Part shown: positions 1 through 54,922 of the stretch, piece by piece
How the letters are laid out: the number at the start of each line of letters is the position of its first letter
How positions within the stretch are numbered: position 1 is the stretch's first letter
Assembly (NCBI GenBank): GCA_913776885.1
Contig: CAJYQC010000118.1
Coordinates: 1 to 54,922 of the forward strand
Reading direction: 5' to 3'
Source of the DNA: an uncultured Variovorax sp.
GTDB lineage: Bacteria > Pseudomonadota > Gammaproteobacteria > Burkholderiales > Burkholderiaceae_C
DNA: 54,922 nt
Notes under the pieces: model-generated
The model's input: the letters and a program-made list of their open reading frames with translations, nothing else
Database searches by the model: none
What the model was told of the DNA's origin: nothing
Program-made: the position numbers and the translations under genes

Positions 1-85
1 CGGTAGTGTTGATTGCCAGGTCTCTTCCGGCGCGGCGAGGCGTTCGTGATTGCCCCCGCTCCCCTCCCGTGCCACCATCGCCTGC

Positions 86-814
86 ATGCCCTACCAACTC
101 CATTACTGGCCCACCATCCAGGGCCGAGGTGAATTCGTCCGGCTCGCGCTCGAAGCTGCCGGCGCGGACTATGTCGACGTGGCGCGCTTGCCCGAAGGCG
201 AGGGTGGTGGCGGATCCGCTCTGGGTGAGCGGCTGGACGACCCGGAAGCCGCACGCCCTGCTTTCGCGCCGCCGTTCCTCGTCGATGGCGACATCGTGGT
301 CGGGCAGACGGCTGCGATCCTGCTGTATCTCGGGCCGCGGCTGGGCCTGTCGGGGGTGGGCGAATCCGATGGCCTTTGGACGCACCAGATCCAGCTGACG
401 ATTGCCGACGCGGTGGCGGAGGCACACGACACGCACCACCCGATCTCGGTGGGTGCCTACTACGACGAGCAGCGCGATGCGGCGATGCTGCGCGCACGCG
501 CCTTTCGTGAAGAACGCATTCCGAAGTTCCTCGGCTGGTTCGAGCGGGTGCTGCAGCGCAATCCTGCAGGCGCCCAGCATCTGGTGGGCGACACGCTGAC
601 CTATGCGGACCTGTCGCTGTTCCAGCTGGTCGACGGGCTGCGATATGCATTTCCGAAGGCTGTGGCGCGTGCCTTGGCCGCCGCACCGGCTGTCGAGAAG
701 CTGCACGCCAATGTGCGGCGGCGCCAGCGCGTGCACGACTATCTGCAGAGTCCGCGCCGTATCGCGTTCAACGAGGACGGCATCTTCAGGCGATACGCCG
801 AGTTGGACGGCTAG
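86..814 (+). CDS. Glutathione S-transferase family protein
   Basis: ORF from ATG at 86: MPYQLHYWPTIQGRGEFVRLALEAAGADY..., GST N-terminal thioredoxin-like fold and C-terminal VGDTLTYADLSLFQLVDGL motif. Confidence 0.85.
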   Translation: MPYQLHYWPTIQGRGEFVRLALEAAGADYVDVARLPEGEGGGGSALGERLDDPEAARPAFAPPFLVDGDIVVGQTAAILLYLGPRLGLSGVGESDGLWTHQIQLTIADAVAEAHDTHHPISVGAYYDEQRDAAMLRARAFREERIPKFLGWFERVLQRNPAGAQHLVGDTLTYADLSLFQLVDGLRYAFPKAVARALAAAPAVEKLHANVRRRQRVHDYLQSPRRIAFNEDGIFRRYAELDG

Positions 815-1761
815 TCTTGCTCCGCCGCGCTGCGGATGCGCAGCGCGGCGTCGTACAGCGTGTTGCGCGGAGCGCCGGTGATCTCGGCCGCGAGCTTCAC
901 GGCGGTCTTCACGGGCAGCTCCGCCAGCAGCAGGCGCAGCACGCGCTCGCCTTCGGCCCCGCCGTCGCCGCTCACGGCCACGGGGTGAAGCACCAGCGCG
1001 AACTCGCCGCGCGTGCGGTCGCGGTCGGCTGCGAACCAGTCGGGCAGCGCGTCCGCGGCGACGGTGGCGATTTCCTCGAACTGCTTGGTGAGCTCGCGGC
1101 CCACGGTGATGCGGCGTTCGCCCAGCGTGGCCAGGGCGCGCGCGAGGTTCTCGATGCGGTGCGGGGCCTCAAGCAGCACGACGGCGCGCGGCTCCTGCGA
1201 GAGCGTCTGCACGGCTGCATCGCGCTCGCCGGCCTTGCTCGGCAGGAAGCCCGCGAAGACGAAGGCACTGCTGGCGCTGCCATCGTGGCCGCCCTCGGCC
1301 ACCAGCCCCGCCGCGCCGACGAGGGTGGTCACGCTGCTGGCGCCCGGAAGCGGCAGCACGCGCTGCCCGGCGGCGCGCACCGCGGCCGCGAGCCGCGCGC
1401 CGGGGTCGCTCACGCCGGGCGTGCCGGCGTCGCTGACGTAGGCGATGCGCTCGCCCTGCGCGAGCCGCGCGACCACCGCCTGCGCAGCCTCGGCCTCGTT
1501 GTGCTGGTGCACCGCCAGCAGCTGCGAGCCGGGGCGGTCGATACCGTAGGCGCGCAGCAGGCTCTGTGTGTGGCGGGTGTCCTCGCAGGCGACGGCATCG
1601 ACCAGCTGCAGCACATGCAGTGCGCGCAGGGTGATGTCCGCCAGATTGCCGATGGGCGTGGCGACGACATAGAGCGTGCCTTGCGGATAATGCTGCGCAC
1701 CCGCGGCGTCATGAGCTGCCGCGAGGGCTGCGCCGAAAGAGGCGGGAGCGAGTGAAGCCAA
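811..1761 (-). CDS. rsmI: 16S rRNA (cytidine(1402)-2'-O)-methyltransferase RsmI
   Basis: GTLYVVATPIGNLADITLRALHVLQLVDAVACEDTRHTQSLL... diagnostic RsmI/tetrapyrrole methylase motifs; start uncertain (TTG near 1761 proposed). Confidence 0.9.
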   Translation of the reverse strand: MASLAPASFGAALAAAHDAAGAQHYPQGTLYVVATPIGNLADITLRALHVLQLVDAVACEDTRHTQSLLRAYGIDRPGSQLLAVHQHNEAEAAQAVVARLAQGERIAYVSDAGTPGVSDPGARLAAAVRAAGQRVLPLPGASSVTTLVGAAGLVAEGGHDGSASSAFVFAGFLPSKAGERDAAVQTLSQEPRAVVLLEAPHRIENLARALATLGERRITVGRELTKQFEEIATVAADALPDWFAADRDRTRGEFALVLHPVAVSGDGGAEGERVLRLLLAELPVKTAVKLAAEITGAPRNTLYDAALRIRSAAEQD

Positions 1762-1829
1762 GGGGTTTCTCCGTCGGAACGAACAGGCAGCAGGAAAAAA
1801 AGACTCTCGAGAGCCGGCCAGGGAGGGCC

Positions 1830-2207
1830 ATGAAGACCGACACCACAACGAAGCATCGGGGCGATGCGGCGGAAGACGCCGCGCTCGACCACCTGCAGGA
1901 CGCGGGCCTCGTGCTGCTCGCCCGCAATTATCGGACGCCCGGGCGCGGCGGCGGCGAGATCGACCTGATCATGCGCGATCCGCGCCCGTCGCCCGCGGGC
2001 ACGCTGGTCTTCGTGGAGGTGCGCCACCGCAGCTCCGGCACGCACGGCGGCGCGGGCGGCAGCATCACGGGGCTCAAGCAGCGGCGCATCGTGTTCGCCG
2101 CGCAGCACTACCTGAGCCGGCTGCGCACGGTGCCGCCGTGCCGCTTCGACGTGGTGCTGGTGGAAGACCGGATCACCTGGCTGCAGGCGGCCTTCGATGC
2201 CGGCTGA
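1830..2207 (+). CDS. YraN family (UPF0102) nuclease-fold protein
   Basis: RGDAAEDAALDHLQDAGLVLLARNYRTPGRGGGEIDLIMRD...LVFVEVRHRSS; canonical YraN motifs. Confidence 0.9.
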   Translation: MKTDTTTKHRGDAAEDAALDHLQDAGLVLLARNYRTPGRGGGEIDLIMRDPRPSPAGTLVFVEVRHRSSGTHGGAGGSITGLKQRRIVFAAQHYLSRLRTVPPCRFDVVLVEDRITWLQAAFDAG

Positions 2208-2292
2208 TGCGCCGCCCGAGGGAACTGAAGCCGCAACGCAGGCTCCACTCCCGAACGTCTTGTTTCACAGCCCCCAGTTATCATCCCGCCCC

Positions 2293-2907
2293 ATGCTCGA
2301 GCAACGGATTCAGCAGCACTTCATCGACAGTGCCGACCTCAAGTACCAGACCGGGCCGGTACTCAGCAAACCCATCTCCCAAGCGATGCAGGCCCTGCTG
2401 GCCTGCGTGACCAGCGGCGGCAAGGTGCTCGCCTGCGGCGCTGGCGTGTCCGGCCTGCTGGCGGCCCAGTTCGCTGCGCAGTTCGTGGGCCGCTTCGAAC
2501 GCGAGCGGCCCGAGCTCGGCGCCATCGCGCTGCCGGGCGATGCCACCGACCCCGCCGCCGACGGCCCCGATGCCGCGGACGCCGACCGCTTCGCCCGCCA
2601 GGTGCGCGCGCTCGGCCAGGCCGGCGACGTGCTGCTCGCGCTGAGCATCAGCGGCCAGTCGGCATCGGTGCTCGCAGCGGTGGCCGCGGCCCACGAGCGC
2701 GACATGACAGTGGTCGCGCTGCTGGGCAATGCGGCACCGGGCGCAGGCGGCGGCGCAATAGGCCGCGCGCTGCGCGAGACGGACGTACAGATCAGCGTGC
2801 CGCACGAGCGTGCCGCACGCATCCACGAGATCCACCAGATCGCACTGCACTGCCTATGCGACGGCGTGGACGCCCAGCTACTCGGAGAACAGGAAGTTTC
2901 CTCATGA
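2293..2907 (+). CDS. SIS-domain protein, DiaA/GmhA-like (phosphoheptose isomerase family)
   Basis: MLEQRIQQHFIDSADLKYQTGPVLSKPISQAMQALLACVTSGGKVLACGAG...; position between yraN and a BON lipoprotein matches the E. coli yraN-diaA-dolP order. Confidence 0.8.
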   Translation: MLEQRIQQHFIDSADLKYQTGPVLSKPISQAMQALLACVTSGGKVLACGAGVSGLLAAQFAAQFVGRFERERPELGAIALPGDATDPAADGPDAADADRFARQVRALGQAGDVLLALSISGQSASVLAAVAAAHERDMTVVALLGNAAPGAGGGAIGRALRETDVQISVPHERAARIHEIHQIALHCLCDGVDAQLLGEQEVSS

Positions 2908-3719
2908 CCCTGAAGAACATGACGACGACATCGACCCAGCGTTTCGCTCTTGCCCTGACACTGGGCGCCGCGCTGGCCGCGAGCCTTTCCGCCTGCGTGC
3001 CGCTCGTCGTGGGCGGCGCGGCCGTGGTGGGCGTGGGCATGGTGGCCACCGACCGCCGCAGCTCGGGCGCACAGCTCGACGACCAGGGCATCGAGCTGCG
3101 CGCCGCGGCCCGCGTGCGCGACATCGCCAACGACCAGATGTACGTGAGCGTCACCAGCTACAACCGCCAGGTGCTGCTGACCGGCGCCGTCGGCAGCGAT
3201 GCCGACCGCCGCCGCGTCGAAGAAGAAGTGGGCCGCATCGCGAACGTGCGCTCGGTGGTCAACGAACTGACCGTCGGCTCCTCGAGCACCTTCCAGGACC
3301 GCTCGAACGACCTCTACATCACCGGCAAGGTGAAGGCCTCGCTGCTGGACGCCAAGGACATCTTCGCGAACTCCTTCAAGGTGGTGACCGAGCGCGGCGT
3401 GGTCTACCTGATGGGCATCGCCACGCGGCGCGAGACCGACCGCGCGACCGAGATCGCGCGCGGCGTGTCGGGCGTGGTGAAGGTGGTGCGCATGGTCGAG
3501 GTCGTGAGCGAGGCCGACTTGGCCGCCAGCCAGGCCGCGAACCAGGCCGCTGCGCAGCGCGGCGGCACGGGGCCGGCGCCGGTGATCTCGGCCACGCCGT
3601 CCGCGCCCTCGTCGTCTTCCAGCTCGCGCGTGCCGCTGCCGCCGATGGACCCGCTGCCCCCCGCGGGCTCGTCGGCCACGCCGCCTTCCAACGGAGTCAC
3701 GACCTCGCCGGTGCGCTGA
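2904..3719 (+). CDS. BON-domain lipoprotein, DolP/YraP-like
   Basis: Signal with lipobox LSAC followed by two BON-like repeats (VTSYNRQVLLTGAVGSDADRRRVEEEVGRIANVRSVVNELTVG; VVTERGVVYLMGIATRRETDRATEIARGVSGVVKVVRMVEVV); ATGA overlap with upstream gene. Confidence 0.85.
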   Translation: MTLKNMTTTSTQRFALALTLGAALAASLSACVPLVVGGAAVVGVGMVATDRRSSGAQLDDQGIELRAAARVRDIANDQMYVSVTSYNRQVLLTGAVGSDADRRRVEEEVGRIANVRSVVNELTVGSSSTFQDRSNDLYITGKVKASLLDAKDIFANSFKVVTERGVVYLMGIATRRETDRATEIARGVSGVVKVVRMVEVVSEADLAASQAANQAAAQRGGTGPAPVISATPSAPSSSSSSRVPLPPMDPLPPAGSSATPPSNGVTTSPVR

Positions 3720-3761
3720 GACAGGACGCGTCAGCAGCAGCAGCGCGATCGCGCGCCAATG

Positions 3762-3788
3762 AAAAAAGCCCGCATCGCGGGCTTTTTT
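3762..3788. terminator. Bidirectional intrinsic terminator between convergent genes
   Basis: Perfect inverted repeat AAAAAAGCCCGC-ATC-GCGGGCTTTTTT with A-tract and T-tract. Confidence 0.85.
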
Positions 3789-3803
3789 GCTTTCTTCAGG
3801 CGC

Positions 3804-4712
3804 TCACTTGAGCCGCGTGATGAGGCTCGACGTGTCCCAGCGCCGGCCGCCGGCCTGCTGCACGTCGGCATAGAACTGGTCGACCAGCGCCGTCACCGGC
3901 ACGCGTGCGCCGTTGCGCTTGGCCTCGTCGAGCACCAGGCCCAGGTCCTTGCGCATCCAGTCGACCGCGAAGCCGTAGTCGAACTTGCCTTCGATCATGG
4001 TCTTGCCGCGGTTCTCCATCTGCCAGCTCTGGGCCGCGCCCTTGCTGATGACGCCGAGCACGGCTTCCATGTCGAGCCCCGCGCGCTGTCCGAAGGCGAT
4101 GGCTTCCGACAGGCCCTGCACCAGGCCCGCGATGGCGATCTGGTTCACCATCTTTGCGAGCTGGCCGGCGCCGCTTTCGCCCAGCAGCGTGACCGCGCGC
4201 GAGAACGCCATGGCCACCGGCTTGATGCGCTCGAAGACTGCCGCGTCGCCGCCGCACATCACGGTGAGCGCACCGTTCTGCGCGCCGGCCTGGCCGCCCG
4301 AGACGGGGGCGTCGATGAAATGCAGGCCCAGCGCCTGCGCGGCCTTCGAGAGTTCACGCGCCACGTCGGCCGAGGCAGTGGTGTGGTCGACCAGCACAGC
4401 GCCCTTCTTCATGCCGGCGAAGGCGCCGTCGTCGCCCAGGACCACCGAGCGCAGGTCGTCGTCGTTGCCGACGCAGCAGAACACGATGTCGGCGCCGACT
4501 GCCGCTTCGCGCGGGGTGGCGGCGTGGCGCCCGGGCGGGCCGAATTCGTCGGCCCAGGCCTGCGCCTTGGCGGCGGTGCGGTTGTAGACCGTGACGCTGT
4601 GGCCGGCCTTCGCCAGGTGGCCGGCCATCGGGCCGCCCATGACGCCGAGGCCGAGGAAGGCCACTGTCTGCGCGGGGACGGGTTCGTAGGTGCGGGGGTT
4701 GATGCTGCTCAT
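3804..4712 (-). CDS. NAD(P)-dependent oxidoreductase, 3-hydroxyisobutyrate dehydrogenase family
   Basis: VAFLGLGVMGGPMAGHLAKAGHSVTVYNRT and FIDAPVSGGQAGAQNGALTVMCGG motifs. Confidence 0.85.
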   Translation of the reverse strand: MSSINPRTYEPVPAQTVAFLGLGVMGGPMAGHLAKAGHSVTVYNRTAAKAQAWADEFGPPGRHAATPREAAVGADIVFCCVGNDDDLRSVVLGDDGAFAGMKKGAVLVDHTTASADVARELSKAAQALGLHFIDAPVSGGQAGAQNGALTVMCGGDAAVFERIKPVAMAFSRAVTLLGESGAGQLAKMVNQIAIAGLVQGLSEAIAFGQRAGLDMEAVLGVISKGAAQSWQMENRGKTMIEGKFDYGFAVDWMRKDLGLVLDEAKRNGARVPVTALVDQFYADVQQAGGRRWDTSSLITRLK

Positions 4713-4774
4713 GGGGCCACAGCTTAAAGCCATTCCGCGGCCGGGCTGGCGAGGCCCCTGCCTGCCCCGGGGGC

Positions 4775-5911
4775 TCAGACGATCGCGAAGTGCTCCGTGC
4801 CCGCAGCCAGGTCGGTGCTGCGCGCACGCTGGCTGTTGAGCTTGATCTGCAGGCGCAGGTCGTTGGCCGAGTCGGCGTTGCGCAGGGCATCCTCGAAGCT
4901 GATCGAGTGGCTCTCGAAGAGGTCGAAGAGCGCCTGGTCGAAGGTCTGCATGCCCAGGTTGCGGCTCTTCTTCATGATCTCCTTGATCTCGCCCACCTCG
5001 CCCTTGAAGATCAGGTCGGAGATCAGCGGCGTGTTCAGCAGCACTTCCACCGCGGCCACGCGGCCTAGGCCGTCCTCGGTGGGAACCAGGCGCTGCGAGA
5101 TCAGCGAGCGCAGGTTCAGCGAGAGGTCCATCAGCAGCTGGGCGCGGCGCTCCTCGGGGAAGAAGTTGATGATCCGGTCCAGTGCCTGGTTGGCGCTGTT
5201 GGCGTGCAGCGTGGCCATGCACAAGTGGCCGGTTTCCGCAAAGGCAACGGCGTGCTCCATGGTCTCGCGGTCGCGGATTTCGCCCATCAGGATCACGTCG
5301 GGCGCCTGGCGCAGCGTGTTCTTCAGCGCGGCTTCCCAGCTGTCGGTGTCGATGCCCACCTCGCGCTGCGTCACCACGCAGTTCTTGTGCGGATGCACGA
5401 ATTCGACCGGGTCCTCCACCGTCACGATGTGGCCGAAGGAGTTCTCGTTGCGCCAGTCGATCATGGCCGCCAGCGTGGTCGACTTGCCCGAGCCCGTGGC
5501 GCCCACCAGGATGCACAGGCCGCGCTTGGTCATCGACACATCCTTCAGCACCTGCGGCATGCCCAGGCCGTCGATGGTCGGCAGCTTCGCGGGAATGGTC
5601 CGCAGCACCATGCCGACCTTGCCCTGCTGCACGAACGCGTTCACGCGGAAGCGGCCGATGCCGGTGGGCGAGATCGCGAAGTTGCACTCCTTGGTGCGCT
5701 CGAACTCGGCCGTCTGGCGGTCGTTCATGATCGAGCGCGTGAGCGCCAGCGTGTGCGGCGCGCCCAGCGCCTGCTGCGAGACCTTGGTGACCTTGCCGTC
5801 GACCTTGATGGCCGGCGGAAAGTCGGCCGTGATGAACAGGTCGCTGCCGTTGCGGCTCACCATGAGCTTGAGCAGATCGTTGATGAACTGGCTGGCTTGA
5901 TCGCGTTCCAT
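4775..5911 (-). CDS. pilU: PilT/PilU family type IV pilus ATPase (PilU)
   Basis: 378 aa; Walker A GATGSGKST, Asp box, Walker B VILMGEIRD; adjacent to pilT. Confidence 0.9.
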   Translation of the reverse strand: MERDQASQFINDLLKLMVSRNGSDLFITADFPPAIKVDGKVTKVSQQALGAPHTLALTRSIMNDRQTAEFERTKECNFAISPTGIGRFRVNAFVQQGKVGMVLRTIPAKLPTIDGLGMPQVLKDVSMTKRGLCILVGATGSGKSTTLAAMIDWRNENSFGHIVTVEDPVEFVHPHKNCVVTQREVGIDTDSWEAALKNTLRQAPDVILMGEIRDRETMEHAVAFAETGHLCMATLHANSANQALDRIINFFPEERRAQLLMDLSLNLRSLISQRLVPTEDGLGRVAAVEVLLNTPLISDLIFKGEVGEIKEIMKKSRNLGMQTFDQALFDLFESHSISFEDALRNADSANDLRLQIKLNSQRARSTDLAAGTEHFAIV

Positions 5912-5961
5912 GAGAGCGCTCCTTGATCTATCTGATTAGATTGAACCCGCTGGCGGCCGAC

Positions 5962-6049
5962 CGCCGGGCCGTCCCAAGATGGCTGCGCCTCGCCCCTCGG
6001 GGGGTGGAGTCACACGCAGTGCAGCGAAGTGGAAAGCCGCGGGGCCTCA
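5962..6049 (-). repeat. Intergenic GC-rich repeat element, possibly related to the 17 kb and 20 kb copies
   Basis: Minus strand reads CCCCGCGGCTTTCCACTTCGCTGCACTGCGTGTGACTCCACCCCCCGAGGGG..., same overall architecture (GGCTT...CACT.CGTGTCGCT...CCCCC-AGGGG) as the other copies; lies exactly between pilT stop and pilU start. Confidence 0.4.
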
Positions 6050-6052
6050 TGA

Positions 6053-7096
6053 CTAGCCGGGGAAATTCTCTGGGATCTTGGCCTTGCTGCGGGCTTCCGC
6101 CGCCGAGATGGTATTGCGGCGCACCAGTTCCGTCAGGTTCTGGTCGAGCGTCTGCATGCCCGAGCCCTGGCCGGTCTGGATGGTGGAGTACATCTGCGCA
6201 ACCTTCGCCTCGCGGATCAGGTTGCGGATGGCCGGCGTGCCCAGCATGATCTCGTGCGCCGCCACGCGGCCCTGGCCGTCCTTGGTCTTGCACAGCGTCT
6301 GCGAGATCACGGCCTGCAGCGACTCCGACAGCATCGCGCGGATCATTTCTTTTTCTTCGCCCGGGAACACGTCGATGATCCGGTCGATGGTCTTGGCGGC
6401 CGAAGAGGTGTGCAGCGTGCCGAACACCAGGTGGCCCGTCTCGGCCGCGGTCATGGCCAGGCGGATGGTCTCCAGGTCGCGCAGCTCGCCCACCAGGATG
6501 GCGTCGGGGTCTTCGCGCAGGGCGGAGCGCAGGGCGTTGGAGAACGACAGCGTCATCGGCCCGACCTCGCGCTGGTTGATCAGGCACTTCTTCGACTCGT
6601 GCACGAATTCGATCGGGTCTTCCACCGTGAGGATGTGGCCGTACTCGTTCTCGTTGAGGTAGTTGATCATCGCCGCCAGCGTGGTCGACTTGCCCGAACC
6701 CGTGGGCCCCGTCACCAGCACCAGCCCGCGCGGCTTGAGCGCCAGTTCGCCGAAAATCTTCGGCGCGTTGAGCTGCTCGAGCGTGAGGATCTTCGAGGGA
6801 ATGGTCCGGAACACCGCGGCCGCGCCGCGCGCCTGGTTGAAGGCGTTCACGCGGAAGCGCGCGAGGCCGTCGATCTCGAAGGAGAAGTCGACCTCCAGGA
6901 ACTCTTCGTAGTGCTTGCGGTGCGTGTCGCTCATGATGTCGTACACCATGGCGTGCACGCCCTTGTGGTCGAGCGCATCCACGTTGATGCGGCGCACGTC
7001 GCCGTTGACGCGGATCATGGGCGGCAGGCCCGCGGAAAGATGCAGGTCGGAGGCTTTGTTCTTGACGCTGAACGCCAGCAGTTGGGTGATGTCCAC
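6053..7096 (-). CDS. pilT: Type IV pilus retraction ATPase PilT (GTG start)
   Basis: MDITQLLAFSVKNKASDLHLSAGLPPMIRVNGDVRRI..., GPTGSGKSTTLAAMI, AILVGELRDLETIRLA; strongly PilT-like. Confidence 0.95.
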   Translation of the reverse strand: MDITQLLAFSVKNKASDLHLSAGLPPMIRVNGDVRRINVDALDHKGVHAMVYDIMSDTHRKHYEEFLEVDFSFEIDGLARFRVNAFNQARGAAAVFRTIPSKILTLEQLNAPKIFGELALKPRGLVLVTGPTGSGKSTTLAAMINYLNENEYGHILTVEDPIEFVHESKKCLINQREVGPMTLSFSNALRSALREDPDAILVGELRDLETIRLAMTAAETGHLVFGTLHTSSAAKTIDRIIDVFPGEEKEMIRAMLSESLQAVISQTLCKTKDGQGRVAAHEIMLGTPAIRNLIREAKVAQMYSTIQTGQGSGMQTLDQNLTELVRRNTISAAEARSKAKIPENFPG

Positions 7097-7147
7097 GGGG
7101 CTCCTCGGCTCGGGTTTCGTGACGTTTTGATACGATTTTGGACGATT

Positions 7148-7852
7148 ATGACGATGATTGGCGACGACCTCCAGCAAGTGAACGACCGGATCGCGAAGGC
7201 ATGTGTAACGGCCGGCCGCGACCCGGCCAGCGTGCGGTTGCTGGCGGTGTCCAAGACATTCGATTCGGATGCGGTGCGCGAGGCGCACGCGGCCGGCCAG
7301 TCGGCCTTCGGTGAGAACTACGTGCAGGAAGGGCTGGACAAGATCGAGGCGCTGACCGACCTGCGTTCCTCCCTCGAATGGCATTGCATCGGGCCCCTGC
7401 AGAGCAACAAGACGCGGCCGGTGGCCGAGCACTTCGACTGGGTCCACAGCATCGACAGGCTGAAGATCGCCGAGCGTCTTTCGGCCCAGCGGCCGGCGCA
7501 TCTGCCGCCGCTGAATGTATGCCTTCAGGTTAATGTGGACGGCGGCGCGAACAAGTCCGGGGTGCCTCCTGAAGAGGCGCTGGCGCTTGCGCGCGCTGTG
7601 GCGGCTTTGCCACAACTCCGGCTGCGCGGGCTCATGGCGATTCCCGAGCCGGCCACCGGCTTCGAAGCGCAGCGCGAGCTGTGCCTGCGCGCGCATGCGG
7701 TGTACCAGTCGATCCGCGACGCGGGCATCGAGCTCGATACCCTTTCGCTGGGCATGAGCGCGGACCTCGAGGCAGCCATCAGCGCGGGCAGCACGATGGT
7801 GCGCGTGGGCACGGCGATCTTCGGCGGCCGCAACTACGCCAAGCCGGGCTGA
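7148..7852 (+). CDS. YggS family pyridoxal phosphate-dependent (PLPBP) protein
   Basis: RLLAVSKTFDSDAVREAHAAGQSAFGENYVQEGLDKI... HCIGPLQSNKTR... LSLGMSADLEAAI; divergent from pilT as in many proteobacteria. Confidence 0.95.
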   Translation: MTMIGDDLQQVNDRIAKACVTAGRDPASVRLLAVSKTFDSDAVREAHAAGQSAFGENYVQEGLDKIEALTDLRSSLEWHCIGPLQSNKTRPVAEHFDWVHSIDRLKIAERLSAQRPAHLPPLNVCLQVNVDGGANKSGVPPEEALALARAVAALPQLRLRGLMAIPEPATGFEAQRELCLRAHAVYQSIRDAGIELDTLSLGMSADLEAAISAGSTMVRVGTAIFGGRNYAKPG

Positions 7853-7863
7853 CCGGGCTCGCC

Positions 7864-8355
7864 TCAGAGCCCCAGCGGCAGCCGCGCGCTGTTCTTCACT
7901 TCCTCCATCACCGCATAGGTCCGCGTCTCGCGCACGCCCGGCAGCTGCCACAGCACCGTGCCTGCGAACTCGCGGTAGGCAGCCATGTCGGCCATGCGGG
8001 TCTTGAGCAGGTAGTCGAATCCGCCCGCGACCATGTGGCATTCCATGATCTCGTCGCGCACCTGCACGGCGGCCTTGAACTGGTCGAACACGTTGGGGGT
8101 GGTGCGGTCGAGCAGCACCTCGACGAAGACGGTGAAGCCGCGGCCCAGCTTGTGCGGATCGAGCCGCGCCTCGTAGCCCTGGATGAAGCCGTCGCGCGTG
8201 AGCCGCTGCACGCGCGCAAGCACGGCAGTGGGCGAGAGCGCCACCGCTTCGGCCAGCTTGAGGTTGGTGATGCGGCCGTCCTCCTGAAGGATCTTCAGGA
8301 GACGCAGATCGATTCGGTCCAGGTCGAGCATCGGAGGATTATCCGGCCCGGACAC
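7864..8355 (-). CDS. Lrp/AsnC family transcriptional regulator
   Basis: LDLDRIDLRLLKILQEDGRITNLKLAEAVALSPTAVLARVQRL HTH plus C-terminal RAM-like domain. Confidence 0.92.
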   Translation of the reverse strand: MSGPDNPPMLDLDRIDLRLLKILQEDGRITNLKLAEAVALSPTAVLARVQRLTRDGFIQGYEARLDPHKLGRGFTVFVEVLLDRTTPNVFDQFKAAVQVRDEIMECHMVAGGFDYLLKTRMADMAAYREFAGTVLWQLPGVRETRTYAVMEEVKNSARLPLGL

Positions 8356-8472
8356 CGATCGGTGGCAAAAGATGCGGCCTATGACATAAGTTAGTAGGAG
8401 ATAGAACCACGGAAATGCCGACGGCCTACCCTCACCTACCCGCGGAGCGAGGCGCCGCGGCAGTCAGTCCCG

Positions 8473-8940
8473 TCAGCGAAGCTGCGTCTGCGTCCGGGAT
8501 TGCACGGCGGCTGCCTGCGGGTCGTTCGACTGGTCGACCAGCGCGCCATACGCAGGGCTCGCGCGCAGCCTTGCGTACTCGGCCGCGGCCTCGCGGTAGC
8601 CGGGCTTCATCGTGTCGGCGCCGGCCTCGCTGTTCTGCTGGGCCGCCAGACCCGAGCGGATCCACAGCTGCGTGTCGGCAGCCACTGCGGCGCGGGAGTT
8701 GGCCGAGACCGCCACCGCCTGCTGTTCGTAGCTGCTGCTGTAGCCCTGCGTGGGCGCGGTCTTCAGCCATTGCATCGCATCGGCGGTCACGGCAGCGCGC
8801 GTGGTCGACGAAACCATCGGCACGGGGCGCGGATCGCCCTCGGCATAGTTGCCGGCGAAGCTGGGCGCTGCGATGGTGCCCAGCAGCGCGGCGAGGGCGG
8901 CGGTGCCGATGAGGCGGGTGGCGGATGCTTGCTTGTTCAT
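8473..8940 (-). CDS. Small exported protein, unknown function (possibly DUF4148-like)
   Basis: 155 aa with Sec signal peptide MNKQASATRLIGTAALAALLGTIAAPSFAG. Confidence 0.65.
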   Translation of the reverse strand: MNKQASATRLIGTAALAALLGTIAAPSFAGNYAEGDPRPVPMVSSTTRAAVTADAMQWLKTAPTQGYSSSYEQQAVAVSANSRAAVAADTQLWIRSGLAAQQNSEAGADTMKPGYREAAAEYARLRASPAYGALVDQSNDPQAAAVQSRTQTQLR

Positions 8941-9064
8941 TCGTTACTCCTTGATGTGTGACGTTGCGTCGGTTACCCGGGTTGGTGAGGTCGACTCTAC
9001 GAAGCGCGCCCGCAGGGTCGATAACCCGTCGATGACGTTTCCGTCATCTGCGGGCGCGGCATGC

Positions 9065-9388
9065 CTATCGCTCGCCCGAGGGAATCGTTCCCGCCTGCAT
9101 GGCCCTGATGGCCTCGGCCTGCACCGCCTCGCGCTTGGCCGGCTGGCCGGCGCGCGCGGCAGGCCAGGGCGCGCCGCGGCTCACGCTGTTCCATGCGGGG
9201 TGCTTCTGAGCCGTCGCCAATTCCGCTACGACCTTGGTGCGCGATGGGTCCTGCTTCGCGTGGTCGGGGTAGCGTGTCACGCCGGCCTCCGTCGGTGCGA
9301 AGTGGTATTCGCCAGCGGCGGAGGCGGCCAGCGGTGCCAGCGCGGCGGCGGCGAGGAGGGCGGAAGAAAGAAGCGTGCGATGCGACAT
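9065..9388 (-). CDS. Small exported protein, DUF4148-like
   Basis: 107 aa, signal peptide MSHRTLLSSALLAAAALAPLAASAAGEYHF; short Lys/Ala-rich mature part. Confidence 0.6.
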   Translation of the reverse strand: MSHRTLLSSALLAAAALAPLAASAAGEYHFAPTEAGVTRYPDHAKQDPSRTKVVAELATAQKHPAWNSVSRGAPWPAARAGQPAKREAVQAEAIRAMQAGTIPSGER

Positions 9389-9619
9389 GGTTGGTATCTC
9401 CTGGTTGTTCGCCGTCGCCGGAATGGCGCCGACCTGGTGAATCTAGGAAGCGGCGCAGTCAGCTCTCGTGCGCCGCGATTACATCGGCGCAATGTGCGCG
9501 CCGCGGCGCCACCAACCTCTCTTGCATAACCGCCTCCGCGGCGCGCATAAGCCATGGCGCAACGCACGGCGGAGGTCTATCGTTGCGGCCACCCCTCACA
9601 AACCAACAAGGGAACGCAT

Positions 9620-10894
9620 ATGAGCGAAAAACTCTCCTTCGTCAGTCCTACAGCCAACAGCCCGTGGGGCACCTATCTCTCGCAGGTCGATCGCGTCGTG
9701 CCGTACCTCGGCCCGCTGGCCCGCTGGGTCGAAACCCTCAAGCGCCCCAAGCGCGCGCTCATCGTCGACGTGCCGATCGAAATGGACGACGGCAGCATCG
9801 CCCACTTCGAGGGCTACCGCGTGCAGCACAACATGAGCCGCGGCCCGGGCAAGGGCGGCATCCGCTTCCACCCCGACGTCACGCTCGAGGAAGTCATGGC
9901 CCTGTCGGCCTGGATGACCATCAAGACGGCCGCCGTGAACCTGCCGTACGGCGGCGCCAAGGGCGGCATCCGCGTCGACCCGAAGAAGCTCTCGCCGCAG
10001 GAGCTCGAGAAAGTCACCCGCCGCTACACCAGCGAGATCGGCATCATCATCGGCCCGCACACAGACATCCCCGCGCCCGACGTCAACACCAACGCCCAGA
10101 TCATGGCGTGGATGATGGACACCTACTCGATGAACGTCGGCGGCACCGCCACCGGCGTCGTCACCGGCAAGCCGCTGCACCTGGGCGGCTCGCTGGGCCG
10201 CGTGAAGGCCACCGGCCGCGGCGTGTTCGTCACCGGCCGCGAAGCCGCGCGCCGCCTCGGCATGGACCTGCGCGGTGCGCGCATCGCCGTGCAGGGCTTC
10301 GGCAACGTGGGCTCCGTCGCGGCCGAACTCTTCGCCGAAGCCGGCGCCAAGATCGTCGCCGTGCAGGACCACACCGGCACCATCGTCAACACCAACGGCC
10401 TCGACCTCGCCAAGCTCGTGCCCATCTCGCGCACCGACGGCGTGGTCGGCTTCAAGGCCGGCGGCGACATCGTGCCGAACGAGGATTTCTGGAACACGCC
10501 CTGCGACATCCTCATTCCGGCCGCCCTCGAAGGCCAGCTCACCGCCGAGCGCGCGCAGAAGACCACCGCCAAGCTGGTGCTCGAAGGCGCCAACGGCCCC
10601 ACCGTGCCGCAGGCCGACGACATCCTCGCCGAGCGCGGCGTGCTGGTGGTGCCCGACGTGATCTGCAACGCCGGCGGCGTGACCGTGAGCTACTTCGAAT
10701 GGGTGCAGGACTTCTCGTCCTTCTTCTGGGACGAGGACGAGATCAACGTGCGCCTCGACCGCATCATGATGAACGCGCTCAACCAGATCTGGGACACGGC
10801 CGACAAGCACAAGATCACGCTGCGCACCGCCACGTACGCGGTGGCCTGCGAGCGCATCCTGATGGCTCGCCAGGAACGCGGTCTGTATCCCTGA
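9620..10894 (+). CDS. Glu/Leu/Phe/Val dehydrogenase (glutamate dehydrogenase)
   Basis: [71 protein letters not shown]; full-length. Confidence 0.95.
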
Positions 10895-10930
10895 TGACTT
10901 TCTGACCCAAGGAAAAGCTACGCTCGGGGG

Positions 10931-11593
10931 ATGACCTCCACCCCCGCGCAGAACTTTCCGCCGCTTCCTCCACTTCCGCCCGAAAGCGCGGCCCGCCTTC
11001 AGGCCTTGATGGCCAGCGGGCAGCGCAGGCTGCTGGGGCTCGTCGGTGCGCCCGGCGCGGGCAAGTCGACGCTCGCGGCTGCGCTGCTGCAGGCGGTGGG
11101 GGCGCAGCGTGCCCAGGTGGTCCCGATGGACGGCTTCCACCTTGCCAACGTCGAGCTGCAACGGCTCGGCCGCGCCGCACGCAAGGGCGCGCCCGACACC
11201 TTCGACAGCGCCGGCTACGTGGTGCTGCTGCAGCGGCTGCGCGAGCAGCGGCCCGGCGACGCCATCGTGTACGCGCCCGAGTTCCGCCGCGAGATCGAGG
11301 AGCCGATCGCCGGCGCGATCGCGGTGCTGCCGTCGACGCAGCTCGTCATCACCGAAGGCAACTACCTGCTGCACGACGTCGGCCCATGGGCCGGCGCGGC
11401 GGCGATGCTCGACGAGGTCTGGTACGTGGACATCGACGATGCGGTGCGCGAGGAGCGGCTGGTTCGCCGCCACCAGCAGTTCGGCCGCAGCGCCGAGGAG
11501 GCGCGCGCCTGGGTGGAGAGCACCGACGCGCCGAACGCGCGGCTGATCGCGCAGACGCGGGTGCGCGCGCACCACGTGCTGCCCTGGTCCTGA
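10931..11593 (+). CDS. Nucleoside/nucleotide kinase family P-loop protein (uridine kinase/PanK-like)
   Basis: LGLVGAPGAGKSTLAAALL P-loop; PMDGFHLANVELQRLGRAARKGAPDTFDSAGYV. Confidence 0.8.
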   Translation: MTSTPAQNFPPLPPLPPESAARLQALMASGQRRLLGLVGAPGAGKSTLAAALLQAVGAQRAQVVPMDGFHLANVELQRLGRAARKGAPDTFDSAGYVVLLQRLREQRPGDAIVYAPEFRREIEEPIAGAIAVLPSTQLVITEGNYLLHDVGPWAGAAAMLDEVWYVDIDDAVREERLVRRHQQFGRSAEEARAWVESTDAPNARLIAQTRVRAHHVLPWS

Positions 11594-11679
11594 AAATTTC
11601 GGCATCGCGGCGGGAACGCGGCTGTACGAGCGCGCTCGAAGGCTTGCCGGCAAGGCCGCCGGTTAGCATTCGCCGCTTC

Positions 11680-12444
11680 ATGCCGTCCATGCACTCCAAT
11701 TTCCTGTCCGCCATACCTGCTCAGGGCCGCACGCCGGTCCGTGCATCGGTTCTCGCCGCGGGCCTGCTGTCCGCCGTTGTCCTGCTCGCCGGCTGCGGCA
11801 GCGCCACCCGCCAGGTCAGCTACGAGCCCGAGGCCTTCAGTTCGACCAACACCCACACCCGCGACTACGAGGCCACCGAGGCCGAGACCTGCGAGGCCGC
11901 GCGTCGTGCCCTGTTGAGCCAGGGCTACATGATCACGGCCGCCAACGCCGACCTCGTGACCGGGCGCAAGAGCTTCCAGCCGGCCGCCGAGGTGCATGTG
12001 GAGGTCGAGTTCCGCGTGGTCTGCGCGCGCGAAAGCACCCGCAGCGGCAAGGCGGGCAGGAGCACCGTGGCCTTCGCCACCGCGCTGCAGGACCGCTACG
12101 GCCTGAAGAAGGTGAACAACTCGGCGAGCCTGGGCGTGGGCGCGATCGGCTCCCTCTCGCTGCCGTTCGCCAGCAGCGACGACGCGATGGTGAAGGTGGC
12201 CAGCGAGACGCTGACCGACGAGCGCTTCTACGACCGCTTCTTCGCGCTGCTCGACCGCTTCCTCGAAGGCCCGGAAGCGCAGGAGGAGGCGGCCGCGGCG
12301 AAGCCCGAGCAGTCGCCAGTCGCATCGCCGGTCGCCTCTCCGGCCGCGGCGCCCGCGCCGTTGACGGCGCCGGCAACGGCACCTGCCTCCGACCCGGCAC
12401 CGGCCGTCACCTATCCCGTGACTTCGTCCCCCAACCGGGGCTGA
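11680..12444 (+). CDS. Lipoprotein, DUF2242-like
   Basis: Lipobox LLAGCGSATRQVSYEPEAFSSTNTHTRDYEATEAETCEAARRALLSQGYMI; Ala/Pro-rich C-terminus. Confidence 0.7.
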   Translation: MPSMHSNFLSAIPAQGRTPVRASVLAAGLLSAVVLLAGCGSATRQVSYEPEAFSSTNTHTRDYEATEAETCEAARRALLSQGYMITAANADLVTGRKSFQPAAEVHVEVEFRVVCARESTRSGKAGRSTVAFATALQDRYGLKKVNNSASLGVGAIGSLSLPFASSDDAMVKVASETLTDERFYDRFFALLDRFLEGPEAQEEAAAAKPEQSPVASPVASPAAAPAPLTAPATAPASDPAPAVTYPVTSSPNRG

Positions 12445-12481
12445 AGCCCCAGATACCAAGACGCGTCTTACAATTCCGGGC

Positions 12482-12961
12482 ATGGCCTCCACCATCCCGG
12501 ACCCGGCGCAATGCGCTTCCCGTCTTCGCAGCGCGGTGTCGCTGCTCGCACGTCAATTGCGAAGCGGCAGCGCCGCGGCGGACAGCCCCAGCGTCGCCAA
12601 GCTCAGCGTGCTGGGCCAGCTCCATCAGCACGGCCCTTGCACGCCCACGACGCTGGCTGGACTGGAGCGCGTCAAGCTCCAGTCGCTGACAAGGCTGCTG
12701 GCCGAACTGGAGGCCGAGGGCTGGATCGGCCGCGCGCCGCATCCGGGCGACGGGCGGCAGTGGCTGCTGTCGCTCACTGCCGATGGCACGCGCCGGCTGA
12801 AGGCGATCATGCGCACGCGCGAGGCGGCGCTGGCCGAGGCCATCGGCGCCTCGCTCGATGAACGTCAGCGCGCCCTGCTGCTCGAAGCCTGCGGGCTGAT
12901 CGACGGCATCGCCGCCCGACTCACCGGTGTCGACGGCAGCGCGAAGCTGCCCGGATCATGA
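12482..12961 (+). CDS. MarR family transcriptional regulator
   Basis: 159 aa winged-helix: AKLSVLGQLHQHGPCTPTTLAGLERVKLQSLTRLLAELEAEGWIGRAPHPGDGRQWLLSLTADG. Confidence 0.85.
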   Translation: MASTIPDPAQCASRLRSAVSLLARQLRSGSAAADSPSVAKLSVLGQLHQHGPCTPTTLAGLERVKLQSLTRLLAELEAEGWIGRAPHPGDGRQWLLSLTADGTRRLKAIMRTREAALAEAIGASLDERQRALLLEACGLIDGIAARLTGVDGSAKLPGS

Positions 12962-13959
12962 GCAGCCCGCGCGCGCTGCAACGCCTGGCCGAGCCCTGGC
13001 GCCACGGCCGCTGGCGCCCCGGGGCGCAGCTCGCGGCGGCGGTGGCCATCGCCTGGGGCGTGACCACGGCGATGCAACTGCCCGAGAGCTTCTGGGCCGT
13101 GATGAGCGTGCTGATCGTCATGCGCCCGAGCGCCGGCTCCACGCTCGATGCCGGCTGGGACCGCGTGCGCGGCACCGCCGCCGGCGCGCTGGCCGGCATG
13201 GCCGGCGTCTACCTGCAGCATCACGGCGCACCGCCGATCGCGACCACGCTGGCCTTCGTCGTGCTGCTCGCGTTTGCCAGCGCTGCGGTGCCGGGCATGC
13301 GCAGCGCGCCGGTGGCAGCGCTGATCATCCTGTCTGCCGGCGGCATTCCGGGCCATTCGCCGCTGCAGGTGGCGATGCTGCGCATGGTGCAGATCGGCAT
13401 CGGCGTGGGCGTGGCGCTGGCGGTGTCGACGGTGATGTCGGAGTACCACGCGGGCATGCGCTTCGACGAGGGCTGCGCGGCGCTGCTGCGCGGCATCGCC
13501 AAGCGCATGTCGGCGTCGCGGCGGCCGAGCTATGCGGCGCAGATCGAGCGCATCCATGCAGGCACGCGCGCGTCGCTGGGCCGGCTGGCCGCGCTGGCCG
13601 GCAGCGCCGACTTCGAGGCCCGTTGGTGGCGCCGGGGCCGCACCGCCGGCACCTATCGCGACAAGGCCAGGCTGGCGGCGCGCATCTTCCAGGACGCCAC
13701 GGTGCTCGACCGCGTGTTGCGGCTCACCCCTGCGGCGCAAGCCGAAGCGGCGCAGGCAGCAGGCGCAGCCATCGCCGGCATGGCCGATGCGCTCGCGGGC
13801 CAGTGCGCGCCGCCCGACCTGGGAGAGTTGGCCCGCTGCGCGGCTCAGGCTTCATCGCGGCACGAGGCGTCGAACGCGCTGCTGGCCGCGCCGCTGAACC
13901 TGCTGCTCGACGACCTGCGTCGGCTGCAGGCGGTCATCGCCGCACGCCCACCGACATAG
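12958..13959 (+). CDS. FUSC family inner-membrane protein
   Basis: WGVTTAMQLPESFWAVMSVLIVMRPSAGSTLDAGWDRVRGTAAGALAG; overlaps MarR stop (ATGA). Confidence 0.8.
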   Translation: MSSPRALQRLAEPWRHGRWRPGAQLAAAVAIAWGVTTAMQLPESFWAVMSVLIVMRPSAGSTLDAGWDRVRGTAAGALAGMAGVYLQHHGAPPIATTLAFVVLLAFASAAVPGMRSAPVAALIILSAGGIPGHSPLQVAMLRMVQIGIGVGVALAVSTVMSEYHAGMRFDEGCAALLRGIAKRMSASRRPSYAAQIERIHAGTRASLGRLAALAGSADFEARWWRRGRTAGTYRDKARLAARIFQDATVLDRVLRLTPAAQAEAAQAAGAAIAGMADALAGQCAPPDLGELARCAAQASSRHEASNALLAAPLNLLLDDLRRLQAVIAARPPT

Positions 13960-14031
13960 TCCGCCGGCCGTCGCCGACATCGAACGTCCTAGAATCTTCC
14001 GAAAATTCATTCGTTTCGGAGAGGGACGGGC

Positions 14032-14550
14032 ATGGAAGATCAGTCGCAGGACGCGCGCTACGCGCCTCCGCAATCCCATGTGGAAGACGTGGTGCATCCG
14101 GGCGGGGGCCAGTCCGGCGAACTCGCATCGCGCGGCACGCGCTTCCTCGCTGCGATGCTCGACGCGGGCATCTCCATCGCGGCGATCTGGCTCCTTGCGA
14201 CGTTCACGCCCGTCAACCTCTGGGAAGAAGACGGCCTCGGCGTGTGGGAGCCGCGCATCTCCAGTGCGGCTTCGGGCGTCCTGCTCTATCTCGTGCTGCA
14301 CGGCTACCTGCTGGCCACCCGCGGCCAGACCATCGGCAAGGCGCTGTTCAAGATCCGCATCGCGCGGCCCGACGGCTCGCGTGCGCAGATCGGGCGCATC
14401 CTCGCGCTGCGCGACGGCCCGATGTTCTTCACCAGCATCTGGCCGCTGCTCGGCCCGATCTACGTGCTGATCGACTGCCTCTTCATCTTCCGCGCGTCGC
14501 GCCGCTGCCTGCACGACCAGATCGCCGACACCGTCGTGCTGCAAGCCTGA
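14032..14550 (+). CDS. RDD family membrane protein
   Basis: ASRGTRFLAAMLDAGISIAAIW... GQTIGKALFKIRIARPDGS. Confidence 0.85.
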   Translation: MEDQSQDARYAPPQSHVEDVVHPGGGQSGELASRGTRFLAAMLDAGISIAAIWLLATFTPVNLWEEDGLGVWEPRISSAASGVLLYLVLHGYLLATRGQTIGKALFKIRIARPDGSRAQIGRILALRDGPMFFTSIWPLLGPIYVLIDCLFIFRASRRCLHDQIADTVVLQA

Positions 14551-14565
14551 GCCGGCGCGACCACA

Positions 14566-15306
14566 GTGCGCCTCGACACGCTCTACACCGCCGAGACCCC
14601 CGAAGGCATCGCGCTCTCGCTTCGCCCGGCCGGCCTGGTCGCGCGCGGGCTGGCCTACCTGATCGACTTCGCGATCCGGCTCGGCATCTTCGTCGCCATC
14701 TCCATCACCGTCGGCATGCTCGGCAAGATGGGCTTCGGCATCCTGCTGATCGCCTATTTTTTCCTCGAGTGGTTCTATCCGGTGGTCTTCGAGCTCACGC
14801 GCGCGGCGGCCACGCCCGGCAAGCGCGTGATGGGCCTGCGCGTGGTGATGGATTCGGGCCTGCCCGTCACGCCTGCCGCCGCGCTCACGCGCAACCTGCT
14901 GCGCGCGGCCGACTTCGTGCCTTCGTTCTACGGCGCGGGCATCGTGTCGATGCTGTGGCGGCATGACAGCAAGCGACTGGGCGATCTCGCCGCCGGCACG
15001 CTGGTGGTGTTCAGCGACCAGGTGAGCCTGCACGGCAGCCTGCCGCCGGCCGAACCGCAGGCGCCCGCGCGGCCGCTGTCGGCGCGCGAGCAGACGGCCA
15101 TCGTCTCGTGGGCCGGGCGCGCCACGCGCCTCACGCCCGAGCGTTTCGACGAGCTCGCCCGCATCGCCGAGCCGGTGCTGGGCCCCGACACCAGCGGCGC
15201 TACGGCGTCGCAGCGCCTGCTCGGCGTGGCGCAGTGGGTGCTGGGCCGGCGTGCCGGCGCCGCCGCAGGTGCCAATGCCGATGCGCAGGGAAGGGCGGTG
15301 CGATGA
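14566..15306 (+). CDS. RDD family membrane protein (GTG start)
   Basis: PAGLVARGLAYLIDFAIRLGIFVAI... ATPGKRVMGLRVVMDSG. Confidence 0.85.
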   Translation: MRLDTLYTAETPEGIALSLRPAGLVARGLAYLIDFAIRLGIFVAISITVGMLGKMGFGILLIAYFFLEWFYPVVFELTRAAATPGKRVMGLRVVMDSGLPVTPAAALTRNLLRAADFVPSFYGAGIVSMLWRHDSKRLGDLAAGTLVVFSDQVSLHGSLPPAEPQAPARPLSAREQTAIVSWAGRATRLTPERFDELARIAEPVLGPDTSGATASQRLLGVAQWVLGRRAGAAAGANADAQGRAVR

Positions 15307-16292
15307 CGCCGCTCGATTTCGAAGCTGCCTACGCGCCCCTGTGGTCCGAGCTCGAGGCTGTCATCCGCACGGCAGAGACCAAGCGCAAGTTCGACGGCGC
15401 CCGGCTCGCCACGCTGTACCGCCGCGTGTGCGAGCACCTAGCGCTGGCGCAGGCGCGCGCCTATCCGATCCACCTCACGCAGCGCCTGGAGGGTCTCACG
15501 CAGAGCGCGCACCGGCTGATCTACCGCCGCCACGACTACGGCCTCGCGCGTTTCGCGCGTCTCGCACTGGTCGACTTTCCCGAGGCGGTGCGCGCGCACC
15601 GCATCTACCTGCTGGTGTCGGCGCTGATGTTCGTGCTGCCGCTGCTGATGGCCGGCTGGGCGGCCTGGCGCGACCCGGGCTTCATCCTGCATCTGCTCGA
15701 CGCCAACTCGGTGCAGGAGTTCGACTCCATGTACGGCGACGGTGCCGAGTCGCTCGGCCGCACGCGCAGCGCGGGCGACGACTGGCAGATGTTCGGCTAC
15801 TACATCATGAACAACATCGGCATCGGGTTCCGCTGCTTCGCGGCCGGCATCTTCGCCGGCGTGGGCAGCGCCGCGGTGGTGCTCTTCAACGGCGTGCAGA
15901 TCGGGGCGGTGGGCGGCTACCTCATCGCGGCGGGACATGGAGAGAACTTCCTGTCCTTCGTCGTCACGCACTCGGCCTTCGAGCTCACCGCGATCGTGCT
16001 CGCGGGCGCCGCGGGGCTGCGGCTGGGCTATTCGTGGGTGGCGCCCGGGCGGCACACGCGGCTGGAGGCGCTGCGGCTGGCGGCGCGCCATGCGGTGGTG
16101 ATCGTCTACGGGGTGGTCGGGCTGCTGCTGATCGCCGCGGCGGTCGAGGCTTTCTGGTCGTCGGCGCGCTGGATCGCGCCGGCGGTGAAGTACGGCGTGG
16201 GCGGCGCCTGCTGGCTGCTGGTGCTGGCCTACCTGGGCTGGCAGGGCAGGCCGCGCGCCGACGACGCGGCGGGAGAAGCGAATGCAGGTTGA
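15303..16292 (+). CDS. Stage II sporulation protein M (SpoIIM)-like membrane protein
   Basis: MNNIGIGFRCFAAGIFAGVGSAAVVLFNGVQIGAVGGYLIAAGHGENFLSFVVTHSAFELTAIVLAGAAGLRLG; SpoIIM family in MoxR operon context. Confidence 0.85.
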   Translation: MTPLDFEAAYAPLWSELEAVIRTAETKRKFDGARLATLYRRVCEHLALAQARAYPIHLTQRLEGLTQSAHRLIYRRHDYGLARFARLALVDFPEAVRAHRIYLLVSALMFVLPLLMAGWAAWRDPGFILHLLDANSVQEFDSMYGDGAESLGRTRSAGDDWQMFGYYIMNNIGIGFRCFAAGIFAGVGSAAVVLFNGVQIGAVGGYLIAAGHGENFLSFVVTHSAFELTAIVLAGAAGLRLGYSWVAPGRHTRLEALRLAARHAVVIVYGVVGLLLIAAAVEAFWSSARWIAPAVKYGVGGACWLLVLAYLGWQGRPRADDAAGEANAG

Positions 16293-17013
16293 CGGCCTCG
16301 CCATCACGCTGAGGCCGCGGCCCATGGCCGAGGCCGCCGACCTCGGCGCGCAGCTGGTGCGCAGCCATGCGCGCTCGGTGTGGCGCACCTTTTTGCCGGT
16401 GCACATCGCCACGGTGCTGCTGGCCCTGAGCACGGTCGAGATCGCCGGCTGGCTGCCCAGCCTGCTGATCTTCTGGCTCAAGCCCTGGCTCGACCGCAGC
16501 CTGCTGTTCGTGCATTCGCGCGCCGTGTTCGGACAGGAAACGCGCTGGTCCGACCTCTGGGCCAACCGCCGCGCCGTGTGGGGCGGGCAGCTGTTGCGCA
16601 CGTTGCTGTGGCGGCGCTTCTCGCCCTGGCGCTCGTTCACCCAGGCCATCGATCAGCTCGAAGGCCAGCGCGGGAGCGCGCGGCGCAAGCGTCGCACGCA
16701 ATTGCTGTACGGGCGTCGCGGCGCCGCCACCGGCATGCAGCTGGTGTTCGCCAACGTCGAGATGGCGCTCGACATCTGCCTGCTGTCGCTGCTGTTCTGG
16801 TTCGCGCCCGAAGGCAGTTCGCGCGACCTCTTCAACTGGCTCACGCAGTCGGACTCGACGGTGCAAAGCCTGCTGACGGCCGGCGCCTACGCGCTGGTCG
16901 TCGGCGTGCTGGAGCCGTTCTACGTGGCGGGGGGGTTCGCGATGTACCTCAACCGCCGGGTCGAACTCGAAGCCTGGGACATCGAGCAGGAGTTCCGACG
17001 TGGATTTCGATGA
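16282..17013 (+). CDS. Conserved membrane protein of the MoxR/DUF58 operon, unknown function
   Basis: 243 aa, several hydrophobic segments; overlaps upstream CDS, same operon. Confidence 0.75.
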   Translation: MQVDGLAITLRPRPMAEAADLGAQLVRSHARSVWRTFLPVHIATVLLALSTVEIAGWLPSLLIFWLKPWLDRSLLFVHSRAVFGQETRWSDLWANRRAVWGGQLLRTLLWRRFSPWRSFTQAIDQLEGQRGSARRKRRTQLLYGRRGAATGMQLVFANVEMALDICLLSLLFWFAPEGSSRDLFNWLTQSDSTVQSLLTAGAYALVVGVLEPFYVAGGFAMYLNRRVELEAWDIEQEFRRGFR

Positions 17014-17014
17014 C

Positions 17015-17099
17015 ACCCCCAGGCTTCGCGCACTTCGTGTCGCTTCGCCAACCCCCTTGCAGGGGGCAATACCTGAGGCCCGGCAGAGCCGGTTCCGCG
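17015..17099. repeat. Repeat element copy 1 (about 85 bp, hairpin-forming)
   Basis: ACCCCCAGGCTTCGCGCACTTCGTGTCGCTTCGCCAACCCCCTTGCAGGGGGCAATACCTGAGGCCCGGCAGAGCCGGTTCCGCG; CCCCCTTGCAGGGGG hairpin. Confidence 0.9.
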
Positions 17100-17113
17100 A
17101 GGGCTTGGAACTC

Positions 17114-17198
17114 ACCCCCAGGCTTCGCGCACTTCGTGTCGCTTCGCCAACCCCCTTGCAGGGGGCGATACCTGTGGCCCGGCAAAGCCGGTTCCACG
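17114..17198. repeat. Repeat element copy 2, tandem with copy 1 (99 bp period)
   Basis: ACCCCCAGGCTTCGCGCACTTCGTGTCGCTTCGCCAACCCCCTTGCAGGGGGCGATACCTGTGGCCCGGCAAAGCCGGTTCCACG; nearly identical to copy 1. Confidence 0.9.
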
Positions 17199-17209
17199 GT
17201 ATCCCTGGA

Positions 17210-17971
17210 ATGAGGGTGCTGGTTGCTCTGCTCCTGGCTGGGTGCGTGGTGTCGTTGCCTGTTGCCGCGGCCGAGACGCCGCTGACGCGCGAGCAGGTGC
17301 GGGCGGCGGCCGAGAAGGTCCGGGCCGATCCGAACATGCCCGGCACCAAGACCGAGAAGAAGCTGCGCTTCAAGGAGCGTGACGACGAAGAGCAAGAGCC
17401 CGAGCACAAGGCCGACAGCCTCGGCTGGCTGCGCGACTTCGTGCGCGCGGTGGCCGAGGGTGCGCGCTGGCTGATCTGGGGGCTGGCCGCGCTGGCGCTG
17501 GCGTGGCTGGTCGTGCGCCTGCATCGCTGGGTGCGCGTGCGCGCCGGCGGCACGCGGCCCGGCAAGGGCCCGTTGCCGAGCCATGTGGGCAGCCTCGACA
17601 TCCGCCCCGAGAGCCTGCCCGACGACATCGGCAATGCCGCCGCCGGCCTCTGGCAGCGCGGCCAGCATCGGCCCGCGCTGTCGCTGTTGTACCGCGGGGC
17701 GCTGTCGCGGCTCGTGCATTCGCACGCGGTGCCGGTGCGTGCCGCGAGCACCGAGGGCGAGTGCGTGGCGCTCGCCTCGACCCGGCTGTCGCCGCAGGCG
17801 CAGGCCTTCTTCGTGCGGCTGGTCGAGGCCTGGCAGCTGGCAGCCTACGGAGGCCGGCTGCCGTCGACCGCGCAGGTGCTCGCGCTCTGCGGCGAGTTCG
17901 ACGCGAACCTGCCCGCCATGCAAGCCCCCGCCGGGCAGGACGACGGCCTGATGAAGGGCGCGGCCGCATGA
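17210..17971 (+). CDS. DUF4129 domain-containing membrane protein
   Basis: Start placed at MRVLVALLLAGCVVSLPVAAAETPLTREQV (signal-like) downstream of the repeats; C-terminal LYRGALSRLVHSHAVPVRAASTEGECVALA... motif typical of DUF4129. Confidence 0.8.
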   Translation: MRVLVALLLAGCVVSLPVAAAETPLTREQVRAAAEKVRADPNMPGTKTEKKLRFKERDDEEQEPEHKADSLGWLRDFVRAVAEGARWLIWGLAALALAWLVVRLHRWVRVRAGGTRPGKGPLPSHVGSLDIRPESLPDDIGNAAAGLWQRGQHRPALSLLYRGALSRLVHSHAVPVRAASTEGECVALASTRLSPQAQAFFVRLVEAWQLAAYGGRLPSTAQVLALCGEFDANLPAMQAPAGQDDGLMKGAAA

Positions 17972-19251
17972 ACGCCTGGGTGGTCCGCATCCTCGTGGTG
18001 CTCGTGCTGGCGCTGGCCGGCTTCTGGCTCGTCGGCGCGACCGAATGGGCCGACACCGAGGTGTCGACGCCCGCGAGCGGCGAGGCCAAGACCAACCGCT
18101 TCTACGGCGCACAGGTGCTGCTGCGCGAGCTCGGCATGAAGGTGGTCAAGCGCGACGGCCTCGACGCCATGCCGCCTGCGCATGCGCGGCTGGTGCTCGG
18201 CTCCAGCCACTGGGACATGTTCCCCGAGCGCGGCAAGCGCCTGCGCCAGTGGGTCGAGCAGGGTGGGCACCTCGTGATGCCGGGCTACCTTGTCGGCGGA
18301 GACCAGCTCGAAGACTGGCTGCCGCTGGTGCGCGAGAAGCCGCCCGCGTCTGAAGAGAAGAAGAACGACGCGAAGGACGACGAAGCCTCTGAGCCGAAGA
18401 AGAGAAGAAGATCGAGCGTCCCCCGCCTCCCCGACCCTTCCGCCCGAGACGCCGACTGCCGCATCGTGACCGAACCCGCGGCCGTGCCCGCGAGCTTCGC
18501 GGGCGGGCGCAGCTACCGGCTGTGCACCTGGTGGTCGCCCTCGCGCTACCGGCCTGCCGACGGACAGCCGGCCGCACTGTGGACAGCCACCGGCTCGCGC
18601 GGCACCGAGGCGATTCGCGTGGGCGTCGGCCGCGGCACCGTCACCGTGCTGCCCTGGGGCGTGTGGCACAACGACGGCATCCTGCGCGGCGACAACGCCC
18701 TCTTCGCCGCCGCCGCGGTGCAGGCGCGCGGCGGCGCGGAGATCTGGTTCGTCGACGAAGAGGCGCGCGAGCCCTTCGTGCTGTGGCTTTGGCAGAAGGG
18801 CTGGGTGGCGCTGGTGCTAGGAGTGCTCGCGCTGGCGGCCGCGCTCTGGCGCGCGGCGGTGCGCTTCGGGCCGCTCGCGCCTTCGGCCGGCACGCACCGG
18901 CGCTCCATGGCCGAGCAGGTGCGCGGCACCGCCGGCTTCCTGCATGCGCACGGCGCGTCCGCGCTGCACGTGGCGCAGCTGCGCGCGCTCGACGAGTCCG
19001 CGCGCCGGCAGCTTCGCGGCTACGCGCTTCGCGATGCGGCGGCGCGGGCGGCCGCCATCGCGCAGGCGACGGGGCTGGAGCCGGCGATGCTCTTGCGCGC
19101 GATGGACCAGGCCCGCAGCCGCCATGCCGGCGCGATGGCGATCGACCTCGAAGTGCTCGAGACCGCGCGCCGCCGGCTCGACGCGAACGGGCCGTTCACG
19201 TCCCGGCCTGCCTCTTCTTCTTCGTCACCTTCTTCTTCCTCTTCATCCTGA
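17968..19251 (+). CDS. DUF4350 domain-containing protein with poly-Ser C-terminus
   Basis: FYGAQVLLRELGMKVVKRDGLDAMPPAHARLVLGSSHWDMFPERGKRLRQWVEQGGHLVMPGYLVGGDQ; ATGA overlap; C-terminus SRPASSSSSPSSSSSS. Confidence 0.85.
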   Translation: MNAWVVRILVVLVLALAGFWLVGATEWADTEVSTPASGEAKTNRFYGAQVLLRELGMKVVKRDGLDAMPPAHARLVLGSSHWDMFPERGKRLRQWVEQGGHLVMPGYLVGGDQLEDWLPLVREKPPASEEKKNDAKDDEASEPKKRRRSSVPRLPDPSARDADCRIVTEPAAVPASFAGGRSYRLCTWWSPSRYRPADGQPAALWTATGSRGTEAIRVGVGRGTVTVLPWGVWHNDGILRGDNALFAAAAVQARGGAEIWFVDEEAREPFVLWLWQKGWVALVLGVLALAAALWRAAVRFGPLAPSAGTHRRSMAEQVRGTAGFLHAHGASALHVAQLRALDESARRQLRGYALRDAAARAAAIAQATGLEPAMLLRAMDQARSRHAGAMAIDLEVLETARRRLDANGPFTSRPASSSSSPSSSSSS

Positions 19252-19265
19252 ACCGAGAGACGCCC

Positions 19266-20261
<996 letters not shown>

Positions 20262-20266
20262 CGCCC

Positions 20267-20351
20267 GCCCCCAGGCTTCGCGCACTGCGTGCCGCTGCGC
20301 CGACCCCCGGCCGGAGGCGACACCCGCGGCCCGGCGAAGCCGGCTCCGCGG
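20267..20351. repeat. Diverged copy 3 of the repeat element
   Basis: GCCCCCAGGCTTCGCGCACTGCGTGCCGCTGCGCCGACCCCCGGCCGGAGGCGACACCCGCGGCCCGGCGAAGCCGGCTCCGCGG; collinear with copies 1 and 2. Confidence 0.75.
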
Positions 20352-20379
20352 TGTGCTCCGAAGGGACGGTGCTGCGTTG

Positions 20380-21777
20380 ATGCGTCGGCTGCCAATTCCT
20401 GCGCGCGCGCCCGTGCTGGCGCTGGCCGGCCTGAGCGTCGCCGCCGCAGTCGCACTGCTGCTGGGCGTGCCGATGGTGTACGTCGCCGTCGTGGCGGGCG
20501 TGCTGGTGGCGCTGGGTTCGGCGCTCGCCGGCTTCGACCTGTGGAGCAGCCTGCGCGCGTGGCGCGCCGCGCCGCTGCGCATCGAGCGCAACCTGCCTGG
20601 CGCATTCTCGCTGGGCGTGCCCACGGTGCTCACCCTCACGCTGGTGAACGAAGGTGCGCAGGCCTGGCGGGTGTCGGTGTTCGACGAACTCGACACGCAC
20701 TTCGCCTTCGATGGCCTGCCGCAGGCGCACACGGTGCCGGCGCTCTCGCGCGTCGCGATCCGCTACACGGCCACCGCCACGCAGCGCGGCGTGGCGCAGT
20801 TCGGCGCCACCCAGCTGCGCTGGCGCACCCGCCTCGGCTGTTTCGAGATTCGGCAGACGCTCGGCGAGCCGCGCCGGCTGCGCGTGTATCCCAACTTCGC
20901 GGCGCTCGCGCGTTATGCGTGGCTCTCGGGCGACCGGCGGCTCGCGCAGATCGGCATCAAGACCTATGCGCAGCGCGGGCTGGGCACCGACTTCCGCCAG
21001 CTCGCCGATTACAAGACCGGCGACTCGCTGCGCCATATCGACTGGAAGGCCACTCAGCGCCAGCGCCGGCCCATCGTGCGCGAGTTCCAGGACGACCGCG
21101 ACCAGTGCGTGCTGTTCCTGCTCGACTGCGGCCGCCGCATGCGCGCCGACGAAGGCGCACCGGCGCAGCAGGCCGGCAGCGACGACGCCGGCAGCAACGG
21201 CAGCGCCGGCGCCAGCCACTTCGACGAAGCCCTCAACGCGCTCATGCTGCTGAGCTACGTCGCGCTCAAGGAAGGCGACGAGGTGGGCGCCATGACCTTC
21301 GGCTGTCCGCCCGAAGAGCGCCGCGACTTCGCCCCGCGCAAGGGCAGCGCCACGCTCAACGCGCTGATGAACCGGCTGCACGACATCCAGCCCGGCGCCA
21401 CCCATTCCGACTACCTGCTCGCCGCGCAGGAGCTGCTGCGCGTGCAGAAGCGGCGCGCGCTGGTCATCGTGCTGACCAACTTCCGCGACGAGGACGCCGC
21501 CGAGCTTCGCCCGGCCATCAAGCTGCTGCGCCGCAAGCACCTGGTGCTGGTCGCGAGCCTGCGCGAGCGGGTGATCGGGCGCATCGCCAGCCAGCCGCTG
21601 GTGCACGCGCGCGACGCGGTCGACGTGGCTGCTGCGCACCTGTTCGAGCAATCGCGCCGCGACGCCTTCGCGCGCGTGGTGGGCAACGATCCGCTGTCGG
21701 TCGACGTCGAGCCGGCCGACCTCGCGGTGGCGCTGGTGAATCGTTACCACGCCGTCAAAAGAGCTGGCCTTTTGTAA
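20380..21777 (+). CDS. DUF58 domain-containing protein
   Basis: KTYAQRGLGTDFRQLADYKTGDSLRHIDWKATQRQRRPIVREFQDDRDQCVLFLLDCGRRMRA; diagnostic DUF58 motif. Confidence 0.92.
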   Translation: MRRLPIPARAPVLALAGLSVAAAVALLLGVPMVYVAVVAGVLVALGSALAGFDLWSSLRAWRAAPLRIERNLPGAFSLGVPTVLTLTLVNEGAQAWRVSVFDELDTHFAFDGLPQAHTVPALSRVAIRYTATATQRGVAQFGATQLRWRTRLGCFEIRQTLGEPRRLRVYPNFAALARYAWLSGDRRLAQIGIKTYAQRGLGTDFRQLADYKTGDSLRHIDWKATQRQRRPIVREFQDDRDQCVLFLLDCGRRMRADEGAPAQQAGSDDAGSNGSAGASHFDEALNALMLLSYVALKEGDEVGAMTFGCPPEERRDFAPRKGSATLNALMNRLHDIQPGATHSDYLLAAQELLRVQKRRALVIVLTNFRDEDAAELRPAIKLLRRKHLVLVASLRERVIGRIASQPLVHARDAVDVAAAHLFEQSRRDAFARVVGNDPLSVDVEPADLAVALVNRYHAVKRAGLL

Positions 21778-21832
21778 AGGTCTTTGCCCACAATGGGCGC
21801 TTCACGAATCAAAGCAGAGGAGAGAGAAACAC

Positions 21833-22396
21833 ATGACGACAGACTTCACCAACCCCAATCCGTATGCCGCGCCGCGCTCCGCGGTGGCCGACGTGTACGA
21901 GGGCGATTCCGGCGCCGTGCAGCCCGTCAAGCTGTGGTCCGCCAAGGGCCGCATCGGGCGGGCGCGCTTCCTGGCGTACACGCTTTATTCGTACATCATC
22001 TTCATCATCGCGGCCGCGGTGATGGGCGGCGTGCTCGGCTTCACCGGCCTCGCGCGCTCCGAGGGCGTGATCGGCGGGCTGACCTTCGTGCTCGCCATCC
22101 CGTACCTGGTCTTCTACGTGCTCACCGGCATCCAGCGCTCGCACGACATGGACTGGTCGGGCTGGATGCTGTTCCTGGCGCTGATCCCCTTCGTCGCGCT
22201 GATCTGGGTCTTCAAGCCCGGCTCCAAGGGCCGCAACCGCTTCGGCGCGCCGCCGCCGCCCAACGGCATCGGCGTGCTGATCGGCGCGTGGCTGCTGCCG
22301 GTGATCACCGTGCTCGGCATCATCGCGGCCATCGCGCTGCCGGCCTACCAGGGCTACAGCACGCGCGCCAAGGCGGCGCAGGTCGAGCGGCCCTGA
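21833..22396 (+). CDS. DUF805 family membrane protein with pilin-like C-terminal segment
   Basis: LWSAKGRIGRARFLAYTLYSYIIFIIAAAV... GIQRSHDMDWSGWMLFLALIPFVALIWVFKPGSKGRNRFG; C-terminus VLGIIAAIALPAYQGYSTRAKAAQ. Confidence 0.85.
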   Translation: MTTDFTNPNPYAAPRSAVADVYEGDSGAVQPVKLWSAKGRIGRARFLAYTLYSYIIFIIAAAVMGGVLGFTGLARSEGVIGGLTFVLAIPYLVFYVLTGIQRSHDMDWSGWMLFLALIPFVALIWVFKPGSKGRNRFGAPPPPNGIGVLIGAWLLPVITVLGIIAAIALPAYQGYSTRAKAAQVERP

Positions 22397-22479
22397 TCGA
22401 TCCCTTCGGGCTCTGCAGGGTCCGTTCGCGAGACACCGCGTGACGGCTCTGCCGGGCCGCGCATGTCGGCCGCGGGCGA

Positions 22480-22521
22480 GGGGCAGGGGCAGGGGCAGGG
22501 GCAGGGGCAGGGGCAGGGGCA
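22480..22521. repeat. Perfect tandem hexanucleotide repeat (GGGGCA)x7
   Basis: Seven uninterrupted GGGGCA units read directly; predicted G-quadruplex-forming on + strand. Confidence 0.95.
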
Positions 22522-22528
22522 GCGCCTG

Positions 22529-23449
22529 CTACCTCACCAGCGTCGACTTGCCGAACAGGCTCTCGATGAGTTCCACGGCCACCTCGGCCGTCTGGTTGCG
22601 CACGTCGAGCGCCGGGTTCAGCTCCACCACGTCGAGCGAGCCGAGCCGGCCGGTGTCGGCGATCATTTCCATGCACAGCTGCATCTCGCGGTAGGTCGGC
22701 CCGCCGCGCACGCCGGTGCCCACGCCGGGCGCATCGGCGGGGTCGAGGCAGTCGAGGTCGAAGCTCACGTGCAGGTGCGTGTCTTCGTCGACGTCCTGCA
22801 ACGCCTCGGTCATGGTGGTTCGCATGCCGTGCTCGTCGATGTGGCGCATGTCGAACACGTTCAGGCCCAGCGTGCGGATGGCTTCCTTCTCGTCGCCGTC
22901 CACGCTGCGGATGCCGATGAAGCGGATCGCGTCGTGCTGCAGCGCCGCGCGCTCGCCGCTCCAGCCCGTGAGCGCCGAGGGCCCGTGCCCCAGCAGGCAC
23001 GACACCGGCATGCCGTGCAGGTTGCCGCTGGGACTGCTGGCCTCGGTGTTGACGTCCGAGTGCGCGTCGAGCCACAGCACGCGCAGCTTCTTTCCGCGCT
23101 TGCGTGCATGCCATGCCACCGCGCTGATCGAGCCGATGGCCAGGCAGTGGTCGCCGCCCATCATCAGCGGCACATGGCCGGCGCCCAGCGAGGTATCGAT
23201 GGCTTCGTAGACCGAGCGGTTCCACGCGATCACCTCGTCGAGATGCCGCAGCCCGCTCGGCAGCTGCGTCCAGGGCGTGGCCGGCCCCGCGAGGTTGCCG
23301 CGGTCGACGACCGCATAGCCCTGCCGCGCGAGCGCCTCCGGCAGCCCCGCCACGCGCAGCGCGTCGGGGCCCATGCCCGCACCGCGCACGCTGGCGCCCA
23401 CGTCGGTGGGTGCGCCAATCAGTTCGAGGGTGACGTTGGCGTTGCTCAT
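22529..23449 (-). CDS. Arginase
   Basis: LIGAPTDVGASVRGAGMGPDALRVAGL; metal motifs MMGGDHCLAIGS, LWLDAHSDVNT, SFDLDCLDPADAPGVGT. Confidence 0.93.
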   Translation of the reverse strand: MSNANVTLELIGAPTDVGASVRGAGMGPDALRVAGLPEALARQGYAVVDRGNLAGPATPWTQLPSGLRHLDEVIAWNRSVYEAIDTSLGAGHVPLMMGGDHCLAIGSISAVAWHARKRGKKLRVLWLDAHSDVNTEASSPSGNLHGMPVSCLLGHGPSALTGWSGERAALQHDAIRFIGIRSVDGDEKEAIRTLGLNVFDMRHIDEHGMRTTMTEALQDVDEDTHLHVSFDLDCLDPADAPGVGTGVRGGPTYREMQLCMEMIADTGRLGSLDVVELNPALDVRNQTAEVAVELIESLFGKSTLVR

Positions 23450-23450
23450 C

Positions 23451-25508
23451 TCAGCTCCTCAGGTGGCGCCACAGGTAGGCGTAGCCCAGCGCATCCATGA
23501 AGGCCGACTCCTTGTTGTCGGTGGCCGCGCTGTGGCCGCCTTCCAGGTTCTCGTAGAAGCTGCTGTCGTAGCCCAGTGCCTTCATCTTCGCGTGCATCTT
23601 GCGCGCATGCACCGGCCCCACGCGGTCGTCGCGGGTGGAGGTGGTGAAGAGCACGGGCGGACAGGCCAGCCCCGGCTTCGCGTTCTCGTAGGGCGAGAAG
23701 GTGCGGATGAATTCCCACTCCTGCGGCTGGTCGGGGTCGCCGTATTCCGCGATCCACGAGGCGCCGGCCGACAGGTGCGTGTAGCGGCGCATGTCCAGCA
23801 GCGCGACCTCGCTCACGATCGCGCCGTACAGGTGCGGGTACAGCGTGAGCATGTTGCCCATCAGCAGCCCGCCGTTGCTGCCGCCCATGGCGCCCAGGTG
23901 AGCGGGCGAGGTGAGCTTGCGCGCGATCAGGTCCTCGGAGACTGCCGCGAAGTCCTCGCAGGTGCGCAGCCGGTTCTCCTGCAGCGCGGCCTGGTGCCAG
24001 CGCGGGCCGTACTCGCCGCCGCCGCGGATGTTGGCGACGACGTACACGCCGCCCTGGTCCAGCCATGCGCGGCCGATGCTGCCGCTGTAGGCAGGCTGCA
24101 GGGGCACCTCGAAGCCGCCGTAGGCGTACTGCAGCGTGGGGTTGGTGCCGTCGGCCTTCAGGTCTTTCGGGGCGATTTCGAAGTAGGGCACGCGCGTGCC
24201 GTCCTTCGAGGTGGCGAAGTGCTGGCTCACGCGATGGCGCGAGGCGTCGAAGAAAGCGGGGCTGTCCTTCAGCACCTGTGGCTCTCCCTGCCCGATGGTG
24301 CCGATGTAGAGCGTGGTCGGCTGCAGGAAGCCGCTCACGGTGAGGAAGTAGTCGTCGTTCTCGTCCTCGTCGATGCCGCCCGCCGCGATGGTCGAGAGCT
24401 CGGGCGCGCCGCCCAGGCCCTCGCGCTTCCATGGGCCCTTGCCGTCGGCAGGAGGCGTGAGCACCTCGAGGCGGTTCACCACGTCGTGCATCACGTTGAC
24501 GATCAGGTGGTTGCGCGTCCACGAGTAGTCGTCGAGCGCGGTGGTGTCGTCGGGCTCGAACAGCACCGCGAGCGCGCGGCTGCCGGCCATGTAGTCGTCG
24601 AACTTCGCGGCCAGCAGCGAGCCCGCCCTGTAGGTGGTGCCGCCCACGGTCCAGTCCTCGCGCGGCTCTATGAGCAGCCACTCGCGCGTGATGTCGGTAT
24701 CGCAGTCGTCGGGCACGTCGATCTTCACCAGCTCGCCGTCGGCGCCGCGCAGCCAGGTCTCGCTCTCGTAGAAGTCCATCTGGCGCGAGACGAAGTCGCG
24801 CTCGAAGCCGGGCGTGTTGTCGCGCCAGGCGCTCACGGACATGTCTTCGTGCAGGCCCTCGTACACCGTGGCCGCGCTCTCCAGCGGCGTGCCGCGCCGC
24901 CACTGCTTCACGATGCGCGGGTAGCTGGAGCTGGTCATGGAGCCCGGACCGAAGTCGGTGGCCACGTAGAGGTGGTCGATGTCCTTCCAGCCGACGTGGT
25001 TCTTGGCCTCGGGCAGCGAGAAGCCGCCTTCGACGAACTGCTTCGTCTGCAGGTCGAACTCGCGCACCACGTCGGCATCGGCCCCGCCGCGCGACAGCGA
25101 GATCAGGCAGCGCCTGTACTCGGGCTCCAGGCAGTCGGCGCCGTGCCAGACCCAGTTCTCGCCCTCGGCCGCGGCCAGCGCGTCGAGGTCGAGCACGGTC
25201 TCCCACTCGGGCCTGGGCTTGCGGTACTCGTCGAGCGTGGTGCGGCGCCAGACGCCCTTCGGATGCGCCTTGTCGCGCCAGAAGTTGTAGAAGAAGCGCG
25301 GGCCGATCTTGTAGACCATCGGAATGCGCTCTTCGGAGTCGAGCACCTCGAGGATGCCCTGCTGGAGCGCCTCGAACGCAGGCGACTGTGCGTAGGCCTG
25401 CACGGTGACGGCGTTCTCGGCGCGCGCCCAGGCCAGTTGTTTTTCTCCGTCGATCTCCTCTAGCCAGAGGTTGTCGTCGTCCTGTTGCGGGGGGAGGCTG
25501 GATGTCAT
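23451..25508 (-). CDS. S9 family peptidase (prolyl oligopeptidase-like)
   Basis: Start MTSSLPPQQDDDNLWLEEIDGEKQLAWARAEN; catalytic GAMGGSNGGLLMGNML; propeller region. Confidence 0.92.
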   Translation of the reverse strand: MTSSLPPQQDDDNLWLEEIDGEKQLAWARAENAVTVQAYAQSPAFEALQQGILEVLDSEERIPMVYKIGPRFFYNFWRDKAHPKGVWRRTTLDEYRKPRPEWETVLDLDALAAAEGENWVWHGADCLEPEYRRCLISLSRGGADADVVREFDLQTKQFVEGGFSLPEAKNHVGWKDIDHLYVATDFGPGSMTSSSYPRIVKQWRRGTPLESAATVYEGLHEDMSVSAWRDNTPGFERDFVSRQMDFYESETWLRGADGELVKIDVPDDCDTDITREWLLIEPREDWTVGGTTYRAGSLLAAKFDDYMAGSRALAVLFEPDDTTALDDYSWTRNHLIVNVMHDVVNRLEVLTPPADGKGPWKREGLGGAPELSTIAAGGIDEDENDDYFLTVSGFLQPTTLYIGTIGQGEPQVLKDSPAFFDASRHRVSQHFATSKDGTRVPYFEIAPKDLKADGTNPTLQYAYGGFEVPLQPAYSGSIGRAWLDQGGVYVVANIRGGGEYGPRWHQAALQENRLRTCEDFAAVSEDLIARKLTSPAHLGAMGGSNGGLLMGNMLTLYPHLYGAIVSEVALLDMRRYTHLSAGASWIAEYGDPDQPQEWEFIRTFSPYENAKPGLACPPVLFTTSTRDDRVGPVHARKMHAKMKALGYDSSFYENLEGGHSAATDNKESAFMDALGYAYLWRHLRS

Positions 25509-25743
25509 GGCCCCAGTGTAAGGAGGCCTTGCGGAGGCCCCATGAAAGACATGGAAGGACATCGCGCCATGTGAGCAGTTGTTGCGGGGCCTTTGCTGGT
25601 GCCGCACTTTGGGATTACTGGGGCAAACCCCTGTCGCGCCGGCGCCCTGCCTCGGTGGAAACACTGAATAAGCGAGGACCCGGGAACGCGATGCCCACGG
25701 TATCCTGCCAGACGGCTCATGCCCCACCGAGGAGACACTACAC

Positions 25744-27489
25744 ATGAAACACCTGAGCGGTCTTGATGCCACCTTCCTGCACCTGGAAACGCCGGAAATG
25801 CCGATGCACGTGGGTTCGCTCAACGTGCTCGACCTTCCGAAGGGCTACAAGGGCGACTTCTACGAGGACGCCAAGAAGTTCATGGCCAGCCGCATCCACC
25901 TGGCCGACGTGTTCACGCGCAAGCTCGCGCTGATGCCCTTCGACATGACCAACCCGGTGTGGGTCGAGGACGACGACATCGACCTCGACTACCACGTGCG
26001 CCACATCACGCTGCCCAAGCCCGGAACCAACCGGCAGTTGCAGCAGTACGTGGCGCGGCTGCATTCGTCGCTCATCGACCGCAGCCGCCCGATGTGGGAG
26101 TTCTACATCATCGACGGCCTCAAGAGCGGCCAGGTGGCGCTCTACACCAAGGTGCACCACGCGGGCATCGACGGGCAGGCCGGCGTGGAAGTGGGCAAGG
26201 CTATCTTCGACCTGGAGCCCGCCGGCCGCGTGGTGAAGCCGCCGCGCTCGCGCCCGCGCGGCAACAGCTACCAGCTGGGCATGGCCGAGCTCGCGACCGC
26301 CGCGCTGCGCAACACGGCGCAGCAGTACGTGAAGCTTTTCAAGATGGCGCCGGCCATCGCACGCGCCATCAGCGGCCTGGCCAGTCCCGACGAGAAGGCG
26401 GCCGAGAAGGACACCGCCGCCGCGCCGAAGAAGTTCAACCTCTTCGCGCCGCGCACCTCGCTCAACGTGTCGATCACCAACCAGCGCACCTTCGCCGGGC
26501 GCACCATCTCGCTGGCCGAGACCAAATACATCGCCAGGCACTTCGGCGTGTCGCTCAACGACGTGGTGCTGGCCACCGTGTCGGGCGCGCTGCGCCACTA
26601 CCTGGCCGACAACAACGAGCTGCCCGCCAAGCCGCTGGTGGCCGGCGTGCCGGTGAGCCTGCGCGAGGCGGGCGACGACACGGCGAACAACCAGGCCAGC
26701 ATGATCCTCGTGAGCCTGGCCAGCGACATCACCGACCCGGTCCAGCGGCTGAAGGCCATCAACGCCTCGTCGAACAGTTCCAAGTCGACCATGAACCGCT
26801 TCAAGGCGGTGATCCTCGACGACTTCCCGACCTTCGCCGCGCCCTGGCTGGTGTCGGGCATCGCGTCGATGGTGGGACGCTCCGGCATCGTCAACCTGCT
26901 GCCGCCGGCGGCCAACGTGGCCGTCTCCAACGTGGCGGGCGCGCCGTTCCCGATGTACTTCGCGGGTGCGCTGGTCACCTGCTACTACCCGGTGTCCATC
27001 GCCAGCCACGGCACGGCCCTCAACGTGACGGTGCAGAGCTACAACGGCCGCATGGACTACGGCCTCATCGCCTGCCGCCGCGCCGTGCCCGACATCACCG
27101 AGATCGGGGACTACATGCTGGCCGAGCACAGGCTGCTGATGGAACTGACGCAGAAGCACCCGGCCGCAGCCGGCGCCGCGCCCGCACCGGTGCCGCCGAA
27201 GACGGTGGCGGAGCCCTCGGACGACGAGGCCGAGGCCGGCCCCGTTGCCGCCGCAAGGAAGAAGCCGGCCGCCCGCAAGAAGGCGCCGGTCAAGGTCGCT
27301 GCGAAGAAGGCGCCAGTGAAGGCTGCCGCGAAGGTGGCTGCGAAGGCTCCCGTCAAGGCGCCCGCGCAGAAGGGCGCCAGGACGGCCGCCACGACGGCCG
27401 CCAAGAAGGCCGCGCCCAAGGCCCCGGCCCGCAAGGCCGCCCCTGCCAAGCGTTCTTCGGGCTCCGCGTCCAGGGCCGCCGCTGCCTGA
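25744..27489 (+). CDS. Wax ester synthase/diacylglycerol acyltransferase (WS/DGAT) family protein with Lys/Ala-rich histone H1-like C-terminal tail
   Basis: MKHLSGLDATFLHLETPEMPMHVGSL, active-site motif HHAGIDG, VAVSNVAGAPFPMYFAGA, then about 80-90 aa of A/K/P repeats (ARKKPAARKKAPVKVAAKKAPVKAAAKVAAKAPVKAPAQ...). Confidence 0.9.
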   Translation: MKHLSGLDATFLHLETPEMPMHVGSLNVLDLPKGYKGDFYEDAKKFMASRIHLADVFTRKLALMPFDMTNPVWVEDDDIDLDYHVRHITLPKPGTNRQLQQYVARLHSSLIDRSRPMWEFYIIDGLKSGQVALYTKVHHAGIDGQAGVEVGKAIFDLEPAGRVVKPPRSRPRGNSYQLGMAELATAALRNTAQQYVKLFKMAPAIARAISGLASPDEKAAEKDTAAAPKKFNLFAPRTSLNVSITNQRTFAGRTISLAETKYIARHFGVSLNDVVLATVSGALRHYLADNNELPAKPLVAGVPVSLREAGDDTANNQASMILVSLASDITDPVQRLKAINASSNSSKSTMNRFKAVILDDFPTFAAPWLVSGIASMVGRSGIVNLLPPAANVAVSNVAGAPFPMYFAGALVTCYYPVSIASHGTALNVTVQSYNGRMDYGLIACRRAVPDITEIGDYMLAEHRLLMELTQKHPAAAGAAPAPVPPKTVAEPSDDEAEAGPVAAARKKPAARKKAPVKVAAKKAPVKAAAKVAAKAPVKAPAQKGARTAATTAAKKAAPKAPARKAAPAKRSSGSASRAAAA

Positions 27490-27669
27490 GGGCCAGCAGC
27501 AGGGCCAGTAACAGGGCAAAACCCGCAAAGAAAATTGGGGCAGTTGGACTAGTTTTCCGACCGTTCTAGTTTTCCCGGCCTAGGCCCCCTGGAAGAAGAT
27601 AGGCCCATCGCGACTGATCCAGCTCCTGTTTCCTTCGCGAAGCCCATCAACTTCAAGGAAATCTCCATC

Positions 27670-28230
27670 ATGTCCACGCAGACCTCCATCGCCTCCGCAG
27701 CCGTCCACGTCGTCGGCCAGTACAACGACGCGGGCAAGACCCTGGTCGGCGCCTACCGCGCCGGTGTGCACCGCCTGCTGGGCGGCGCCGCTTCGCGCTA
27801 CAGCGACTTCCTCGGCAGCCGCCAGCTCCCGCTGGTGAGCGAGCAGGTCAAGGCCAACCTGATCGGCGCGCAGGAGAAGATCAACGGCTTCCTGGCCAGC
27901 CGCGTGGATATCGACACCGGCCGCATCGTCTCGGTGATGGACCGCGTCGCCGCCGGCACCACCAGCGGCATCGAAGCCGTCGCCGGCCGCGTGGCCCGCG
28001 TCGAATCGCCGGTCGCCACCTCGGTGATCAACGCCCTCGGCGCGCTGAACCAGCCGCTGGCCACCGTGTCGGTGCAGATCGCCGACCGCATCGCCGCCGG
28101 CACCAAGCAGATCGAAGCCCGTGTGAGCGGCGCCGAAGAAGAAGCCGCCAGGCCGGTGCGTACGGTGAAGGCCAAGGCTGCTGCCGCCAAGAAGCCGGTT
28201 CGCCGCGCTGCCGCCCGCAAGGCGGCCTGA
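27670..28230 (+). CDS. Phasin-like/granule-associated protein with Lys/Ala-rich C-terminus
   Basis: 186 aa Ala/Val-rich amphipathic helices, tail RTVKAKAAAAKKPVRRAAARKAA; genomic context. Confidence 0.55.
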   Translation: MSTQTSIASAAVHVVGQYNDAGKTLVGAYRAGVHRLLGGAASRYSDFLGSRQLPLVSEQVKANLIGAQEKINGFLASRVDIDTGRIVSVMDRVAAGTTSGIEAVAGRVARVESPVATSVINALGALNQPLATVSVQIADRIAAGTKQIEARVSGAEEEAARPVRTVKAKAAAAKKPVRRAAARKAA

Positions 28231-28236
28231 TCCCCG

Positions 28237-28265
28237 GGGCGCCGCAGGGCGCCCTTTCGTTTTTC
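28237..28265 (+). terminator. Intrinsic terminator
   Basis: GGGCGCC-GCAG-GGCGCCC followed by TTTCGTTTTTC. Confidence 0.8.
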
Positions 28266-28289
28266 TACCGGCCCCTGGAGTACCACCGA

Positions 28290-28772
28290 ATGGCGACCCG
28301 TCCTGACGAAAGCGCAAAGTCGAACAAGAAGGTGCAGAAGAGGGCGGCGCCTGCAACGAGGAAGGCTCCGGCAGCCGTGAAGAAGACCGCGGCCCGCAAG
28401 ACCGCGTCCAAGGCGCAGCACGGGTCCGGTGAACAGCCCGGCAAGGCCGAGGGCCTGCTGCGCGCCGGCCTTAAGGCGCTGGACAACGTGCGCAACGACG
28501 TCGCCAAGCGACAGGCCAACGTGATCGAGGGCCTGCTCGGCATCGGCCAGGGCAAGGTGCCGAGCCTGGGCCTCGACAGCTTCGGCATCCGCAAGTTCGA
28601 GGATGTGTTCGACCAGCGCGTCGCCACCGCCATGCAGCGCCTGGGCATGCCCGACGCCGCCGAGGTGCAGGCGCTGCGCGACGAAGTGGCGCAACTGCGC
28701 GAGCGCGTGGCGCAGCTCGAAGCCGGCACCGGTGCCGGCGCAGCCACGGCCCGCGGGCGCGGCAGGCGCTGA
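28290..28772 (+). CDS. Phasin-family-like (PhaF/PhaI-like) protein with Lys/Ala-rich N-terminus and C-terminal coiled coil
   Basis: N-terminal KKVQKRAAPATRKAPAAVKKTAARKTASKA; FGIRKFEDVFDQRVATAMQRLGMPDAAEVQALRDEVAQLRERVAQLE. Confidence 0.65.
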   Translation: MATRPDESAKSNKKVQKRAAPATRKAPAAVKKTAARKTASKAQHGSGEQPGKAEGLLRAGLKALDNVRNDVAKRQANVIEGLLGIGQGKVPSLGLDSFGIRKFEDVFDQRVATAMQRLGMPDAAEVQALRDEVAQLRERVAQLEAGTGAGAATARGRGRR

Positions 28773-28798
28773 ACGGCAGGCAACGCAGCAAGCCGCTT

Positions 28799-29434
28799 GT
28801 GGCCAGCTCCAACACCACGCGCGACCGCATCCTGCAGGCCAGCCTCGCGCTGTTCAATGCGCAGGGCCTCGCGGCCGTGTCGACCCACAAGATCGCCGCC
28901 GAGCTGGACATCAGCCCGGGCAACCTGCATTACCACTTCAAGGCCAAGCAGCTCATCGTCGAATGGCTGTTCAGGCGCTTCGAGCAGCGTCTGGAGGCGC
29001 TGAACGGCTCGTCGGCCTCCATCGCGGCCATCGACGACCTCTGGCTGGCGCTGCACCTGCGCTTCGAGGCCATCGACGAGTACCGCTTCATCTACCGCGA
29101 CATGGCCTTCCTGGCCAGCGAGTACCCGGCCCTGGGCCAGCGCGCGCAGGCGCTCACCGCGCAGAACCTGCTGGCCGCGCAGACGCTGTGCGAGAGCCTC
29201 GTGGCCTCGGGCGTGATCGAGACCAGCGCCGAGCAGGCGCGCATCCTGGCGCTGCAGATGGTGTTCACCACCACCTGCTGGCTTTCCTTCGAGCGGCTGG
29301 TGCCGGGGCGCGAGGCGCTGGCGCAGGCCGATCCGGGCCTTGCGGCCTTCTACACGCTCACGCTCGTTTCGCCGTATGTTTCCGGCGAATCGAGGGCTTA
29401 CCTCGATTACCTGAGGGCCAAATACCTCGGATAA
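28799..29434 (+). CDS. TetR/AcrR family transcriptional regulator (GTG start)
   Basis: TRDRILQASLALFNAQGLAAVSTHKIAAELDISPGNLHYHFKAKQLIVEWLFRRF. Confidence 0.9.
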   Translation: MASSNTTRDRILQASLALFNAQGLAAVSTHKIAAELDISPGNLHYHFKAKQLIVEWLFRRFEQRLEALNGSSASIAAIDDLWLALHLRFEAIDEYRFIYRDMAFLASEYPALGQRAQALTAQNLLAAQTLCESLVASGVIETSAEQARILALQMVFTTTCWLSFERLVPGREALAQADPGLAAFYTLTLVSPYVSGESRAYLDYLRAKYLG

Positions 29435-29524
29435 ATGCCGATGCCGTCCGACGGGGCATCCGCTCCGCAGGCCCCATGTTCGTCCTGAAGCAGATACAAG
29501 AGAAGCACACAGGAGCCATCCATC

Positions 29525-30310
29525 ATGACCAGCGCTACCGCCACATACACCAAGAAAGACCTCACTCCGCCGTCGCGCATGCTGCTGCTGGCCGAGGGCC
29601 GTGCACTGTGGGAGACCGGGGCCGGCATCGCCATGTGGCCGCTGCTGCAGCTCACGCCCCGCGGCGACGGGCATCCGGTGCTGGTGCTGCCGGGCCTCGT
29701 CGCAGGCGACGGCTCCACGCTGCTGCTGCGCCGCTACCTGTGCAGCCGCGGCTATGACGCCCACGGCTGGGGCCAGGGGCGCAATTTCGGCCCGCGCGAA
29801 GGCGTCGAGCAGGGCATGGTCGAGCTGCTGAAGAGGCTGCACGACGAGAGCGGCCAGAAGGTCAGCGTCGTCGGCTGGAGCCTCGGGGGCGTGTATGCCC
29901 GCATGCTGGCTTCGTCGTACTCGCACATGATCCGCGACGTCATCACGCTGGGCAGCCCCTTCTCGGGCAGCCCGCGCGCCACCAACGCATGGCGCGTGTA
30001 CGAAGGCGTGAGCGGCCAGAGCTCGCACGACCCGCGCCGCATGAAGTTCGTGCAGCCCACGCCGCCCGTGCCCACCACCTCGATCTTCAGCCGCACCGAC
30101 GGCGTCGTCGCATGGCGATGCAGCCTCGAGAAGACCGGTCCGCAGTCGGAGAACATCGAAGTCATCGCCAGCCACCTCGGGCTGGGCGCGCACCCGGCGG
30201 TGCTCTATGCGGTGGCCGACCGGCTGGCGCAGCCGCAGGGGCAGTGGAAGCCGTTCAATCGCGGGGTGCTGGGGCCGTTGGTTTATCCGGATCCGGATCG
30301 GGGAGCTTGA
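29525..30310 (+). CDS. Alpha/beta hydrolase (lipase/esterase-like)
   Basis: GHPVLVLPGLVAGDGSTLLLRRYLCSRGYDAHGWGQGRNFGP, nucleophile elbow VVGWSLGGVYAR. Confidence 0.87.
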   Translation: MTSATATYTKKDLTPPSRMLLLAEGRALWETGAGIAMWPLLQLTPRGDGHPVLVLPGLVAGDGSTLLLRRYLCSRGYDAHGWGQGRNFGPREGVEQGMVELLKRLHDESGQKVSVVGWSLGGVYARMLASSYSHMIRDVITLGSPFSGSPRATNAWRVYEGVSGQSSHDPRRMKFVQPTPPVPTTSIFSRTDGVVAWRCSLEKTGPQSENIEVIASHLGLGAHPAVLYAVADRLAQPQGQWKPFNRGVLGPLVYPDPDRGA

Positions 30311-30367
30311 TCGGAATCGGCTGCCGGCCCGGAGCGGGTCGGCAACCATGCGGCACGTTGCCGCGCC

Positions 30368-30610
30368 TCACAGGTCGAGTTCTGCCCTGAGCTTCTTCCT
30401 GATGTGCTCCATCACGGACTTGTAGTCCGGATCGAAGATGAAATCGATCTCCGATTCGGCTGCGGACTCGATCTCCCTGAGCACATGCTCCTCTTCCGGG
30501 GCCAGATCGAAGCGTGCGAGCTTGCCGCAGATTTCCATCAGGATGGCCATCTTGCCTTGAGGCAGGGTGATGTTCACTTCCTTGTCGAAGTCGTACTTGT
30601 CGTTCGTCAC
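30368..30610 (-). CDS. Small acidic protein, candidate immunity protein
   Basis: 80 aa from GTG: TNDKYDFDKEVNITLPQGKMAILMEICGKLARFDLAPEEEHVLREIESAAESEIDFIFDPDYKSVMEHIRKKLRAELDL; overlaps toxin stop by GTGA. Confidence 0.65.
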   Translation of the reverse strand: MTNDKYDFDKEVNITLPQGKMAILMEICGKLARFDLAPEEEHVLREIESAAESEIDFIFDPDYKSVMEHIRKKLRAELDL

Positions 30611-31743
30611 AGGCTGCCTCGCGTTTGGACGTTGTTGATCTGAGCAGGATTGAGCCGCCACCCGGAAAGAAAGTTGTGGGAAGTATCCGTCATGACGTTC
30701 AACCCGGTAGAGGGGTTGAGGTAGTGAACGACAGGGTCGCCACGATATGTCCCGTTGATCATTTGCGTGCCGGGATCCTGCACGTGGCCTTCCAGAGCCG
30801 ACTGGTAGTTCGCGGCTGCATTTTTCCCCCAAGGTTCGTTCACGCCGAAGTCCTTGGCGTGCTTGTACTTGGCCTGCAGCTGTTTCTTGTCGTACTGAAC
30901 ACCGGGCTTCGGCAGAGGGGGCGGAAGCCGGCGAACGACGGTGCCCTGCGTCGAAGGCTTACCCTCGACGGTCCGGCCGACGGGTTCGAGAGGCGAGCCG
31001 CGAGCGCTCTCCCCTGGCTTGGGCAGTGGCTCGGGCGCAGGCTTCTTCCCGCCGAGACCCACATGTGCAGCAGCCATGTCGAATGCAGCGGCACCGACTT
31101 GATTGGCCGCGGCGACCTGCTGCTCCGATCCGCCCAGCACACGCGTGGCCGCACCGGGTGCCCCGAAGAGGGGCCCCAGCAGAGCGATGCCCAGCGAGTT
31201 GCCGAAGCGCAGGTTCTGTTCGCTCAGCCAGGCGCTCTCGGCGCCTGAAATGCTGTTCTCCCAGCGAGGTCCGGGCGTGTACACGTCCTGCAGGAACGAG
31301 GTTCTTCTTTTGAGCTCCAGCGACTGTTCCGGCGGCAGGGGGTTCTTGCCGCTGTAGTGGTCGCTCAGCTGCTGGAGCTTCTCGTCCAGCGCCGACTTCG
31401 GGATCTCCTCGGGCATCTGTTCGCATGCCCGCTGGAAGGTCTTGGCCGACTGCAGTGCATCGGTCGGCTCCAGACGCGCGTCGCGGCCGTTGCCGATGAA
31501 TAGCCGCTCGTACCAAGGGAGCTTGTCGAACGCCGCCTTCTCGCGCTCGTACCGCTCGCTGCAGATGCCGGGCCGGCGCCGCAGCATCGGCCCCTTGGGC
31601 ACCTCGAAGGTCAGCACTCGGCCGAAGGTGCCGTTGCCGTTGAAGGCCGGGGTCGACAGGGGCGACGAAGACGAGGAAGAGGAAGAGGAAGAGGTGGACA
31701 ACACCTGTTCCAGCGTCTTCCTGTCGTCGGGCGTCGAACTCAT
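30607..31743 (-). CDS. Putative T6SS-delivered polymorphic toxin with colicin D-like C-terminal RNase domain
   Basis: 378 aa; C-terminus QLQAKYKHAKDFGVNEPWGKNAAANYQSALEGHVQDPGTQMINGTYRGDPVVHYLNPSTGLNVMTDTSHNFLSGWRLNPAQ resembles the colicin D catalytic domain (KYKHA-DFG, GTYR, NP.T..NV, FLSGW.(L/I)NP); encoded after PAAR-like/VgrG genes. Confidence 0.72.
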   Translation of the reverse strand: MSSTPDDRKTLEQVLSTSSSSSSSSSSPLSTPAFNGNGTFGRVLTFEVPKGPMLRRRPGICSERYEREKAAFDKLPWYERLFIGNGRDARLEPTDALQSAKTFQRACEQMPEEIPKSALDEKLQQLSDHYSGKNPLPPEQSLELKRRTSFLQDVYTPGPRWENSISGAESAWLSEQNLRFGNSLGIALLGPLFGAPGAATRVLGGSEQQVAAANQVGAAAFDMAAAHVGLGGKKPAPEPLPKPGESARGSPLEPVGRTVEGKPSTQGTVVRRLPPPLPKPGVQYDKKQLQAKYKHAKDFGVNEPWGKNAAANYQSALEGHVQDPGTQMINGTYRGDPVVHYLNPSTGLNVMTDTSHNFLSGWRLNPAQINNVQTRGSL

Positions 31744-32090
31744 CAGGCCGACCCGTTCATCTCGCAAAGATCGCCATGGCGTGCCACGGCACGGCTTTCG
31801 ACGAAGACGGTCTGCGAGCCCGAGATGATCTTCACGTTGCCCGCTCCCAGCGAGACGCCCGAGCGCACGCCGCTTCCCGCATTGCCTGTGACGCCCTTGA
31901 CGATGCTGTCGATCATCAGCACCTTCTCGCTGCGCGCGAACACGGTGTGCGAGTAGGCGGCCTTCTCGGGTGGAAGGATCGACACGATGTCGAAGGGAAC
32001 GACCTGCGTGCCGACGATGCAGAAGTCGGGTACGACGTTGACCACCATGAAGCCCGACTCCGCATCGGCGATGTGCTTCTCGGTGTTCAT
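31743..32090 (-). CDS. DUF4150/PAAR-like protein
   Basis: VVNVVPDFCIVGTQVVPFDIVSILPPEKAAYSHTVFARSEKVLMIDSIVKGVTGNAGSGVRSGVSLGAGNVKIISGSQTVFVESRAVARHGDLCEMN. Confidence 0.82.
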   Translation of the reverse strand: MNTEKHIADAESGFMVVNVVPDFCIVGTQVVPFDIVSILPPEKAAYSHTVFARSEKVLMIDSIVKGVTGNAGSGVRSGVSLGAGNVKIISGSQTVFVESRAVARHGDLCEMNGSA

Positions 32091-33253
32091 GCGGGCACTC
32101 CATGAACTTCCGCCATGCCCGCGGCAGCCTCGGCGATCGGCCGGTGGAACAGATCGACCGCCACCGTGTCGAGCTCCTGGTCCAGCGTGAGCCGCCAGGT
32201 CAGGTGCACGAGCATCTCGTCGAGGTCGACGTGGACCGTGTCGAGATGCATGGCCTCGCTGCGCTCGGTGCCGCCGCCGTCCCTGCACAGCGCCTCGATC
32301 CACAGCTGCGGCAGCTGGAACTCGATATGCGGCGCGGAGGCGAAGAAGCCGCTCATGCGCACCGACTCGTCGCCTCGCAGGCCGGCGGCCACGACCTGGT
32401 CGGCGGGCGCGTACTGGAAGAAGCGCTCGTCGAAATCGTCGGCGTAGTCCATGTACGGCTGTCCGGCATGACGCTGGCGCCAGGCGTCGTCGTAGGTGCC
32501 GGCCAGCGCGACGCGCGGCTGCCAGAAGCGTGCGACAGGGCTGAAGCCGGCGGGCTGCGCGTCCTCCTGGTTGGCGTGCTGCAGCGGTGCACCGGCGTAT
32601 TCGATCTGCGGACCGAAGAACGGCTGCCCGGTGGCGTGGCGGCCTCCGGGGTGGTCTTCGCGGGCTGCGCTGCCGAACCATCCGGTGCCGCAGGGGTTGG
32701 CTGCGTGCGTGCGGGGCTGGGCTGCTTCATCGTCTCCCTGGTCGAAGCCCCATCCGCCATAGGCGAGTTCATAGCGCAGCGGCACGGCGAGCGTGGGTTG
32801 CGGATCGGACAGGCCGCGCTGTGCGGTGTCCTCGTGCCAGTTCCAGTGCCGCGGGCCCGTCAGGCGCAGCGCCTTGTGCAGCAGCGTTTCCTCCTGCCGG
32901 CGCACCAGCAGCTGCGCGTGCCACTCGCTCGACGGCGTCCAGCCGAGGGCGTGCGCAGTGCCCGTCACGTAGACGTCGGCGCCGGGCTTGCGCAGCAGCA
33001 GGTCGGTCGCGGTGCGCAGGCTCGACAGTGGGGCGCGGCCGGCGTCCCACGGCTCGTCGGCAAAGACAGGTCCGCGGTGGAACGCGGCCGGCTCCAGGCG
33101 CCCGGGCGCTAGAACGAAGCTCGCGCAAACCACCACCACGTCGTGGAAGCGCCGGCCCGTGCCCATCTTGTCGAACTGGAAGTGCGCAAAGGGCGTCGCG
33201 TTGCGCAGTTGCGCGAGGCGCGGCTCGGGGATGGGCGGTGCGGGCTCAGCCAT
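32087..33253 (-). CDS. DUF2169 domain-containing T6SS effector adaptor
   Basis: ATPFAHFQFDKMGTGRRFHDVVVVCASFVLAPG... PLRYELAYGGWGFDQ... NPCGTGWF; located between VgrG and DUF4150. Confidence 0.87.
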   Translation of the reverse strand: MAEPAPPIPEPRLAQLRNATPFAHFQFDKMGTGRRFHDVVVVCASFVLAPGRLEPAAFHRGPVFADEPWDAGRAPLSSLRTATDLLLRKPGADVYVTGTAHALGWTPSSEWHAQLLVRRQEETLLHKALRLTGPRHWNWHEDTAQRGLSDPQPTLAVPLRYELAYGGWGFDQGDDEAAQPRTHAANPCGTGWFGSAAREDHPGGRHATGQPFFGPQIEYAGAPLQHANQEDAQPAGFSPVARFWQPRVALAGTYDDAWRQRHAGQPYMDYADDFDERFFQYAPADQVVAAGLRGDESVRMSGFFASAPHIEFQLPQLWIEALCRDGGGTERSEAMHLDTVHVDLDEMLVHLTWRLTLDQELDTVAVDLFHRPIAEAAAGMAEVHGVPA

Positions 33254-35543
33254 GGCTCTCGTCCTTGTCCGCGGCCATCTTGCCGACGCCGGCGGAGACG
33301 GCCGCGGAGACGGTGCCCAGCACCTGCGTCACCTGGCCTGCCGCTCCACCAGCACCACTGCCAGCGCCTCCGGCCACCTGCTGCGCGATCGACGCGAGCT
33401 GCCCCGCCTTGCCCAGCAGGTCGGCCGGGTTGCCGCCCATCAGCGCGCCCAGGCTCGCTAGCGGGCTGCCCGGAGGCTCGGCCGGCGGCGGGGTGGGCAC
33501 GGCGTCGGGCTGCAGCGCCGCGCCGCCGCCCCTCGGGTTGAGCCAGATGTGCTCGCCGTTGACGGTCACGTCGTCGCCCTGCGCGGTGATGTTGATCTTC
33601 TTGCCCGTGACCGCGATGGAGCCGTCGGCCTTGAGTTGCACCACCGATGCGCCCACGCGCAGCGAGATGGTCTTGCCGTCCATCTCGATGTGGCTGCCCT
33701 TGTCGCCGCCCACGGACAGCAGGTATTTCTCGCCGACGTTGGTGGTCTGCGTCTTGCCGACCATGGTGTTGTCCATCATGCCGACCACGGTGTTGCGCAG
33801 CATGCCGACATTGAAGGAATAGGCCAGGCCGATGTTCACCATCTTGGCCAGCCCCACGTTGTGCATGTAGGCCATGCCGATGGTCGCCATCTGGTTGCGG
33901 CCCACCTTCTTGCTGCGGTCGCGGCCCACGGAATGGGTCTCGTCGTGCTCGACCTCGATGTCCTGGTTGCGCTCGGCGTGCAGCCACACCTGTTCGGCCC
34001 CCTTCTTGTCCTCGAAGCGCAAGGCGTTGGCGTTGGCCTCGCTGCCGCCCTCGGAGCTGCGCGTGAGCAGGCCGCTCTGCGTGGCGTTGTCGGGCAGCGT
34101 CCAGGGCGGCATGTTGTCGGCGTTGTACACGCGGCCGGTGACGATGGGCCGGTCGGGGTCGCCGTTCTCGAAGTCGACGATCACCTCCTGCCCGATGCGC
34201 GGGATCTGGATGCCGCCGAAGTTGGTGCCGGCCCAGGGCGATGACACGCGCACCCAGCAGGAGCTGTTCTCGTCCTTCGTGCAGTAGCGATTCCAGTGGA
34301 AGCTCAGCTTCACGCGGCCGTACTCGTCGGTCCAGATCTCGCGGCCCGCGGGGCCGGTGACGATGGCGGTCTGCGGACCCGTGGTGCGCGGCCGGGGTAC
34401 GGACGGTGCCGGCGGGCGGAAGACCTTGCTCGCGGGGATCACGTCGAAGTCGACGCGGCACTCGAACTCCTGCTGCGAACTCGCATCGCCCACGTCCTGC
34501 AGCCGCAGATGGGCATGCGTGACCAGGTACTGCCGGTTCGATTCGTTCTGGGGATGGCGCTCCAGCGTGATGAGGCAGCCCGGCACCACGGCACGCAAGT
34601 TGCCCGAGCCGCTGGCGAGCTCGCCCTGGCTGCCGGTCTCTTCCATGCGCGTGCGTACCAGCTGCTCGCCCTCGGACTCGACGACGTAGTCGCCCGGCCA
34701 GCCGTAGCGCTCCCAGGTGTTCTGCGCGGTCTTGCGCGGCATGGCGCTGATCTGCTGCAGCTCGGCCTTGGGGCGCGTGAAGTCGAAGTCGTCCGTCACC
34801 CAGCGACCGCTTTGCAGCTCTTCGCAGGCGTTGAAGCGGTCGCAGTGTTCCTCGCGCACGGTCGCGTCCGCCGGATGGAAGGGGATGGTCTGGTAGCCCA
34901 CGTGCGCGAAGGGCTGGTGCGAGGCCATCTCGTCCACGACGACCAGCCTGTGGCTGTTCTCCTCGTGCTCGAAGTAGTAGTACAGGCCCCACTCGTGCAG
35001 CAGCCGCGCGATGAAGTCGTGGTCGCTCTCGCCGTACTGCACCTGGAACTCGCGCGGCGGGTAGCTGCGCGTGGTCCGCAGCTCGAAAGGCAGGCCGTAC
35101 TTGCCAAGCACCGTCTTCACGATGTCGAGCACGTTCTGGTTCTGGAAGATGCGGTAGTCGCTGGTGCGCGTGGCGAGCGTGAGCCAGGGCTCGATCACGG
35201 CCTCATAGAGCGCGCGCCGGTTCTCCAGCCGAAGGAATCGCACGCGCGTGACCAGCCCCGAGATGTGGCGCTGCTGCGGCCCCGAACCAGGGCGGCCGTC
35301 GAGCACGATGTGCGCCGCGAGCGTCTCGCCCACGAGCTGCTTGATGGCGACGTTGGCCGCCTGGCGCTCGTTGTAGCCCGGCTGCTCTGGCGTGGCCAGC
35401 GTCAGGGTGTAGCGAAACAGGCTGCTGAGGCCTTCGCCGCCCACGATGGCGATGGGCTCCAGCGCCGGCGCATCGCCGAGCGTTGGCATGACCGACGAGG
35501 AAGCAGTGAGAACACGCGCGAGCTGCGCTGCGCCGACAGGCAT
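33246..35543 (-). CDS. vgrG: Type VI secretion system tip protein VgrG
   Basis: FRYTLTLATPEQ... YGESDHDFIARLLHEWGLYYYFEHEE... EYGRVKLSFHWNRYCTKDENSSCWVRVSSPWAGTNFGGIQIPRIGQEVIVDFENGDPDRPIVTGRVYNADNMPPW. Confidence 0.95.
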   Translation of the reverse strand: MPVGAAQLARVLTASSSVMPTLGDAPALEPIAIVGGEGLSSLFRYTLTLATPEQPGYNERQAANVAIKQLVGETLAAHIVLDGRPGSGPQQRHISGLVTRVRFLRLENRRALYEAVIEPWLTLATRTSDYRIFQNQNVLDIVKTVLGKYGLPFELRTTRSYPPREFQVQYGESDHDFIARLLHEWGLYYYFEHEENSHRLVVVDEMASHQPFAHVGYQTIPFHPADATVREEHCDRFNACEELQSGRWVTDDFDFTRPKAELQQISAMPRKTAQNTWERYGWPGDYVVESEGEQLVRTRMEETGSQGELASGSGNLRAVVPGCLITLERHPQNESNRQYLVTHAHLRLQDVGDASSQQEFECRVDFDVIPASKVFRPPAPSVPRPRTTGPQTAIVTGPAGREIWTDEYGRVKLSFHWNRYCTKDENSSCWVRVSSPWAGTNFGGIQIPRIGQEVIVDFENGDPDRPIVTGRVYNADNMPPWTLPDNATQSGLLTRSSEGGSEANANALRFEDKKGAEQVWLHAERNQDIEVEHDETHSVGRDRSKKVGRNQMATIGMAYMHNVGLAKMVNIGLAYSFNVGMLRNTVVGMMDNTMVGKTQTTNVGEKYLLSVGGDKGSHIEMDGKTISLRVGASVVQLKADGSIAVTGKKINITAQGDDVTVNGEHIWLNPRGGGAALQPDAVPTPPPAEPPGSPLASLGALMGGNPADLLGKAGQLASIAQQVAGGAGSGAGGAAGQVTQVLGTVSAAVSAGVGKMAADKDESHG

Positions 35544-35692
35544 GAAGTCTCCCTGGTGTTTTTGGGCTCGTGACTGACGAAGCAAATCGTAGCAATTCGA
35601 CGCCGAAACACCAGTAAGACGTTAGATTGCGGCAGATCGGACATTTCCGACACCACCTCGGGCGCTGGTCCGCCAGCGCCGGGGCCTGTCCC

Positions 35693-38600
35693 TCAGCTAC
35701 CCGCCCACACGTCCAGCACGTAGCGCTGGTCGGCGATCATCCTGTCCATCCACGCAGCGCTGTCGTGCCCGTGCTCTCGCGCGAGGTCGCTCAGCGTGCG
35801 GCGCACGTCGGGTTCCATGCGCGAACCGTCGCCGCACACGTAGACCACCGCGCCGGCCTCCAGCAGCTTCCACACGTGGGCGGCCTGCTCGCGGATGAGG
35901 TCCTGAACGTAGACCTTGCGCTCGCCGGCACGCGAGAAGGCGGTGTGCAGCGTCATCAGGCCACGGTGCGCCCAGGCCTGGAGCTCGTCGGCGTAGATGA
36001 AGTCCTGCTCGGGATGGCGGCAGCCGAAGAACAGCAGCGCCTCGCCGAGCGCAGTGCCCGCCTCGGCCAGCGCCGCGCGCTCCTGCAGGAAGCCGCGAAA
36101 CGGCGCCAGGCCGGTGCCGGGGCCGACCATGATGAGCGGCCGGGTCGCATCCTCCGGCAGCCTGAAGCCTTCGGCCGTGGTCTCGCGCACCACGCCGTGC
36201 ACCGTGTCGCCGGCCTCCGCGCGCGCGAGGAAGTTGGAGCACACACCCTCGAAGGTGCCGATGCCCGATTTGGCCGGACCGCTCACCACGCCCACCGTCA
36301 CGCTGCACTTTCCTGGCGTCATCATGGGCGAGGACGAGATCGAGTAGTAGCGCGGCGAGAGCGGCGACAGCATCTCCAGGAACACGGCGAAGGGCACCTG
36401 GCAGGCGCGGTGCTCTTCCAGCAGGTCGAGCAGCGACTTGCGCTTGTGCAGCACTTCGGCCTTGTACGCGGCCTGCGAGGCTTCGTCGCTGCCCGAGAGC
36501 GCCTCCAGCTTCGGTTTCGTGAACGGGCACTCGGTGTATGCCGCCAGCGTGGCGATCTGCTTGCGCGTGGCCACGTCCTGCAGTTCGACGTAGTCGCCCA
36601 GCAAGCGGTCGACCGCGATCACCTGTTCCACCGGCAGCACCGCCTTGCGGCCCGCAGCCGCGTGCAGGCGCACGTGGGCCGTGCGGTCGAAGCCGAAGCG
36701 CGCCATCGCGCGTTCGACCTGAGCGGGGCTGTTGCGCGGCACCACGCTCAGGTGGTCGCCGGCGCGGTAGACCAGGCCCTCGGGCAGCATCAGTTCGACG
36801 TGCCGCGTGGAGCGGCCCGCGTCTCCGTGGCCACCGTTTTGCAGCTCGCGGTTCTCGATCACGCGCATCGGCACCGCGCCCAGCGCATCGACGATCGCAT
36901 TCTTCTGCGGCGGCGGCAGCTCTTCCAGCGTGTAGAGCGGCTCGCCCTGCGCGGGCGTGTCGGCACCCGTCTTGATGCCGAAGGCCTTCGCCAGTGCGGG
37001 CCACAGCGCATCGCTCCAGTCCTGGAAGGCGCCGTCCATGTCCTCGCGCGCATCGCCCTCGCCGCGGGAATGCACGCGATCGGCGCCCAGTGCCTCGAGC
37101 CGCTCGTCGATGCGGCGCGGCACGGCCTGATAGGTGGAGGCCCAGTCGGTGTTGCCGCAGCCGAAGACGCTGAAGCGCACGCCGTTGAGCGAGTCGTCGG
37201 CCTTGTCGAGCCAGCGGTGGAACTCGGCCGCGTTGTCGGGCGCCGCGCCGTTGTACGAGGCACAGACGATGGCGATGGCGCCGCTGGCCGGCAGCCGCTC
37301 GGCATAGTCGTCGAGCGAGGCCAGTTGCGTGGAGAAGCCGCGCATCTCGCCGGCCTCCGCGAGCTGCCGCGCGAGGTCTTCGGCGGTGCCTAGGTTGGAG
37401 CCCTGAAGCACCAGCAGCGAGGTGCCGTGGCGCGCCGCCTGCGGCTTGCGCTCGGAGGCCTTGGCGGGCTGCACTGGCGCTGCTGCCGCATCGGTCATGT
37501 TGCCGCGCGGGCGCGTGGCGGGGTCGCGCAGCAGCGCCTTGATCCTGAAGCCCTCGGGCTTGATCGTGAGCGCTTCCTTGATCTTCAGCTTGTAGCCCGT
37601 GTGGTCCACCAGGTTGAAGCGCTGCAGGATCATGCCCAGCGTGAGCACCGCCTCCTGCAGCGCGAACTGCCGCCCGATGCAGGCGCGCTGGCCGTTGCCG
37701 AAGGGCTTGAAGGCGTTCACCGGCCGCTCGCGCTCGGCCTCGCGGCTGAAGTGCTCGGGATTGAACCGGTCGGCATCCTCGCCCCAGATGCCCTTGTCAC
37801 GATGCAGCGCCAGCGCATGCATGATGACCATGTTGTTCTTCTTGATCGTGTACTGGCCGCCGATCTTCGTCTCTTCCTTGGCGCGCATCGAGATCGCAGG
37901 CGCGGTGGGGTAGAGGCGCAGCGACTCCTTCAGCACCTGCATCACGTACTGCAGGCGGTTGACCTGCGCGTAGGTGGGCTTCTGCGTGGTGTCGGGGCCG
38001 AACACGTTGTCGACCTCGGCCTGCGCCTTGGTCATGGCCTCGGGGTTCTGCAGCAGGAAGTAGATGGCGAAGGACAGCAGCCCGCTGGTGGTCTCGTGCC
38101 CCGCGATGAGGAATTCGATGCACTCGTCGCGGATCATCTTGTCGGTGAGCTTCTCGCCACTCTTCTTGTCCACGCCCGCGATCATGTAGCTCAGCAGGTC
38201 GGGCTTGGTGGCGATGTCGGCCCCGCTCGCGCGCCGCTCCTCGATGATGTCCTCCACCATCTTGTGCATGTAGCGGATGTCCTTGCGCTGCTGCGCGAGC
38301 TCCTTCTTCAGCATCAGCTCTTCCAGCGGCAGGCCGCGGCGGTTCTGCACCGTCTCCAGCGTGCGCACCATCGCGTCGACGAAAGGGTGGAAGCCTTCGC
38401 GGTAGAAGGAGTTGAAGCGGTAGCCGAAGCCGCACAGGCCGATGGTGTCGAGCGTGAGCGCGGTCATGTCGCGCACCACGTCCACCTCTTCGTCGAAGTT
38501 CAGCCGCTCCCACTTGGTGACCAGCTGCCCGGCGATGTCCAGCATCATCGGGTGGTAGGCCTGCATCGCACGCTGGCTGAAGTTGGCCAGCAGGATGTTG

Positions 38601-38911
38601 TGCGGCTTCGACCAGGTCTCCTCGTGGGTGTCGGAAGTGAAAAGGCCGTGCGAGGCTGCGCGCAGCCGGCGCAAGGCACCGCGCGTGCTCTTGTCGAAGC
38701 GTTCTTCCTCGCAGAGCTCGTCCACCAGCGCGGGAGACGACACCACGATCACCGGCATGCCCGGCATGTCCAGCCAGTAGATGCCGCCCAGGTCCTGCGC
38801 GATCTTCCACATGTCGAGCACGGGGGAGTCGGAGCCGATCGACAGCAGGTTGCCGACGAATGGCTTCTTCGCCGGATGCGGAATCGGGTGGAGCGAGTTT
38901 TTGCCTGCCAT
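35693..38911 (-). CDS. Bifunctional cytochrome P450/NADPH-P450 reductase (CYP102/P450 BM3-like)
   Basis: Heme motif FKPFGNGQRACIGRQFALQEA; flavodoxin-like, FAD (PRYYSISSSP) and NADPH (GPGTGLAPFRGFLQER, FFGCRHPEQDFIYADEL) domains in one chain. Confidence 0.95.
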   Translation of the reverse strand: MAGKNSLHPIPHPAKKPFVGNLLSIGSDSPVLDMWKIAQDLGGIYWLDMPGMPVIVVSSPALVDELCEEERFDKSTRGALRRLRAASHGLFTSDTHEETWSKPHNILLANFSQRAMQAYHPMMLDIAGQLVTKWERLNFDEEVDVVRDMTALTLDTIGLCGFGYRFNSFYREGFHPFVDAMVRTLETVQNRRGLPLEELMLKKELAQQRKDIRYMHKMVEDIIEERRASGADIATKPDLLSYMIAGVDKKSGEKLTDKMIRDECIEFLIAGHETTSGLLSFAIYFLLQNPEAMTKAQAEVDNVFGPDTTQKPTYAQVNRLQYVMQVLKESLRLYPTAPAISMRAKEETKIGGQYTIKKNNMVIMHALALHRDKGIWGEDADRFNPEHFSREAERERPVNAFKPFGNGQRACIGRQFALQEAVLTLGMILQRFNLVDHTGYKLKIKEALTIKPEGFRIKALLRDPATRPRGNMTDAAAAPVQPAKASERKPQAARHGTSLLVLQGSNLGTAEDLARQLAEAGEMRGFSTQLASLDDYAERLPASGAIAIVCASYNGAAPDNAAEFHRWLDKADDSLNGVRFSVFGCGNTDWASTYQAVPRRIDERLEALGADRVHSRGEGDAREDMDGAFQDWSDALWPALAKAFGIKTGADTPAQGEPLYTLEELPPPQKNAIVDALGAVPMRVIENRELQNGGHGDAGRSTRHVELMLPEGLVYRAGDHLSVVPRNSPAQVERAMARFGFDRTAHVRLHAAAGRKAVLPVEQVIAVDRLLGDYVELQDVATRKQIATLAAYTECPFTKPKLEALSGSDEASQAAYKAEVLHKRKSLLDLLEEHRACQVPFAVFLEMLSPLSPRYYSISSSPMMTPGKCSVTVGVVSGPAKSGIGTFEGVCSNFLARAEAGDTVHGVVRETTAEGFRLPEDATRPLIMVGPGTGLAPFRGFLQERAALAEAGTALGEALLFFGCRHPEQDFIYADELQAWAHRGLMTLHTAFSRAGERKVYVQDLIREQAAHVWKLLEAGAVVYVCGDGSRMEPDVRRTLSDLAREHGHDSAAWMDRMIADQRYVLDVWAGS

Positions 38912-39050
38912 GGTCTTGTTGTGCCTTTGGAATGGACCCGCCTCTGATATCCGGGCTTCGAAGCCGGAGTATCCCGACGGCACAGGCGGCAGGCAGGACG
39001 GGGTTTCCCTTACAAACCTCCGCCCTCTTCAGCAGTCGTGAAGAAACCGC

Positions 39051-40307
39051 TCAGGGCCGGACCATCTTGCATTCCGTGCCCTGCGCGAGCTCGTTGCCGG
39101 TATAGACCGCATCGGTGCGGAACCCGTAGTTGGTGCCTTCCCAGCCCATCTTCACCGTCTTGCCGTCCACCGGCGCAATGGTGTTCACCACCTGCGGCAG
39201 CAGCAGCTGATGGTCTTCGCCGCGCATGCGCACCGGGCCCACCACGGAGTCGAAGCTCAGGTCCTCGAGGGCTCGCGCGACCTTCACCGTGTCGGTGGAG
39301 CCGGCCTTGTTGATGGCCGCGGCCAGCAGGCGCGGCGTCATGTCGATGCGCGGCGCGAGGAAGTCCTTGCCCGTCTTGGCCTTGTAGGCCTTGGCCAGTG
39401 CGTCCACCTTGGGCGTATCGGCCTCGCCCGGGTGCCATTCGGCCACCCAGGTCAGCTGGCCGAGCCTGGCCTGCGACACGGCCGTGACCGTGCCCGGCAC
39501 CGAGCCCGCGCTGTGGTTGAAGTAGCGCAGGTCGTAGCCCGCGTCGCCCGCCGCCTTCAGCAGCAGCGTCATGTCCTGGCCCCAGTTGCCGGTGATGACC
39601 GAGTCGGCGCCGCTTTGCTTCACGTTGGCGATGTAGGGTGCGAAGTCCTTCACCCGGCCGATGGGGTGCAGCGTTTCGCCCACGAACTGGATGTCGGGCC
39701 GAGCCAGGCCCACCAGCTGGCGGCCGTAGCTGGCCCATTGCTTGCCGTGTGCGTAGTCCTGGTTGAGCAGGTACACCTTCTTCACGTCGGGCGTCTTCTT
39801 GATGTAGTTGGCCAGCGCCTTCATCTTCATCGCGGTGTTGGCCTCGGTCTGGAAGTGCCAGAAGCTGCAGGCCTTGCCCGTCATCTCGGGATCGATGGAG
39901 GAGTGGTTCAACACGATCAGCTCCTTGCCCGGGTTGCGCTGGTTCCAGCGCGTCACCGACTGCACCAGCGCCGTGACCACCGAGGAGCCCGAGCCGCCGG
40001 TCACGATGGCCTTGGCGCCCTGGTCGATGGCCGCCTGCAGCGCGCTCTGGCTCTCCTGTGCCGAGAGCTTGCTGTCGAACTGCAGCAGCTGCAGCTTCGT
40101 GCCGCCGAGCACGCCGCCCTTCGCGTTGATGTCCTCGATGGCGTACTGCGTGTGCATCAGCATCAGCTCGCCGACGTTGGCGAACGGGCCCGAGAGCGGG
40201 TCGATGTAGGCGATCTTGTAGGTCGCCTGCTGGGCATGCGATGCGCCAGCAGCGGCCAGCAGGCAGGCGAGGGCGATCCGCGCCAGTGGCGCTTTCCTGA
40301 ACTTCAT
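39051..40307 (-). CDS. Branched-chain amino acid ABC transporter substrate-binding protein
   Basis: Signal peptide; TYKIAYIDPLSGPFANVGELMLMHTQYAIEDINAKGGVLGGTKLQLLQFDSK (Peripla_BP_6-like). Confidence 0.9.
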   Translation of the reverse strand: MKFRKAPLARIALACLLAAAGASHAQQATYKIAYIDPLSGPFANVGELMLMHTQYAIEDINAKGGVLGGTKLQLLQFDSKLSAQESQSALQAAIDQGAKAIVTGGSGSSVVTALVQSVTRWNQRNPGKELIVLNHSSIDPEMTGKACSFWHFQTEANTAMKMKALANYIKKTPDVKKVYLLNQDYAHGKQWASYGRQLVGLARPDIQFVGETLHPIGRVKDFAPYIANVKQSGADSVITGNWGQDMTLLLKAAGDAGYDLRYFNHSAGSVPGTVTAVSQARLGQLTWVAEWHPGEADTPKVDALAKAYKAKTGKDFLAPRIDMTPRLLAAAINKAGSTDTVKVARALEDLSFDSVVGPVRMRGEDHQLLLPQVVNTIAPVDGKTVKMGWEGTNYGFRTDAVYTGNELAQGTECKMVRP

Positions 40308-40334
40308 GGTGCTTTGTCTCCGGAGGTGTTGTCT

Positions 40335-41030
40335 TCAGTTCTTCGTTCGCAGCCCGATCACGCGGCTTGCCAGCCTGGTGAGCTCGGCCACGACCTCGTC
40401 GGGCGAGAGGCGCCCGCCCGGGCGATACCAGCTGTAGAGGAAGCCCGGCAGGCTGCAGGCCGCGAGCGCGGTGATCTTGGTCTCGGTGAAGTCGAGGTCG
40501 CCGTCGGCGCGTGCTTCCTCGAGCAGCGGGCACAGCCGCTCATAGAAGTGATGCGCGAGCTTCTTCTGCGCGGCGATGTACTCGGGCCGGTACACCTGCG
40601 GCTCGCGGTACGGGAAGAAGGCCACCGGGTGGTGCGAGATGGTCGCGCGGATCAGCCGCTCCAGGCCTTCGAGCACCTTCTCGCTCGCGCGGCGCGGGTC
40701 GGTGGCCGCGAAGTCGAGCGCGGTGAAGCAGTCGACCGCGGGGCGCCACGACAGCGTCTCGAAGATCTCCTGCTTGTCGCGGAAGTAGTAATACACGAAG
40801 GGCTTGGTCATGCCCAGCTCGCGCACGATCTGCGCCATGGTGGTGTTGGCGTAGCCCTGTGCCGCGAAGAGCTGCGCGGCCGCCTGCAGGATGCGCTCGC
40901 GCTGCAGGTCGGTGCCCTGCGTGGCCGCGCGCTGCCGGCCCGTGCCCTGCGGAAGGTGCGGCTGCGCCGTGACGCTGCTCTGGTCTGCAGAGCCAGAGGG
41001 TTTTTGCCGTGTCGCGGAAGTTATACCCAT
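40335..41030 (-). CDS. TetR/AcrR family transcriptional regulator
   Basis: QRERILQAAAQLFAAQGYANTTMAQIVRELGMTKPFVYYYFRDKQEIFETL. Confidence 0.92.
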   Translation of the reverse strand: MGITSATRQKPSGSADQSSVTAQPHLPQGTGRQRAATQGTDLQRERILQAAAQLFAAQGYANTTMAQIVRELGMTKPFVYYYFRDKQEIFETLSWRPAVDCFTALDFAATDPRRASEKVLEGLERLIRATISHHPVAFFPYREPQVYRPEYIAAQKKLAHHFYERLCPLLEEARADGDLDFTETKITALAACSLPGFLYSWYRPGGRLSPDEVVAELTRLASRVIGLRTKN

Positions 41031-41035
41031 GGGTA
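41024..41035. promoter_or_regulatory. 12-bp perfect palindrome TACCCATGGGTA overlapping TetR start codon
   Basis: Read directly; lies at the divergent TetR / acyl-CoA synthetase boundary. Confidence 0.45.
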
Positions 41036-41115
41036 GGATTGTTCGTGCACCATGCACCATTGGCAAGCGCCAGCCCCTCGCGGGCTGCTATCGATAACCC
41101 TGAGAAAGTGACGCC

Positions 41116-42729
41116 ATGGAGACATTGCCCGACCGCCCGCAGCAGCCCCTGCACGAGTACCTGCGCACCCACGCGCGAGAGCGCGGCGACAGCCCCGCCT
41201 GCATCTGGTACGGCCACACCACGAGCTGGAGCTCGCTCGACCGCGCCAGCGACGCCTTCGCCGCGCGGCTGCAGGCGCTGGGGGTGAAAAAGGGCGAGCC
41301 GGTGGTGCTCTTCCTCAACAACTGCCCGCAGTACCTGGTTGCGCACTTCGGCATCCAGAAGATCGGCGCCATCGTCTGCCCGAGCGGGCCGCTCAACAAG
41401 GAGCACGAGCTGGCCTACCAGGTCAACGACCTGAAGGCGCGTGTGATCGTCGCGGCCGCGCCGCTGCTGCCGGTGGTGCGCAAGGTGCAGCCCGGAAGTT
41501 CGCTGGAGCACGTGTTCGTGGTGCACTACGCCGACCTGCTGCCGGCCGAACCCACGCTCGACCTGCCGGCGGAGCTGGCCGCCGAACGCAAGACGGAACG
41601 CAGCGTGCCCGAAGGCTGCGAAGACTTCCTCGCCGTGATGCGCGCCGACGCGAAGCCGCAGCCGGTGGCCATCGACATGGACGACGTGGCGCTCATGACC
41701 TACACATCGGGCACCACCGGCCTGCCCAAGGGGGCGATGCTGAGCTACGGCAACGCGCTCTTCAAGACACGCGCGGCAGCCGACTGCAACGGCGTGGGGC
41801 CCGCCGACGTGCTGCTGTCCATCGCGCCGCTCTATCACATCGCCGGCATGCTGATGGGCGTCAACGTGCCGGTGCTCAGCGGTGCCGCCTCGGTGCTGCT
41901 GCACCGCTTCGATCCGCGCGCGGCACTGCAGGCCATCGCCGCGTACAAGGTGAGCTGGTGGTACAGCATCGCGCCGATGAACGTGGCATGCATGCAGGTG
42001 CCGGACATCGCGAGCTTCGACCTGCGCAGCCTGAAGATGAACCCGGTGACCAGCTTCGGCATCGCCTTCACCGAGCCGCTGGCGCTGCAGTGGCGCTCGC
42101 ATGCGCCCAACTGCACTTCCTTCGAGGCCGCCTACGGCCTGAGCGAGACCCACACCTGCGACACCTACACGCCGCACCATGCGCCGCGCTGGGGCACGCA
42201 GGGCGTCGCGGTGCCGGGCGTGAAGATCCGCATCGTCGATGCGGACACGCAGGCCGACCTGCCTGCGGGCGAGGTCGGCGAGATCGTGCTCACCAGCCCC
42301 GGCACCTTCAAGGGCTACTGGAACAAGCCCGAGGCCACCGCCGCCACGCTGCGCAACGGCTGGGTGCACACGGGCGACATGGGCAGGATCGACGCCGACG
42401 GCTACCTCACCTTCATCGGCCGCTTCAAGGAGATGATCAAGGTCTCGGGCTACAGCGTGTTCCCCGAGGAGGTCGAAACCATCCTCATCAAGCATCCGGC
42501 GGTGGCGCAGGCGGCGGTGATCGGCCAGCCCGACGCGGAGAAGGGCGAGGTGGTGAAGGCCTTCATCGTGCGCAAGCCCGGCGCCGCGCTCGAAGCCGAT
42601 GCGCTCGTCGCCTGGGCGCGCGACAACATGGCGAGCTACAAGGCGCCGCGCGCGGTGAGCTTCATCGACGCGCTGCCCACCACCGGTGCGGGCAAGGTGC
42701 TGCGCCGCCTGCTCAAAGACAAAAGCTGA
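41116..42729 (+). CDS. AMP-binding acyl-CoA synthetase
   Basis: MTYTSGTTGLPKGAMLSYGN; GWVHTGDMGRIDADGYLTFIGRFKEMIKVSGYSVFPEEVE; TGAGKVLRRLLK. Confidence 0.95.
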   Translation: METLPDRPQQPLHEYLRTHARERGDSPACIWYGHTTSWSSLDRASDAFAARLQALGVKKGEPVVLFLNNCPQYLVAHFGIQKIGAIVCPSGPLNKEHELAYQVNDLKARVIVAAAPLLPVVRKVQPGSSLEHVFVVHYADLLPAEPTLDLPAELAAERKTERSVPEGCEDFLAVMRADAKPQPVAIDMDDVALMTYTSGTTGLPKGAMLSYGNALFKTRAAADCNGVGPADVLLSIAPLYHIAGMLMGVNVPVLSGAASVLLHRFDPRAALQAIAAYKVSWWYSIAPMNVACMQVPDIASFDLRSLKMNPVTSFGIAFTEPLALQWRSHAPNCTSFEAAYGLSETHTCDTYTPHHAPRWGTQGVAVPGVKIRIVDADTQADLPAGEVGEIVLTSPGTFKGYWNKPEATAATLRNGWVHTGDMGRIDADGYLTFIGRFKEMIKVSGYSVFPEEVETILIKHPAVAQAAVIGQPDAEKGEVVKAFIVRKPGAALEADALVAWARDNMASYKAPRAVSFIDALPTTGAGKVLRRLLKDKS

Positions 42730-42739
42730 GAGGTTCCGT

Positions 42740-45700
42740 TTGCTGTTCTCCAAAGTTCTGATTGCCAACCGTGGCGAGATCGCGGTGCGCCTGGTGCGTG
42801 CGCTGCGCGACCTGGGCATCGCCAGCGTGGCGGTGCATGCGCGCGACGATGCCGCCGCACTGCATCTGCAGCTGGCCGATACCGCGGTGGCGCTCGATGC
42901 CACCGGCCCTTCCGCATACCTCGATGCCGCCGCGCTGATCGAGGTGGCGAAGGCGCAGGGCTGCGATGCGGTGCATCCCGGCTACGGCTTCCTCAGCGAG
43001 CGCGCCGATTTCGCGCAGGCCTGCGCGGATGCGGGCCTGGTCTTCATCGGCCCCACGCCCGAGCAGCTCGGCCTGTTCGGCGATAAGGCACGCGCGCGCG
43101 AACTCGCCACGCAATGCGACGTGCCGGTGATGCCCGGCAGCGCCGGCGCCGTGACGCTCGCGCAGGCGCAGGCCTTCTTCGCCGAGCAGCAGGCGCAGGG
43201 CGCGGGCGTGATGGTCAAGGCCATCGGCGGCGGCGGCGGGCGCGGCATGCGCGCGGTGCTGAACGCGCAGGAGCTGCCCGAGGCGCATGCGCGCTGCATG
43301 TCCGAGGCGAAGGCGGCGTTCGGCATCGAGGGGGTGTACGTCGAGCGGCTGATGCTGAACGCGAGGCACATCGAGGTACAGGTGATCGGCGACGGCAAGT
43401 CCGTGGCCAGCCTCGGCGAGCGCGAATGCACGCTGCAGCGGCGCTTCCAGAAGCTGGTGGAGATCGCCCCCAGTCCCTCGCTGCCCGAGGCCTTGCGCGC
43501 GCAGGTCACGCAGGCCGCGCTGCGCATGGCCAAGGCGGTGGGCTACCGCGGCCTCGGCACCTTCGAGTTCCTGGTCGACGCGGCATCGGCGACGCTGCCC
43601 TTCGTGTTCATCGAAGCCAATCCGCGCCTGCAGGTCGAGCACACCGTGACGGAGGCGGTGACGGGGCTGGACCTGGTGCAGCTGCAGATCGCCGTGGCCG
43701 CTGGCCAGCCGCTCGGCGAACTCGGCGTGGAGGCAGATCGCACGGCGCCGCAGCGCGGCTTCGCGGTGCAGTGGCGCATCAACGCCGAGACGCTCGACGC
43801 GCAGGGCAATGCGCGGCCCTCGGGCGGCACGCTCGCGCGCTTCGACCTGCCGGCGGGCCCCGGCGTGCGCGTGGACACGCACGGCTACGCGGGCCTCGCG
43901 CCTTCTCCGCACTACGACACGCTGCTGGCCAAGCTCATCGTGCATTCGCCCTCGCCGCGCTTCGAGGACGCGCTGCGCCGCTCGCTGCGCGCGCTCGACG
44001 AATGCCACATCGAGGGCATCGCCACCAACCTGCCGCTGCTGCGCGCCATCGCTGCGCGGCCCGAGTTCGCCGCGCAGGCGGTGCACACGCGCTTCGTGGA
44101 GGCGCACCTGGGCGATCTGCTCGCCGCTGCCTCGGCCTTCGAGAAGCAGGTGCGAAAGACCGCGGCTGCGGCCGCGGAGCCGCTGCCCGTTGCCGCTGAA
44201 GAAGGATCGGACGAATTGACCGTCAAGGCCCCGATGCCCGCGCGCCTCGTGCAGTTCGAGGTCGAGGTGGGCGACGTGCTGCCGGTGGGCGCGCAGCTCG
44301 GCGTGCTCGAGGCCATGAAGATGGAGCACCTGCTGCATGCGCCGGTGGCCGGCCGCGTGGTGGCGCTGCTGGCGGCGCCCGGCGACTATCTCGTCGAAGG
44401 GCAGTCGCTGGTGCAGCTCGAGGCCGTCGATGCGCAGGCCGTGCAGGCGGAAGCCCGCGCGGAGCAGGACCTGGACACGATCCGCCCCGACCTTCGGAAG
44501 GTGATCGACCGCCATGCCTACACGCTCGACGCCAACCGCAAGGCGGCCGTCGACAAGCGCCATGCGCAGGGCGGGCGCACCGCGCGCGAGAACATCGCGG
44601 ACCTGTGCGACACCGCGTCCGACCCGGCCAACTTCATCGAGTACGGCGCGCTCGCCATCGCCGCGCAGACGCGCCGCCGCACGCTGGAAGACCTCATCGC
44701 CAACACGCCCGCAGACGGCATGGTCACGGGGCTGGGCAGCGTCAACGCGAAGCAGTTCGGGCCCGAGGCTTCGCGCTGCGCGGTGCTGGCCTACGACTAC
44801 ACCGTGCTGGCCGGCACGCAGGGCATGCGCAACCACCACAAGACCGACCGGCTGCTGGCGGTGGCGCACCAGCTGAAGCTGCCGGTGGTGCTGTTCGCCG
44901 AAGGCGGCGGCGGGCGGCCTGGCGACACCGACATGCCCATCGTGGCCGGCCTCAACAACCACACCTTCAGCCAGTTCGCGGCGCTGTCGGGCAAGGTGCC
45001 CGTGGTGGGCATCGTGCATGGGCGCTGCTTTGCAGGCAATGCGGCGCTGCTGGGCTGCGCCGACGTGATCATCGCCACCAGGGGCAGTAACATCGGCATG
45101 AGCGGCCCCGCGATGATCGAGGGCGGCGGGCTCGGCACCTTCGCGCCGGAGCAGATCGGGCCGAGCGGCGTGCAGTCGCGCAACGGCGTGATCGACATCC
45201 TCGTGGAGGACGAGGCCGCCGCGGTGGCCGCGGCGAAGCAGTACCTCTCGTACTTCCAGGGCGCGACCTCCGACTGGCAGTGCGCCGACTCGCGCACGCT
45301 GCGTCATGTGGTGCCGGAGAACCGGCTGCGCGTGTACGACGTGCGCGCCGCGATGCGCGGCGTGGCCGACACCGGCTCGCTGCTCGAGCTGCGCGCAGGC
45401 TTCGGCGCGGGCATCGTCACCGCGCTCGCGCGCATCGAGGGCAGGCCGGTCGGGCTGATGGCCAACAACCCGCATCACCTGGGCGGCGCGATCGACGTGG
45501 AGGCGGCCGACAAGTCCGCGCGCTTCATGCAGCTGTGCAACGCGCACGGCCTGCCAATTGTTTCGTTGTGCGACACGCCGGGCTTCATGGTCGGGCCCGA
45601 GATCGAGGCGCAGGCGCAGGTGCGCCACGTGTGCCGCATGTTCATGGTGGCCTCGCACCTGCGCGTGCCATTCTTCGCGGTGGTGCTGCGCAAGGGCTAT

Positions 45701-46039
45701 GGCCTCGGTGCGCAGGCGATGACGGCGGGCGGCTTCGATGCGCCGGTCTTCACCGTGGCATGGCCCACGGGCGAGTTCGGGGCGATGGGCCTCGAAGGCG
45801 CCGTGCGGCTGGGTTTCCGCAAGGAGTTGGCCGCCGCATCCGAGGGCGCCGAGCGCGATGCGCTCTTCAAGAAGCTGGTGGCGCAGCAGTACGAGAACGG
45901 CGAGGCCATCCACATGGCGCAGACGCTGGAGATCGACGCGGTGATCGACCCGGCCGATACGCGCACCTGGCTGGTGCGTGGGCTGTCGTCGGCCACGAAG
46001 GCGCAAGGGCCGGCGGTTGCGTACGTAGACACCTGGTAA
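42740..46039 (+). CDS. Single-chain biotin-dependent acyl-CoA carboxylase (BC-BCCP-CT fusion)
   Basis: FSKVLIANRGEIAVRLVRALRDLG, GGGGGRGMRAV, biotinyl motif VLEAMKMEH, then carboxyltransferase domain (NHHKTDRLLAVAHQLKLPVVLFAEGGGGRPGDTD... GMSGPAMIEGGG); start uncertain (TTG/CTG near 42740). Confidence 0.92.
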   Translation: MLFSKVLIANRGEIAVRLVRALRDLGIASVAVHARDDAAALHLQLADTAVALDATGPSAYLDAAALIEVAKAQGCDAVHPGYGFLSERADFAQACADAGLVFIGPTPEQLGLFGDKARARELATQCDVPVMPGSAGAVTLAQAQAFFAEQQAQGAGVMVKAIGGGGGRGMRAVLNAQELPEAHARCMSEAKAAFGIEGVYVERLMLNARHIEVQVIGDGKSVASLGERECTLQRRFQKLVEIAPSPSLPEALRAQVTQAALRMAKAVGYRGLGTFEFLVDAASATLPFVFIEANPRLQVEHTVTEAVTGLDLVQLQIAVAAGQPLGELGVEADRTAPQRGFAVQWRINAETLDAQGNARPSGGTLARFDLPAGPGVRVDTHGYAGLAPSPHYDTLLAKLIVHSPSPRFEDALRRSLRALDECHIEGIATNLPLLRAIAARPEFAAQAVHTRFVEAHLGDLLAAASAFEKQVRKTAAAAAEPLPVAAEEGSDELTVKAPMPARLVQFEVEVGDVLPVGAQLGVLEAMKMEHLLHAPVAGRVVALLAAPGDYLVEGQSLVQLEAVDAQAVQAEARAEQDLDTIRPDLRKVIDRHAYTLDANRKAAVDKRHAQGGRTARENIADLCDTASDPANFIEYGALAIAAQTRRRTLEDLIANTPADGMVTGLGSVNAKQFGPEASRCAVLAYDYTVLAGTQGMRNHHKTDRLLAVAHQLKLPVVLFAEGGGGRPGDTDMPIVAGLNNHTFSQFAALSGKVPVVGIVHGRCFAGNAALLGCADVIIATRGSNIGMSGPAMIEGGGLGTFAPEQIGPSGVQSRNGVIDILVEDEAAAVAAAKQYLSYFQGATSDWQCADSRTLRHVVPENRLRVYDVRAAMRGVADTGSLLELRAGFGAGIVTALARIEGRPVGLMANNPHHLGGAIDVEAADKSARFMQLCNAHGLPIVSLCDTPGFMVGPEIEAQAQVRHVCRMFMVASHLRVPFFAVVLRKGYGLGAQAMTAGGFDAPVFTVAWPTGEFGAMGLEGAVRLGFRKELAAASEGAERDALFKKLVAQQYENGEAIHMAQTLEIDAVIDPADTRTWLVRGLSSATKAQGPAVAYVDTW

Positions 46040-46104
46040 CCGGGCTTTAGACCTCGTCACGCGCGGGGGAACAGTGGCTCCGTACACTGGGGCGCTTTGC
46101 GCGC

Positions 46105-47424
46105 ATGAATCTGGTCTCCCGATGGGCAGCCCGCCTCCGCGACGTGGCCGTCGCGCACTGGGTGGCTGCCTTCCTCCTTGCCCTGCTTGCCGTCGGCGTC
46201 CAGGCCGTCACGCCCGACGGGCGTCCGCGCCAGCCTGCGGAGGCGCATTGGGTCGCGAGCTGGGCCGTGGCGCCTCTCGACTTCGCCGAGCTTGCCATGA
46301 GCCCGGGCGGCGCCAAGTACTCGTCTCCAGCGGGCAATGATCTGCGCGGGCGCACGCTCCGCCAGAAGGTGGAACTGTCGCTCGACGGCGAGCGTGTTCG
46401 CATCCGTTTCTCCAACCGCTTCGGCAAGGCGCCGCTGCGCATCGCCGCCGCGAGCGCGGCGCGTGGCACCGGCGCCGAAGCCTTCTCGCCGGCCACCCTG
46501 CGCGAGCTGCGCTTCGGCGGGCGGACCAGCGTCACCATCGCGCCAGGCGCCGAGGTGTGGAGCGACGGCGTCGATCTCGCGGTGCAGGCGGGCCAGACCG
46601 TGATCGTGAGCGCCTTCTTCGATCGCGGCGCGCCCTTCGCCACCGTCGCCCTGCAGGAGCCGGGCACGACATGGATGGCGCCCGGCAACGTAGTGAAGGC
46701 GGCGAAGCTGCAGGACCCCGTGCCGCTATCGTTCAACCAGATCGTGACGGGGCTGGACGTGCTCACGACCAAATCGATCCGCACCGTCGTGGCCTTCGGC
46801 GACTCGATCACCGCGGGCGGTGCGGAGGCCACGCTGGGTTCGTATCCCGACCTGCTCGCCACCCGCCTGCGCGACACCCAGCCCGGCGGGCAGGACGTCG
46901 CGGTGCTCAACCTGGGTATCGGCGGCAACCGCCTGCTGGCCGACGGCATCGGGCCCAGCGGGCTCTCGCGCTTCGAGCTCGACGTGCTCAAGCAGAGCGG
47001 CGTGACGCACGCGATCATCCTGCTGGGCACCAACGACATCGGCCGCGCGATGTTCGCCAAGGTGCCGGGCGCAGAGCTGAAGCCGCGCGACATGCCGACG
47101 GCCGAGCGCATCACCGAGGGGCTGCAGCAGCTCGTGAAGCAGGCGCGGGCCAAGGGCGTGAAGGTGCTGATCGGCACCGTGCCGCCCTTCAGGAACACGC
47201 CCTATTGGAGTGAATCGAGCGAGGCCATGCGCGAGGCCGTCAACCGCTGGATCCGCGGCAAGCAGGACATCGACGGCGTGATCGACTTCGATGCCGCGCT
47301 GCGCGACCCGGCCGATCCGCAGGCGCTGAACCCGCTGTTCGATTCGGGCGACCACCTGCATCCCAACAAGGCCGGCCATGCGGCCATGGCCTCGGTCATC
47401 GACCTGCACGAGCTGCAGGAATGA
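46105..47424 (+). CDS. Secreted SGNH/GDSL hydrolase
   Basis: N-terminal signal/TM; VVAFGDSITAGG, LGTNDIG, DHLHPNKAGH. Confidence 0.92.
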   Translation: MNLVSRWAARLRDVAVAHWVAAFLLALLAVGVQAVTPDGRPRQPAEAHWVASWAVAPLDFAELAMSPGGAKYSSPAGNDLRGRTLRQKVELSLDGERVRIRFSNRFGKAPLRIAAASAARGTGAEAFSPATLRELRFGGRTSVTIAPGAEVWSDGVDLAVQAGQTVIVSAFFDRGAPFATVALQEPGTTWMAPGNVVKAAKLQDPVPLSFNQIVTGLDVLTTKSIRTVVAFGDSITAGGAEATLGSYPDLLATRLRDTQPGGQDVAVLNLGIGGNRLLADGIGPSGLSRFELDVLKQSGVTHAIILLGTNDIGRAMFAKVPGAELKPRDMPTAERITEGLQQLVKQARAKGVKVLIGTVPPFRNTPYWSESSEAMREAVNRWIRGKQDIDGVIDFDAALRDPADPQALNPLFDSGDHLHPNKAGHAAMASVIDLHELQE

Positions 47425-47587
47425 GCTTTCAACGGTTCTTGCGCACGAGTGAGTGAGCGCTAGCAAGAGCCGAAAAGGCCCCAAACGCGCGTCACAGCTT
47501 TACACAAGACTTCGCGCGCGGCTTACAGGAGGTTCACAACGGCTCGGCAGCATGAAGGCTCCTCCAACAACTCATGAGGAGTCCTTC

Positions 47588-47962
47588 ATGAAAAAACTCG
47601 CATTGGCTCTTTCCGTCGGCGCTGCATCGCTTCTCTCGGTGGGCGCACTGACCGTTCCGACGGCTGCGCAGGCACAACCGGTGGTCACCATCCAGGTGCC
47701 TCCGCCCCCGCCGCGCTATGAACGCGTTCCGCCGCCGCGCCGCGGCTACGTGTGGGCGCCGGGGCACTACGAGTGGCGCGGCGGCCGCCATGTGTGGATC
47801 CGCGGCGGCTGGGTCCGTGCCCGCCCGGGCTACGCCTACCGTCCGCCGGAGTGGCGCCAGGACGGCGGCCGCTGGGTCTACAACGCAGGCCGCTGGGACC
47901 GTGACGGCGATGGCGTGCCGAACCGCTACGACCGCCGGCCGAACAATCCGTATCGCAACTGA
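47588..47962 (+). CDS. YXWGXW repeat-type exported Pro/Arg-rich protein
   Basis: Signal peptide MKKLALALSVGAASLLSVGALTVPTAAQAQ; RRGYVWAPGHYEWRGGRHVWIRGGWVRARPGYAYRPPEW. Confidence 0.8.
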   Translation: MKKLALALSVGAASLLSVGALTVPTAAQAQPVVTIQVPPPPPRYERVPPPRRGYVWAPGHYEWRGGRHVWIRGGWVRARPGYAYRPPEWRQDGGRWVYNAGRWDRDGDGVPNRYDRRPNNPYRN

Positions 47963-47976
47963 CGCCACCGGCGCGC

Positions 47977-48000
47977 GGGGCTGCCTTGCGAGGCAGCCCC
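47977..48000. terminator. Strong hairpin, probable terminator between convergent genes
   Basis: Perfect 10-bp stem GGGGCTGCCT-TGCG-AGGCAGCCCC; lacks a clear T-tract. Confidence 0.6.
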
Positions 48001-48015
48001 GCCGCATCAAGCTCC

Positions 48016-49320
48016 CTAGCGGATGCTGACCAGCTCGAGGGTTTCGCGTACCTGGAATGCGGCTGGCCCCGCGCCGCCGCGTGTTTCCGCCTCGAAACGC
48101 ACCACGCGCTTGAGTTCCGGCGAGAACCAGACGTTCGCAAGATAGCGGCCATACTGGTTGCCGACCACGGCGCCCGCGTTCGGGAAGCGTTGCGTATATC
48201 CCTTGTATTCGATGCGCACGACCTTGAATTCCCTGCCGCCGATGGTCAGCGCCGTGTCTTCCATCACGGTCGCGTTCAGGTCCATGTTGGAGCGCGAGCC
48301 GCCCAGCGTGGAGTTGTAGCGGGCTCTCCAGGCGGCTTCTTCCTTGAGGTTCTCCTTGGTCCAGCCGCCCGGGGGCATGACGGAATCGAATTCGCCTGCG
48401 ATGGCCGAAGTGACACTGACGACTTCGCCGTTCGGCTTCTCCACCCAGCCACCGTTGTTGAAGCTGATCTGCTCGTCGGTCGTCGGGTCGATCCTGTAGA
48501 CCACCTTGCGGTAGGTGTTGGTGAGGCGGTCGTGCAGCTGATATTCGATGACGCTTGGCCGGCCCGCCACGGCACCTGCCTGGCTGGCGACAGTGGCCGC
48601 AGTGCCGGCGTTGCCCGAGGCTGTGGCCGGCAGCGACGCCAGCCGCTCGATCGCCTGCTTGCCGCGCTCTGGCAACTGCGCAATCCAGGATGCCGGCATG
48701 GCGAGGTTCGCGGCTGCCGTGCCCGTTGCCGAGGCCGGCAGCAAGCCCACGAGGCGGCCTTGTGCGTCGAAGACCCCCGCGCCGCCAAGCCCTGACTCGG
48801 CTGCCGCGGTCAACTGCAGGGCTTCGAGTTCGCCCGCTGCGTTCCGGCGGATGCCGCCCAGCATGCCGATGCCCAGCGTCAGTTCCTTGCCTCTCGGGGC
48901 GCCGATCACGTACAGCGGCATGCCAACCTGCAGTACATTCGCCGGTGCCACTTCGGCGACGGCAGCGGGCAGGTTCGGAATGCGCAGCTGGCACAGATCG
49001 CGCTCCACATCGGGCAGCGCCAGCGCTGCGCCGTAGCTCACGTTGTCGCGCTTCAGCGTCACCGAGCCGGCCTTCGCGAGCAACTGGCAGCTGGTGACCG
49101 CGGTGCCCGCGCCGGTGGCGACCGCGCTGCCGGTGGCGAGCACCTTGCCTTGTGCGTCGCTGGCCTGCACCACCCAGACGCTGGGCGAGACGCGGGCGAA
49201 GAGTGCATCGGGCGGGAGTGCTGCGCCGCTGCGCGAATCCTGTGCGTGTGCCGTCAGGATGGGCAGCGCGATGGCGAGCGCTGCGAGCGCGGGGGAGGAC
49301 AGGTATTTCATCGCGCGCAT
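48016..49320 (-). CDS. Exported trypsin-like (chymotrypsin-fold) protein, probably catalytically degenerate
   Basis: Signal peptide; VTSCQLL at expected TNCHVV site, DVERDLCQLRI retained, ESGLGGAGVFDAQGRLVGL at expected GSSGGGLFD site. Confidence 0.7.
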   Translation of the reverse strand: MRAMKYLSSPALAALAIALPILTAHAQDSRSGAALPPDALFARVSPSVWVVQASDAQGKVLATGSAVATGAGTAVTSCQLLAKAGSVTLKRDNVSYGAALALPDVERDLCQLRIPNLPAAVAEVAPANVLQVGMPLYVIGAPRGKELTLGIGMLGGIRRNAAGELEALQLTAAAESGLGGAGVFDAQGRLVGLLPASATGTAAANLAMPASWIAQLPERGKQAIERLASLPATASGNAGTAATVASQAGAVAGRPSVIEYQLHDRLTNTYRKVVYRIDPTTDEQISFNNGGWVEKPNGEVVSVTSAIAGEFDSVMPPGGWTKENLKEEAAWRARYNSTLGGSRSNMDLNATVMEDTALTIGGREFKVVRIEYKGYTQRFPNAGAVVGNQYGRYLANVWFSPELKRVVRFEAETRGGAGPAAFQVRETLELVSIR

Positions 49321-49321
49321 C

Positions 49322-50047
49322 TCAGCGGTTGGCCTGCAGGAGCAACCGCAGATCGTTCAAGGAGGTCTTGGCAAAGGGCGTGGCTTCGGGCGGTGCAGAT
49401 GCGGTGACACGGGCTGGCGCCGATGTATTGGCCGGAGGCACCGGTATCGAGCTTCGCGGTACGGTCGCCGAGGAGGGGGCGAGGGGCATGGCGGTCACTG
49501 CAGATGCAGTAGCCACAGGCCTGTTCACTGCTGCAGGGGCCGGGGTAGGCTCGGCAGCGTTGTTTGCGGGTGCTGCCGCCAGTGCAGCGGTCCTGACAAT
49601 CCGCGTTTCCGGGAATTCGTCGTCATAGGCCAGTGACTGCATTTCCCTGCGGCCTTCCGACTCGGAAACGCGTTCGAAACTTGGACGCATGACCATGATC
49701 CCGAGGTTCATGCTCATGAGCACGTAGGCGGTCTGCTTTGGCCGGAGCACTATGTCGATAGTGCCTTCAGCCTCGGTCCGGGCACTGGCCCGGTAGGTGC
49801 CGGGCGGTCGATCGATGTAGAAGAAGCTGTTGGGCCGGGATCTACCGACAGCCTGTCCGTTGACCGTGACCTCTGGCTGGACCCCGGAGCCCATGATGGA
49901 GTTGCGATAGAAGTAGATCCGCCCTTCGTTCTCGCCCAGCGACGGCATGCTGCCCGCCATCTCCGAGAACCGGGGCCCGCTGGCCGAGCACCCGAACAGG
50001 CCGGCCGCAAGCACGGCCAGCAACACCCTACCGATCCAACGTCCCAT
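49322..50047 (-). CDS. DUF2846-like lipoprotein
   Basis: Lipobox LFGCSASG; EGRIYFYRNSIMGSGVQPEVTVNGQAVGRSRPNSFFYIDRPPGTY. Confidence 0.82.
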   Translation of the reverse strand: MGRWIGRVLLAVLAAGLFGCSASGPRFSEMAGSMPSLGENEGRIYFYRNSIMGSGVQPEVTVNGQAVGRSRPNSFFYIDRPPGTYRASARTEAEGTIDIVLRPKQTAYVLMSMNLGIMVMRPSFERVSESEGRREMQSLAYDDEFPETRIVRTAALAAAPANNAAEPTPAPAAVNRPVATASAVTAMPLAPSSATVPRSSIPVPPANTSAPARVTASAPPEATPFAKTSLNDLRLLLQANR

Positions 50048-50118
50048 CGCGCCTTCTCCTCTTTTTCTGGCGCGAGGATGCTACACCCGCCTGACGGCGG
50101 GTCTTCCCGGATGGAAGT

Positions 50119-50976
50119 TCAGCGGAACACCACCGTCCGGTGCCCGTTCAGCAGCACGCGGTGTTCGCTGTGCCACTTCACCGCGCGGGCCAGCACCTGG
50201 CTCTCGGTGTCGCGGCCGCGGGCCGTGAGGTCCTCCACCGTGTCGGTGTGGTCCGCGCGGGCCACGTCCTGCTCGATGATCGGGCCTTCGTCGAGGTCGG
50301 CCGTCACGTAGTGGGCGGTCGCGCCGATCAGCTTCACGCCGCGGTCGTGGGCCTGGTAGTAGGGCTTGGCGCCCTTGAAGCTGGGCAGGAACGAGTGATG
50401 GATGTTGATCGCGCGGCCCGAGAGGTTGCGGCACAGGTTGTCGCTCAGGATCTGCATGTAGCGCGCGAGCACCACGAGCTCGGCACCCTCGGCCTCGATG
50501 ATCTCCAGCTGCTTCGCCTCGGCCTGCGCCTTGGTCGCAGCCGTCACCGGGATGTGGTGGAAGGGCACGTTGTAGCTGGCGGCCAGCTGGTAGAAGTCGC
50601 GGTGGTTCGAGATGATGGCGCGCACGTCGATGGCCAGCAGCCCGCTCTTCCAGCGGAACAGCAGGTCGTTGAGGCAGTGGCCTTCCTTGCTGACCATGAT
50701 CACCGTCTTCATCGGCTCGGCGGCCGCGTGCAGCTGCAGCGTCATGCCGAAGCCCGTGGCGAAGGCCTTGAGCTCCTCGCGCAGCACGCTCTCGCTGTGC
50801 GCGCCGCAGGCGAAGCGCACGCGCATGAAGAACAGGCCCGTGTCGTGGTCGTTGTACTGGGCCGCCTCCTCGATGTTGGCGCCCCGCTCGAGCAGGAAGC
50901 CCGAGACGGCGTGCACGATGCCCGTGCGGTCGGGGCAGTAGAGGTTCAGGATGTAGGCGGGCGTATTCGTTGTCAT
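50119..50976 (-). CDS. purU: Formyltetrahydrofolate deformylase
   Basis: N-terminal ACT (LYCPDRTGIVHAVSGFLLERGANIEEAAQYND) and formyltransferase domain (NIHHSFLPSFKGAKPYYQAHDRGVKLIGATAHYVTADLDEGPIIEQD). Confidence 0.96.
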   Translation of the reverse strand: MTTNTPAYILNLYCPDRTGIVHAVSGFLLERGANIEEAAQYNDHDTGLFFMRVRFACGAHSESVLREELKAFATGFGMTLQLHAAAEPMKTVIMVSKEGHCLNDLLFRWKSGLLAIDVRAIISNHRDFYQLAASYNVPFHHIPVTAATKAQAEAKQLEIIEAEGAELVVLARYMQILSDNLCRNLSGRAINIHHSFLPSFKGAKPYYQAHDRGVKLIGATAHYVTADLDEGPIIEQDVARADHTDTVEDLTARGRDTESQVLARAVKWHSEHRVLLNGHRTVVFR

Positions 50977-51204
50977 ATCAGTTCGGTTGCTCGATCACTC
51001 CGCAGGCGGCCACGCTGCCTGCATCGGTCTTCTTTCCAGGGATGCCGCATGTCCGGCTTGGCCGGGCTGCGCTCCGGTTGAGGGGGCCGTCGGCCGCATG
51101 GGGTCGGCAAGCCTGGGGTTATCCGGATCCAGGGGTGGGATTGTCGCAGGGGTGCCAGAATCGCGATTTTCCCCTCCCAGATCCCCCAACCGCAGGAGCG
51201 AGAC

Positions 51205-52539
51205 ATGGCCTACCAGGACTTCAACATGGACAACCAGTGGTTGCCCTTCACCCCCAACCGTCATTTCCGCAAGGACCCGCGCGTGTTCGTCGCGGCCGAC
51301 GGCATGGAGTTCACCACCCACGACGGCCGCAAGGTGATCGACGGCATCTCGTCGCTGTGGTGCGTGGGCGCGGGCCACAACCGCAAGCCGATCAACGAGG
51401 CGATCAAGAAGCAGCTCGACACGCTCGACTACGCCACCGCCTTCCAGGTGAGCAACGACCGCGCCTTCAAGGCGGCCGAGATGATCGCCTCGCTCGCCCC
51501 CGGCGACCTCAACAAGGTGCTGTTCTGCAACTCGGGCTCCGAAGCCGCCGACACCTCGATGAAGGTGGCGCTGGCCTACCACCGCGCGCGCGGCGAGGGC
51601 CACCGCAACGTGTTCATCGGCCGCGAGAAGGGATACCACGGCGTGGGCTTCGGCGGCATGTCGGTGGGCGGCATCCCGGGCAACCGCAAGGTGTTCGGCT
51701 CGGCCTTCCTGCCGCGGGTGGACCACATGCGCTTCATCCACGATCCGGTGAACCACGCCTACATCCACAACGAGGAGCCGGTGTGGGCCGAAGACCCGCT
51801 GGTGGAGCTCGAGACGCGCATCCTGCCGCTGCACGACCCGAGCAACGTGGCCGCGATCATCGTGGAGCCGGTGGCCGGTTCGGCCGGCTGGTACCTGCCG
51901 CCCAAGGGCTACCTCAAGCGCCTGCGCGAGATCTGCGACAAGCACGGCATCCTGCTGATCTTCGACGAGGTCATCACCGGCTTCGGGCGCATGGGCACCA
52001 ACTTCGCGTCCGACTACTTCGGCGTGGTGCCCGACATGCTGAACTTCGCCAAGTGCGTGACCAACGGCGTCATCCCGCTGGGCGGCGTGATCTGCCGCGA
52101 CAAGCTCTACGACGCGATGATGAAGACCGACGCGCCCGAGCACGTGGTCGAGTTCTTCCACGGCTACACCTACTCGGGCCATCCGGTGGCCTGCGCCGCG
52201 GCCATCGCCACGCTCGATCTGTTCAAGCAGGAGAACCTCTTCGCGCGCGCCGGCGAAATGGGCAAGGTGCTGGGCGATGCCTTCCACGGCACGCTCAAGG
52301 GTCTGCCCAACGTCATCAGCATCCGCAGCCTCGGCCTCGCCGCGGCGGTGGAGCTCGCGCCCATCGCGGGCACGCCGGGCAAGCGCGCCTACGAGATCTT
52401 CCTCGACTGCTTCCACAAGGGCGCGCTGGTGCGGCCCGCGGGCGACGTGCTGGTGATCGCGCCGCCGTACATCGTCGAGAAGTCGCACATCGACACGCTG
52501 GTGAACACGCTGGCCGATTCGATCAAGGCGCACGCCTGA
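51205..52539 (+). CDS. Class III aminotransferase (omega-amino acid/beta-alanine:pyruvate transaminase-like)
   Basis: QWLPFTPNRHFRKDPRVFVAADGMEFTTHDGRKVIDGISSLWCVGAGHNRKPI; LLIFDEVITGFGRMG; FAKCVTNGVIPLGGV. Confidence 0.93.
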   Translation: MAYQDFNMDNQWLPFTPNRHFRKDPRVFVAADGMEFTTHDGRKVIDGISSLWCVGAGHNRKPINEAIKKQLDTLDYATAFQVSNDRAFKAAEMIASLAPGDLNKVLFCNSGSEAADTSMKVALAYHRARGEGHRNVFIGREKGYHGVGFGGMSVGGIPGNRKVFGSAFLPRVDHMRFIHDPVNHAYIHNEEPVWAEDPLVELETRILPLHDPSNVAAIIVEPVAGSAGWYLPPKGYLKRLREICDKHGILLIFDEVITGFGRMGTNFASDYFGVVPDMLNFAKCVTNGVIPLGGVICRDKLYDAMMKTDAPEHVVEFFHGYTYSGHPVACAAAIATLDLFKQENLFARAGEMGKVLGDAFHGTLKGLPNVISIRSLGLAAAVELAPIAGTPGKRAYEIFLDCFHKGALVRPAGDVLVIAPPYIVEKSHIDTLVNTLADSIKAHA

Positions 52540-52593
52540 GCGCTTCCGAAGCGCATCCGCAATTCGCCCGGGGCCTGCAGCGCCCCGGGCGCT

Positions 52594-52625
52594 GAAGAGC
52601 CGGCCTGCCCGGCTCTTCTTCTTTT
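52594..52625 (+). terminator. Intrinsic terminator
   Basis: AAGAGCCGG-CCTGC-CCGGCTCTT followed by CTTCTTTTC. Confidence 0.8.
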
Positions 52626-52769
52626 CCGGCCTCCCTTCACTTCTACCGGTTCGCGGGATGCCGCCTACCGGTTCCAGGGATACCGGCCACGGCAGCCGAT
52701 CCCTAGCATCCCATCGCGAAACGCAGCACCCGTGAATCCGGCGGGGGCGTTTTCGAAAAAGGGACCGTC

Positions 52770-53288
52770 ATGCAACGCGTAATTCTCTGGGCACTGCTGT
52801 GCGTGCCTCTGGCTGCGCACGCCAACAACGTCGGCGAGAACGCCGCATGGCAGTTCCAGACCAGCACCGACAAGGTCAACCAGGCCGCGATCCAGGACAT
52901 GATCCGCAAGCAGAAGAGCGGCTACTACTCCGCGCCCGTCTACAACACCAACAACTACGTCGGCCGCCAGTACAACTGCAACGTCTCGGCCACTTCCACC
53001 GGCAACGACGGCAACAACAGCACGGTCGCGAATTCGCCGAGCACGGCGGGCGCCACTTCCAACGCATCGGGCAACGAGAGCCGCACGGCCGTGGGCACGC
53101 TCGGCGGCGCGACGGTGGGCACCTCGCAGGCCAACTCGGGCCCGGTCGCATCGGGCATCGTCGGCGGCACCAGCTCGCAGGTGCAGGGCGCGGCCAACCA
53201 GGCGCTGAACTCGGCGCAGGGCAACACCGGTGCGCAGACCGCCAGCGTGGGCGGCAGCTCGGCCTGCGCCTTCGGCGTTCTCAACTGA
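52770..53288 (+). CDS. Exported low-complexity Asn/Gly/Ser/Thr/Ala-rich protein
   Basis: Signal peptide MQRVILWALLCVPLAAHA; mature part rich in N/G/S/T/A/Q; two Cys; directly upstream of CsgG/HfaB-like gene. Confidence 0.75.
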   Translation: MQRVILWALLCVPLAAHANNVGENAAWQFQTSTDKVNQAAIQDMIRKQKSGYYSAPVYNTNNYVGRQYNCNVSATSTGNDGNNSTVANSPSTAGATSNASGNESRTAVGTLGGATVGTSQANSGPVASGIVGGTSSQVQGAANQALNSAQGNTGAQTASVGGSSACAFGVLN

Positions 53289-53301
53289 GCGGGAGCGAGT
53301 C

Positions 53302-54702
53302 ATGCAGCAACGCATCCGCCGCACGTTCGCTCTTGCAGCCGCCGTCGCCACGCTGGCGCTCGCAGGCTGCGTCTCCGCGCCGCAGCAGCGCTTCGCACCG
53401 AACGAGGCACCCGTGGTGCTCGGCCCGGCGGTGCGCGACAACGTCACGCCGATGGAGGCGGTGCTCGCCTGCTATGCCGACCACATCGCCGCCACGCGGC
53501 GCGCGCCGGTGATCATCGGCGTGGGCGACGTGAAGGACTACACCGGCAAGTACAGCATCAACGAAGGCAACGCCATCACGCAGGGCGGCGCGCTGATGGT
53601 GTATTCGGCACTCGGCAAGCTCGGCGGCGCGGTGAGCATCGCCGAGCGCTTCGACCCGGTGATCGCCGAGCGCGAACTCGCCTACGCCGACCGGCGCCAG
53701 CTCGGCGACGGCCGCACGCACCAGCTCGGCGGACCCAACGGTGGGCAGAACGTGCCGTGGCTGCCGTACTTCGGCGGCACCATCAACAAGTCCGACTACT
53801 TCATCGTGGGCGGCATCACCGAGCTCAACTACAACATCAACTCCGGCGGCGCGGAGTTCGGCGTGAACCAGGTGGGCGTGAAGGCGCGCACTTTCAGCCA
53901 GTCGGTGAGCATCGACCTGCGTATCGTCGACACCAGGTCGCTGATGGTGGTGCGCACGGTGAGCCTCACCAAGCAGTTCAACGGCTACGAAGTGGGCCTG
54001 AACGTGTTCCGCTTCTTCGGCAGCAAGCTGTACGACGTGGACATCGGCGCCAAGGGTCAGGAACCGGTGCAGATGGGCGTGCGCGCCGCGCTCGAAGAGG
54101 GCGTGGTGCGCCTGATGGCCGCCGTCACGCAGGTTGACCACCGGCCCTGCATGACGATGCGCCCCGGCGGCGGCGAGCCGATTCCGCTCACGCCCGCGGC
54201 CGAGCTGCGCAAGGTCGACAACCCCGCCGACGCGAAGGTGGGCGACGCGGCCGTCACCGCGCCGGTGGCGCAGGGCAGCGTGGCCGTCAACGCCGGCGGC
54301 GCGGGCGGTGCGCGCCTCACCGGTACGGCAACGCAGGTGCCCTTCGACTTCGGCGCGACTGTGCTGGGCGGCGCCTCGCTCGCGCTCATCGACCAGATCG
54401 CGGGCGCTGCCAAGAAGGGCACGACCGACATCGTGCTGGTGGCGCGCGACACCGAGAACTGGGACGCCCGCAAGCGCGACGAACTCACCGAACAGCGCAT
54501 CGCTGCCGTCACCTCCGCGCTGGCCAACCGCGGCGTGCCGCCGGGCGCCATCAGCATCACCTGGCGGCCAGATGCTTCCGACACGTCGATCCACCGTGAC
54601 GGCCCGGGCCTGCAGGAGATCGCCAAGCTGCGCATCGGCAGTCCGGTGGTCAGCGGCTCGGCGCCTTCGCCTTCTTCCGACAGCGCCGTCAAGGGCGACT
54701 GA
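53302..54702 (+). CDS. CsgG/HfaB family lipoprotein with additional C-terminal domain
   Basis: Lipobox LALAGCVSAP; IIGVGDVKDYTGKYSINEGNAITQGGALMVYSALGKLGGAVSIAERFDPVIAERELAYADRRQLGDG... DYFIVGGITELNYNINSGGAEFGV... VSIDLRIVDTRSLMVVRTVSLTKQFNGYEVG; C-terminal approx. 110 aa resembles an OmpA-like fold. Confidence 0.85.
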   Translation: MQQRIRRTFALAAAVATLALAGCVSAPQQRFAPNEAPVVLGPAVRDNVTPMEAVLACYADHIAATRRAPVIIGVGDVKDYTGKYSINEGNAITQGGALMVYSALGKLGGAVSIAERFDPVIAERELAYADRRQLGDGRTHQLGGPNGGQNVPWLPYFGGTINKSDYFIVGGITELNYNINSGGAEFGVNQVGVKARTFSQSVSIDLRIVDTRSLMVVRTVSLTKQFNGYEVGLNVFRFFGSKLYDVDIGAKGQEPVQMGVRAALEEGVVRLMAAVTQVDHRPCMTMRPGGGEPIPLTPAAELRKVDNPADAKVGDAAVTAPVAQGSVAVNAGGAGGARLTGTATQVPFDFGATVLGGASLALIDQIAGAAKKGTTDIVLVARDTENWDARKRDELTEQRIAAVTSALANRGVPPGAISITWRPDASDTSIHRDGPGLQEIAKLRIGSPVVSGSAPSPSSDSAVKGD

Positions 54703-54785
54703 CCCGCTCCCAGCGCGCTGCGCGCATCGCGCATCCATCCGTTTTTCCAAGCCAGACCGCATCCAACATCCGAGGAGTCACGACC

Positions 54786-54922
54786 ATGAAAGCACGCAAG
54801 ATCCAGAGCCGGGCCGCACGCGCGCCCATGTTCAGCCGCAGCAGCATCGGCACCGCAGTCGCGCTGGCGCTGATGGCGGCGGCCTCCGGCACGCAGGCGG
54901 CGGAGACGACGGTAAGCCCCGC
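54786..54922 (+). CDS. N-terminus of an exported protein truncated by window end
   Basis: MKARKIQSRAARAPMFSRSSIGTAVALALMAAASGTQAAETTVSP..., extended basic signal peptide, open at the window edge, third gene in the CsgG-like locus. Confidence 0.65.
   Translation, partial: MKARKIQSRAARAPMFSRSSIGTAVALALMAAASGTQAAETTVSP

Follow-up and report, generated by a model that had tools for sequence, protein, structure and literature searches.

Where bacterial storage granules are known to be tethered to the nucleoid, the histone-like tails that do this belong to coat or regulatory proteins. On PHA granules, the phasins or regulators PhaF of Pseudomonas and PhaM of Ralstonia eutropha bind DNA through histone-like basic segments (PMC5658603). 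Neutral-lipid bodies of Actinobacteria bear small coat proteins with a Lys-rich C-terminus, which binds DNA in MLDS/TadA of Rhodococcus and phospholipid in HBHA of mycobacteria; on lipid droplets, DNA binding by the MLDS C-terminus is abolished by a Lys-to-Glu change (PMC5504291). AlgP of Pseudomonas aeruginosa, a protein of polyphosphate granules and not a lipid-storage enzyme, has a similar KPAA-type C-terminal domain that is required for granule spacing (PMC9239181). The locus described here shares such basic segments with these systems, but its tailed enzyme is a neutral-lipid synthase, a wax ester synthase/diacylglycerol acyltransferase (WS/DGAT). It lies in the window, that is, the whole stretch of 54,922 nucleotides that was analysed, and which corresponds to contig C118 in a Variovorax genome of 5.48 Mb that is 89% complete and split into 625 contigs. 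The original prediction had pointed to three consecutive genes with basic Lys/Ala-rich segments, and both the three open reading frames, all on the forward strand, and the quoted peptides were found as described (Table 1).

Table 1. Features of the WS/DGAT and P2 region, in coordinates of the window.
Feature	Coordinates	Strand	Evidence or remarks
WS/DGAT, 581 aa, with an extra C-terminal tail	25744..27489	+	TIGR02946, PF03007, PF06974
Basic Lys/Ala/Pro-rich tail of the WS/DGAT, residues about 468-581, densest at about 504-565	27145..27486	+	Outside the solved and profile domains; net charge +20; charge kept in orthologues
Two direct CTAGTTTTCC repeats, 17 bp apart	about 27549..27575 (region 27543-27590)	+	Upstream of P2
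P2, 186 aa, helical and phasin-like with a basic C-terminus, without a match to any described family	27670..28230	+	
Basic C-terminal segment of P2	28147..28227	+	Net +10 in 26 aa
P3, phasin-like protein, 160 aa	28290..28772	+	PF05597 over residues 101-144
Lys/Ala-rich N-terminal segment of P3	28317..28415	+	9 K in a 40-aa window
TetR-type regulator, conserved member of the P2 cassette	28799..29434	+	PF13972, PF00440; synteny
Alpha/beta hydrolase	29525..30310	+	PF12697, E 3.2e-6

Judged from its sequence, the first gene is a genuine and complete WS/DGAT. In profile searches it matched TIGR02946 at 440.7 bits (cut-off 309.95) as well as the Pfam models PF03007 (E 4.5e-69) and PF06974 (E 1.2e-26). 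The HHxxxDG catalytic motif is present as HHAGIDG at residues 138-144, and H138, H139, D143 and G144 were invariant in an alignment of 12 homologues. The solved WS/DGATs 7nxg and 6chj have the same catalytic domains and the same motif, but their chains of 463 and 455 residues carry no basic tail, and their alignment with the protein of the window stops at its residues 463 and 458, respectively. Since the solved homologues match only up to about residue 463, the final 114-119 or so amino acids, with a net charge of +20, are an addition to the enzyme. The AlphaFold model, made from a shallow alignment, was of low confidence throughout (pLDDT 46.5) and contained no predicted secondary structure past residue 471. 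When the tail was used as query against its own genome, it gave no significant match except itself.

The basic segments contain 0.17-0.25 K and 0.29-0.38 A per residue. As had been claimed for them, this composition is like that of known nucleoid-tethering segments, including the tails of PhaM (NF043076) and of the TIGR01837 phasin from the same genome, and the segments are Lys/Ala/Pro-rich and poor in acidic residues, as are histone-like DNA-tethering segments of the PhaF/PhaM/MLDS type. Such stretches are rare in the Variovorax background. With a fixed threshold of at least 8 K, at least 10 A, at least 9 K+R and at most 2 D/E in 40 aa, they were detected in 6 out of 808 genes, which were called approximately in about 1.04 Mb of Variovorax DNA (contigs of this genome and of one other Variovorax). 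The WS/DGAT (12 K) and P3 (9 K) pass a window test of this kind, while the segment of P2, which is shorter, failed it. A like composition was also seen in an unrelated case, an internal Lys/Ala-rich segment of a protein that appears by eye to be NYN-domain-like (L252:5883-6710, contig C25 of the same genome).

The original prediction held that WS/DGATs normally end after the acyltransferase domain and proposed a search of homologues for similar tails. That statement is right for many WS/DGATs and fails for one large clade of Burkholderiales and gammaproteobacteria, across which the search found the tail to be maintained. We built a FastTree phylogeny of 137 WS/DGATs from Burkholderiales and other gammaproteobacteria, for which the support values are those of FastTree only. 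One clade (support 89) had basic tails in 76 of its 89 members, and its 83-member core (support 99) in 70, compared with 7/32 and 2/15 in the other large groups; in the most divergent group the C-terminal ends were mostly neutral or acidic. In the tailed clade the tail can be short or weakly charged, as in L049, L055, L048, L052 and L053. Within the genus, 24 other Variovorax orthologues keep the tail in frame with a net charge of +16 to +23, and their median identity to the WS/DGAT of the window is 96% in the core and 71% in the tail. Charge was maintained at loci ranging from 45 to 70% GC. Among 106 basic tails, K/(K+R) fell and Ala rose with increasing GC, without a significant change in basic density, and the most lysine-dense tails belonged to loci of 45-46% GC (K 29/74 aa in L118 and 19/55 in L114). 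A sequence that diverges while its charge is kept and its basic density does not vary significantly with GC fits selection on charge rather than GC drift. The tail is thus best read, from these comparisons, as an old and widespread feature retained for its charge.

Two further observations concern WS/DGAT genes of Variovorax. In Variovorax sp. E3 (L017) the tail appears to be frameshifted, either really or through a sequencing error, and ends Arg-rich; this out-of-frame tail is nearly free of lysine (K 1/52). A second WS/DGAT paralogue, 78-79% identical and with a short tail of 35-39 aa, is present at L227:7852-9237 on the reverse strand and also in L013; in two or more Variovorax genomes it converges on the P2 cassette.

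Basic segments also occur on other storage proteins encoded by this genome. Besides the K/A tail of PhaM, they were present at the C-terminus of the TIGR01837 phasin (K/A), at the N-terminus of a TIGR01841 phasin (K/A) and at the end of a PhaE/PhaR-like protein, and in the storage proteins they have little predicted structure. A PHB depolymerase, PhaZ (TIGR01849, 567 bits; L099:5477-6883, contig C16), ends in the Lys/Ala-rich sequence AAAKKAPAKKTATVAAKKRAAS. The PhaZ tail had a net charge of at least +3 in 27 and at least +7 in 16 out of 31 PhaZ proteins of the bacterial family, a set made up of this one and the 30 best-scoring loci (L311-L340) and not a random sample. Neither of the genome's two PhaC synthases, nor its second PhaZ, has such a tail, so the tail is not a feature of every storage enzyme.

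The description of all three genes as lipid-inclusion-type suits the WS/DGAT by its sequence, whereas P3 is phasin-like over only 44 aa and P2 matches no described family. P3 matched PF05597 at 35.3 bits (cut-off 28.8), over model positions 82-125 of 126, and its score against TIGR01837 (35.9 bits) was below the cut-off of 94.7. Neither P2 nor 13 of its homologues gave a significant match in Pfam or NCBIfam, and searches of the PDB with P2 returned neither a sequence nor a fold match, the best fold match (E 1.1) being meaningless. Membership of P2 in a known phasin family is hence unsupported. AlphaFold predicted three long helices of moderate confidence followed by a low-confidence tail, and according to this model P2 would resemble phasins in its all-helical shape only. 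Its layout of helices and basic tail is similar to that of MLDS/TadA and HBHA, but no sequence relation to them was found. The P2 family (L132-L161) is broadly distributed in Burkholderiales and has no Pfam or NCBIfam model, and nearly every homologue examined ends in a basic segment. P2 homologues were present in 35 out of 250 genomes of the bacterial family; 28 of these 35 also carried a close WS/DGAT, compared with 55 of the 215 others (Fisher p 1e-9, relatedness ignored), and this co-occurrence favours a neutral-lipid role for P2.

Co-occurrence did not extend to a fixed gene order. Genera of the loci retrieved by searches were assigned by group codes, and among the loci checked P2 and P3 directly adjoined the WS/DGAT in Variovorax only. 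Outside this genus P2, P3 and the TetR gene, mostly with the hydrolase, form a cassette of their own apart from the WS/DGAT; in one locus of another genome (L233) a WS/DGAT lies about 3 kb from the P2 cassette on the opposite strand. Most tailed WS/DGATs have no P2 or P3 beside them, indicating that the tail is independent of these proteins. Among the five genes of the locus, the commonest companion of the WS/DGAT was the alpha/beta hydrolase, which accompanies it in Variovorax and lies next to it in Pseudomonas, Rhodoferax and several further genera. We therefore rejected a three-gene operon as the functional unit, the WS/DGAT being separable from the P2-P3-TetR-hydrolase cassette. Of the proposed unit of one enzyme and two granule proteins, what stands is the co-occurrence of P2 with WS/DGAT; the functional triad does not, as the cassette is separable and has its own upstream element.

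This element consists of the two direct repeats upstream of P2. Similar repeats precede P2 in 8 Variovorax loci, and varied forms of them do so in 8 loci from other genera (L231-L238); the genome contains the paired CTAGTTTTCC pattern only once. Being conserved upstream of P2 and unique in the genome, the repeats suggest that the cassette probably has its own promoter/operator at this site, and they are plausibly a candidate operator for the TetR protein encoded at 28799. A sigma-70 promoter scan gave no match. A GC-rich hairpin with a T-rich stretch after it lies in the gap separating P2 from P3, at 28236-28255. It is a possible partial terminator that would make P2 output higher than that of P3, terminator-like sites being not clearly above chance.

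We propose, by analogy with the systems described above, that the tails may keep certain enzymes and coat proteins of storage granules attached to the nucleoid, a reading to which we give a probability of about 0.48. Like those of PhaF, PhaM and MLDS, the basic segments would bind DNA without specificity, and the neutral-lipid synthase would operate on or near the nucleoid, with its tail acting as its own anchor independently of phasins. With P2 and P3 as their coat, nascent lipid bodies would remain spread along the chromosome and be shared at division. The P2-P3-hydrolase cassette would be under the control of the TetR protein, acting via the repeat element. Several points count against DNA tethering: basic tails also bind phospholipid, as that of HBHA does, similar segments are found on unrelated proteins, and some tails of the tailed clade are short or weak.

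The first of these points underlies the main rival, in which the tail is an electrostatic anchor to the membrane or lipid droplet, whose Lys and Arg residues dock the WS/DGAT on anionic phospholipid of the inner membrane or of the droplet monolayer, the site of its substrates, without any role for DNA. WS/DGATs have been described as attached to membranes through electrostatic interactions (PMC5407786), and the Lys-rich tail of HBHA binds phosphoinositides and is required for lipid inclusions; HBHA binding, however, required lysine methylation (PMC6176652). Many WS/DGATs also manage without a tail, and the segment is shared with PHA-granule proteins (PhaM, phasins and PhaZ), while PHA granules are reportedly free of phospholipid (PMC4879537), which would make phospholipid a poor common ligand. 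We consider docking of this kind less likely than DNA tethering. Less probable still is that the tail serves solubility or binds polyanions generically (RNA, polyphosphate, acidic proteins, condensate formation) and plays no specific role in placing granules. Such tails suit several polyanions, AlgP having been proposed to interact with polyphosphate (PMC9239181), and the segments on unrelated proteins fit this idea, but their rarity in the sampled genes (6/808) and their recurrence on storage proteins do not. That the tail is a low-complexity extension driven by GC and free of selection is very improbable as the full explanation: high GC favours Ala, Pro and Arg, tail length and sequence change fast and one strain has the tail out of frame, but lysine, whose codons are AA-rich, is enriched contrary to the GC trend and densest in the lowest-GC members, it nearly disappears out of frame, charge is held within Variovorax, and the most divergent WS/DGATs mostly have neutral or acidic ends.

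Returning to DNA tethering, we tentatively extend it to Burkholderiales and some gammaproteobacteria, in which storage turnover might take place on the chromosome, WS/DGAT and PhaZ each being held to DNA by its own histone H1-like anchor, separate from the phasin and PhaM tethers, and P2 founding an unnamed family of WS/DGAT-linked lipid-body coat proteins. Histone-like tails on granule coat proteins are already known. The literature searched contained no description of a WS/DGAT or PhaZ tail, which is not proof of absence, and a clade-wide tail on a neutral-lipid synthase and PhaZ was likewise not found there. Should the enzymes that build and degrade the stores carry such a tail, granule biogenesis and breakdown could sit directly on the nucleoid. 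This predicts that Proteobacteria would have a lipid-body placement machinery comparable to that of MLDS in Rhodococcus, together with a new family of coat proteins represented by P2.
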